Positions 1 to 36,725 of a stretch of 36,725 nt of DNA are shown here, piece after piece (within the stretch, counting starts at the first letter, position 1; the number at the start of each line of letters is the position of its first letter). A program made the position numbers and the translations under genes. This DNA comes from Verrucomicrobiota bacterium (GTDB taxonomy: Bacteria > Verrucomicrobiota > Verrucomicrobiia > Chthoniobacterales > Terrimicrobiaceae): contig VFJO01000268.1 of assembly GCA_009886045.1 (NCBI GenBank), forward strand, positions 1 through 36,725, in the 5' to 3' direction. The notes below the pieces were generated by a model. It saw only the letters and a program-made list of their open reading frames with translations. It made no database searches and was not told where the DNA came from.

Positions 1-1641
1 ATCCACGCCGGCGGCTCGAAGTTTCTCGGCTTCTGCGCTGAATTTCGTGCGGGCGAGGATCGTGATGGAGGGGTTTCTTTCGCGTACGAATTGGATGGCT
101 CCTGCTATATCGGGAGTGGCAGGGAAGGTGAAGGCGACAAGTCGCGCCTGCGGTATGCTGCAGAGGTCCCAGACTTCCGGTTGCCGAGCATCTGCAAACA
201 ACGCCGCCAGCCCGTTGCTGTGAAGCTCGTGAATCGCTTGGGCGTTCAGATCAATGACGAGGGAGGGAATTCCCTCATTGGCCAAGGAGGAGGCAAGACT
301 ACGTCCGATCGGGCCATAGCCGCAGATGATGGCGTGATCGGTGAGCCCGCGCACACGCTGGGCCGGGGGCAACGTGGCCGGAGGGTGCCAGCCGAGTTTC
401 CCGGAGTGCCTGTGCAGCCAGTTTCCAAGAGGTTGGGCAAAGCGCATGAGCACTGGCACCATGGCCATGGATAGCGCCATCGCGGCCATGAGTGAGTCGC
501 TTACGACACTGGGCCATGCGGTGAGGTCGGAGGTTTTTGTGAGGAGTACGAGGGAGAATTCCCCAGCGCTGCCGAGTCCGATGGCGGCAAACGCGGCCGC
601 GCGCCAGCTTAGTCCCATGACGCGTGCAATGATGCCGACCAAGAGTGTTTTTCCAAGAATGATGGCTGCGGTGAGCGTTAAAATGATCTGCCACGATGCA
701 ATGGCTTCGCGCAGGTCGATGCCAAGACCGACCGAGACGAAGAAAATTGTCAGAAACAAATCTTTAATCGGAGCGATGTCCGAGAGAATGCGGTGCTTGT
801 AGATGCATTCGCTGACGGCCAAGCCTGCGACGAAGGCCCCCAGAACGAGGCTCAGGTCCATAATTGCTGCAAGGAATGCTACTCCCACACAAAGCCCCGC
901 CACTGTTAAAGTAAAAAGTTCTTGGCTCCTAGTGTCTGCAACGGCTTTGAGCAAGCGCGGGATCACGTATCGAGCAAGAGCCACAGCGATCACCACGAAT
1001 GCCACGCCTTTTCCAAGAGTCACTGCGAGCAAGGGCGCAACAGATCCTCCATTTTCGGCCGTGACGAAGAGGGCGGGCATGAGAACAAGAAATACGATAA
1101 TGAAAATATCCTGAAAAATCGCGATACCGAGCGCGAGGCGTGCGCCGGAACTCGCTGAGATGCCGAGATCATGATAGAGTTTCACACTGATCGCTGTGGA
1201 ACTCAGCGCGCATGCCACGGAGACGACTGCGACGAGTGGCCAGTCGAGGCCAAACAACAATCTGGCAGTCAGTCCCGCCCCGAGCATGGTCACCCCCACC
1301 TGCACAGAGCCACCGACAAAAGCAAAGCGGCGGAGATGCCGCAGCTCGCCGAGGGAAAATTCCATTCCAAGCACAAACAGCAGGAGCATGACTCCGACAT
1401 CTGACATCGAAGCAATCGCCTCCCTTGCCTCAGGCCCTGCTACCCTCTCAAGCAGACCGCTATTTGCGATTGCCAATCCGCAGAGAAAGTAGGCGACGAG
1501 GAGCGACTGGCGAAGTTTGAGAAGAACCAGCGAGGCCAAGACGACGCCGACGAGCATGAACGCCAACAAAGAAAACATTGGTGGCACACCCGTCGCAGCA
1601 ACTGGCAGAACTCCGCCCGTCTGGTTGATCAACTGTTGCAT
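1..1641 (-). CDS. CPA2-family cation/proton antiporter with RCK domain (C-terminus cut by window edge)
   Basis: Only the first 547 codons are in the window; the frame is open to base 1. The N-terminal ~390 residues are a run of hydrophobic helices typical of monovalent cation:proton antiporter-2 proteins (KefB/KefC/YbaL type), including the helix signature GSAGEFSLVLL. They are followed by an RCK_N/TrkA-N Rossmann domain that begins HAIICGYGPIGRSLA, with the dinucleotide-binding GxGxxG. The family exchanges K+ or Na+ for H+ across the inner membrane, gated by nucleotide or thiol binding to the RCK domain. The ATG at 1641 was chosen because a GGAGG sits six bases upstream. It lies 60 bases after the lipoprotein stop on the same strand, so the two may be cotranscribed. 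The transported ion cannot be read from the sequence. Confidence 0.9.
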   Translation of the reverse strand, partial: MQQLINQTGGVLPVAATGVPPMFSLLAFMLVGVVLASLVLLKLRQSLLVAYFLCGLAIANSGLLERVAGPEAREAIASMSDVGVMLLLFVLGMEFSLGELRHLRRFAFVGGSVQVGVTMLGAGLTARLLFGLDWPLVAVVSVACALSSTAISVKLYHDLGISASSGARLALGIAIFQDIFIIVFLVLMPALFVTAENGGSVAPLLAVTLGKGVAFVVIAVALARYVIPRLLKAVADTRSQELFTLTVAGLCVGVAFLAAIMDLSLVLGAFVAGLAVSECIYKHRILSDIAPIKDLFLTIFFVSVGLGIDLREAIASWQIILTLTAAIILGKTLLVGIIARVMGLSWRAAAFAAIGLGSAGEFSLVLLTKTSDLTAWPSVVSDSLMAAMALSMAMVPVLMRFAQPLGNWLHRHSGKLGWHPPATLPPAQRVRGLTDHAIICGYGPIGRSLASSLANEGIPSLVIDLNAQAIHELHSNGLAALFADARQPEVWDLCSIPQARLVAFTFPATPDIAGAIQFVRERNPSITILARTKFSAEAEKLRAAGVD

Positions 1642-1701
1642 CGCTGCCTCCAAGTTCGCTTGGCAAGCGGGTTTTAGCGAGGCGAAGATTTCCTGCGTTG
1701 A

Positions 1702-2235
1702 CTATTTGTAGCGGATGATCGAGGCATCGATCGAATGCAGGGTGAGCATTCCGACGCTCATGTAGCCTGGATTGAAGACGGGAATGTATGTCGTGGACGT
1801 ACTGGTGCCATATTCCGAGCGGGAGCCTGGACTGCTTGGTCCGCAATACTTTGTATTTGCGACTCCGGCACTGTAAGTTGTCACAGGAAAATAGGACGTG
1901 TAGCCCGGCACATAGTAGTTATATGGACGTCGCTCAGTGTCCTCGTGGAGCATGATGGCGGCGTCTCCGCCATGAAGGCGCGTGTTGTATTGAATCGCGC
2001 GGATCATGAAGCTGTAACGGGCATTCGCGGTGAAGGAGAGCCTGCCGATCACTGTGTAAGGGCGATCGGGCGGTTTCGAGAAGATGGGAACACTGTATTC
2101 CTTCGGTTTGGGAGGAAACACCCGTGCGGTGGACGGGCGGTAAAACTGAGAGGTGGAGGAAACCGACTCGCAACCGATCAGCAGCAGGGCGAAAAACAGA
2201 AGCGGCAACAGGTGATGGGTGGCAAACTTGGTCAT
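1702..2235 (-). CDS. Small secreted lipoprotein, unknown function
   Basis: A 177-residue protein with a lipoprotein signal peptide: basic start, hydrophobic stretch LLPLLFFALLLIG, then Cys22 in a lipobox (LIGC). The mature part carries a segment IGRLSF...GGDAAIMLHEDTE, which resembles small envelope lipoproteins whose 'GADA' helix follows a strand, and then a Tyr/Ser/Thr-rich C-terminal tail with little predicted helix. The ATG at 2235 is preferred to an in-frame TTG at 2253 because it gives a normal short signal peptide; neither has a strong ribosome site. No catalytic motif is visible. It sits directly upstream of the antiporter on the same strand. Probably anchored in the outer membrane or periplasm; function unknown. 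Confidence 0.75.
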   Translation of the reverse strand: MTKFATHHLLPLLFFALLLIGCESVSSTSQFYRPSTARVFPPKPKEYSVPIFSKPPDRPYTVIGRLSFTANARYSFMIRAIQYNTRLHGGDAAIMLHEDTERRPYNYYVPGYTSYFPVTTYSAGVANTKYCGPSSPGSRSEYGTSTSTTYIPVFNPGYMSVGMLTLHSIDASIIRYK

Positions 2236-2287
2236 GCTTACTTTCGACAGCAATGTGTGGGCTCTCGTTCGGAATATGAGTTTTTTT

Positions 2288-2311
2288 GACAGGAGGACAG
2301 GAGGACAGGAT
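2288..2311. repeat. Short tandem repeat, GACAGGAG x3
   Basis: Three adjacent 8-base units, GACAGGAG, GACAGGAG and GACAGGAT, lie in the spacer between rfbA and the lipoprotein gene. Their purine-rich character could mimic a ribosome site on the plus strand, but no credible plus-strand gene follows. Confidence 0.6.
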
Positions 2312-2370
2312 TCACAAGAAAGCTTACGGGGATGGTTGATGGCGGAAAAATGTTATCCGCATCGATACCT

Positions 2371-2398
2371 AACCTCTCTCTGTGTCCTCTGTGGTTAA
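2371..2398. repeat. Intergenic 'CTCTGTG' repeat-like element
   Basis: A C/T-rich stretch bounded by AACC and GGTT, containing CTCTGTGTCCTCTGTGG, lies just past the rfbA stop. From memory, very similar phrases (ACCACAGAGGACACAGAG on the other strand) recur between genes in many environmental bacterial genomes. Only one copy is in the window, so its repeat status rests on that recollection. Confidence 0.35.
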
Positions 2399-2414
2399 TC
2401 CTTCTGCTTCGACA

Positions 2415-3296
2415 TTATTTCAGAAGCCGTCGCAGATACGCACCGTAACTCGATTTGCCGAGGCGGGTGATCTGGGCTTGCAGGCCGGCTTGGTCGATCC
2501 ATTCATTTCGCAGGGCGATTTCTTCAAGGCATGCGATTTTGAGGCCCTGACGACGCTCGATCACGCTGACGAACTCGGCGGCTTCGAGGAGCGATTCGTG
2601 TGTGCCGGTGTCGAGCCATGCCGTGCCTCGGCCGAGGAGTTCGACTTGGAGTTTGCCCTCCTCAAGGTAAATCCGGTTCAGGTCGGTGATCTCGAGTTCC
2701 CCGCGCGCGGAGGGCTTCAAATCGCTGGCCAGAGCGACGACCCGATCGTCGTAAAAATAAAGCCCCGGAACGGCAAAGTTCGACTTTGGCTTTGCAGGCT
2801 TTTCTTCAATCGAGAGCACTCGTCCATCAGGAGCGAATTCCACCACCCCGTAGGCTGTGGGGTCTGCGACATGATAGCCAAAAATCGTGGCCCCCTCGGG
2901 CTGGGCGTCTGCACTCTCGATGGCCTCGACAAAATTTTGCCCATAAAAAATATTATCACCGAGAACGAGGGCGGACGGGGCTTTTCCAACGAAGTCCGCA
3001 CCGATGTGGAAGGCCTGTGCAAGCCCCTCGGGACGCGGCTGTGCAGCATAACTCAGGGAAATGCCAAACTGGCTGCCGTCCCCCAGTAACCGCTGAAAAA
3101 GCGGCAAATCCTCCGGCGTCGAAATGAGCAGAATCTCGCGAATCCCAGCCAACATGAGCACGGAGAGCGGATAGTAAACCATCGGCTTGTCATACACGGG
3201 CATGAGTTGCTTGCTCACCGCAATCGTGAGCGGATACAGCCGCGTGCCGGATCCCCCGGCGAGAATGATGCCTTTGCGTGGTATAGGATTTTGCAT
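2415..3296 (-). CDS. rfbA: Glucose-1-phosphate thymidylyltransferase RmlA/RfbA
   Basis: Catalyses dTTP + glucose-1-phosphate to dTDP-glucose + PPi, the first step of dTDP-L-rhamnose and related dTDP-sugar synthesis, in the cytoplasm. The 293-residue length matches the family. The N-terminal nucleotidyltransferase signature [16 protein letters not shown] (about residues 9-24) is followed by [17 protein letters not shown], the LGDNIF motif and [10 protein letters not shown], all standard for RmlA. The start ATG at 3296 places the signature where expected. It stands alone: rfbB, rfbC and rfbD are not in the window. Its product could feed the envelope glycan genes near 14-19 kb, though nothing links them physically. 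No terminator was recognised after it. Confidence 0.95.
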
Positions 3297-3404
3297 GTCG
3301 ATAATGAAGTAGGGAATGGGTAAAGATAGAATCCAGAAAGCGAAGTTTCAGTTTCATAAAGATTTGTCTATTGGGTGACAAGCTCGGTTCAGCTGAATCT
3401 TGTT

Positions 3405-3459
3405 TAAGATAAAATCTTATTGAATTGCACAGATTTTTCAAATAATGACTTTTTAGTCA
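3405..3459 (+). promoter_or_regulatory. Two small inverted repeats in the leader of the 3475 gene
   Basis: TAAGAT-AAA-ATCTTA (3405-3419) and TGACT-TTTT-AGTCA (3446-3459) are perfect inverted repeats in the A+T-rich spacer before the gene starting at 3475. The second ends 15 bases before the ATG, where a ribosome site would lie, and no Shine-Dalgarno sequence is seen. They could be operators or RNA hairpins affecting translation. A+T richness makes short palindromes likely by chance. Confidence 0.3.
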
Positions 3460-3474
3460 CTCATCATTCCTTCC

Positions 3475-5430
3475 ATGAAAATTGCCTGCTTTTTGTCTTG
3501 TTTGTTTGTTCTACCGGTTCTCCATGCGCAACAGGAACCAATTTCTCAATTGAGCTTACCTGGGAGCACTGCACCAAGCCCTATAATGAATCAACCAGTA
3601 GTTATTTCTACTTTTGAAAATGTGGAAATGGAGCGCCTTCGTATAGCAGAGGAAAGTGCTAAAGCAGAAAGAGACGAGCTTGATTTTCAAAAACAGGTTG
3701 CCTCTATCCAAAAAAAACTTGCAGAAGCCTCTGCAAGCACGATAGTTCCAGAAAGCCTTCCGACCGATTACAGGTCTTTCTTAAGTGCAAAGGCGGGTGA
3801 TATTCAAAAAAGCGCCGAGTATTATGCGGAACTAAAATCAGTGCTGAACGATCTTTTGCCGAACAGTCCTTACAAAGCCAGAACAACTTCGGACTCATCA
3901 AATCCTCTTCGGGCCTCAGAAAAATTGGCCAAACTATCAAATTATCCAGAGGATGGTGACATTTCCCGCACTATTTCTGGCCAGATTTCTTCATTGAGCG
4001 GTGGGCGAGTAGATGATCAACGTCGGCAATTGGAAATAAACCGCGAACTTCAGCGTCTTACCGCTGAGAGAAAGCGTCTTGAGTGGAATCTTAAAATGTC
4101 CTACAGCCCAAATTTGGTTGATGGAAAAACATCTTCCACTGAGGATGAGCGACAATTTGTTCGTCAACAGATTGATGATGTGAAAGCAGAAGTAAAGCGT
4201 TGCGAAGATGAAAAAAAATCTCTTTCCCATCTTGTCACAACAGAGACTCGCAAGTTTCAATTTCAGCAGTTCATAATTGAGTTAGCTTTACAGCAGAGAT
4301 ATATACATTCTCTTATTGCTTGTGGTTTTTACCGTTCCTCTTTTAAGGGGGGAGATCTGAACCTTAACAAAGATGCTTATCCTTCGGGCCGCCCTGCTCA
4401 GGGTAGTGGCAGTGAGAATACTCCTTCTGTTCAATCTGCTGGCGGCGCACCAACTCCACTGCCCGTTATATCTACGATTACTGGAATGGAAGCTTTTCTT
4501 CAAAATCGCATCCGCGATTCCATTCAGGAAAGGGAATCCATCGACAATATGCTCCTCGAAAACCAACTCGGCGCCGCCGAGAGTCTTCTCCGCAAAATGG
4601 TGCTTACAGCCAAATATCAACCCGAACTCCAAACTATATCATTTCAAAGTCGCCAGACCATATTACAAAGCGGTCGAAAATTGCGTCAAATTTCAGATGC
4701 CGTTAATGCAAAGGATTACAATGAAATTCTGAAATTGGTTGATTCAATCGAAGCAAATGAACCTCTTGCTGGGATGGCCGATCTCAAGTCTTTTGCTAAT
4801 GAGCATCCTCGGAAGGCTTTTCACTGGGCCCGTCAAGCGGAACTTGCAATGAAAGCGGGTGATAAAAAAACTATGTCCTCCCTTATGGATATTGCAATTC
4901 GTAGAGCACCGTTGGATCAGGAAGTTGCGCAAAAAATTCAATCTATTCAGGAAAATGCGCAAAGTAACAATGATCTCTTAGTGGAGTTAAAGAAAATCGT
5001 TTCGGCCGGCGATTATCGCACTTCCTTCGAAAGAATGAATGAATTTGTTCCACTTGCGCAGTCGGCAAATACAGATTCCAAATTGAAAGATGATTACGAG
5101 AAACTTATCGAACGTGAAAAATCACTTCGAGTAGCGATTGAAAAAACTGATTCTCTTGAAAGTAAAGGCCTCATGCCTGAAGCGTGGATCGAGTTAAATA
5201 CTCTGCCCCAAGCTATCGTAAATGATGTTCGTATTTTAGAGCGCAAGAATCGAATTTCAGTTGAATGCCCAAAATTTATTAAAGCTTATCACAAAGCAAC
5301 AAATCATGAGCGTGAGAATCAGTCTGCTAAAGCCTTAGCTTGGTATCTTAATGCCCTTGTCGAATCACCAAGCAATAACGCGATTATTAGCAAAATCAAC
5401 TTGTTAGGTGGGGACATCCTTAAAAACTAA
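3475..5430 (+). CDS. Exported coiled-coil/TPR-like protein, unknown function
   Basis: A 651-residue protein that I do not recognise. It starts with a clear signal peptide (MKIACFLSCLFVLPVLHA, cleavage likely after residue 18), so it is exported. Two charged heptad-like regions, around residues 45-90 and 190-260, look like coiled coils. A low-complexity linker rich in Ser, Gly and Pro falls near 305-330. The C-terminal half is all-helical, with TPR-like segments (for example AFHWARQAELAMKAGDKK and AKALAWYLNALVESPSN). The gene is distinctly A+T-rich, with many AAA, GAA and ATT codons, unlike rfbA before it and the genes after 5868. The next gene begins five bases after its stop, so the two form a unit. 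A periplasmic or outer-membrane-associated scaffold is a guess. Confidence 0.8.
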   Translation: MKIACFLSCLFVLPVLHAQQEPISQLSLPGSTAPSPIMNQPVVISTFENVEMERLRIAEESAKAERDELDFQKQVASIQKKLAEASASTIVPESLPTDYRSFLSAKAGDIQKSAEYYAELKSVLNDLLPNSPYKARTTSDSSNPLRASEKLAKLSNYPEDGDISRTISGQISSLSGGRVDDQRRQLEINRELQRLTAERKRLEWNLKMSYSPNLVDGKTSSTEDERQFVRQQIDDVKAEVKRCEDEKKSLSHLVTTETRKFQFQQFIIELALQQRYIHSLIACGFYRSSFKGGDLNLNKDAYPSGRPAQGSGSENTPSVQSAGGAPTPLPVISTITGMEAFLQNRIRDSIQERESIDNMLLENQLGAAESLLRKMVLTAKYQPELQTISFQSRQTILQSGRKLRQISDAVNAKDYNEILKLVDSIEANEPLAGMADLKSFANEHPRKAFHWARQAELAMKAGDKKTMSSLMDIAIRRAPLDQEVAQKIQSIQENAQSNNDLLVELKKIVSAGDYRTSFERMNEFVPLAQSANTDSKLKDDYEKLIEREKSLRVAIEKTDSLESKGLMPEAWIELNTLPQAIVNDVRILERKNRISVECPKFIKAYHKATNHERENQSAKALAWYLNALVESPSNNAIISKINLLGGDILKN

Positions 5431-5435
5431 TACCC

Positions 5436-5828
5436 ATGGCACGCACAAAAAAATTCCTACTTGGAAAAAATTACATATTTCTGTTAGTCATTGGGCTAAC
5501 AGGTTTAATTTGTTTTTTTATGTTTAATTTGGACTTATCACAGAGGTTTTCCCAGCTTCCTGAATTTCCTGTGGAAAATTATCTGGAAAAAAACAGTATC
5601 ATTGGTAGAGAGGATTTTAGATTAGAAGGAAAAATAGAAAACATTCTGTTTAGATCGGACGACGGCAAGACTTTTTTAGTGTCTGTAAAACCTGTTAATT
5701 CGGATTACTTACTTCCCGTCGTAATTTCTTCGCAAAAAAAATCTATTCAGCGCGAGCAGATTCTAATCATGAAACTTCACACAGATAGCAGTGAATTAAT
5801 AAAATGCGAGGACTACGATTCGAAATAA
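5436..5828 (+). CDS. Small single-pass membrane protein, unknown function
   Basis: 130 residues: a basic N-terminus (MARTKKFLLGKN), one strong transmembrane helix (YIFLLVIGLTGLICFFMF, about residues 13-31), then about 95 residues that should lie in the periplasm. The soluble part has alternating beta-like stretches (EGKIENILFRSDDGKTFLVSV) and no known motif. It follows the 651-residue exported protein by five bases and shares its A+T-rich composition, so the pair are probably cotranscribed and may act together at the envelope. The segment EGKIENI...LVSVKPV could be a small OB-like or beta-barrel fold, but that is speculation. Confidence 0.75.
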   Translation: MARTKKFLLGKNYIFLLVIGLTGLICFFMFNLDLSQRFSQLPEFPVENYLEKNSIIGREDFRLEGKIENILFRSDDGKTFLVSVKPVNSDYLLPVVISSQKKSIQREQILIMKLHTDSSELIKCEDYDSK

Positions 5829-5867
5829 TTTTTGAGACTTCTAAAGTTTGCTTGTTTTCAGGATCAG

Positions 5868-6518
5868 CTAAGGTAGTGCAAGCGCAGTGTCATCCACCGG
5901 AGCGACAGATCCATTGAAAAACCAAGCCAGGCGCTTGGGGGTGTGGACGGGTTTGGAAGGTGTGTTTGCCGCCCATGAGGCGCCTTTGACGCGGGGATGG
6001 AGGGTGTCGGCGTCGGAGAATCCCCAGGCTTGTGCTGGGATGGCTGCAAGTTTGAGGGGCTGGCTGGCTGGAGATGTGGCCAGATTTCCCCAGGGGACGA
6101 GTGTGTGGTCGGCGTCCCGGATGCTCATATTCACAACGAAGGTTCTGGCGGAATCAAGAAACGATGTGCTCACGGTCTTGCGGTAGGCGGGCGGGACGAA
6201 GAGGGGTTCGACTTTTGGCGTGGTGGGAGTGGGAATGCCGAGATATGAAGCCAACTCACGCACGAACCGTCCGCTGCGCGCAGGGTCAAATTGCGCCATT
6301 TGCCCGGGCCAGAGCGGGCCGGGGAGCTTGCCGTCGTTGTCGGCAGCGAAAAGTGTGATGCCTGTCCCGATCTGCCTCATGTTAGAGATGGCCCTGGAGC
6401 GGTCGGAGGAGGCTCCAAGTTTTGAGAGGCCGCCCAGCGAGAGCGCTGCAAGAATGGCGATCACGGCCAAGACAACGAGCAACTCCACGAGTGTGAAGCC
6501 TCCGTGCAGCGTTCTCAC
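5868..6518 (-). CDS. Type II secretion/type IV pilin-like protein (pseudopilin N-terminus)
   Basis: 216 residues with a classical class III signal. A short leader ends in Gly7, followed by FTLVELLVVLAVIAILAAL with Glu at position +5 of the mature protein, the substrate pattern of prepilin peptidase PilD/GspO. The rest (SNMRQIGTGITLFAADNDGKLPGP and onward) matches the xcpT/pseudopilin-like proteins that are abundant in Verrucomicrobiota and Planctomycetota. These are usually scattered singly and of unknown role, not parts of a full secretion operon. Its ATG at 6518 overlaps the stop of the sugar dehydrogenase (ATGA), implying translational coupling. No pilin assembly genes are in the window. 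Confidence 0.88.
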   Translation of the reverse strand: MRTLHGGFTLVELLVVLAVIAILAALSLGGLSKLGASSDRSRAISNMRQIGTGITLFAADNDGKLPGPLWPGQMAQFDPARSGRFVRELASYLGIPTPTTPKVEPLFVPPAYRKTVSTSFLDSARTFVVNMSIRDADHTLVPWGNLATSPASQPLKLAAIPAQAWGFSDADTLHPRVKGASWAANTPSKPVHTPKRLAWFFNGSVAPVDDTALALP

Positions 6519-7933
6519 TCTGCCGGCACCAACCGCACGATGCGGTCGGGTTGGTTGAGAACGATGTAAAGGAAGCCATCGGGTCCGGTGCGCACATCGC
6601 GGATGCGGCCGAGACCGGAAAACAAAACCTCATCGGCAACGACTTTTCCATCTTGGACCCGAATGCGGTGAAGCTCGCCACGAAGTCCGCCGGCGAAGAA
6701 GTCGTATTTCCAGTTGGGAAATTTGTCGCCCGTGTAGCAGGCGAGGCCACAAGCGGCGATCGAAGGTGTCCAATGCAGGAGTGGTTGTTCCATGCCCTCT
6801 TTTTCCGTGAGGCCGCCGTTGAGAGGGCTGCCGTCGTAGTTCATGCCATAACAAATGACGGGCCAGCCGTAGTTGGCGCCTTTGCGGATGCGGTTGAACT
6901 CATCCCCGCCGCGCGGGCCGTGTTCGGTGGCGTAGATGGCATGGTCGCGCGGATCGATCGTCATGCCTTGCGGGTTGCGGTGCCCGTAGCTCCAGATGCC
7001 GGGAATCGCGTTTTTGTCGCCAGTGAAGGGATTGTCTTCCGGGATGCGTCCATCTGGGAAAACACGGTATATTTTTCCATTCGGGCGAGTGATGTCTTGC
7101 GCTTGCAGCATCCCTCCGCGCTCGCCGACGATGAAATAAAGATACCCGCCATCGAAGATCATTCGTGTCCCGAAATGGTGCCCGGCAGTCGTGTAAAAAT
7201 CTGGCGCTGCTTGGAAAATGACCTCCTCATCAGTCCAAGTGTGATCACGGATGCGGCCGCGCACGATTTTCAGCATACCGCGTTTTTTCTCTCCCTCGCC
7301 ATCGAGAGGATCCGCAAAAGCCAAGTAAATCCAACCATCGTTCGCGAAGTCGGGGGACGCCGCGACATCGAGCATCCCGCCTTGACCTAATTCGAGAACT
7401 TGCGGGGTTCCGGCAATGGGTTCTGGCAGGAGCTTGCCATCGGAATCCATCAGGCGCAGCGGGCCGGAGCGCTCGGTTATGAGTCGGCTTCCATCGGGAA
7501 GAAAAGCGAGGCTCCAAGGAGTTTTGAGCCCTCCACCTGCCACGGTTTCGATTCTGTAGTCGTGCGCAGAGGATTTCACGACGCCGCCTTCTTTTGGCTG
7601 GGGAGGCGGTGAGGCTTGTGTCCGCGTGGTCTTTTCCTTCTCCCTCAGGAAGACGACGAGTGAGCGGATCTGCTCACCCGAGAGAGTTTTTTCAAAGGCC
7701 GGCATGCTGAGGTCAGGCAGGCCGTGTGAAATCACGCGGGCGATGCCTGCATCGGTGTCGCCGTGCTTCCAGATGCCGTCGGCAAGGTTGCCGCCGAGTC
7801 CGCCTTCAAAGCTGGATCCATGGCAGGAAGCGCAATTTTCGAGATACAGGTCGTTTGCCTTGTCTGGCTTCGCTTGGACACCGATCGCGAGCCCAAAGGA
7901 TGCGGCGATGCATGCTGCGCTACCTGTTTTCAT
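6515..7933 (-). CDS. Cytochrome c-PQQ-dependent aldose sugar dehydrogenase fusion
   Basis: A 472-residue periplasmic oxidoreductase. After a signal peptide (to about residue 22) comes a small cytochrome c domain with CASCH haem-binding residues near 34-38 and a likely axial Met in SMPAF near 76. A short linker leads to a six-bladed beta-propeller of the soluble glucose/sorbosone dehydrogenase (GSDH, YliI-like) family. Family motifs present include GGMLDVAASPDF, AGHHFGTR, SYGHRNPQG and ATEHGPRGGDE. The family uses PQQ to oxidise aldoses; a fused cytochrome would pass electrons to the respiratory chain. It starts 14 bases after the sulfur-carrier stop and is coupled to the pseudopilin gene downstream. 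No PQQ biosynthesis genes are in the window; the substrate is unknown. Confidence 0.9.
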   Translation of the reverse strand: MKTGSAACIAASFGLAIGVQAKPDKANDLYLENCASCHGSSFEGGLGGNLADGIWKHGDTDAGIARVISHGLPDLSMPAFEKTLSGEQIRSLVVFLREKEKTTRTQASPPPQPKEGGVVKSSAHDYRIETVAGGGLKTPWSLAFLPDGSRLITERSGPLRLMDSDGKLLPEPIAGTPQVLELGQGGMLDVAASPDFANDGWIYLAFADPLDGEGEKKRGMLKIVRGRIRDHTWTDEEVIFQAAPDFYTTAGHHFGTRMIFDGGYLYFIVGERGGMLQAQDITRPNGKIYRVFPDGRIPEDNPFTGDKNAIPGIWSYGHRNPQGMTIDPRDHAIYATEHGPRGGDEFNRIRKGANYGWPVICYGMNYDGSPLNGGLTEKEGMEQPLLHWTPSIAACGLACYTGDKFPNWKYDFFAGGLRGELHRIRVQDGKVVADEVLFSGLGRIRDVRTGPDGFLYIVLNQPDRIVRLVPAE

Positions 7934-7947
7934 CGGCCAATGGAGGA

Positions 7948-8223
7948 CTAGCCCCCTGCGATAGCCGGAACAATGCTGATTTCGTCGCCTTCTTTCAATG
8001 GCGTGGCTTTTTCCTCCAGGAAGCGGATGTCTTCATCGTTGACAAAGATATTCACGAAGCGGCGAACGTTTCCGCTCTCATCGCAAATACGCTCGAAGAG
8101 GCCGGGGTAGGCGGTGTTGAGGTTCGTGAGGACTTCGCCGATATTCGCGCCGGTGGCGGGGACGAGTTCCTGCTCATTCGTGAGCTTGCGGAGGGGGGCT
8201 GGGATGCGGACTTGGATGGGCAT
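7948..8223 (-). CDS. MoaD/ThiS-family sulfur carrier protein
   Basis: 91 residues with a ubiquitin-like beta-grasp sequence (PIQVRIPAPLRKL...VNIFVNDEDIRFL...GDEISIVPAIAGG) ending in the di-glycine that is adenylated and thiocarboxylated in this family. Members serve as sulfur donors for molybdopterin (MoaD), thiamine (ThiS), cysteine (CysO) or homocysteine/methionine (HcyS) synthesis. Here it lies 45 bases downstream of thrC and 14 bases upstream of the sugar dehydrogenase on the same strand. No E1-like ThiF/MoeB partner, MoaE, ThiG or JAMM protease is in the window, so its pathway cannot be assigned. Adjacency to threonine synthase hints at amino-acid sulfur metabolism more than at molybdopterin. 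Confidence 0.9.
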   Translation of the reverse strand: MPIQVRIPAPLRKLTNEQELVPATGANIGEVLTNLNTAYPGLFERICDESGNVRRFVNIFVNDEDIRFLEEKATPLKEGDEISIVPAIAGG

Positions 8224-8268
8224 TTTAGTTGTTAGTTTGAAGTTTTCAGCTGTGGCGTGAAGGGAGGT

Positions 8269-9537
8269 TTAGTTTTGGGCCTGTAAGACCGCTGCATCGT
8301 TGGCGATGAGGGCTTCGAACTCGCGAAGGCTGGGGTTGATGATGCGGGGTTCCCCACAGTGGCCGTGGATGGCTTCTTGAGTTTTGAGGCCGTGGCCGGT
8401 GATGCAAAGCACGATGCTCTCGTTGCGCGGGATTTTTCCGCTTTCGATGAGCTTGCGCGCACAGGCGACCGTGACGCCGCCAGCGGTCTCGGCGAAAATG
8501 CCGGCGTATTCTGCGAGTTCGCGGATGCCTTTGATGACTTCTTCGTCGGTGCAATCCTCCGCGCTGCCGCCTGTCTCATTCATGCTACGGATCGCGTAGT
8601 AGCCATCAGCTGGAGTTCCGATGGCAAGGGATTTCACAATCGTATCGGGTTTTGAGACCGGCTTGACGATGTCGCTATTTTTCTTCTTGGCCTCGGAGAT
8701 CGGGGAGCATCCGCTGGCTTGTGTGCCATGGACCGAGAAGGGTTGTTCCTCGAGGATGCCGACTTTGATAAATTCTTTGTAGGCTTTGTGGATTTTGGTG
8801 AGAAGCGAGCCGCTGGCCATCGGGATCACGGTGTGGCGCGGGAGCTTCCAGCCGAGTTGCTCGGCGATTTCGAAGCCCATGCTCTTGGAGCCCTCGGCGT
8901 AGTAGGGGCGGAGGTTCACATTCACAAACCCCCATCCGTATTTTCCAGCGATCTCGGAGCAAAGGCGGTTCACTTGATCGTAGGCGCCTTCGATGGCGAT
9001 GACTTGGGTGCCATAGACAAGGGAACCGACAATTTTGCTTTTCTCTAAATTTGCGGGAATGAGGACATAGCTGGTGAGCCCGGCAGCAGCGGCATTTGCG
9101 GCGACCGAGTTGGCGAGGTTGCCTGTGGAGGCGCAGGCTACGATTTTAAAGCCGAGTTCGCAGGCCCGGCTGAGGGCGACCGATACGACGCGGTCTTTGA
9201 ACGAGAGGGTGGGGTAGTTGACCGTATCGTTTTTGATATAAAGCTCATCGACCCCGAGGTGCTTGGCGAGGCGGTCAGCCCGGACGAGCGGGGTGAATCC
9301 AACTTGAGCCCCCACGGTTGGGGCGCCATCGATCGGCAGCAACTCGCGGTAGCGCCACATGGTCTGCGGACGCGACGCAATGACATCGCGATTGATGTGT
9401 TTTGCGATGAGGTCGTAGTCGTAGGCTGCTTCAAGGGGGCCAAAATCAAATTCGCAAATGTGGATCGCTTCTTTTGGGTACAGGCGTCCGCATTCCCGGC
9501 ATTTTAGGTTCGAAAAGAATGTCTGTTGTTCGCTCAT
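8269..9537 (-). CDS. thrC: Threonine synthase with N-terminal zinc-ribbon-like segment
   Basis: Converts O-phospho-L-homoserine to L-threonine using PLP. The 422-residue protein opens with a Cys cluster (Cys13, Cys16, Cys28, in LKCRECGRLYPKEAIHIC) seen in cyanobacterial and other long-form ThrC proteins. The fold-type-II PLP core follows: NYPTLSFKDR with the Schiff-base Lys at 114, then ASTGNLANS for phosphate and cofactor binding, and the glycine-rich ETAGGVTVA further on. ATG 9537 is chosen over an in-frame TTG at 9558, which would add only seven residues; an A/G-rich GAGAAAAG lies about ten bases upstream of the ATG. It is first in a probable four-gene unit with the sulfur carrier, sugar dehydrogenase and pseudopilin-like gene. 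A related PLP enzyme that uses the adjacent carrier as sulfur donor is a less likely reading. Confidence 0.92.
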   Translation of the reverse strand: MSEQQTFFSNLKCRECGRLYPKEAIHICEFDFGPLEAAYDYDLIAKHINRDVIASRPQTMWRYRELLPIDGAPTVGAQVGFTPLVRADRLAKHLGVDELYIKNDTVNYPTLSFKDRVVSVALSRACELGFKIVACASTGNLANSVAANAAAAGLTSYVLIPANLEKSKIVGSLVYGTQVIAIEGAYDQVNRLCSEIAGKYGWGFVNVNLRPYYAEGSKSMGFEIAEQLGWKLPRHTVIPMASGSLLTKIHKAYKEFIKVGILEEQPFSVHGTQASGCSPISEAKKKNSDIVKPVSKPDTIVKSLAIGTPADGYYAIRSMNETGGSAEDCTDEEVIKGIRELAEYAGIFAETAGGVTVACARKLIESGKIPRNESIVLCITGHGLKTQEAIHGHCGEPRIINPSLREFEALIANDAAVLQAQN

Positions 9538-9861
9538 GGATGGATTTTCTTTTCTCAACGAGAGCGGACGAGCGATGGGACACCTGCGGATTGGCTTATG
9601 TCCTTCTCATCTTTCCCAGGTTATTACTTTCGTAATTTCCCAAGCTGGATTTGGCACCTAGGCCTGGGTGGGATGTTTCCATCACACTTCAGCGGTTGCC
9701 GTGGCTTCACAGGGCCAGTCCCTCTGCCACTCTCGATAAGATACACCTCATTCTGCGGTGGAGCGCCGCTTCGTCAAGGAGAAATTTTCGGCATAACTGC
9801 TTTTCTCATCGCAGGGCGGATGGGTAGGGTGTTGATTGGAGGCTGTCGTTAACAAAGCTCC
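9538..9861. other. Divergent intergenic region between thrC and the acetyltransferase
   Basis: This spacer must hold the promoter(s) for thrC (leftward) and for the acetyltransferase (rightward). I see no credible coding sequence, no tRNA-like or riboswitch-like fold, and no -35/-10 pair strong enough to call. Confidence 0.5.
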
Positions 9862-10392
9862 GTGGACCTTTCGCTCTACCAGAATCCTGAATTTTCCAGA
9901 GGTGCTCCTTTTTGGAAGGAAGTGCTGTGGTGGTTTGCGCGAACGATTTTTTTTGAGCCATGGTTTCCCCAACCATCACGCTTGCGTTGTGCGGTGCTTC
10001 GAGCCTTCGGAGCCAAGATCGGGCGCGGTGTGGTGATCCGCTCGCAGGTGAACATCAATTTCCCTTGGCGGTTGGAAATCGGCGACCATGTGTGGATCGG
10101 CGAAGAGGTGATGATTCTCAGCCTAGACCGAGTGCGGATCGAATCTCACGTGTGCATCTCCCAGCGAGCCTTCCTTTGCACGGGCTCTCACAAATTTAAA
10201 AAAGAAACCTTCGATCTTGTGACCAAGCCCATAGTCGTGGAGGGGGGATGTTGGATCGCCGCTGGAGCCTTCATCGGGCCCGGTGTCACGTTGCACCGGA
10301 ATACCGTTTGTGCTGCTGGGGCCGTGGTGATGAGGGACGCGGGGCCAGATGCGGTTGTGGCGGGAAATCCTGCTGCAGTGCGTGAGGCCTGA
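9862..10392 (+). CDS. WcaF-type O-acetyltransferase (left-handed beta-helix)
   Basis: 176 residues matching the putative colanic-acid acetyltransferase WcaF group: the N-terminal phrase DLSLYQNPEFSRGAPFWKEV is typical, followed by hexapeptide-repeat coils (IGRGVVIRSQVNINFP, IGDHVWIGEEVMI, GGCWIAAGAFIGPGVTLHRN) and a closing VAGNPAAV. These enzymes move an acetyl group from acetyl-CoA to a sugar of an exopolysaccharide or lipid-linked repeat unit in the cytoplasm. The start is GTG at 9862; an in-frame stop four codons upstream excludes any earlier start. His in CTGSHKFK is the likely catalytic base. It precedes hisS by 84 bases; no polysaccharide gene is adjacent. Confidence 0.88.
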   Translation: MDLSLYQNPEFSRGAPFWKEVLWWFARTIFFEPWFPQPSRLRCAVLRAFGAKIGRGVVIRSQVNINFPWRLEIGDHVWIGEEVMILSLDRVRIESHVCISQRAFLCTGSHKFKKETFDLVTKPIVVEGGCWIAAGAFIGPGVTLHRNTVCAAGAVVMRDAGPDAVVAGNPAAVREA

Positions 10393-10460
10393 TTTGCGGC
10401 TTTGCAGGAGCAGTTGAAACAGGCAGAATCCGGCGATGGTTTTGAGCAATTCGATTCAAC

Positions 10461-10465
10461 GGAGG
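10461..10465 (+). promoter_or_regulatory. Ribosome binding site deciding the hisS start
   Basis: GGAGG lies 8 bases before GTG 10474 and 11 before ATG 10477. It supports a start here and argues against a TTG at 10402 that would add 25 unrelated residues. Confidence 0.7.
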
Positions 10466-10476
10466 TGTGTCGCGTG

Positions 10477-11727
10477 ATGCAGGCCCTGCCGGGGTTCCGC
10501 GATTTTTACCCTGAGGATTGCGCGCGTCGTAACCACATCGTGTCAATCTGGCGGGAGGTCGCGAAGCGTTATGGGTTTGTGGAATTCGACGGCCCTGTGC
10601 TCGAAAGTACCGATCTCTATCGCAAGAAAAACGAGGAGGGAGCCGAGATTCTCGAGCAGCTTTATTCTTTCGCCGACCGCGGAGGACGTGAGGTTGCCCT
10701 GCGTCCCGAAATGACGCCCACCCTCGCGCGCATGGTCGCCGCTCGCGAGAAGCACTATCGCAAGCCGATGAAGTGGTTTTGCGTATCGAATTTCTTCCGC
10801 CACGAACGCCAGCAGAAAGGTCGCCTGCGTGAGTTTTTGCAGTTCAATGCCGACATCATCGGTGAGAGTTCCCCACAAGCGGATGCGGAGACCATCGCGC
10901 TGGCGATCGATCTGATGCGCGCGTTTGGCTTTACTGCGGAGAACTTCGTTGTCCGTTTGAGCGATCGCAAGGCTTGGATGGACTTTCTGGCATCTCGCGG
11001 CTGTGACGACGCCTCTTGCCGCATCGCGCTGGCCTGCGCAGACAAGCTTGAGCGCGAACCGGAGGAGAAGCTCAATTCCAAGTTGGCTCCGACCGGCCTC
11101 ACGGTTGCCGACCTGAAGGGCTTTATTGCGGCAGGCAGTCCCGAGGCGTTTGGGCCTGCCATGGACGCCCTCGCCGCGCGCGGGCTCACGGGTTTTGTTC
11201 AGCCCGACCTCTCGATCGTTCGCGGCCTTGCTTATTACACCGGGGTGGTCTTCGAAATCTTCGATCGCTCAAAAAATCTCCGTGCCTTGGCCGGTGGCGG
11301 ACGCTACGACGGGCTCATCAAGGGGCTGAGTGACGGTAGCGTGGATCTCCCGGCCATCGGATTCGGCATGGGCGATGTCGTACTTGGCCATCTGATTGAC
11401 GAGACTCCCGCTGCAAGTTTGCAGCTGCAATCGGCACTCGCGGCTTCATGCGACGTCTATGTTATTATCGCGGACGAATCCAAGCGCTCCGAGGCTCTCC
11501 ACATCATCCAATCCTGCCGCGAGCTTGGTCTCACGACCGACTTCCCGCTGAAGGCTTCCAAAATCGGCAAACAATTCCAAGAAGCCGAAAATCTCGGAGC
11601 CTTCCATGCCGTCGTGGTCGGCCAAGAATGGCCGCTCGTAAAACTCAAACACCTCGCCACTCGCTCCGAAGAAACCCTCGAACACACCGCACTGGCTTCG
11701 AAACTTAAAACTCAATTTAAAACCTAA
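10477..11727 (+). CDS. hisS: Histidyl-tRNA synthetase
   Basis: Class II aminoacyl-tRNA synthetase charging tRNA-His. From the ATG it has 416 residues. Motif 1 is LPGFRDFYPEDCARRNHIV at the N-terminus; motif 2 is FCVSNFFRHERQQKGRLREF; the HisA signature is RGLAYYTGVVFEIF; motif 3 is in LAGGGRYDGLI...AIGFGMGDV. A C-terminal anticodon-binding domain follows (DVYVIIADESKRSEALHI onward). The start is ATG 10477 or the adjacent GTG 10474, both served by the same GGAGG. aspS begins nine bases after the stop, giving the common hisS-aspS arrangement. Confidence 0.96.
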   Translation: MQALPGFRDFYPEDCARRNHIVSIWREVAKRYGFVEFDGPVLESTDLYRKKNEEGAEILEQLYSFADRGGREVALRPEMTPTLARMVAAREKHYRKPMKWFCVSNFFRHERQQKGRLREFLQFNADIIGESSPQADAETIALAIDLMRAFGFTAENFVVRLSDRKAWMDFLASRGCDDASCRIALACADKLEREPEEKLNSKLAPTGLTVADLKGFIAAGSPEAFGPAMDALAARGLTGFVQPDLSIVRGLAYYTGVVFEIFDRSKNLRALAGGGRYDGLIKGLSDGSVDLPAIGFGMGDVVLGHLIDETPAASLQLQSALAASCDVYVIIADESKRSEALHIIQSCRELGLTTDFPLKASKIGKQFQEAENLGAFHAVVVGQEWPLVKLKHLATRSEETLEHTALASKLKTQFKT

Positions 11728-11736
11728 AACTCTGCT

Positions 11737-13512
11737 ATGTCCTACCGCACTCACCATTGCAACGCCCTGCGCTCCGAACATTCCGGCCAAGAAGTCACTC
11801 TATGTGGATGGGTTTCCTCTCGTCGCGACCATGGTGGCCTCATTTTTATAGACCTCCGCGACCGCGAGGGAGTGACGCAGGTCGTCTTCCGTCCTGAGGA
11901 GCAAGCCGAAGCGTCTAAAAAATCCCACGAACTCCGCAGTGAAGATGTGATCCGAGTGGCAGGCAAAGTCTCTCCTCGCCTGGCTGGGACTGAGAACGCG
12001 AAGCTCGGCACGGGCGCGATCGAAGTCGTCGCTTCCGCGCTCGACATCCTGAACCCCGCCGAAGTCCTGCCATTCCAGTTGGACGATAAGGTTTCCAACG
12101 AAGACCTCCGGCTCACTTACCGCTACCTCGATTTGCGTCGAGAGCAAATGAGCCGCAACCTGCGCCTTCGCCACCGCGTGGTTAAAACCATGCGCGATGT
12201 GATGGACTCCGAGGGCTTTCTCGAAATCGAAACACCGATCCTCTCGAAGAGCACACCCGAAGGGGCCCGCGACTTTCTCGTGCCATCCCGCCTCACTCCA
12301 GGTTCCTTCTATGCCCTGCCGCAGGCTCCGCAGCAATACAAGCAACTCCTCATGGTCGCCGGTGTGGAAAAGTATTTCCAGATCGCCCGCTGTTTCCGCG
12401 ATGAAGACCTCCGCGCGGACCGTCAGCCCGAGTTCACTCAGCTCGACGTCGAAGCCTCGTTCGTCACACAGGACGACATCCTCGGCCTTATGGAGAAGCT
12501 TCTCGCCACCGTCTTCCGTGAAACCAAGGGTATTGAAATTCCCACGCCCTTCCCGCGTTTGACCTACAAGGATGCGATGGGCCGATTTGGCAGCGACAAG
12601 CCCGATACGCGCTTCGGTATGGAAATCACCGACCTTGGCGACATCTTCCGCGACACGCAGTTCAAGGTCTTCCGCGGCGCTCTCGATGGCGGTGGCGTGG
12701 TCAAAGCCATCAATGCCTCCAGCCTCGCCTGCATCACCACCGGCCAGATTGAAAGCCTCACCGAACTCGCCAAACAGGCCGGCGCCAAAGGCCTCGCTTT
12801 TATCAAAGTCGAAAACGGTGAGTGGAAGTCTCCGATTGTCAAATTCTTCACCGACGCTGAAAAATCCGCCCTCACCGAGCGCCTCGCCATCAAGGAAGGT
12901 GACCTCATTTTGTTCGGCGCCGACACGTGGGAGACCGCCTGTGAGACTCTTGGCCGGGTGCGCCTACGCGTCGCCGATATGCTCGATACACTTAAGGGCT
13001 CGACCGCTTTGAATTTCCTCTGGGTCGTTGATTTTCCGCTCCTCGCCTGGAGCGATGAAGAGCAAAAATGGAACGCCGTCCACCACCCATTTACTCGCCC
13101 TTGTGCCGATGATGCCGCCCTTCTCGAGTCTGGCGAGTACGGCAAAATCCGTGCCGTGGCTTACGATGTCGTTCTCAATGGTGTCGAAATCGGCGGCGGA
13201 AGCCTCCGAATCCACGAATCCGATCTGCAATCCAAGATGTTTTCCGTCCTCGGCGTCAACGAGGAGAAACAACAACTCCTCTTCGGCCACATTCTCAAAG
13301 CCTTCAAATTCGGCGCTCCTCCCCATGGTGGCATCGCCCTCGGATTGGATCGCTTGGTCATGCTCATCGCCGGCGAAGATAGCATTCGCGACGTCATAGC
13401 ATTTCCCAAAAACAATCGAGGCGTGGAAATGATGACCAGCTCGCCCGCCGAAGCCGATTTCAAGCAACTCCGCGAACTCTCGATTCAAAGCACGATAAAA
13501 AAACCGAGCTAA
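11737..13512 (+). CDS. aspS: Aspartyl-tRNA synthetase, predicted non-discriminating (Asp/Asn)
   Basis: A 591-residue bacterial-type class IIb synthetase: N-terminal OB-fold anticodon domain (GWVSSRRDHGGLIFIDLRD), catalytic core with motif 2 in FQIARCFRDEDLRADRQPEF, the GAD insertion (about 290-410), and motif 3 GIALGLDRLVMLIAGEDSI. Two specificity positions differ from E. coli AspRS: His32 in RRDHGG where E. coli has Leu, and Gly84 in RLAGTEN where E. coli has Lys. In studied enzymes His/Gly at these sites marks a non-discriminating AspRS that also makes Asp-tRNA-Asn for GatCAB amidation. That assignment is an inference by alignment from memory; gatCAB is not in the window. Cotranscribed with hisS. 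Confidence 0.95.
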   Translation: MSYRTHHCNALRSEHSGQEVTLCGWVSSRRDHGGLIFIDLRDREGVTQVVFRPEEQAEASKKSHELRSEDVIRVAGKVSPRLAGTENAKLGTGAIEVVASALDILNPAEVLPFQLDDKVSNEDLRLTYRYLDLRREQMSRNLRLRHRVVKTMRDVMDSEGFLEIETPILSKSTPEGARDFLVPSRLTPGSFYALPQAPQQYKQLLMVAGVEKYFQIARCFRDEDLRADRQPEFTQLDVEASFVTQDDILGLMEKLLATVFRETKGIEIPTPFPRLTYKDAMGRFGSDKPDTRFGMEITDLGDIFRDTQFKVFRGALDGGGVVKAINASSLACITTGQIESLTELAKQAGAKGLAFIKVENGEWKSPIVKFFTDAEKSALTERLAIKEGDLILFGADTWETACETLGRVRLRVADMLDTLKGSTALNFLWVVDFPLLAWSDEEQKWNAVHHPFTRPCADDAALLESGEYGKIRAVAYDVVLNGVEIGGGSLRIHESDLQSKMFSVLGVNEEKQQLLFGHILKAFKFGAPPHGGIALGLDRLVMLIAGEDSIRDVIAFPKNNRGVEMMTSSPAEADFKQLRELSIQSTIKKPS

Positions 13513-13553
13513 TCACCAGAGTTCCCAAGCTGGAGTCCCCATCGAGAAAAGAA

Positions 13554-13625
13554 TGGGCAGTGAGGGGATCGAACCCCCGACCAATAGTGTGTAAAACTAC
13601 CGCTCTACCGCTGAGCTAACTGCCC
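13554..13625 (-). tRNA. tRNA-Val (anticodon UAC)
   Basis: The reverse strand folds into a full cloverleaf: acceptor GGGCAGT paired with ACTGCCC and discriminator A, D-arm GCTC/GAGC, anticodon stem GTAGT/ACTAT closing the loop TTTACAC (anticodon TAC), and T-arm with GGTTCGATCC. The CCA end is not encoded. It lies convergent to the end of aspS. Confidence 0.95.
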
Positions 13626-13845
13626 GAAGAAAATGAAGCCGATGAACCAATGTCGACTCTGTACTCATTATGATTTTCCATGCCCCTGCTGCAATAAATT
13701 TCAACTGTTTTTTTAGGATCGGAGCGGATTGAGATCTCTGCAATGGGTCTTAAGTTGTGCATTTGCTAAGCAGCACGTGATTCGATAATGAAAAGCGAGT
13801 GTCTCCTTTGAATTCTCCCGTCCGCGTTTTGGTCTTCACTTTCGC

Positions 13846-15345
13846 ATGACTCCTAAATTGCCCAAAAGCTGGGATACCGCTCTGGCGATTCTGTTGCTAG
13901 TCGTAGCTTGGGCCTGCCTCTACCTGCCACATTTGCGAACGAATCCGGGCTGGTATGGTGACGAGACCCTGACTTTGATGATCGGAAAGTCCCTCTATGA
14001 GGGGCAGGGCGCTGATCGCGCCATGCAAGCGACATTTTGGCATCCGAGTTACGCCTATCAGCCGGGTTACGCTTGGGCGGTTGGGCTGGCTTCGGTGGGA
14101 ACGGGCGGTGATATCTTGGGCGGTCGCGCGCTGAATACACTGATTGCGCTATCTATTGCATTGTGCCTGTATCTTTTCGGCATCAAGATTTTTGGAAAGT
14201 CTCCGGCCCTTCTCTCAGCACTGATTTTCCTCTCCTACGAACAATCTGTGGTGCATTTTCGATGGATTTATTCGCACAATGCCGTTGCACTGGGATTTGT
14301 CATCGCAGTTTTATTTTTAATTCGCAAAGCCTCAGTGCGAAGCGATCTGGCGATTGGCTTTGGTTTGACCATCGCAGCCTTGAGCCATCCGCTTTTTATC
14401 CATGGATCCATTGCAGCTTGGTTATGTCGTATCAAGCGACCGCTCTCTTGGCTTCGAATGGCGTTTTTTCCGACATTGGCCATCATAGCTCTGACGCTAT
14501 GGACATGGACGCGACTCACCAACAAAAACTGGCTTGCTGAGGATTTTTCAAGTTTGGGGCAGTTCTACGCTCAATTCAGCAAGGATAATGGCTCTGGGCT
14601 CCAGTCCCTGAAAAATGTTTTCTTCTTTTATTCGCAGGACTTTTTTCACTTAGGAGCCTTTGTTTGCGCCTTGATCTGCTGTTGGAGACGATTTCGTGTC
14701 ATTCCACTTTTTCTAGCGGTTGTCTCTGGGCTACTGCTTCAAAATCGGCAAAATCTCACGGTTTTTTATTATCAGGCCGTTGTTTTTCTTCCCATACTGG
14801 CACTCGCTTATGCGGGAGCTTTGAAGCTTTTGCTTGTTTATCTGCGGGCGATTGCAGGCCGCTCTTCTCGAGTTGCCGCGCTTGTAGCTTTTATCATTCC
14901 CGCCATTCTTTTTGGTAGTTCTTTTCCCAAGTCGTTCAATAGCAGCATAACGCCTCGCAATCAATTTTGGGTCACACAGAATCCCGCTGAGGTGGAGACC
15001 GCAGCCGTATGGATCAACTCCCATGTTTCGCAGACAGACCTTGTCGTATGCCACCAGAATATCGGTTGGCTTCTCAATTGCCGCACAACGGACTTCATGC
15101 AGGCCACAGCGTGGAGTGGTAGACCGACTTTTACTTTTGAAGTGCTTCCCGCAAAAGAAAGGTTTTTATTTCCTGCTGACATTTCCTCTGCGAAATATGT
15201 TGTTATTGGAGACATCGACCAACGCTGGACATTTGGGCAACCAAATCTTGGTTGGATTTTAGAAAAACTCGAGAATGAAAAATGGCCTGTAAAATGGCAG
15301 GGCGACAACTACTTGATCGTTAAAAATCCAGTGATATTGGACTGA
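13846..15345 (+). CDS. GT-C-fold membrane glycosyltransferase (ArnT/PMT-like)
   Basis: A 499-residue integral membrane protein. After a first helix (TALAILLLVVAWACLYLPH) the first periplasmic loop carries WYGDE at about residues 37-41, the acidic motif at which GT-C enzymes (ArnT, PMT/Alg9-like) bind the polyprenyl-phosphate sugar donor. About ten further hydrophobic segments follow to residue ~365, then a soluble C-terminal domain (~130 residues). The enzyme should transfer a sugar from a lipid-phosphate carrier to a glycan, lipid or protein on the periplasmic side. It is the first of three closely spaced genes; the fusion protein two genes on has a domain that could make its lipid-linked donor. 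Acceptor and sugar are unknown. Confidence 0.82.
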   Translation: MTPKLPKSWDTALAILLLVVAWACLYLPHLRTNPGWYGDETLTLMIGKSLYEGQGADRAMQATFWHPSYAYQPGYAWAVGLASVGTGGDILGGRALNTLIALSIALCLYLFGIKIFGKSPALLSALIFLSYEQSVVHFRWIYSHNAVALGFVIAVLFLIRKASVRSDLAIGFGLTIAALSHPLFIHGSIAAWLCRIKRPLSWLRMAFFPTLAIIALTLWTWTRLTNKNWLAEDFSSLGQFYAQFSKDNGSGLQSLKNVFFFYSQDFFHLGAFVCALICCWRRFRVIPLFLAVVSGLLLQNRQNLTVFYYQAVVFLPILALAYAGALKLLLVYLRAIAGRSSRVAALVAFIIPAILFGSSFPKSFNSSITPRNQFWVTQNPAEVETAAVWINSHVSQTDLVVCHQNIGWLLNCRTTDFMQATAWSGRPTFTFEVLPAKERFLFPADISSAKYVVIGDIDQRWTFGQPNLGWILEKLENEKWPVKWQGDNYLIVKNPVILD

Positions 15346-15353
15346 CATATAAG

Positions 15354-16607
15354 ATGCATTATCAAGAAATTACATCATGTCGCCTCTGCGATAGCTCCAG
15401 ATTGGAAAAGGTTCTGCACCTTGGAAATCAAAAACTCACGGGTGTCTTTCCTCGCACTCTGGATGATGACTTAATTTCTGGTCCTTTGGAACTTGTGCGA
15501 TGTGTTCCCGATGGCGAACTATCCTGTGGCTTGCTTCAACTTCGCCATTCCTACCCACAAGCTGCGATGTATGGGGAAAATTACGGCTATCGGTCTGGCC
15601 TGAATCAATCGATGGTGAGGCACTTGGAAGGAAAGACCAAGCGTCTTTTAAATCTTGTGCATCCCTCGGAAGGAAGTCTGCTGGTAGATATCGGCAGCAA
15701 TGACGGCACTTTGCTGAACTCTTACCCAAAGAATTTCCGGCGTGCAGGTATCGACCCAATTGCCAAAAAATTCTCCCGCTTTTACGATCCCTCAATTGAA
15801 ATTGTGCCCGACTTTTTCTCGGCAGAGACATGGAATCGGAATCTCGGACAGGGCAAGGCCGCTGTTATCACCTCGGTTGCGATGTTTTATGATCTGGAAC
15901 GACCGATCGAGTTCGTTGAAGAAATCGCAGCACATCTGGCTCCGGAAGGCGTCTGGCATTTTGAACAAAGCTACATGCCGCTCATGCTTAAGAACATGGC
16001 TTATGACACCATCTGCCACGAACATATTGAATACTACGCCCTGCGCCAGATTCATTGGGCGCTTCGCAAGTGTGGCTTGAAGATCATAGCCTTAGAATCC
16101 AGCGATGTGAATGGTGGTAGCCTTGCCGTTACGGCGGCCCTGTCGAACTCTTGCTACCCGGAAGCATCAGAGATGGTGCACTCCCTTCTCAATCAAGAAA
16201 AAGCACAAGGATTGGATGAAATGACACCGTTTTTTGAATTTCGGGATAGTGTTTTCCGTCACAGAGATGCTTTAAAAGCCGCCATCAAAGTTTTTCAAGA
16301 TTCTGGATTGAAAGTCCTTGGATACGGTGCATCGACAAAGGGGAATGTGATCCTGCAGTTTTGTGAGTTCACGAAAGTAGATATTGCGATGATTGGAGAG
16401 GTCAACCCCGATAAATTCGGCGCAGTGACACCGGGACCACATATTCCTATTGTGTCAGAGCAAGTTATGCACAATGAAAAGCCTGATATCCTGCTTGTGC
16501 TTCCCTGGCACTTCCGTGAATCAATCATCGAACGCGAGCACGATTTTATCCAACGCGGCGGCCGATTGCTTTTTCCCCTACCCCAAATCGAATTGTTTCC
16601 TGCTTGA
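15354..16607 (+). CDS. SAM-dependent sugar C-methyltransferase-like protein
   Basis: 417 residues with the three-part layout of NDP-hexose C-methyltransferases (TylCIII/CloU type). An N-terminal zinc-binding domain has Cys9, Cys12, Cys50 and Cys58. A Rossmann methyltransferase core has DIGSNDGTLL at residues 112-120 and the active-site phrase CHEHIEYYALRQ. A C-terminal domain has GYGASTKGN. Such enzymes add a branch methyl to a nucleotide-linked 4-keto hexose; close relatives act on other keto sugars. It starts eight bases after the GT-C gene, and its stop overlaps the next start (TTGA), so it is embedded in the glycan operon. It implies that the surface glycan contains a branched or otherwise modified deoxysugar. 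Confidence 0.88.
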   Translation: MHYQEITSCRLCDSSRLEKVLHLGNQKLTGVFPRTLDDDLISGPLELVRCVPDGELSCGLLQLRHSYPQAAMYGENYGYRSGLNQSMVRHLEGKTKRLLNLVHPSEGSLLVDIGSNDGTLLNSYPKNFRRAGIDPIAKKFSRFYDPSIEIVPDFFSAETWNRNLGQGKAAVITSVAMFYDLERPIEFVEEIAAHLAPEGVWHFEQSYMPLMLKNMAYDTICHEHIEYYALRQIHWALRKCGLKIIALESSDVNGGSLAVTAALSNSCYPEASEMVHSLLNQEKAQGLDEMTPFFEFRDSVFRHRDALKAAIKVFQDSGLKVLGYGASTKGNVILQFCEFTKVDIAMIGEVNPDKFGAVTPGPHIPIVSEQVMHNEKPDILLVLPWHFRESIIEREHDFIQRGGRLLFPLPQIELFPA

Positions 16608-18019
16608 AGACCTTAGTTCTCATTCCCACTTTTAACGAGAGGGAAAACATCAGCCAACTTTTGACGCTCTTGGAGGCGGAGGCTTTGGATGTTGATGTGC
16701 TTTTTGTCGATGATGGCTCGCCCGACGGAACGGAACTCGAGATTAAACGCCTTGCTGAAATCAATCCACGGATTCATCTTCTGCAGAGAGGTGGCAAGTT
16801 TGGAATCGGCTCCGCGCACAGAGATGGTATTCAATGGGCCTACGCAAATCGCTTCGATCGACTTGTCACCATGGACTGCGACTTGACGCATTTGCCAGCA
16901 GACATCCCCTCACTCCTCACTGCTTTGACCGACTCGGATGTTGCTATTGGCACGAGATACCGATCCCCAAAAAGTTTGGAAGGATGGAATTGGAGGCGAA
17001 AATGCCTTACACGGACAGCTCATTTGCTCACCCGTTTTTTTCTCGGACTTCCCTATGACTGCACCGGCGCCTTTCGCGCCTACCGCTTGGATAAAATTTC
17101 GGAGGACCTTTTTAAAATAGTCCACTCGCCGAGCTACCCTTTTTTCTTCGAATCTCTCTTCATACTGCATCACAACGGATTTAAGATTTCTGAAATACCG
17201 ATCAGCCTCCCCCCTCGCACATATGGCAGTTCTAAAATGCCTCCTGCGGAGCCATTTCGCGGCATAAACCACCTTTGTAGAATGGCGCTCGACCGAATCC
17301 TGCTTCCCGAGAGATTCGGATGCCCAAAACTTCAGCTCGCTCCCAATCCCAACCTTGCTCCAAGTGATGGATGGAACGCCTACTGGGAAAGGTCCAAGGA
17401 GTCTGGGAACCTCTTTTATAAATCTATTGCAACAATTTATCGACGAGCAGTTATTGCTCCTCGATTAACTAGAGAAATCCATAATTTGTTTCACCAAGGC
17501 AACGCCGTGCTTCATGCTGGCTCCGGGAGCGGACATGTCGATAGGTCTATTCAATCTTTTATAAAAATCACTGCCGTAGATTCCTCTCTGCAAGCCCTTG
17601 ATATCTACCGCCGCTGCGTGCCACTTGCAAGCGCGGCAGTTCACGCCTCAGTATTCGAGTTACCATTTGAAAGCAATGCATTTGATGGAGCTTATCATCT
17701 TGGTGTCATCGAGCATTTCGGCCCACTGGAAATCGGCGAATTCCTGCGAGAACTTCATCGCGTTATCAAACCCGGCGGGCGTCTTCTGATTTTTTGGCCG
17801 CACCAAAGAGCCACAAGCGTTTTCGTGCTAAAAATCTGGCACCACATTGCAGGAAAAGGCGCAGCACCTCTGCATCCGCCTGAAATTTCGCTTGCTAAAG
17901 ACAAAAATTCCGTGGCGAAAATCCTTAAATCTTCAGGTTTCCAGATGGATTCCTACTCATTTGGCATACGGGACTTCTGGATTCAGGCAGTCATTCAGGC
18001 GACTCGAGTTGACGATTAA
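16604..18019 (+). CDS. GT2 glycosyltransferase (DPM1-like) fused to SAM methyltransferase
   Basis: A 471-residue two-domain protein. Residues 1-240 form a GT-A glycosyltransferase like polyprenyl-phosphate mannose/glucose synthases: LIPTFNERENI at the start, VDDGSPDGT at 35-43, DCD at 91-93, DCTGAFRAY at 152-160. It lacks C-terminal membrane helices. Residues ~300-470 form a class I methyltransferase (HAGSGSG at 304-310, ELPFESNAFDGAYHLGVIEHF, RVIKPGGRLL). The start is TTG 16604, chosen because it overlaps the preceding stop (TTGA) and places IPTF normally; no in-frame ATG precedes it. The GT half may load a sugar onto polyprenyl phosphate for the GT-C enzyme of the operon while the other half methylates the glycan; this coupling is inference. 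The 3' end overlaps the opposing dehydratase-like gene by 29 bases. Confidence 0.88.
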   Translation: MKTLVLIPTFNERENISQLLTLLEAEALDVDVLFVDDGSPDGTELEIKRLAEINPRIHLLQRGGKFGIGSAHRDGIQWAYANRFDRLVTMDCDLTHLPADIPSLLTALTDSDVAIGTRYRSPKSLEGWNWRRKCLTRTAHLLTRFFLGLPYDCTGAFRAYRLDKISEDLFKIVHSPSYPFFFESLFILHHNGFKISEIPISLPPRTYGSSKMPPAEPFRGINHLCRMALDRILLPERFGCPKLQLAPNPNLAPSDGWNAYWERSKESGNLFYKSIATIYRRAVIAPRLTREIHNLFHQGNAVLHAGSGSGHVDRSIQSFIKITAVDSSLQALDIYRRCVPLASAAVHASVFELPFESNAFDGAYHLGVIEHFGPLEIGEFLRELHRVIKPGGRLLIFWPHQRATSVFVLKIWHHIAGKGAAPLHPPEISLAKDKNSVAKILKSSGFQMDSYSFGIRDFWIQAVIQATRVDD

Positions 18020-18941
18020 TTTCGATTTTCACCATGTCTCCGACCCAATCCTCAAAATTTTGTTTGGGTTCCCACCCGAGGTCTTGCCGCGCCTTCTCGA
18101 TATTCCCGACTCGTGGCAGAGGAGTATCAACTCGAAAAAGAGATTGATCCTGAACAATATAATCTCGGAAATTTAACCCAACGCTTCCAAAGGCAACCTT
18201 ACAAAAGTCCTCAACACTTCGCCCGATGCCGGAGGCAAAAACATAGTTGCCAGGACAATCTGCCTCCAAACTCAAGCGAAACCCTCTCGCAAAATCCGAA
18301 GCATGAGTCCAGTCCCTCACCGCCTGAAGATTGCCCATTTTGAGATCAGACTTCTTTCCGTTTACAATAGAAGCGACACCTTCCGCGATCCTCTTTGAAA
18401 CAAAATCCGCACGACGCAAATGCGACTCGTGATTGTATAAAATTCCAGTCACGCCAAAAACACCCTTGGTCTCGCGGAGGTAGTCTACCAGATGCTGTCC
18501 TGCTAATTTTGCAAAAGCATAGGGATGCATTGGAGTGGGACTTGTACACTCATCCTGCGGTGTGAGGCGAGGCCTGCCAAAAATTTCGCTCGAACCCGCA
18601 AAGAAAAATCGTGTTTTAGGCGAGCGCTCCACGATCCATCTCAAGAAAATCAGCACTACATCCACAGACATTTTGAACACATCTCTCTCAAATTGGTCCG
18701 TATCCTCTAGCATGCTCGGGCAAGCTAAGTGGTAGATTTCGTCTGGCCGAGAACCATCTAAAATGTTCCAAATACCGGCTTGATCCAGTCCGTGAAGTTG
18801 AAAGTCCCCGCAACGACTCGAAGAGCGAAAAACCTTCCTGCCAGAAGCTTCCAATTCCTTGCCAAGCCAGTAACCCGTTTGTCCTCCTGCGCCCGTGATG
18901 AGCGAATTAAACTGATTATGAAAGGAATGCGCTGATGGCAT
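17991..18941 (-). CDS. NAD-dependent sugar epimerase/dehydratase (GDP-mannose 4,6-dehydratase-like)
   Basis: 316 residues of the extended SDR family. The N-terminal Rossmann motif is SLITGAGGQTGYWLGKEL (GxxGxxG); later come IYHLACPS, FFFAGSSEIFG (catalytic Ser region), the HPYAFAKLAGQH Tyr-Lys pair, and MGNLQAVRDWTHASDFARG, which closely follows Gmd enzymes. The likely reaction is 4,6-dehydration of an NDP-hexose to a 4-keto-6-deoxy sugar, the kind of substrate the neighbouring C-methyltransferase would use. The N-terminus is more divergent than true Gmd (usual GITGQDG), so the nucleotide sugar is uncertain. ATG 18941 is preferred to a TTG at 18986, which has no ribosome site. It runs convergent with the glycan operon, overlapping by 29 bases. 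Confidence 0.85.
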   Translation of the reverse strand: MPSAHSFHNQFNSLITGAGGQTGYWLGKELEASGRKVFRSSSRCGDFQLHGLDQAGIWNILDGSRPDEIYHLACPSMLEDTDQFERDVFKMSVDVVLIFLRWIVERSPKTRFFFAGSSEIFGRPRLTPQDECTSPTPMHPYAFAKLAGQHLVDYLRETKGVFGVTGILYNHESHLRRADFVSKRIAEGVASIVNGKKSDLKMGNLQAVRDWTHASDFARGFRLSLEADCPGNYVFASGIGRSVEDFCKVAFGSVGLNFRDYIVQDQSLFRVDTPLPRVGNIEKARQDLGWEPKQNFEDWVGDMVKIEINRQLESPE

Positions 18942-19013
18942 TTGAAATCTAATTTTTTTACGGAGCTCGCGCCTGAAGGTATCCAAATATTTTACTACAG
19001 ACTGGAAAAACCC

Positions 19014-19604
19014 TCACCTCTCGCACGGCCCCGGCACATGCACCCAGGCCATGCCTGCAGCTTGGGCTGCCTCGATGCCGATGGGGCTGTCCTCGAAGAC
19101 CACGCAGTCTTCAGGCGCGACGGACATGAGTTTTGCTGCGAGCAGAAATGGGTCGGGGTGAGGCTTCCCGTGTTTGTAGTCTTCCGCGCAGACGATGGCT
19201 TGGAACAAGTGGCGGATTCCCAGTACGTCGAGTGTGGTTTCGACCAACTCGCGGTGACCGCCGGAAGCCACGGAAAGCGGTACGGTGCCGTGCATGGACT
19301 TTACGATCTCCATCACCTCGGGCACGGGAACGACTTCAGGGATGAGTCCGAGGTAGTATTGCTCCTTGCGGTGTACCGTTTCATCCACATCCAGCGTCAG
19401 GCCGTATTTTTCATTCAGCAGTCCGACGATCACGGTCGTGGGACGCCCCCCCCATGCGTAAAAGAGCTCCTCGGGATACTGGCCGCCAAAATCTGCCATG
19501 GCCATGGACCAAGCGCGGTAGTGCAACGGCATGTTGTCGGCGATGGTTCCGTCGCAATCAAAAATGTACCCGCCAAATGCGCGGTTCGGTATGTCGAGTT
19601 TCAA
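19014..19604 (-). CDS. HAD-superfamily (subfamily IA) phosphatase, beta-PGM/YqaB-like
   Basis: 196 residues with all four HAD motifs: YIFDCDGTIADN (nucleophile Asp16, acid Asp18), VASGG (motif II), the Lys in HGKPHPDPF (motif III) and VVFEDSPIGIEAA (motif IV). A helical cap lies between motifs I and II. It resembles fructose-1-phosphatase YqaB and beta-phosphoglucomutase-type enzymes acting on small sugar phosphates. The start is TTG 19604, supported by AGGGGA six bases upstream; there is no nearby in-frame ATG. It is downstream of tRNA-Arg on the same strand. The substrate cannot be fixed from sequence. Confidence 0.9.
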   Translation of the reverse strand: MKLDIPNRAFGGYIFDCDGTIADNMPLHYRAWSMAMADFGGQYPEELFYAWGGRPTTVIVGLLNEKYGLTLDVDETVHRKEQYYLGLIPEVVPVPEVMEIVKSMHGTVPLSVASGGHRELVETTLDVLGIRHLFQAIVCAEDYKHGKPHPDPFLLAAKLMSVAPEDCVVFEDSPIGIEAAQAAGMAWVHVPGPCER

Positions 19605-19633
19605 AGATTTCCCCTGAGTGTGTGATTAAAAAA

Positions 19634-19706
19634 TGTCCCCAGGTGGAGTCGAACCACCATCTGAGCTTTAGGAGAGCCCTGCTCTATCCACTTGAGCTAT
19701 GAGGAC
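19634..19706 (-). tRNA. tRNA-Arg (anticodon CCU)
   Basis: On the reverse strand GTCCTCA pairs with TGGGGAC in the acceptor (one T-G pair), with discriminator A. The D-arm, an anticodon stem GGGCT/AGCTC around loop CTCCTAA (anticodon CCT), a short variable loop and a T-arm with GGTTCGACTCC complete the cloverleaf. CCA is not encoded. It reads AGG codons. Confidence 0.95.
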
Positions 19707-20107
19707 GTTGAATGAAAGGTGCTTGCAAAATAATTTGCTGCATTTTTGCGATAGGATTGGCAGAAGATAAGGCAAACTTTTTTACAACTCGATTGTTTAC
19801 GTGTGTTCTACACTCTTCGCAAGCTGAAAAAGTCGTGTTGCTGCCGCCGACCCCGTACTGCTCTTTGCTGAGGCCTTGAGTCTCGGGGACGTTCGAGCGC
19901 GGAGACAACGACTTTTCGCCTTTGATAGGCGTGATATCGCGGGCGATGGGCGGCAGCATTTCATCTCGTATGGCGGTGATCCCTTTTGCCTGAATTGGAA
20001 TAATAAACTGCCGAATTTATTTTTATTTTTATTTTGAGCTGCTTTTTAGGCTTGTTTGTTTCAGAAATAGATTTAGTCAGTGAGGCAGCAAAGAATCCAC
20101 GTATTAA
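19707..20107. other. Unexplained 400-base intergenic region
   Basis: Between tRNA-Arg and the gene at 20108. The outer parts are A+T-rich, but 19815-19990 is G+C-rich and contains nested inverted repeats. On the minus strand an open frame without a start upstream of 19959 has codon use like real genes for about 45 codons, then degrades. It could be a structured RNA, a decayed gene fragment, or both. Confidence 0.4.
19827..19916. ncRNA. Candidate structured RNA, family not recognised
   Basis: AAAAAGTCGTGTTG at 19827-19840 pairs with CAACGACTTTT at 19906-19916 (one bulge). Inside, CCCCG (19851-19855) can pair with CGGGG (19884-19888); alternatively GTCTC (19880-19884) pairs with GAGAC (19902-19906). 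It does not show the hallmark sequences of tmRNA, SRP RNA or RNase P RNA. Strand is undetermined. Confidence 0.25.
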
Positions 20108-20755
20108 ATGAGCAAAGATTTTTTACTCTTAGTCGCGATCGGCGTTTTAGGCTTCTTTGCGTGGAAGCACTTTTCAAAACCCAAAGTGCTCACGCCGCAG
20201 GATCAAATTGAGCAGTTGATTACCACAGGAAGTGCTTCAGCCACTGACTTGGCGGAGATCACCGACAAGTTTCCAGACCTCGTTTCTAGGGAGCTTCGCA
20301 ACCGAAGAATCACTGTAACGGGCGTTTTAAAGAGAGCCTTTGTAAAAGGTGTGGGATCGCATGATTTGATTCTCGAGCTAGAAGGATCCCGCAAACGCAA
20401 GATCACCTTCACCTCGGATGTGAACGGCTACGCGCGCGCCAACAATCTGCTCGGCGTGTCCAATCAAAAATTCCAAAAACATGGCCGCGATATTTTGACC
20501 TACGAATCCTCTTCGAAGTCGACTCAAGGCTCATCTGGGGGAGGAGTGATTCAAAAACTGCTTGGTCATATGGCACCTTCTTTGCCGAAGTCAGTGTCAG
20601 CGGGCGATTCACCAGCCGGTGCCGAAAAACCAAAGTCTATGACTCAAATGGTGGTGTTCAGGGAATCCGATACCGTGACATTGGACGGCATCTTTCAACA
20701 GATCACAAATACCGTCATCCATATCGAATGGCGCCCTTCCAGTAGCTCGTTGTGA
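20108..20755 (+). CDS. Membrane-anchored protein with OB-fold-like (tRNA_anti-like) segment
   Basis: 215 residues: an N-terminal transmembrane anchor (FLLLVAIGVLGFFAWKHF, residues 5-22), then a soluble domain. The section RRITVTGVLKRAFVKGVGSHDLILELEG resembles the first strands of the tRNA_anti-like OB-fold domain, in which a short protein of unknown role carries 'V.V.G.V' followed by a predicted barrel. A Ser/Gly-rich linker leads to a C-terminal beta-rich part (MVVFRESDTVTLDGIFQQITNTVIHIEW). It is not in an obvious operon; tatC converges from the other side 34 bases away. The fold guess is weak and the function unknown; probably faces the periplasm. Confidence 0.75.
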   Translation: MSKDFLLLVAIGVLGFFAWKHFSKPKVLTPQDQIEQLITTGSASATDLAEITDKFPDLVSRELRNRRITVTGVLKRAFVKGVGSHDLILELEGSRKRKITFTSDVNGYARANNLLGVSNQKFQKHGRDILTYESSSKSTQGSSGGGVIQKLLGHMAPSLPKSVSAGDSPAGAEKPKSMTQMVVFRESDTVTLDGIFQQITNTVIHIEWRPSSSSL

Positions 20756-20789
20756 GATTTTCAAGTATAAGGGCGCCAAAGCGGCGCGA

Positions 20790-21593
20790 TCACTGGGCAC
20801 CTGCGGGATTTTTACCCCTCATCAGCCACGCGATGCCGATGCAGATCTCATAAAGAATATACATCGGCCCGCCCATGAGGAACAGAGTGAGGATGTCGGA
20901 TGTTGGGGTAATGAGAGCTGCTAGGATAAAGATGACCACGACTGCGAAGGCGCGGGTGCGGCTGAGAAGCGCGTGGTCAACGACGCCGAGTTTGACCAGA
21001 AGCAGCACGGCCAGTGGCAATTCAAAGGCAAGGCCAAAGGAAATGACGAATTGCGTGGCGAACGAGTAGTATTCGCGCACGGTCCAAGTCGGTTGCCAAT
21101 TCATCGCTTGGGCGTCCTTGAAAAAAAACTCCAAGGTTTGCGGCAGGACGACGAAGTAGCTGAACGCCGCGCCGCCGAGGAAAAGCCCCGACCCCAGCGC
21201 AGCAGCGGGGAAGATCATGGTCTTCTCTTTGGTAGTGAGGGCGGGAAGAATGAACTCCGCCAAAAAAATCACGATCAAAGGAAAGGAGAGGACCAAGCCA
21301 GCATAAAAGGAAAGCTCGAGCGAGATGGTGAAGGAATCCGCCACGCCGAGGGACTGCAGATTCGCCGCACGCTGGGGGTCCACTGCCACGAGTGGGCGTT
21401 GCACGACGGATGCCAACTCGGTGCGGAAGACAAAAGAAAGGAGCATCCCGGCGACCAGTACCGCTGCGATTTTGATGATCGTGAAGCGCAAATCCTCGAT
21501 GTGCGAGAGGAATGGCTTCGACTCATCACCACGATTCCGAAAAGCAAAAAACTTTTCGAGCCATACAGATGAAGGTTTACCCGAGTTGTTCAC
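20790..21593 (-). CDS. tatC: Sec-independent (twin-arginine) translocase subunit TatC
   Basis: An integral membrane protein of the Tat pathway that recognises twin-arginine signal peptides. After a cytoplasmic N-terminus it has FLSHIEDLRFTIIK, the usual TatC entry to helix 1, then six transmembrane helices, including the conserved Glu in FGLAFELPLAVLL and the run AFAVVVIFILAALITPTSD before the last helices. Any start gives an overlap with argH; GTG 21593 (267 residues, near the usual ~250) overlaps argH by 17 bases and is preferred over a TTG at 21677. tatA/tatB are not in the window. Coupling to argH looks like a local operon rather than a functional link. Confidence 0.93.
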   Translation of the reverse strand: MNNSGKPSSVWLEKFFAFRNRGDESKPFLSHIEDLRFTIIKIAAVLVAGMLLSFVFRTELASVVQRPLVAVDPQRAANLQSLGVADSFTISLELSFYAGLVLSFPLIVIFLAEFILPALTTKEKTMIFPAAALGSGLFLGGAAFSYFVVLPQTLEFFFKDAQAMNWQPTWTVREYYSFATQFVISFGLAFELPLAVLLLVKLGVVDHALLSRTRAFAVVVIFILAALITPTSDILTLFLMGGPMYILYEICIGIAWLMRGKNPAGAQ

Positions 21594-22944
21594 GCCAGCG
21601 GGTGAGTTCTCTTTGGATGTTTTTCGGTGAGGGGGCGCCAGTCGTGCCCCGCGCAGCGAGGGCGGCGCGCAGGTCAAAGGTAGCTATCACGATGTCGGGA
21701 GTGAGAACGGAGGAGGCCGCTAAAAACTCCGCCGAATCGAGTTGGTGCAGCGGCGTCCGGGTTTCTTGCGCTAAGGCAACAAGACCGCCGACGATCTCGT
21801 GCGCCTTGCGAAACGGCACTCCGCCCTCGACCAGGCGGTCGGCCAGATCGGTTGCAAGCAGCAAGGGATCGCTCGCCGCAGCCAGCGCCCGATCCTCGCG
21901 GAGCGAGGCCGCATCAAACATTTCAGGCAAAATCGCCAGCGTCTCAGAAACGGATTTCACCGAATCAAAGACAGCCTCTTTGTCTTCTTGCATGTCGCGA
22001 TTGTAAGTAAGCGGGAGACCCTTCATCACTGTGAGAAGGCTTATGAGGTTTCCGTAAAGCCGGCCTGTGCGACCGCGCGCCAGTTCGGCGATGTCGGGGT
22101 TTTTTTTCTGAGGCATCAAGCTCGAACCAGTCGTGTGACGGTCGCTCAGTTCGATAAATCCAAACTCCACCGAGGCCCATAAAACAACATCTTCACTAAG
22201 GCGCGATATGTGCATCCCAACAATCGCAAGGTTGGCCAGCACCTCGCAGGCGAAGTCCCGATCCGCAACGGCATCCATGCTGTTCGTCGTCACTTTGGAG
22301 AATCCCAACTCGGCGGCCACAGCCTCGCGGTTCAAAAGGATCGTGGATCCAGCAATTGCTCCCGAACCAAGCGGACACGCGTCCATGCGCGTGGAGGCGT
22401 CGGCTAGGCGCGAGGCGTCGCGGTCGAGCATTTCGACATAGGCTAGGAGGTGGTGTGCAAAGAAGACCGGCTGCGCGCGCTGGAGGTGGGTGTAGCCGGG
22501 AATGATCGCGTCCTTATGGCGTTCTGCAAAGCCGATGAGCGAGATTTGGAGCGAGCGAATCCCACCGCGCAACTGCTCGCACGCGTCGCGAAGCCACAGG
22601 CGGAAGTCGAGCGCCACTTGGTCGTTCCGGCTCCGTGCGGTGTGGAGCTTGGCTCCCGCCGCGCCGATGCGCTTGGTCAACTCGGCTTCGATGTTCATGT
22701 GGACGTCTTCGAGGTCTTGGCTGAACTCAAACTTCCCCGCTTCAATCTCTGCGCGAATCTCAAGCAGACCCGCTTCGATTTGGCTGAATTCCTCCGAGGT
22801 CAGAATGCCCGCCACGAGCAATGCCCGCGCATGCGCAATGCTGCCCCGGATGTCCTGCCGGTAAAGCTGCCAATCTACATGCACCGAGGCGCCGTAGCTC
22901 TTTAACAAATCGGATTGCTCCTCTTTAAATCGTCCTTTCCACAT
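21577..22944 (-). CDS. argH: Argininosuccinate lyase
   Basis: Cleaves argininosuccinate to arginine and fumarate, the last step of arginine synthesis. The 455-residue length is normal for the fumarase/aspartase superfamily member ArgH. The N-terminal MWKGRFKEEQSDLLKSYGAS, the DVHMNIEAELTKRIG and KLHTARSRNDQVALDFRLW regions, the GYTHLQRAQPV His region, and the superfamily signature GSSLMPQKKNPD are all present. The ATG at 22944 starts directly at the conserved WKGRF. tatC overlaps its 3' end. No other arginine genes are in the window. Confidence 0.96.
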   Translation of the reverse strand: MWKGRFKEEQSDLLKSYGASVHVDWQLYRQDIRGSIAHARALLVAGILTSEEFSQIEAGLLEIRAEIEAGKFEFSQDLEDVHMNIEAELTKRIGAAGAKLHTARSRNDQVALDFRLWLRDACEQLRGGIRSLQISLIGFAERHKDAIIPGYTHLQRAQPVFFAHHLLAYVEMLDRDASRLADASTRMDACPLGSGAIAGSTILLNREAVAAELGFSKVTTNSMDAVADRDFACEVLANLAIVGMHISRLSEDVVLWASVEFGFIELSDRHTTGSSLMPQKKNPDIAELARGRTGRLYGNLISLLTVMKGLPLTYNRDMQEDKEAVFDSVKSVSETLAILPEMFDAASLREDRALAAASDPLLLATDLADRLVEGGVPFRKAHEIVGGLVALAQETRTPLHQLDSAEFLAASSVLTPDIVIATFDLRAALAARGTTGAPSPKNIQRELTRWREQLG

Positions 22945-23112
22945 AAAAACTTAAGCGTTCAGAATGGCAGCATACCAGCAACGTGAACCGTGGCGAGCAG
23001 GAAGCCCTGAGTACTTATTTCTACGTCACAGAATCGTTACATACTTCCCCTTCTCGACCAGTCGCAAGGGAGTTTAGAAAGAACTCGGTTTTCCTCGAAC
23101 TCAAACAAAAAC

Positions 23113-24693
23113 ATGAAAAACAAACTCTACACAATCAGCCTCGCGATGCTCAGCATCTCCGGCCTGCATGCTCAATACACGGGGCCGACCTCCTCGGCCT
23201 CTTCCTACATCACGCCCACCGCTTCCAACTGGTTTTCCACCTCTCTCCTGACGGTGGGTGACTCCGTAGGCGGCTACAGAATGGTCGGTATCCCTGACGG
23301 TCTCGGTGCCTATGATAATAACAACGGCTCGATCACCCTGCTCATGAACCATGAGCTTGGAAGCACGGTTGGAACGACCCGCGCGCACGGTTCGATCGGC
23401 GCGTTTGTCTCTCAGTGGACCATCAATAAAAACACACTCGCGGTCACTGCGGGACAAGATTTAGTCCAGAGTGCCTCGAACATGTACACATGGAACGGCA
23501 GCGCTTATGCAGCCGGAACTACCGTGATCAACCGACTCTGCTCGGCGGACCTTCCTGCCATGAGCGCCTTCTACAACACCAATACTTCCACCGGCTACAA
23601 CGGGCGCATTTTCATGAATGGCGAAGAGAAAGGCGCTGAGGGACGCGCCTTTGGCTTCGTTGCAACTGGAACCGATGCCGGAAAAGCCTACGAGCTTCCT
23701 TATCTCGGCCGCTTCTCATGGGAAAACTCGATCGCCAACCCACACACGGGCGACAAAACCGTGGTCATGGGAAATGACGACTCAACACCCGGCCAGGTCT
23801 ACATGTACCAAGGCACAAAATCCAATACGGGTTCAGCCATCCAAATGGCCGGTCTGTCCGGCGGCACGCTCGCAGGCATTAAAGTGACTGATGGCGGCGC
23901 AAACTACGGCAACACCGCCGTGACATCCGAGAACAACGGGGCCATCAATGGCACCTTCACTCTGGCCAGCGTGACCGCGAATGTCACGAACACGTCCACA
24001 GCTGGGGCCAATTTACAGACTGACTCGACAACCGCCGGAATCACACAGTTCGCTCGCCCCGAGGACGGTGCTTGGCTTGATGCCGATACCTATCTCTTTG
24101 TGACAACAGGAGGAACTGTGACGAGTGTCCAAACATCCAAACTCTATCGTCTGGATTTCTCGGATGCCAGCAACCTCTCTGCCGGTGGTAACATCTCGAT
24201 GGTCTTGGACCGCGCAGATTTGGATGCAACGGATGGACAAACTAGGCCAAGCGGCGTCGCCATGTTCGACAACATGACGATTGGCGACGACGGTCTGGTC
24301 TACATTCAAGAAGACCCAGGTGGTAACAACTACAATGCCCTCACATGGCAGGTTAACCTCACAAATCCCACTGCAGCCGTAAAACTCTTCGAATCCGATG
24401 CGACGCGCTTTGTCACGGGAGCAGCGAATTTCTTGACGATCGACGAGGAAAATTCCGGCATCATCGACGTAACAAGCCTCTTCTCGGATGCCGCTTGGTA
24501 TACCACTGGAGCAAAAGCCTTCCTATCCGTCACCCAAGCCCATTACTCGACCTCTGCCGAGCTCGTCGAGGGCGGTCAACTTCAGTTGATCACCAACGGA
24601 GTATCCCCGGTTCCAGAGCCCTCCACATGGGCGCTGATCGGCATCGGAGCATTCTTCGTGATCTGGCAAATTCGCCGCAAACAGAACGCCTAA
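23113..24693 (+). CDS. PhoX/DUF839-like exported protein with PEP-CTERM anchor
   Basis: 526 residues with a signal peptide (MKNKLYTISLAMLSISGLHA) and, at the C-terminus, a PEP-CTERM sorting tail: VPEPSTW, a hydrophobic helix (ALIGIGAFFVIWQI) and a basic end (RRKQNA). That tail is the substrate for exosortase-type processing. The body resembles the PhoX alkaline phosphatase/DUF839 family: SITLLMNHELGST near residue 75, FMNGEEKGAEGRAFGF, LGRFSWENS, and later GQTRPSGVAMFDNM with IQEDPGGNN. PhoX is a calcium/iron-dependent phosphatase that needs Tat export, whereas this protein has a Sec-type signal; several PhoX ligands cannot be confirmed by eye. Gly/Asn/Thr-rich inserts (about 270-320) look like a beta-rich insertion. 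It is a single transcription unit ending in a strong terminator. Confidence 0.85.
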   Translation: MKNKLYTISLAMLSISGLHAQYTGPTSSASSYITPTASNWFSTSLLTVGDSVGGYRMVGIPDGLGAYDNNNGSITLLMNHELGSTVGTTRAHGSIGAFVSQWTINKNTLAVTAGQDLVQSASNMYTWNGSAYAAGTTVINRLCSADLPAMSAFYNTNTSTGYNGRIFMNGEEKGAEGRAFGFVATGTDAGKAYELPYLGRFSWENSIANPHTGDKTVVMGNDDSTPGQVYMYQGTKSNTGSAIQMAGLSGGTLAGIKVTDGGANYGNTAVTSENNGAINGTFTLASVTANVTNTSTAGANLQTDSTTAGITQFARPEDGAWLDADTYLFVTTGGTVTSVQTSKLYRLDFSDASNLSAGGNISMVLDRADLDATDGQTRPSGVAMFDNMTIGDDGLVYIQEDPGGNNYNALTWQVNLTNPTAAVKLFESDATRFVTGAANFLTIDEENSGIIDVTSLFSDAAWYTTGAKAFLSVTQAHYSTSAELVEGGQLQLITNGVSPVPEPSTWALIGIGAFFVIWQIRRKQNA

Positions 24694-24721
24694 GCGGCAC
24701 ATAACAAAATAACAAACCTAG

Positions 24722-24756
24722 TAGGCGGGAGTCCTTGACTCCCGCCTATTTTTTTT
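24722..24756 (+). terminator. Rho-independent terminator of the PEP-CTERM gene
   Basis: A perfect 11-base-pair hairpin, TAGGCGGGAGT / ACTCCCGCCTA with loop CCTTG, is followed by eight T residues, 28 bases after the stop codon at 24693. It also separates the gene from the convergent Fur-family gene. Confidence 0.95.
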
Positions 24757-24765
24757 GAAAGACGC

Positions 24766-25239
24766 TTAAGATCCCCGCTTCTTACAGGTGCCCAGCGATT
24801 GAAACTCATCGCAACGGGCTTCGATTTTCACCATCTTATTGGTCGGTGAGAATCCCAGTCGGCGCGTGATGCAATTTTCGAGCAACTCCATGTTGGGATC
24901 CTCGAATTCGATGATTTTTTTGCAATCCACACAGACGAGATGGTTGTGCGTCGGATGCTCGAGGAAATTGGGGTCGTAGATTTTCGTGTCGCCGCCGAGA
25001 TCGAGTTCGCGCAGGAGTCCGCTGGCAACAAGCAACGGCAGTGTGCGGTAAACAGTGGCCCGCGAGACCGAGCGGTCGATGGCGCGGGACATGTCGAGGA
25101 GTTCCTCAGCAGTGTAGTGTTCATTCGTGCCAAACGCTGCCTCAATAATAGCCTCGCGCTGCGCGGTCTTGCGCAGTCCTTTTCCCGCAAGATACTCGTG
25201 TAGAATCTCGCGTACGCTCTCGCGTGAGACAGTGGCCAT
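24766..25239 (-). CDS. Fur-family transcriptional regulator
   Basis: 157 residues from ATG 25239. The N-terminal winged helix (HEYLAGKGLRKTAQREAIIEA, then SVSRATVYRTLPLLVASGLL at about 58-75) matches Fur/PerR/Zur recognition helices. The dimerisation domain has HPTHNHLVCVDCKKIIEFEDP with the metal-site histidines and Cys103/Cys106. A second pair, Cys143 and Cys152, is spaced by eight residues, not the usual two to four. Which metal or peroxide it senses is not clear from sequence. A longer frame reaches 25422, but it adds an unrelated Arg-rich head and would overlap nadA's promoter. It is divergent from nadA with a 103-base shared spacer, which may hold its own operator. Confidence 0.9.
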   Translation of the reverse strand: MATVSRESVREILHEYLAGKGLRKTAQREAIIEAAFGTNEHYTAEELLDMSRAIDRSVSRATVYRTLPLLVASGLLRELDLGGDTKIYDPNFLEHPTHNHLVCVDCKKIIEFEDPNMELLENCITRRLGFSPTNKMVKIEARCDEFQSLGTCKKRGS

Positions 25240-25342
25240 CAAGGCATCAAACAACCCCGTGCGCCCCGAGTCAAGGCGGGGGGCACTCAGCCGCAAAAGA
25301 CCCAGCTTGATTGCTCGCCGAGGATCGCGCATCGTCACGCCC

Positions 25343-26281
25343 ATGCAAGCAGTCTCGACCGACCTCATTTCCGAAATCTTGGAACTCAAGCGTTCTCGCA
25401 ATGCCATGATTCTCGCGCACAACTACCAGATCGCTGCCATCCAGGAAGTGGCCGATTTTGTTGGTGACTCGCTTGGTTTGAGCCGTCAGGCGGCGGAGAC
25501 GGATGCCGATGTCATCGCTTTTTGCGGTGTCCACTTCATGGGCGAAACGGCGAAAATTCTGAGTCCTTCGAAAACCGTCGTGATTCCCGACATGGATGCC
25601 GGGTGCTCGCTCTCGGATTCCTGTCCTGCAGACAAGCTCGCCGCCTATCTCGAGGAACATCGTGAGAAAAACTACTATGTCATCGCGTACATCAATTGCA
25701 GTGCGGGCGTGAAGGCGCTCGCCGATGTGATTGTGACGAGCGGCAATGCCGTCAAAATCGTGGAGTCTGCGCCGAAGGACCGCAACATCCTCTTCGTTCC
25801 CGACCAGAATCTCGGCGCCTGGGTGATGGAGAAAACAGGACGCCAGATGGACCTGTGGCGCGGCAATTGCTATGTCCATGTCGAGTTCACCCGCGACAGC
25901 ATCCATCGCATCAAAACTGAATTTCCAGCGGCAGTAGTCGTCGCGCATCCCGAGTGCACGCTCGCCGTGCGTCTGCTGGCGGACGAGGTGTGCTCCACCG
26001 AAAAAATGGTTAGCTACTGTCGCGACAATCCGGCCAAGGATTTCATTATCGTCACCGAGAGCGGCATGTTACACCGGCTCCGCCGCGAGGTACCGAACAA
26101 GAATTTCATTCCCGGGCCGACCGACTCGTGCGCCTGCGCCGACTGTCGTTACATGAAAATGAACACGCTCGAGAAGCTGCGCGACTGCCTCGCCAACCTT
26201 GAGCCGCGCATCGAGATTCCCGAGGATGTCCGCTCCAAAGCCGAGCACTCGGTGCGTCGCATGCTTGAGCTTTCCAAGTAA
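25343..26281 (+). CDS. nadA: Quinolinate synthase NadA
   Basis: Condenses iminoaspartate with dihydroxyacetone phosphate to quinolinate in de novo NAD synthesis; uses an oxygen-sensitive [4Fe-4S] cluster. The 312 residues begin with AMILAHNYQ at about 21-29, continue with FCGVHFMGETAKIL (60-73), GCSLSDSC, and three cluster-cysteine regions: IAYINCSAGVKAL (Cys119), AHPECTLAV (Cys205) and SCACADCRYM (Cys268, with 263 and 265 nearby). The start is ATG 25343; a longer frame to 25127 would add 72 Arg/Ser-rich residues absent from the family and would run under the Fur-family gene. nadB and nadC are not in the window. Placement beside a Fur-family gene suggests iron or redox control. Confidence 0.96.
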   Translation: MQAVSTDLISEILELKRSRNAMILAHNYQIAAIQEVADFVGDSLGLSRQAAETDADVIAFCGVHFMGETAKILSPSKTVVIPDMDAGCSLSDSCPADKLAAYLEEHREKNYYVIAYINCSAGVKALADVIVTSGNAVKIVESAPKDRNILFVPDQNLGAWVMEKTGRQMDLWRGNCYVHVEFTRDSIHRIKTEFPAAVVVAHPECTLAVRLLADEVCSTEKMVSYCRDNPAKDFIIVTESGMLHRLRREVPNKNFIPGPTDSCACADCRYMKMNTLEKLRDCLANLEPRIEIPEDVRSKAEHSVRRMLELSK

Positions 26282-26332
26282 AGCCGCAGGGTTTCCCGTG
26301 ACGCGGACGCGCTCGGAGGCTATTGATGTGGG

Positions 26333-28024
26333 ATGACTAAGTTGAATTTTGCGGATTTGGGCCTCTCGCCCGAAATTTTAAAAGCCGTCGCCGATCTCGG
26401 TTTCGAGGAAGCTTCTCCCATCCAGTCCGCCGCGATCCCCGTTTTGCTCGAAGGGCATGATGTCGTGGGCCAGTCGCAGACGGGTTCTGGAAAAACAGCC
26501 GCATTTGCCATCCCAGCCATCGAGCTTTGCGTGGCCTCCGACCGATCGGTGCAGGTTTTGATCATGTGCCCAACGCGTGAGTTGGCCACTCAAGTCGCCG
26601 ATGAGGTGCACAAACTCTCCGCGCACAAACGCGGCATGCATGCCGTTCCCATCTACGGCGGTGCTTCCTACGAGCGCCAGTTTTTCGAACTCAAAAAAGG
26701 CGTCCAGATCGTGATTGGAACCCCAGGCCGCATCATGGATCACATGGATCGCGGCACCTTGCAGCTCGGCACCGTGAAGATGGTCGTGCTCGACGAAGCC
26801 GACCGCATGCTCGACATGGGCTTCCGCGAGGATATCGAAAAAATCCTCTCCGCGACGCCCAAAGAACGGCAAACCGTTTTCTTCTCCGCGACAGTTTCTA
26901 AGCAGATCCGCGACCTGATCGAGCGTCACTCGAACGAGCCGAAATCTGTCAAGATCGAGCAAAAGCAACTCACCGTTCCGGCCACCGAGCAGTGGTATTA
27001 CGAAGTGCAGCAGCGCATGAAGTTCGAGGCGCTCCTGCGCCTTATCGATTTCCACGGCTACAAACTCGGCATCATTTTTTGCAACACCCAACGGATGGTG
27101 GATGAGCTTGCCGACGACCTGATCGCGCAGGGATTCTCTGCCGACCGTCTCCATGGCGGCATCGCGCAGGCCCAGCGCACGCGAGTCATGAACAAATTTA
27201 AGAAAGCCGAATTCGAGTTCCTCGTTGCGACGGATGTCGCCGCACGCGGCATCGATGTGGACGAACTCGAACTCGTCGTGAACTACGACCTCCCCTATGA
27301 CTCCGAGGACTACGTGCACCGCATTGGCCGTACTGGCCGCGCTGGTCGCAAGGGCATGGCTATTACTTTTGTTTCTGGCCGCGACATCTACAAGCTCCAG
27401 CACATCGAGCGCTTTACCCGTACGAAAATCCTACGTGGAAAAATCCCCACCGCCGGCGAGGTCGAGGAGCGCCGCGCCGAAGCCATGGTTCAAAAAGTCC
27501 GCGAAGTTCTCAATCGCGGCAACCTCTCCATGGCTCTCACCGATCGTTTGCTCTCCGAAGGCTACAATTCGACCGACATCGCCGCCGCCCTCTTCGAGCT
27601 TCTCGCAGGTCCCGAGACTGCGCCTGAGAAGGAAGTCGATGAGCCCCGCAAAAAAGCCGCGCCCTCGCGCGAGCAGCATCTGCAAGACCCATCGCCAAAC
27701 CTCCGCCCCGCATCGCGCGGCATGCAGTGGGTACGAGTCGGCGCCGGTCGCGAGACCCGCATCTCACCCCGCGATATCATCAGCCTCCTCGAAGACTCGC
27801 TCGGCCTCCCTGTGCGCTCCGTGGGCATCATCGACATCCTATCCGGCCAGTCCTTCGCTCAAGTGCCCCAGCAATTTCTCGATGTCCTCCGCGATGCCCC
27901 ACGCCTCGTCGAAACAAATGCTGGCGACATTCAGATCTCACTGGCTCCCGTCGAGGATTCGAAAAACGACTACCAAGCTGGACCCAAGAAGAAATTTTCG
28001 AAGAAATCCAAAGGGCCAAAGTAA
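26333..28024 (+). CDS. DEAD-box ATP-dependent RNA helicase (DeaD/CsdA type)
   Basis: 563 residues with the full motif set: Q motif (FADLGLSPEIL...ASPIQ), motif I SQTGSGKT at 48-55, Ia PTRELATQ, Ib GTPGR, motif II DEAD at 154-157, motif III FSATV, motif IV IIFCNTQ, motif [13 protein letters not shown], motif VI HRIGRTGRAG. After a dimerisation-like segment and a charged linker (PRKKAAPSREQHLQDPS) comes a DbpA-type RNA-binding domain at about 465-545 (WVRVGAGRETRISPRDIISLLED), and a Lys-rich tail (KKKFSKKSKGPK). Such proteins unwind short RNA duplexes in ribosome assembly, mRNA decay and cold adaptation. It stands alone, 51 bases after nadA on the same strand. Confidence 0.95.
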   Translation: MTKLNFADLGLSPEILKAVADLGFEEASPIQSAAIPVLLEGHDVVGQSQTGSGKTAAFAIPAIELCVASDRSVQVLIMCPTRELATQVADEVHKLSAHKRGMHAVPIYGGASYERQFFELKKGVQIVIGTPGRIMDHMDRGTLQLGTVKMVVLDEADRMLDMGFREDIEKILSATPKERQTVFFSATVSKQIRDLIERHSNEPKSVKIEQKQLTVPATEQWYYEVQQRMKFEALLRLIDFHGYKLGIIFCNTQRMVDELADDLIAQGFSADRLHGGIAQAQRTRVMNKFKKAEFEFLVATDVAARGIDVDELELVVNYDLPYDSEDYVHRIGRTGRAGRKGMAITFVSGRDIYKLQHIERFTRTKILRGKIPTAGEVEERRAEAMVQKVREVLNRGNLSMALTDRLLSEGYNSTDIAAALFELLAGPETAPEKEVDEPRKKAAPSREQHLQDPSPNLRPASRGMQWVRVGAGRETRISPRDIISLLEDSLGLPVRSVGIIDILSGQSFAQVPQQFLDVLRDAPRLVETNAGDIQISLAPVEDSKNDYQAGPKKKFSKKSKGPK

Positions 28025-28100
28025 ACATTGTTTTCCCTGATGGGTTCTAGTCTTGAGAGTCTGTCTTGAAATACTCAGTCGACTCCTCCATTTTAGTCTT

Positions 28101-28322
28101 ATGAATACCGAATTCGCGCCGATCTTCAAACTGGGTCGGGCAGAGCGCCTTCAGCTTGTCGAAGATATTTGGGACAGTTTGGTTGTAGAAGGTAATCCCG
28201 ACCCGGTTTCTGACTCGAAGCGCGACGAACTCCGTTGCCGCAAGGAGCAATACTCGCAAAATCCTGCCTCTGGGATCGCGTGGACTGATGTCAAGCAACG
28301 GGCACGCTCCTTGCATGCTTGA
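28101..28322 (+). CDS. Antitoxin of the 'addiction module protein' family (Unstab_antitox)
   Basis: 73 residues with the family's typical flow: FKLGRAERLQLVEDIWDSLV, a proline-containing turn (NPDPVSDSKRDELRCRKEQY), then PASGIAWTDVKQRA. This small acidic-helical group is encoded directly upstream of ParE/RelE toxins and neutralises them. ATG 28101 is chosen; a longer frame starting at 28053 adds only unrelated residues. It overlaps the toxin start by eight bases, so the two are translated together. Most members lack a recognisable DNA-binding domain, and none is seen here. Confidence 0.88.
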   Translation: MNTEFAPIFKLGRAERLQLVEDIWDSLVVEGNPDPVSDSKRDELRCRKEQYSQNPASGIAWTDVKQRARSLHA

Positions 28323-28623
28323 AAAAGTTATCTTCACTCCCGAGGCGGCGGATGATGTCGCCGAGGCTTACGCTTGGTATGAGGAGCGCGAGCCTGGGCT
28401 TGGAGAAGATTTCCTGCGCTGTGTTGAGGCATGCCTCATGCTGGTGTTAAGAAATCCAAGACTTTTTCCGTGCGCCTTGGATAATTTTCGGAGAGCTCTC
28501 ATTCGGCGTTTTCCGTTTGAAATTTTCTATGAACCGACCCCTGAAGGTCTCGTTATTTACTCCGTATTTCATTGCTCCCAAAACCCTGAAAAGTGGCGAA
28601 ATTGGCTTGGCTACGATGACTGA
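28315..28623 (+). CDS. RelE/ParE-family toxin
   Basis: 102 residues: VIFTPEAADDVAEAYAWYEE, then GEDFLRCVEACLMLVLRNPRLFP, RRALIRRFPFEIFYEPT and a C-terminal VIYSVFHCSQNPEKW. This is the standard order of the ParE-like subgroup paired with the upstream antitoxin family (short beta strand, two helices, four-stranded sheet with Arg at RRFPF). It either cleaves ribosome-bound mRNA (RelE) or poisons gyrase (ParE); sequence does not tell which. ATG 28315 lies inside the end of the antitoxin gene. The 3' end overlaps the opposing HAD gene by 13 bases. Confidence 0.88.
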   Translation: MLEKVIFTPEAADDVAEAYAWYEEREPGLGEDFLRCVEACLMLVLRNPRLFPCALDNFRRALIRRFPFEIFYEPTPEGLVIYSVFHCSQNPEKWRNWLGYDD

Positions 28624-29297
28624 GCGGGCTTAAAAACAGCCGCCAGCCGTGCCGGAGTTACACCCGCGAGGCATTCCACCGCATCAGTTGCCATATGCAG
28701 GTCTGCCAGTGGATTTGTCGTGGCCACGGCTAGCACGCGCATTCCCGCGCGCAGGGCGGCTTCGATACCCGCATGGGCGTCCTCGATGACGAGGCACTCG
28801 TCTGCAGGAAGTCCGAGTTTTTCGGCGGCCAGCAGGAAAACATCCGGCGCCGGCTTCCCATGGAGTACGTCATCCCCGCAGACCACGGCTTGGAAGTATT
28901 CATCGAGACCGGTCGCTGCGAAAATTGCGTTCAGATTTTTTCGAGGTGTTGAAGATCCTACAGCGGCTGGAATGCCCTCCTCGCGTAATGCAACGAGAAG
29001 CTCGCGGGCACCGGGCAGTATGTGCACGCCCGAGTCCTCGACGAGTTGGCGGTAGATTTCTTCTTTGCGATCAGCTAATTGTTGGACTTCCTCCGCCTCC
29101 GAGGCCCATTGCAGAATGTCGGGGATGATCACTTGATTCTTCTTCCCGAAGCCGAGTTTGAAATGCCCTGCTGGCAGTGGCTTAGAGATTTCTTCTGCAA
29201 GAACTTCCCAGGAACGTTCATGCTGCAGCGAAGAGTCGATCACCACGCCGTCCCAATCGAAAATCACGCCTTTTAAGCCTCCTAGGATATTGTTCAT
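28611..29297 (-). CDS. HAD-superfamily phosphatase/phosphomutase, beta-PGM-like
   Basis: 228 residues with the HAD-IA motifs: GVIFDWDGVVIDSS (Asp14/Asp16), VGSSTPRKN (motif II), Lys in HGKPAPDVFLL (motif III) and LVIEDAHAGIEAALRAG (motif IV); a helical cap with GFGKKNQVI lies between. Similar in type to the HAD gene at 19014 but clearly not a recent copy. Acts on a small phosphorylated sugar or a related metabolite. ATG 29297 puts motif I at the usual distance; a 36-base longer frame exists. The ATG overlaps the end of a doubtful upstream frame (ATGA). It ends 13 bases inside the toxin gene on the opposite strand. Confidence 0.9.
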   Translation of the reverse strand: MNNILGGLKGVIFDWDGVVIDSSLQHERSWEVLAEEISKPLPAGHFKLGFGKKNQVIIPDILQWASEAEEVQQLADRKEEIYRQLVEDSGVHILPGARELLVALREEGIPAAVGSSTPRKNLNAIFAATGLDEYFQAVVCGDDVLHGKPAPDVFLLAAEKLGLPADECLVIEDAHAGIEAALRAGMRVLAVATTNPLADLHMATDAVECLAGVTPARLAAVFKPAQSS

Positions 29298-29698
29298 GCC
29301 GTGATCCGTAGCTGCCGAGTGGAAAACCCGCAAGCTTTCAAGGCGTCTCCAGAAATCCTGCGGAGTGCTTTTGATGGGAGCGAGACGATAAAAAAAGATG
29401 CAACCAAGGCGTGCCTCTGGCGCCGAGGTGAGGCTAACGGGCGGTTCATCCTGGGTGGGTTCCAGTTTTCAGGATAGCTCGCTAGGTCTTTAACCCCTTC
29501 ATAGTTTAGGGCTCTAGGCCATATCTGAACTCGCACTCTAGCAGTCATGACGATGTCACGCCGGTTGCTTCCCTGCTTCATGCAGCTTCCAAGAAAAAAG
29601 ATAGGCGCCCGAGAAATCTCATCCTTCGCCTTTCGGTAGACGTAAGATCTATACAAAGTTTTTCGCCCCTGCGCAATAATCGCACCATTTTTAACCAA
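29294..29698 (-). CDS. Doubtful open frame filling the spacer, no family
   Basis: A 134-codon frame with ATG 29698 and a stop overlapping the next ATG (ATGA at 29294-29297), the overlap expected of translational coupling. Against it: codon choice is unlike neighbouring genes, the peptide is Arg/Ala/Ser-rich with no fold-like pattern or known motif, and no ribosome site is clear. Otherwise this 415-base spacer would hold only the promoters of the two divergent genes. Probably not a gene, but the overlap makes it worth recording. Confidence 0.22.
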   Translation of the reverse strand: MVKNGAIIAQGRKTLYRSYVYRKAKDEISRAPIFFLGSCMKQGSNRRDIVMTARVRVQIWPRALNYEGVKDLASYPENWNPPRMNRPLASPRRQRHALVASFFIVSLPSKALRRISGDALKACGFSTRQLRITA

Positions 29699-29712
29699 GG
29701 ATCTTTCAACTT

Positions 29713-31029
29713 ATGGACCAAGAGAGCATGCCCAGCACGAAATTTTCCCGCATCGTCGCATTAACCGGTGCCAGCGCTCAAGTGAGTATGAATTATCTCA
29801 AGCACTATGGTAAACGTGCGCTCGGAGGAAAAGTGGATTCCGAGAGACTGCACGAACGCAATGCGAGTGCCATTTACAAAACCTTTAGCGAAATCAAGGG
29901 CGGTCCGCTCAAGCTAGCTCAGATGTTGAGCATCGACAAAAACCTCCTCCCACCTGCCTATGCCAAGGAGTTTGCTCAAGCGCAGTATTCTGCTCCGCCG
30001 CTTTCGTATCCTTTGGTGGTGAGAACGTTTCACCGCGAGTTCGGGAAGTCTCCAACCGAACTTTTCGACACGTTCACACAGAACGCCGCTCACGGAGCCA
30101 GCATCGGGCAGGTTCATCGTGCGACTATTGGAGATCGAGCCTTTGCGGTTAAAGTCCAATACCCCGGCGTTGCGAAGAGTCTCCAGTCGGACCTGAACTT
30201 CATCAAACCCATCGCCCTCCAGATCCTCGGACTTAAGGAAAGCCAGATTGCACCCTACATCGCCGAAGTCGAAAAACGCTTGTTGGAAGAAACCGACTAC
30301 ACGATGGAGCTTATGCGCTCCATCGATCTCTCCCGCCGCTCCGGGCATCTGCCCAATATCCGTTTCCCGATCTACTACCCCGACCTCTCTTCACCCCGCA
30401 TTCTCACACTCGATTGGATCGATGGCGTCCCGCTGGACCAATTTGCCGATTCGCCGAGCACATCTCAAGCTGAGCGCGACCGGATTGGTCAGGCTCTTTG
30501 GGATTTTTACGACTACCAGATCCACACTCTCAATGTCTTCCACGCCGACCCTCATCCGGGAAATTTCCTGATCAAAGACGGGCAGCTTTGGGTGATCGAT
30601 TTCGGCTGCACGAAACAAATCGATCCGGATTACTACCGGAAGCATTTCCGTTTTCTCGACAACGAAGTCCTCAGCAACCGGGTGCTGTTGGAAGAATGCC
30701 TCGCTGAAATTGGGGTTTTTTATGAATCCGATAGCAACGAGCTGCGGAAGAACATCCTCGAAATCTGCGCGGTCTCGATTGAATTGCTCGGGCGTCCTTT
30801 TCGCAACGGCTGTTTCAATTTCGGTGACGAGAGTTTCATTCAAGGCATGTACAAACTTGGCGAAGATAATCTTCAAAGCCGCGACCTCCGCACCATGAAG
30901 GGCGCCAGCGGCGATGTCGACGGCGTTTATACTAATCGCGCTTACTTCGGCCTCTACAGCTTGCTCGCCCGTCTTCGCTGTCGGGTCGAAACCCGCTTGC
31001 CGGAATGGTTGCAAACTGTCTCGGCGTAG
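29713..31029 (+). CDS. ABC1/UbiB (AarF)-family atypical kinase-like protein
   Basis: 438 residues of the family that includes UbiB and COQ8/ADCK, linked to ubiquinone synthesis or lipid homeostasis. Visible kinase features: AFAVKVQYPGV with Lys147, EVEKRLLEETDY, FHADPHPGNFL at 276-286 (catalytic loop) and VIDFGCT with DFG at 296-298. The N-terminal extension carries GGPLKLAQMLSIDKN, aligned to the KxGQ motif but reading K-L-A-Q (67-70), and the glycine/alanine-rich loop reads HGASIGQVH (127-135), not AAAS. The C-terminal membrane helices of E. coli UbiB are not evident. Start ATG 29713; ATG 29728 is possible. The last 42 bases of the gene region recur at 32217. Confidence 0.93.
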   Translation: MDQESMPSTKFSRIVALTGASAQVSMNYLKHYGKRALGGKVDSERLHERNASAIYKTFSEIKGGPLKLAQMLSIDKNLLPPAYAKEFAQAQYSAPPLSYPLVVRTFHREFGKSPTELFDTFTQNAAHGASIGQVHRATIGDRAFAVKVQYPGVAKSLQSDLNFIKPIALQILGLKESQIAPYIAEVEKRLLEETDYTMELMRSIDLSRRSGHLPNIRFPIYYPDLSSPRILTLDWIDGVPLDQFADSPSTSQAERDRIGQALWDFYDYQIHTLNVFHADPHPGNFLIKDGQLWVIDFGCTKQIDPDYYRKHFRFLDNEVLSNRVLLEECLAEIGVFYESDSNELRKNILEICAVSIELLGRPFRNGCFNFGDESFIQGMYKLGEDNLQSRDLRTMKGASGDVDGVYTNRAYFGLYSLLARLRCRVETRLPEWLQTVSA

Positions 31030-31032
31030 CGG
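30985..31032. repeat. Direct repeat copy 1: 3' end of the ABC1 kinase gene
   Basis: Bases 30991-31032 are identical to 32217-32258 (42/42); the six bases before (GTCGAA versus GTTGAG) differ at two sites. The repeat covers the last 12 or so codons (RLPEWLQTVSA), the stop TAG and CGG after it. Confidence 0.95.
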
Positions 31033-31139
31033 CCCTCGTGCTTATTCCCATGCGCAATCGGGCTCCAGCGATTCGTGCATCCAAAAGCCAACCTCGAGCG
31101 TAACTTTACCTGTCCGGCCGGAATGGTTCGTCCGAGCTT

Positions 31140-31160
31140 CAACAAAACTCCAACAAAACT
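31140..31160 (+). repeat. CAACAAAACT direct repeat before the fasciclin gene
   Basis: Two copies of CAACAAAACT (31140-31149 and 31151-31160) abut the ATG at 31161, where a ribosome site would be. No Shine-Dalgarno sequence is present; the A-rich leader may aid initiation. Confidence 0.6.
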
Positions 31161-31643
31161 ATGAAAACATCCCTAACAATCGCAGCGGCCTTTTCGGCAG
31201 CTATTTTATTCAGCGCACCATCACTCCACGCCAGCGAAGACAAAAACATTGTCGCAGTCGCAGCAGGTGCTGGACAGTTCAAAACCTTGGTCGCAGCAGT
31301 CCAAGCGGCTGGGCTGGTTGACACGCTCAGCGGCCCTGGGCCGTTCACGGTCTTTGCGCCGACCGACGCAGCCTTCGCAAAGCTTCCTGCCGGCACAGTC
31401 GAAAGCCTCCTCAAACCTGAAAACAAAGAGAAACTGGTAGAAATTCTCACCTATCACGTCCTGCCAGGGAAAGTGCTCGCCGCCGATGTCACCACTTCTT
31501 CGCCAAAAACCGTAAATGGTAAAACGGTGGAAGTTGTTGTCGCTAATGGTAAAGTCACATTTGGCGGTGCTAACGTTGTTGCGACCGACGTAGCCGCCAG
31601 CAATGGTGTGATTCACGTCATCGATGCCGTGATTATTCCTTGA
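31161..31643 (+). CDS. Secreted fasciclin (FAS1) domain protein
   Basis: 160 residues: a signal peptide ([24 protein letters not shown]), then one complete FAS1 domain. Motif H1 is [25 protein letters not shown], followed by [19 protein letters not shown] (H2 with the conserved YH), and the closing [13 protein letters not shown]. Bacterial FAS1 proteins act outside the cytoplasm in adhesion or surface binding; a single-domain secreted form is common. It lies 131 bases downstream of the ABC1 kinase gene and ends in its own terminator. The gene is bracketed by the two copies of the kinase gene's 3' end, so it may have arrived or been moved with that segment. Confidence 0.93.
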
Positions 31644-31662
31644 TTTGTCTTTTCCTAAACTG

Positions 31663-31696
31663 AAAACGGGGGCTCCAAACAGCCCCCGTTTTTTTT
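31663..31696 (+). terminator. Rho-independent terminator after the fasciclin gene
   Basis: AAAACGGGGGCT (31663-31674) pairs perfectly with AGCCCCCGTTTT (31681-31692) around loop CCAAAC, with a run of eight T residues at the end, 20 bases after the stop. Confidence 0.95.
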
Positions 31697-31846
31697 GTCT
31701 TTTTGCATCGTTCCATGACTTTGCACAATGGCGATGCGAACCGTTCGTCCAGAGAGTATCAAATGGTTCGACTTTGGTTTGGGATTGTATCCATCTGTTT
31801 TAATCCTAGCCTAATACTAAAATCTGAATGCTTTTGGACTCTGCTG

Positions 31847-31906
31847 TAGCGGCATGTCTATGACCGCCGATGGTTAACGACTCCGGCGCGCATAGACGCG
31901 CCGCTA
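31847..31906. repeat. Large imperfect palindrome, REP-like
   Basis: A 23-base arm at 31847-31869 (TAGCGGCATGTCTATGACCGCCG) matches the reverse complement of 31884-31906 at 19 positions, with a 14-base spacer. The right arm contains its own hairpin (GGCGCG / CGCGCC). This structure resembles repetitive extragenic palindromes. No second copy or REP-associated transposase gene is in the window. Confidence 0.6.
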
Positions 31907-32125
31907 GTGCGAACGCGCACATATGAAATCAACCAGTGAAAGTCTGAGTCATCCCGAGACGAGCAACGGGAGGGCAGCCGGAGGCAACTGCGTCGTCGTG
32001 AGACGGGGTGGGGAGCAGCCCGAGGCAGACCTGCGGTCCCAAACAAGAGTGAACCCGATTCGGTTTGTAACAGCGGCGAGGCTGCTAGCGAGTGGCGAAG
32101 CCAGTGGCCAGAGCCATATCAGTTT
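31907..32125 (+). mobile_element. Probable group II intron 5' fragment (domain I remnant)
   Basis: The stretch begins GTGCG, the conserved 5' end of group II introns, immediately after the palindrome. It continues with phrases I recall from bacterial intron domain I: CCAGTGAAAGTCTGAG, GAGCAACGGGAGGGCAGCC, GGAGGCAACTGCGTCGTC, and a hairpin-rich GGCTGCTAGCGAGTGGCGAA. No reverse transcriptase and no domain V are found downstream, so it would be a truncated, inactive copy. The right limit is approximate. A 110-codon frame across it is judged non-coding. Identification rests on memory and is tentative. Confidence 0.4.
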
Positions 32126-32210
32126 TCTCTCACATCTCTCGTATAAAGGGGAGAAACGGGCTGTTGGGGATGGTTGGGGTGAGAACGCAGGGAAGGTGTC
32201 ATATGGAAGC

Positions 32211-32258
32211 GTTGAGACCCGCTTGCCGGAATGGTTGCAAACTGTCTCGGCGTAGCGG
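32211..32258. repeat. Direct repeat copy 2: displaced 3' end of the ABC1 kinase gene
   Basis: Carries the exact 42-base match to 30991-31032, including the kinase gene's stop codon, but without the rest of the gene. It lies at the right end of the palindrome/intron region, 1,226 bases from copy 1. Confidence 0.95.
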
Positions 32259-32620
32259 CGGTCCCAGGTCTTATTTCTGCGATTTCGATGAAATATAAAC
32301 GCGATTCCACGGAGGTATTCAGGCGTCAAAAGCTTGTTTCTCATCAGCCATCCTTCGGAACGACACGGTGTCAACGCAGAGTTCGGATACACGCCCTTTT
32401 GGCCAACCTCCTTCCGTTGTTCTATCTCAAAAGCCACGCCCTTTCGAGCACTTATCCTCTCATAGCATGGCACGCTTTTTCCGAGTTTTTTGGCTTCAGG
32501 ATGCGTTTCGTCGACGATTTTGATCGATTCGTCGATTATTCAAAAAAAGTTTTTGCAATAAATGCTCTAGCATTGAGAAGTTCCTGAGCGTTCCCATCAA
32601 CTGACTTTTTTTTATTACTT
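32259..32620. other. Intergenic region upstream of the secreted-protein operon
   Basis: No convincing gene. It becomes T-rich towards the GTG at 32621 and should hold that operon's promoter. One inverted repeat, TCGACGA (32511-32517) and TCGTCGA (32529-32535), could be an operator or weak hairpin. A 118-codon plus-strand frame here has no protein-like features. Confidence 0.45.
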
Positions 32621-33466
32621 GTGAAATCCATCCGCGTCACAGCCTCTTTTCTTTTTTTCTCGATCGTGGTCACTTCGAGCCTCAATGAGGCTCTGGCTTT
32701 CCCACCTGCGCCCTATTACACGATCTACGGAAATGTCCGCGATGAGTATGGCAATTTAATTCCCGCCAATGGATCAACGGTGGTTTTCTTTTACAACTCC
32801 GCAGAGCACAGTCAGTATTCGATCACCTCTGTCGGAGCCAAAGATTTCAATTACGAAATCCGGATGAAGATGGACATGAATCTCAGCGACACGAGCGTCT
32901 ATGATTCGCTGGCGGTAAATTCTGGGGTCGCCTACACACTGGCCATCGATATCGGAGGCGTTCTTTACTACCCGATTGAGATCTCCACGCCGCCCGCTGT
33001 TGGAAATCCCGCAGACCGTCGTCGGCTGGATCTGACTCTTGGAAAGGACTCCGACAAGGATGGCTTGCCCGATGCTTGGGAAAAATCGCAACTCTTCTAC
33101 GCAGGCCTGAACGTATCGGATCTCTTGCTCATCTCGCCCAGTGGGGATTTTGACAAGGATGGCATTAGCGACCAACAAGAATACATCAGCGGCACATATG
33201 CCACAGATGCCGTAGACTTTTTCTACCTCAGGATGGTGGGTCTCAGTGATCAAGCCGCCTTAGTGGACTTTTACGGAATCACATCGAAGACATACACTAT
33301 CGAATCCAGCACGGATTTGGTTTCTTGGTCACCGGTCAGTTTTTCCATGCAGGTTGGGGGATCAACCATCTCTTCTTATGTTGCCACGCAGGTCGGCGTG
33401 GTGCGGGCTTACATTCCCGTCTCCGCTGCGGCACAGAAAGTCTTCTACCGATTAAAAGTCCGATGA
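32621..33466 (+). CDS. Secreted protein with calcium-loop (thrombospondin type 3-like) motifs
   Basis: 281 residues. A signal peptide (through about residue 26, ending ALA) precedes a beta-rich domain opening YYTIYGNVRDEYGNLIPANGSTV, like carboxypeptidase-regulatory or invasin-type modules. Two Asp-rich loops follow: DSDKDGLPDAWE near residue 145 and DFDKDGISDQQEYISGT near 185, the DxDxDG calcium-binding pattern common in verrucomicrobial surface proteins. The C-terminal part (KTYTIESSTDLVSWSPV...KVFYRLKV) resembles the small beta modules found after such loops. The start is GTG 32621 with no clear ribosome site. Its stop overlaps the next ATG (ATGA), so it is the first gene of a coupled secreted-protein operon. 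Function unknown. Confidence 0.82.
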   Translation: MKSIRVTASFLFFSIVVTSSLNEALAFPPAPYYTIYGNVRDEYGNLIPANGSTVVFFYNSAEHSQYSITSVGAKDFNYEIRMKMDMNLSDTSVYDSLAVNSGVAYTLAIDIGGVLYYPIEISTPPAVGNPADRRRLDLTLGKDSDKDGLPDAWEKSQLFYAGLNVSDLLLISPSGDFDKDGISDQQEYISGTYATDAVDFFYLRMVGLSDQAALVDFYGITSKTYTIESSTDLVSWSPVSFSMQVGGSTISSYVATQVGVVRAYIPVSAAAQKVFYRLKVR

Positions 33467-35109
33467 AACGCCTCGCTCTCTTCCTCTTCTTGTTTCTGGC
33501 CGTGCTGAGCGGCATCCAAGCCCAATGGGTCTCGAAAACTTACACTCTTCCTCCAGGATGGTCGAGCATCTGGCTGTCGGGAGACGCCACCTACTCCACG
33601 GTGGGCAATCTTTTTCCTTCAGCAGTTACCCAAGTCTGGCGTTGGAATCCGAACCCAGACAAAATTCAGTTTATTCAGTCGCCTTCCGACGCGACGACCG
33701 AAAGCGAGGAGTGGACTGTGTGGAAGCGCGATGGCACGGAGTCGAAACTTAGCCGTATCATAGGCAACTCCGCTTATCTTGTCTTCAATAGCGCTTCGAG
33801 CAATCAAACGCTGAGCCTCACGCTTCTTCCCCGGCCCCCTTCGAATAACTGGCTGATTTCTGGGGCGAACTTCATGGGCTTTCCAGCACTCCAAAACTCT
33901 AAGAATTTTTCCCAATACTTCGCCAGCTTTATCAACTCGGGCACGACCGGCCTTCCCGCAAATACGAAGGTCTATAAATACGTTGGCGGAAATCTTTCGA
34001 CCTCTAATCCTTTATCGCTTAATGTCTCGGCCAGTTCTTCGGAGTTAGTCGCTCCAAATACCGCTTACTGGTTCAGCATGCCGGCCGTGAGCGATTTTTC
34101 CGGCCCGCTCTCCTACGAGATGGCGAGCTCGGATGGGCTCGCCTTTGGACGCTCCGTGTCGATGCTCACGCTGGGCATCAAAAACCGCACCACCGCCAGC
34201 CTCACTTGCAATTTTTCGCTGGACGCATCGGCGACTGCGCCGAGCGGTCAGCCAGCTATCACTGGCCCAGTCGCGCTGAATATCCGCAGGATGAATACTG
34301 ATGGCACCTCAACAACCGTGGGTGCAGCGAACCAAACGGTCACCATTCCCGCCAATGGCATGACGAATGTGGATTTCATGGTCGATCGCTCGGGGATGTC
34401 GGCCACCTCGGGCGCTCTTTACGCCTCGGTCCTGCGAATCCGAGACACTTCCGGTTTCACGGATGTCCAGATTCCTGTCACGGCCCAGCCTGCGGATCGT
34501 GCGGGTTTGTGGTTCTGCCAAGTTGAGGTCAATGGCGTCACAAGCACAGTGGATGGCAGCGCGGCGACCGGGCAGTCATTTCCTTTGAATTTCTTGATCC
34601 ACCGGAGCAGCGACACCACCACCCTTCTTCGCCAGGCATTTGTTGGAAAGTTGGCATCCACTGGCAATCCGCTGGGCATTGCGACCAGGGAGGCTCTCGT
34701 CCTCGCCACTGGAGTCTCCGATGTCGAACCCTCGCGCTTCTACTCGCCGATCATGCCTTACAATTCCAGCGTCATCAACGGCACCGGCAGCCTCGCTTCC
34801 ACAGTGACATGGACCATCGTCCACGACGCGAATGATCCCGTGAATCCTTTCATGCACACCTACCATCCAGATCACGATAATCTGAACGCCACATTCACCG
34901 CCTCTGCGTCCGAGACTTACACGGTGACCCGCACCTGCACCTTCACCATCGATAACTCTCAAAGCACCGCTTCCTCACTCGTTGGGAGCTACACCGAGAC
35001 GATCACCGGCCTCTTGAAAAACAGCAGCCAGAGCCCAGCCACACTTTCCGTTTCAGGCAACTTCATTATGAGGCGCCTGTCCGAAATCTCCACACTCACC
35101 ACTCAATAA
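33463..35109 (+). CDS. Large secreted beta-rich protein, unknown family
   Basis: 548 residues from ATG 33463, which overlaps the preceding stop as ATGA; a longer frame (from 33325) inside the previous gene is rejected because the signal peptide MKRLALFLFLFLAVLSGIQA begins here. The mature protein opens QWVSKTYTLPPGWSSIWLSGDATYSTVGNLFP and stays almost entirely beta/loop, rich in Ser, Thr, Asn and Gly, with Trp-containing strands. A central segment (SLTCNFSLDASATAPSG...GALYASVLRIRDTSG) looks Ig-like. No catalytic motif, no sorting tail and no membrane anchor are visible. It lies between the calcium-loop protein and the S74 fibre gene (39 bases upstream of the latter), which suggests a secreted partner or fibre-associated structural protein. 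Confidence 0.82.
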   Translation: MKRLALFLFLFLAVLSGIQAQWVSKTYTLPPGWSSIWLSGDATYSTVGNLFPSAVTQVWRWNPNPDKIQFIQSPSDATTESEEWTVWKRDGTESKLSRIIGNSAYLVFNSASSNQTLSLTLLPRPPSNNWLISGANFMGFPALQNSKNFSQYFASFINSGTTGLPANTKVYKYVGGNLSTSNPLSLNVSASSSELVAPNTAYWFSMPAVSDFSGPLSYEMASSDGLAFGRSVSMLTLGIKNRTTASLTCNFSLDASATAPSGQPAITGPVALNIRRMNTDGTSTTVGAANQTVTIPANGMTNVDFMVDRSGMSATSGALYASVLRIRDTSGFTDVQIPVTAQPADRAGLWFCQVEVNGVTSTVDGSAATGQSFPLNFLIHRSSDTTTLLRQAFVGKLASTGNPLGIATREALVLATGVSDVEPSRFYSPIMPYNSSVINGTGSLASTVTWTIVHDANDPVNPFMHTYHPDHDNLNATFTASASETYTVTRTCTFTIDNSQSTASSLVGSYTETITGLLKNSSQSPATLSVSGNFIMRRLSEISTLTTQ

Positions 35110-35148
35110 CCCATCCGCCATCCATCTCCACAATCCACCGTCAACACT

Positions 35149-36725
35149 ATGAAAAAACTGCTCACCACCCTTCTTTTCGCGACCGGCATCTCGCTCGCAG
35201 TCGCCCAAGATTCTGCCCCGTATTTCCTGAGCTACCAAGGCCGTGTCACGGACGGTGCCGGTCTCGCGATTGGCAACTCAACTCCTGAGAACAGACTGGT
35301 GCGATTCCAAATCTACTCAAGCGCCACCGGCGGCACAGCGATCTATGGCGAGCAACAGACCACCACGATCTCAGGCGGAGAATTCAGCGTTCTCATTGGA
35401 AACGGGCAGGCCGTTAGTGGTGTCAGCGGCCCATCGAATAACACCGCCATCGCCACCATCCTCTCAAATATGAGCAACAACAGTCTGTATCTGGGCGTGA
35501 GTGTGGCCGCATCGGGTGGTAACTTTACAACAGAAATTTCTCCCCGGCAGCAACTTGTCGCGGGAGCCTTTGCCTTCCGCTCAAAGATCGCCGAGACCGT
35601 GACCAGCCAAGGCGTCACGGCCTCCATGCTGGCTACGGGCGCTGTCACAAGCGACAAAATCGTTAATGGCGCTTTAACGAGCGACAAAATCGCTGCGAGC
35701 GCTGTCACGAGCGACAAAATCAATGCGGGCGCTATCACAAGCAACAAAATCGCCGCAGGCGCGGTGACTGTTGATTCTATCAACAATGCCTCGATCACTT
35801 CCGCGAAAATTGCAAGTTCCACCATCAGCTCTTCGAATATCGACGGGAGCAGCGTAGGTCTCTGGTCGGTAACTGGCTCCAACATCTTCCGCAACTCTAA
35901 TGTGGGCATCGGCACTTCCTCTATTGGAGCTCCCCTCACGGTGCAGCCGAGTTCTACGAGCAACAATCCGGATGTTAACGGTATTTATGTCCTTAATCAA
36001 ACAGCAGGTAAAAATTCTGTTATAGCCACTCGAGTCGCTTCGGGTGGAGGCGCACCTATCTATTCCATGGATATCGCTGGCGTTGCCGGATGGTCGATGG
36101 GGATAGATCCCAGTGATGGACAAGCATTTAAAATCGGCGCCGCTTGGGATAACCCTACTGGAACAAATACCCGACTCACTTTAGATCGCAGCGGGAACAT
36201 GCGCTTATTGAGTGGGACAACACTCTATACTTCAAACATTGATTTATTTAGCAACAGTAATTCTCTGACAGGTCGTATGGCGGATAGTGATTGGTGGCAA
36301 ATTTTTGGGGAGGGTAGCAGCGACAATGGGAGCCTGGTCATTAGGAGTGGCGACAATTCAAATGAGCCGATTATTTTCAGGCAAACCGATAGCGAAAGGA
36401 TGCGTATTCACAGCAATGGCTATGTTGGGATTGGAACGAACAGCCCAAATGCTCCTCTTCATATTTCCGGCACAGGATCGAGCGTGTCCTACTGGAGAAA
36501 TGCAACAGGGACCGGTAATGGATGGAGCGACACGTCTTACACAACTTACTCCGACGCATTTAGCCTTATCGTAACGAATGGTATTTTAGCCGATCTTATC
36601 TATCTGCAATCGGATGAAAGAATCAAAGTCATCGAGAATTTCTCCGACGCGGAGAAGGATTTGGAAACCCTCTTGAAGATTCAAATCACGGACTTTCACT
36701 ACAAAGATAGCGTTATGAATGGGAG
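35149..36725 (+). CDS. Secreted fibre-like protein with S74 self-cleaving chaperone domain (cut by window edge)
   Basis: 525 codons are visible; the 3' end lies beyond the window. It starts with a signal peptide (MKKLLTTLLFATGISLAVA), then a domain beginning APYFLSYQGRVTDGAGL, then seven 10-residue repeats of the type GAVTSDKIAA (residues 164-233). A beta-rich shaft follows, with GNVGIGT-like phrases (SNVGIGTSS, GYVGIGTNSPNAPLHISG) as in phage tail-fibre shafts. The visible C-terminus is the start of a peptidase S74 intramolecular chaperone: SDERIK with Ser488 and Lys493. In endosialidase-type fibres this domain drives trimer folding and then cuts itself off before the Ser. A cell-encoded, Sec-exported trimeric fibre is likely. 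Third gene of the operon. Confidence 0.87.
   Translation, partial: MKKLLTTLLFATGISLAVAQDSAPYFLSYQGRVTDGAGLAIGNSTPENRLVRFQIYSSATGGTAIYGEQQTTTISGGEFSVLIGNGQAVSGVSGPSNNTAIATILSNMSNNSLYLGVSVAASGGNFTTEISPRQQLVAGAFAFRSKIAETVTSQGVTASMLATGAVTSDKIVNGALTSDKIAASAVTSDKINAGAITSNKIAAGAVTVDSINNASITSAKIASSTISSSNIDGSSVGLWSVTGSNIFRNSNVGIGTSSIGAPLTVQPSSTSNNPDVNGIYVLNQTAGKNSVIATRVASGGGAPIYSMDIAGVAGWSMGIDPSDGQAFKIGAAWDNPTGTNTRLTLDRSGNMRLLSGTTLYTSNIDLFSNSNSLTGRMADSDWWQIFGEGSSDNGSLVIRSGDNSNEPIIFRQTDSERMRIHSNGYVGIGTNSPNAPLHISGTGSSVSYWRNATGTGNGWSDTSYTTYSDAFSLIVTNGILADLIYLQSDERIKVIENFSDAEKDLETLLKIQITDFHYKDSVMNG
35638..35847 (+). repeat. Seven 30-base in-frame repeats in the fibre gene
   Basis: Units begin at 35638 and recur every 30 bases: G-A-V-T-S-D-K-I-x-x and variants. 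The first four are closely alike (AGCGACAAAATC core), the last three diverged. Hydrophobic residues at positions 3 and 8 of each unit suit a trimeric stalk. Confidence 0.85.

What the first reader, a model, noticed from the sequence alone, without database searches (positions are those of the whole stretch)
13846..18941. Glycan operon built around a GT2-methyltransferase fusion
A GT-C transferase, a zinc-containing C-methyltransferase and a fusion of a DPM1-like GT2 with a class I methyltransferase are coupled end to end (8-base gap, then a TTGA overlap), opposite a Gmd-like dehydratase. The parts form a plausible pathway: dehydratase makes a 4-keto sugar, the C-methyltransferase branches it, GT2 loads a polyprenyl phosphate, GT-C transfers it outside, and the fused methyltransferase modifies or caps the product. 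I do not recall this exact fusion with these partners as a described system.
Basis: partly seen in the sequence, partly recalled or inferred. Interest (0 to 1): 0.55.

Follow-up and report, generated by a model that had tools for sequence, protein, structure and literature searches.

The report
Conserved cassette for lipid-carried methylated sugar
Four neighbouring genes look like a small assembly line that makes an unusual methylated sugar, loads it on a membrane lipid and attaches it outside the cell; the two-in-one enzyme at its centre is real and recurs, with mostly the same partners, in distantly related bacteria.

Summary
At 13846-18986 lie a GT-C transferase (AlphaFold model matches ArnT, Z 27.5), a TylCIII/TcaB9-like sugar C-methyltransferase (CMT), a one-frame fusion of a DPM1-like GT2 with a class I methyltransferase (MT), and an opposite-strand Gmd-family SDR. 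The fusion is no frameshift: I found 22 further GT2-MT loci (Verrucomicrobiota, Planctomycetota, Pseudomonadota); 18 of all 23 are fused, 5 are adjacent genes. CMT and SDR adjoin it in 17 of 23, ordered CMT, SDR, GT2-MT on one strand in 15. One locus fuses SDR-GT2-MT (797 aa). A large polytopic, GT-C-like protein lies within 2.8 kb in 21 of 23. I read this as a portable cassette making a polyprenyl-phosphate-linked, C-methylated, probably O-methylated deoxyhexose for GT-C transfer. The dehydratase step is doubtful: all 16 other intact cassette SDRs lack GMD's catalytic Glu, and this genome has a true gmd elsewhere, so the SDR is more likely the 4-ketoreductase; only the window's copy keeps Glu. 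In the closest same-genus relative found (AspS 94%, HAD 91% identical) the GT-C is 44% identical and the MT family absent, so the cassette looks swapped in. Chemistry is inferred; no text search found it described.

The parts
13846..15345 (+). GT-C fold transferase, 499 aa (predicted to transfer the sugar from polyprenyl phosphate outside the membrane)
   Evidence: AF2 pLDDT 91.4; Foldseek 30 hits at E<=0.001, by name all GT-C-type enzymes (ArnT, OST/PglB/AglB, ALG9/12, DPY19, Aft/Emb; that these are GT-C is recalled), ArnT TMq 0.64; ArnT Z 27.5 over 435 residues; D39-E40 invariant in 14 homologues; distant homologue L068 hits PMT_2 at 27.7 vs cut-off 26.1
15354..16607 (+). sugar 3-C-methyltransferase of the TylCIII/MtmC/TcaB9 family with N-terminal zinc-site cysteines, 417 aa
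   Evidence: Pfam Methyltransf_13/23/14; PDB 4rv9 E 9.8e-48, TcaB9 E about 1e-47; Cys and ICHEH motif in alignment
16604..18019 (+). fusion: DPM1-like GT2 (about residues 1-235) + class I SAM methyltransferase (about 255-471)
   Evidence: Pfam; archaeal dolichol-phosphate mannose synthase 5mlz E 2.6e-21; model pLDDT 80.7, pTM 0.53, GT2 part best matches DPMS/ArnC/GtrB, MT part small-molecule MTs including RebM and AtmM; 22 relatives
17991..18986 (-). Gmd-family extended SDR (start ATG 18941 likely); predicted GDP-4-keto-sugar reductase, dehydratase not excluded
   Evidence: GDP_Man_Dehyd 199.7 bits; gmd equivalog 168 of 415 bits; GSSE...YAFAK active-site residues kept; tree
13554..13625 (-). 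tRNA-Val (tac), left border of the cassette
   Evidence: ARAGORN; same tRNA beside a GT-C gene in G501
19014..19604 (-). HAD phosphatase (conserved border gene, not thought to be part of the pathway)
   Evidence: 91% identical in G501
19634..19706 (-). tRNA-Arg (cct), right border
   Evidence: beside the HAD gene in G472, G501, G125 and G609

Best explanation
A portable glycan cassette. (1, inferred) A housekeeping GMD elsewhere in the genome makes GDP-4-keto-6-deoxymannose. (2, inferred from family) The CMT adds a methyl branch at C3, which needs the 4-keto group. (3, inferred) The Gmd-family SDR reduces the 4-keto group, giving a GDP-6-deoxy-3-C-methylhexose (virenose-like). (4, inferred from family) The GT2 half moves the sugar to polyprenyl phosphate on the inner face. 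(5, inferred) The fused methyltransferase O-methylates that sugar on or near the carrier, before or after loading. (6, inferred from fold) After flipping by a flippase not coded in the cassette, the GT-C enzyme transfers it to a surface glycan, lipid or protein. Shown here: the gene set and its order recur, GT2 and MT are coupled everywhere the MT family was found, GT-C-like proteins adjoin, and the window's cassette was probably swapped into a locus where same-genus relatives hold only an unlike GT-C gene.
For: Recurrence: CMT and SDR at 17 of 23 GT2-MT loci, 15 of them CMT-SDR-GT2-MT on one strand. Rosetta-stone fusion SDR-GT2-MT, 797 aa, in L137. GT2 and MT fused in 18 of 23, adjacent in 5, at least 3 changes of state on the tree, so joint selection rather than one accident. 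MT family is discrete: hits E<=3e-75, 10 of 384 class genomes and 4 of 398 of the phylum of Bradyrhizobium genome G532. Polytopic protein within 2.8 kb in 21 of 23, within 150 bp in 16 of 23; control ORFs 10 of 39 and 1 of 39. GT-C fold. CMT nearest solved relatives are sugar 3-C-methyltransferases. SDR: GMD's catalytic Glu lost in 16 of 16 other intact cassettes while Ser and YxxxK stay and the NHES-type motif largely stays; true gmd present in the own genome. Xenologous swap: G501 AspS 94%, HAD 91%, GT-C 44% identity, MT family not found there.
Against: The window's own SDR keeps the Glu, is on a long branch and lies outside the CMT-GT2 order, so its role may differ from its relatives'. gmd is common anyway (108 of 141 class genomes), so gmd in 9 of the 11 complete-cassette genomes that were tested is no enrichment, and two lack one above cut-off (G525, G534). 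No flippase in the cassette. The MT's target is a guess: its structural neighbours are general small-molecule methyltransferases, and in L084, L086 and L091 no CMT or SDR is near. The neighbouring membrane proteins elsewhere have mostly no Pfam match (TPR repeats in L089, Alg9-like Glyco_transf_22 in one upstream neighbour in L086), so 'GT-C-like' there rests on hydropathy and a first-loop acidic motif.
Confidence: 0.6

Rival explanations
1. One reading: the window's SDR is the 4,6-dehydratase that opens the pathway (possibly bifunctional dehydratase/reductase, as reported for some GMDs), and the CMT itself or an enzyme elsewhere reduces the 4-keto group.
For: Window SDR has all four GMD active-site residues (Ser for Thr) and is closest to GMD 1rpn among solved structures (170 bits against 77 for the reductase 2pk3). 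PMC3539893 (passages) cites bifunctional GMDs and reported 4-ketoreductase activity of a TylCIII-type enzyme.
Against: 168 of 415 bits for the gmd equivalog, a true gmd elsewhere in the genome, membership of the GMD clade rejected (p 0.02), and the catalytic Glu lost in all 16 intact relatives.
Confidence: 0.22
2. The fused methyltransferase does not touch the sugar but caps or terminates the glycan, or modifies another molecule; the fusion only keeps it at the membrane.
For: The MT half shows no residue-level link to a given substrate class; Foldseek neighbours are mixed small-molecule MTs.
Against: GT-MT pairs that methylate the sugar just transferred exist elsewhere: fungal GT-MT gene pairs do 4-O-methylglucosylation (PMC8669486, passages). 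A chain cap would not need a one-to-one tie to the lipid-phosphate synthase.
Confidence: 0.2
3. The window's four genes are a chance assembly: a resident GT-C with unrelated horizontally acquired sugar genes that do not act together.
For: The window's order (GT-C, CMT, fusion, opposite SDR) was met nowhere else; its SDR is divergent and opposed; the GT-C family also stands without the cassette in same-genus genomes (L060, L067).
Against: The same four parts, GT-C of the same family included, lie together in five Verrucomicrobia subdivision 6 type genomes (L081, L083, L085, L088, L090), with GT-C facing the fusion; CMT, GT-C and fusion are tightly spaced in the window.
Confidence: 0.1

Closest known systems
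Three-component GT-C glycosylation systems (polyprenyl-P-sugar synthase, flippase, GT-C; e.g. CsdC/CsdD/CflA in lactococci)
   Same: GT2-type polyprenyl-P-sugar synthase plus GT-C transferase acting outside (PMC10821137 passages)
   Different: Cassette carries its own sugar-branching genes and a methyltransferase fused to the synthase, and no flippase gene; the GT2 model shows no trans-membrane tail before the MT half
Virenose pathway proposed for Coxiella burnetii LPS (GMD, TylCIII-like C-methyltransferase, 4-ketoreductase or epimerase/reductase)
   Same: GMD-family and TylCIII-like enzymes together, GDP route to a 6-deoxy-3-C-methylhexose (PMC3539893 passages)
   Different: No GT2-MT fusion in the passages read of that in silico proposal; here the SDR lineage has mostly lost the GMD Glu
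DPM1 / dolichol-phosphate mannose synthase (5mlz), ArnC, GtrB
   Same: GT2 domain, E 2.6e-21 to 5mlz, top structural match 5mm1
   Different: C-terminal methyltransferase in place of membrane domain or nothing
TcaB9, MtmC, TylCIII sugar 3-C-methyltransferases
   Same: Full-length three-domain match
   Different: Partners point to a GDP-sugar and a cell-surface glycan rather than a TDP-sugar and antibiotic (inference); zinc-site cysteines lost in subdivision 6 relatives
ArnT / PMT family GT-C transferases
   Same: Fold, Z 27.5 to ArnT, and invariant DE pair
   Different: No family profile matches the window protein
Fungal glycosyltransferase-methyltransferase gene pairs
   Same: GT and MT tied together, MT acting on the sugar just added (PMC8669486 passages)
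   Different: Secondary-metabolite substrates in a fungus, no lipid carrier shown; their sequences were not compared here

Membership tests
DPM1-like polyprenyl-phosphate glycosyltransferase (GT2) | GT2 fold with paired Asp and DxD-type motif, relation to DPMS | tested here: met
   Pfam PF00535 83.2 bits; 5mlz E 2.6e-21; D36, D37, D91, D93 invariant in 11 fusions
DPM1-like polyprenyl-phosphate glycosyltransferase (GT2) | Transfers sugar from NDP-sugar to polyprenyl phosphate | not testable with these tools
   needs biochemistry
GT-C transferase | GT-C fold | tested here: met
   (ArnT Z 27.5, rmsd 3.9, 435 aligned)
GT-C transferase | Acidic DE/DD pair in first outer loop (motif recalled) | tested here: met
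   D39-E40 invariant in 14 homologues
GT-C transferase | Match to a GT-C Pfam model | tested here: not met
   0 families for the window protein; a distant homologue, L068, does match PMT_2. This lowers assignment to a named GT family, not to the fold
TylCIII/TcaB9 sugar C-methyltransferase | Zinc domain + SAM domain + Methyltransf_14 domain | tested here: met
   all over cut-off; full-length alignment to 4rv9
TylCIII/TcaB9 sugar C-methyltransferase | Acts on NDP-4-keto sugar at C3 | not testable with these tools
   inferred from homology
GDP-mannose 4,6-dehydratase (GMD) | Catalytic Thr/Ser, Glu, Tyr, Lys (residues as listed in PMC3539893) | tested here: met
   window GSSE and YAFAK; but 16 of 16 other intact cassette SDRs lack Glu
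GDP-mannose 4,6-dehydratase (GMD) | TIGR01472 equivalog cut-off 415 bits | tested here: not met
   168 bits; the genome's other copy scores 540.6
GDP-mannose 4,6-dehydratase (GMD) | Groups with true GMDs | tested here: not met
   GMD + window clade p-AU 0.02; cassette SDRs + window on one side of a 95/87 branch, long branch 2.81
Three-component GT-C glycosylation system | Und-P-sugar synthase and GT-C encoded together | tested here: met
   recurrence
Three-component GT-C glycosylation system | Flippase (GtrA or Wzx type) in the same locus | tested here: not met
   no such Pfam match among the four cassette proteins; a GtrA-like tail sits on another GT2 at G000 C171, read by eye

The most novel reading that the evidence does not exclude
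The GT2-MT protein is a bifunctional enzyme that loads a branched 6-deoxy sugar on polyprenyl phosphate and O-methylates it on the lipid carrier, with SDR, GT2 and MT forming one channelled complex (in one species one polypeptide): a lipid-linked donor of doubly methylated sugar, carried between phyla as a cassette that plugs into whatever GT-C enzyme the host has.
Probability: 0.4. Interest if true: 0.62.

Novelty: new variant of a known kind. Interest (0 to 1): 0.48.

Why it matters
If true, it gives a genomic signature for C- and O-methylated surface sugars in Verrucomicrobiota, Planctomycetota and Pseudomonadota, names a testable bifunctional enzyme, and shows how a donor-making cassette can be swapped while the acceptor-side GT-C changes. 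A named strain, Bradyrhizobium lablabi SZCCT0009, carries the split version (L087), so the prediction can be checked by glycan analysis.

Tried and rejected
Frameshift or assembly artefact as source of the fusion: rejected by 17 other one-frame fusions. Enrichment of gmd in cassette genomes as support: 9 of the 11 complete-cassette genomes against 108 of 141 in the class, not enriched, dropped as evidence. GMD identity of the window SDR: rejected at equivalog level and by the AU test, with the caution of a long branch. First SDR tree held several long outliers; for I removed seven rows (L096-L099, L108, L109, L119) and added five cassette SDRs; rows of L114, L115 and L118 had already dropped out as copies of cassette SDRs. 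L138's SDR frame is broken and was left out of trees and of the 16. Two weak hits (L092, L093, E 3e-6) were dropped before counting. Polytopic-neighbour count: the script used 7 or more hydropathy segments; for L081, L083, L085 and L088 I used the neighbouring GT-C homologue seen by tblastn instead; the control used 6 or more, on ORFs of the window and seven same-genus stretches only. Viral contigs, plasmids and phages: no relative of the MT domain. GT-C tree: the window's place is unresolved, so it neither proves nor excludes xenology by itself. Literature: virenose/C-methyltransferase, lipid-carrier GT and fusion terms listed no paper that, from titles and abstract starts, describes this fusion or cassette; only open-licence PMC is held.
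Full report
Observation. All four genes are present as described. GT-C 13846-15345 and CMT 15354-16607 are 8 bases apart; the CMT stop and the TTG start of the fusion share TTGA at 16604-16607; the SDR gene is opposite and overlaps the fusion's end by 29 bases. The group lies between tRNA-Val and an HAD gene with tRNA-Arg, at G+C 0.47-0.49 against 0.55-0.59 in most nearby kilobases (20001-21000 is also 0.486).

Domains. The GT-C protein matches no Pfam or NCBIfam model and no PDB sequence, yet its AlphaFold model (pLDDT 91.4, 14-row alignment) matches ArnT (Foldseek TMq 0.64; Z 27.5, rmsd 3.9, 435 residues); the other Foldseek hits at E<=0.001 are also GT-C-type enzymes by name. D39-E40 is invariant across 14 homologues. 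The CMT is a full-length relative of mycarose 3-C-methyltransferase 4rv9 and TcaB9. The fusion has a DPM1-like GT2 (5mlz) and a Methyltransf_11 domain; its model (pLDDT 80.7, pTM 0.53) gives no confident placing of the halves against each other, and the MT half matches small-molecule methyltransferases including RebM and AtmM.

The fusion recurs. In 387 genomes of the phylum, 142 hold GT2 homologues at E<=1e-20, but besides the window's own no match listed ran through the MT half. Searches for the MT half found 18 loci in a pattern scan of 84,980 species genomes (16 kept), 10 of 384 class genomes and 4 of 398 genomes of the phylum of Bradyrhizobium genome G532, the last two all at E<=3e-75. 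Without duplicates that makes 23 loci, the window included. In 18 GT2 and MT are one frame; in 5 (L076, L077, L078, L087, L089) they are adjacent genes with touching or overlapping ends. At least 3 changes between the states are needed on the tree. L137 continues the frame into the SDR: SDR-GT2-MT, 797 aa.

Partners. CMT and SDR lie beside GT2-MT in 17 of 23: 15 in the order CMT, SDR, GT2-MT on one strand (L077-L081, L083, L085, L087-L090, L137-L139, L144; two of them with the CMT cut by the contig end, one with the SDR frame broken), plus L143 and the window with a different layout. L142 has the SDR alone; L084, L086 and L091 have neither in the 1.8-6.9 kb upstream seen; L076 and L082 begin inside the GT2 and cannot tell. 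A polytopic protein of 350 aa or more is within 2.8 kb in 21 of 23 and within 150 bp in 16 of 23, against 10 of 39 and 1 of 39 control ORFs. The window's own GT-C family adjoins the fusion in the five subdivision 6 type genomes (L081, L083, L085, L088, L090); elsewhere the membrane protein belongs to other, mostly unnamed families.

The SDR. GMD needs Thr, Glu, Tyr and Lys (listed for GMD in PMC3539893, passages read). In 16 intact cassette SDRs other than the window's the Glu is His (11), Leu (3) or Arg (2), while the Ser and YxxxK are kept. These are unlikely to be ordinary 4,6-dehydratases; a 4-ketoreductase is the natural partner of a C-methyltransferase. The window copy keeps the Glu, on a long branch between the cassette SDRs and GMDs; placing it among true GMDs is rejected (p 0.02). 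The genome has a true gmd at C171 (540.6 bits). gmd is over cut-off in 11 of 16 other MT-family genomes, but also in 108 of 141 class genomes.

Origin. In G501, the closest same-genus genome found, AspS is 94% and HAD 91% identical, but its GT-C, beside the same tRNA-Val, is 44% identical, reversed and in two pieces; the MT family was not found there. In G472 a reversed GT-C lies directly at HAD/tRNA-Arg. None of the six same-genus genomes shown has the MT family. AspS lies about 114 kb from HAD in G501, so the left border was rearranged. I infer that the cassette, with its own GT-C, replaced or joined a resident GT-C at this site.

Mechanism. Shown: gene set, fusion, linkage, fold, loss of Glu in relatives. 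Inferred: GMD elsewhere to GDP-4-keto-6-deoxymannose; C3 methylation; 4-keto reduction; loading on polyprenyl phosphate; O-methylation of the sugar by the fused half; GT-C transfer outside. The O-methylation step rests on the constant tie of MT to GT2 and on precedents such as fungal GT-MT gene pairs (PMC8669486, passages).

Known or new. Each enzyme belongs to, or has the fold of, a known family, and the whole resembles a three-component GT-C system (PMC10821137, passages) joined to a virenose-like branch pathway (PMC3539893). The DPM1-type GT2 fused to a methyltransferase, and its recurring cassette, were not found described in the searches listed under Tried and rejected. I file it as a new variant of a known kind.

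Noticed in passing
L137:6891-9284: One 797-aa frame joins the Gmd-family SDR, the DPM1-like GT2 and the methyltransferase.
   Followed up: partly
window 3475-5427 +: 651-aa frame without any Pfam or NCBIfam match in a second low-G+C stretch (3001-6000, 0.40-0.46).
   Followed up: no
L067:8066-9728 (G501): GT-C gene beside tRNA-Val is split over two frames: broken gene or sequencing error.
   Followed up: no
L138:7520-8450: Cassette SDR frame is broken although CMT and GT2-MT on either side are intact.
   Followed up: partly
L068-L075 (f88 genomes): A distant GT-C relative is paired with a stand-alone DPM1-like GT2; in most of these loci that have the upstream DNA, another GT2, an epimerase-like gene and a second membrane protein precede it.
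   Followed up: no
L120:7195-11913 (own genome C171): gmd lies next to a GT2, a membrane protein and a GT2 with a GtrA-like tail: a second lipid-linked glycan locus (read by eye).
   Followed up: no
L083:7096-8367, L088, L090: CMTs of the subdivision 6 type cassettes have lost most of the zinc-site cysteines that the window copy keeps.
   Followed up: no
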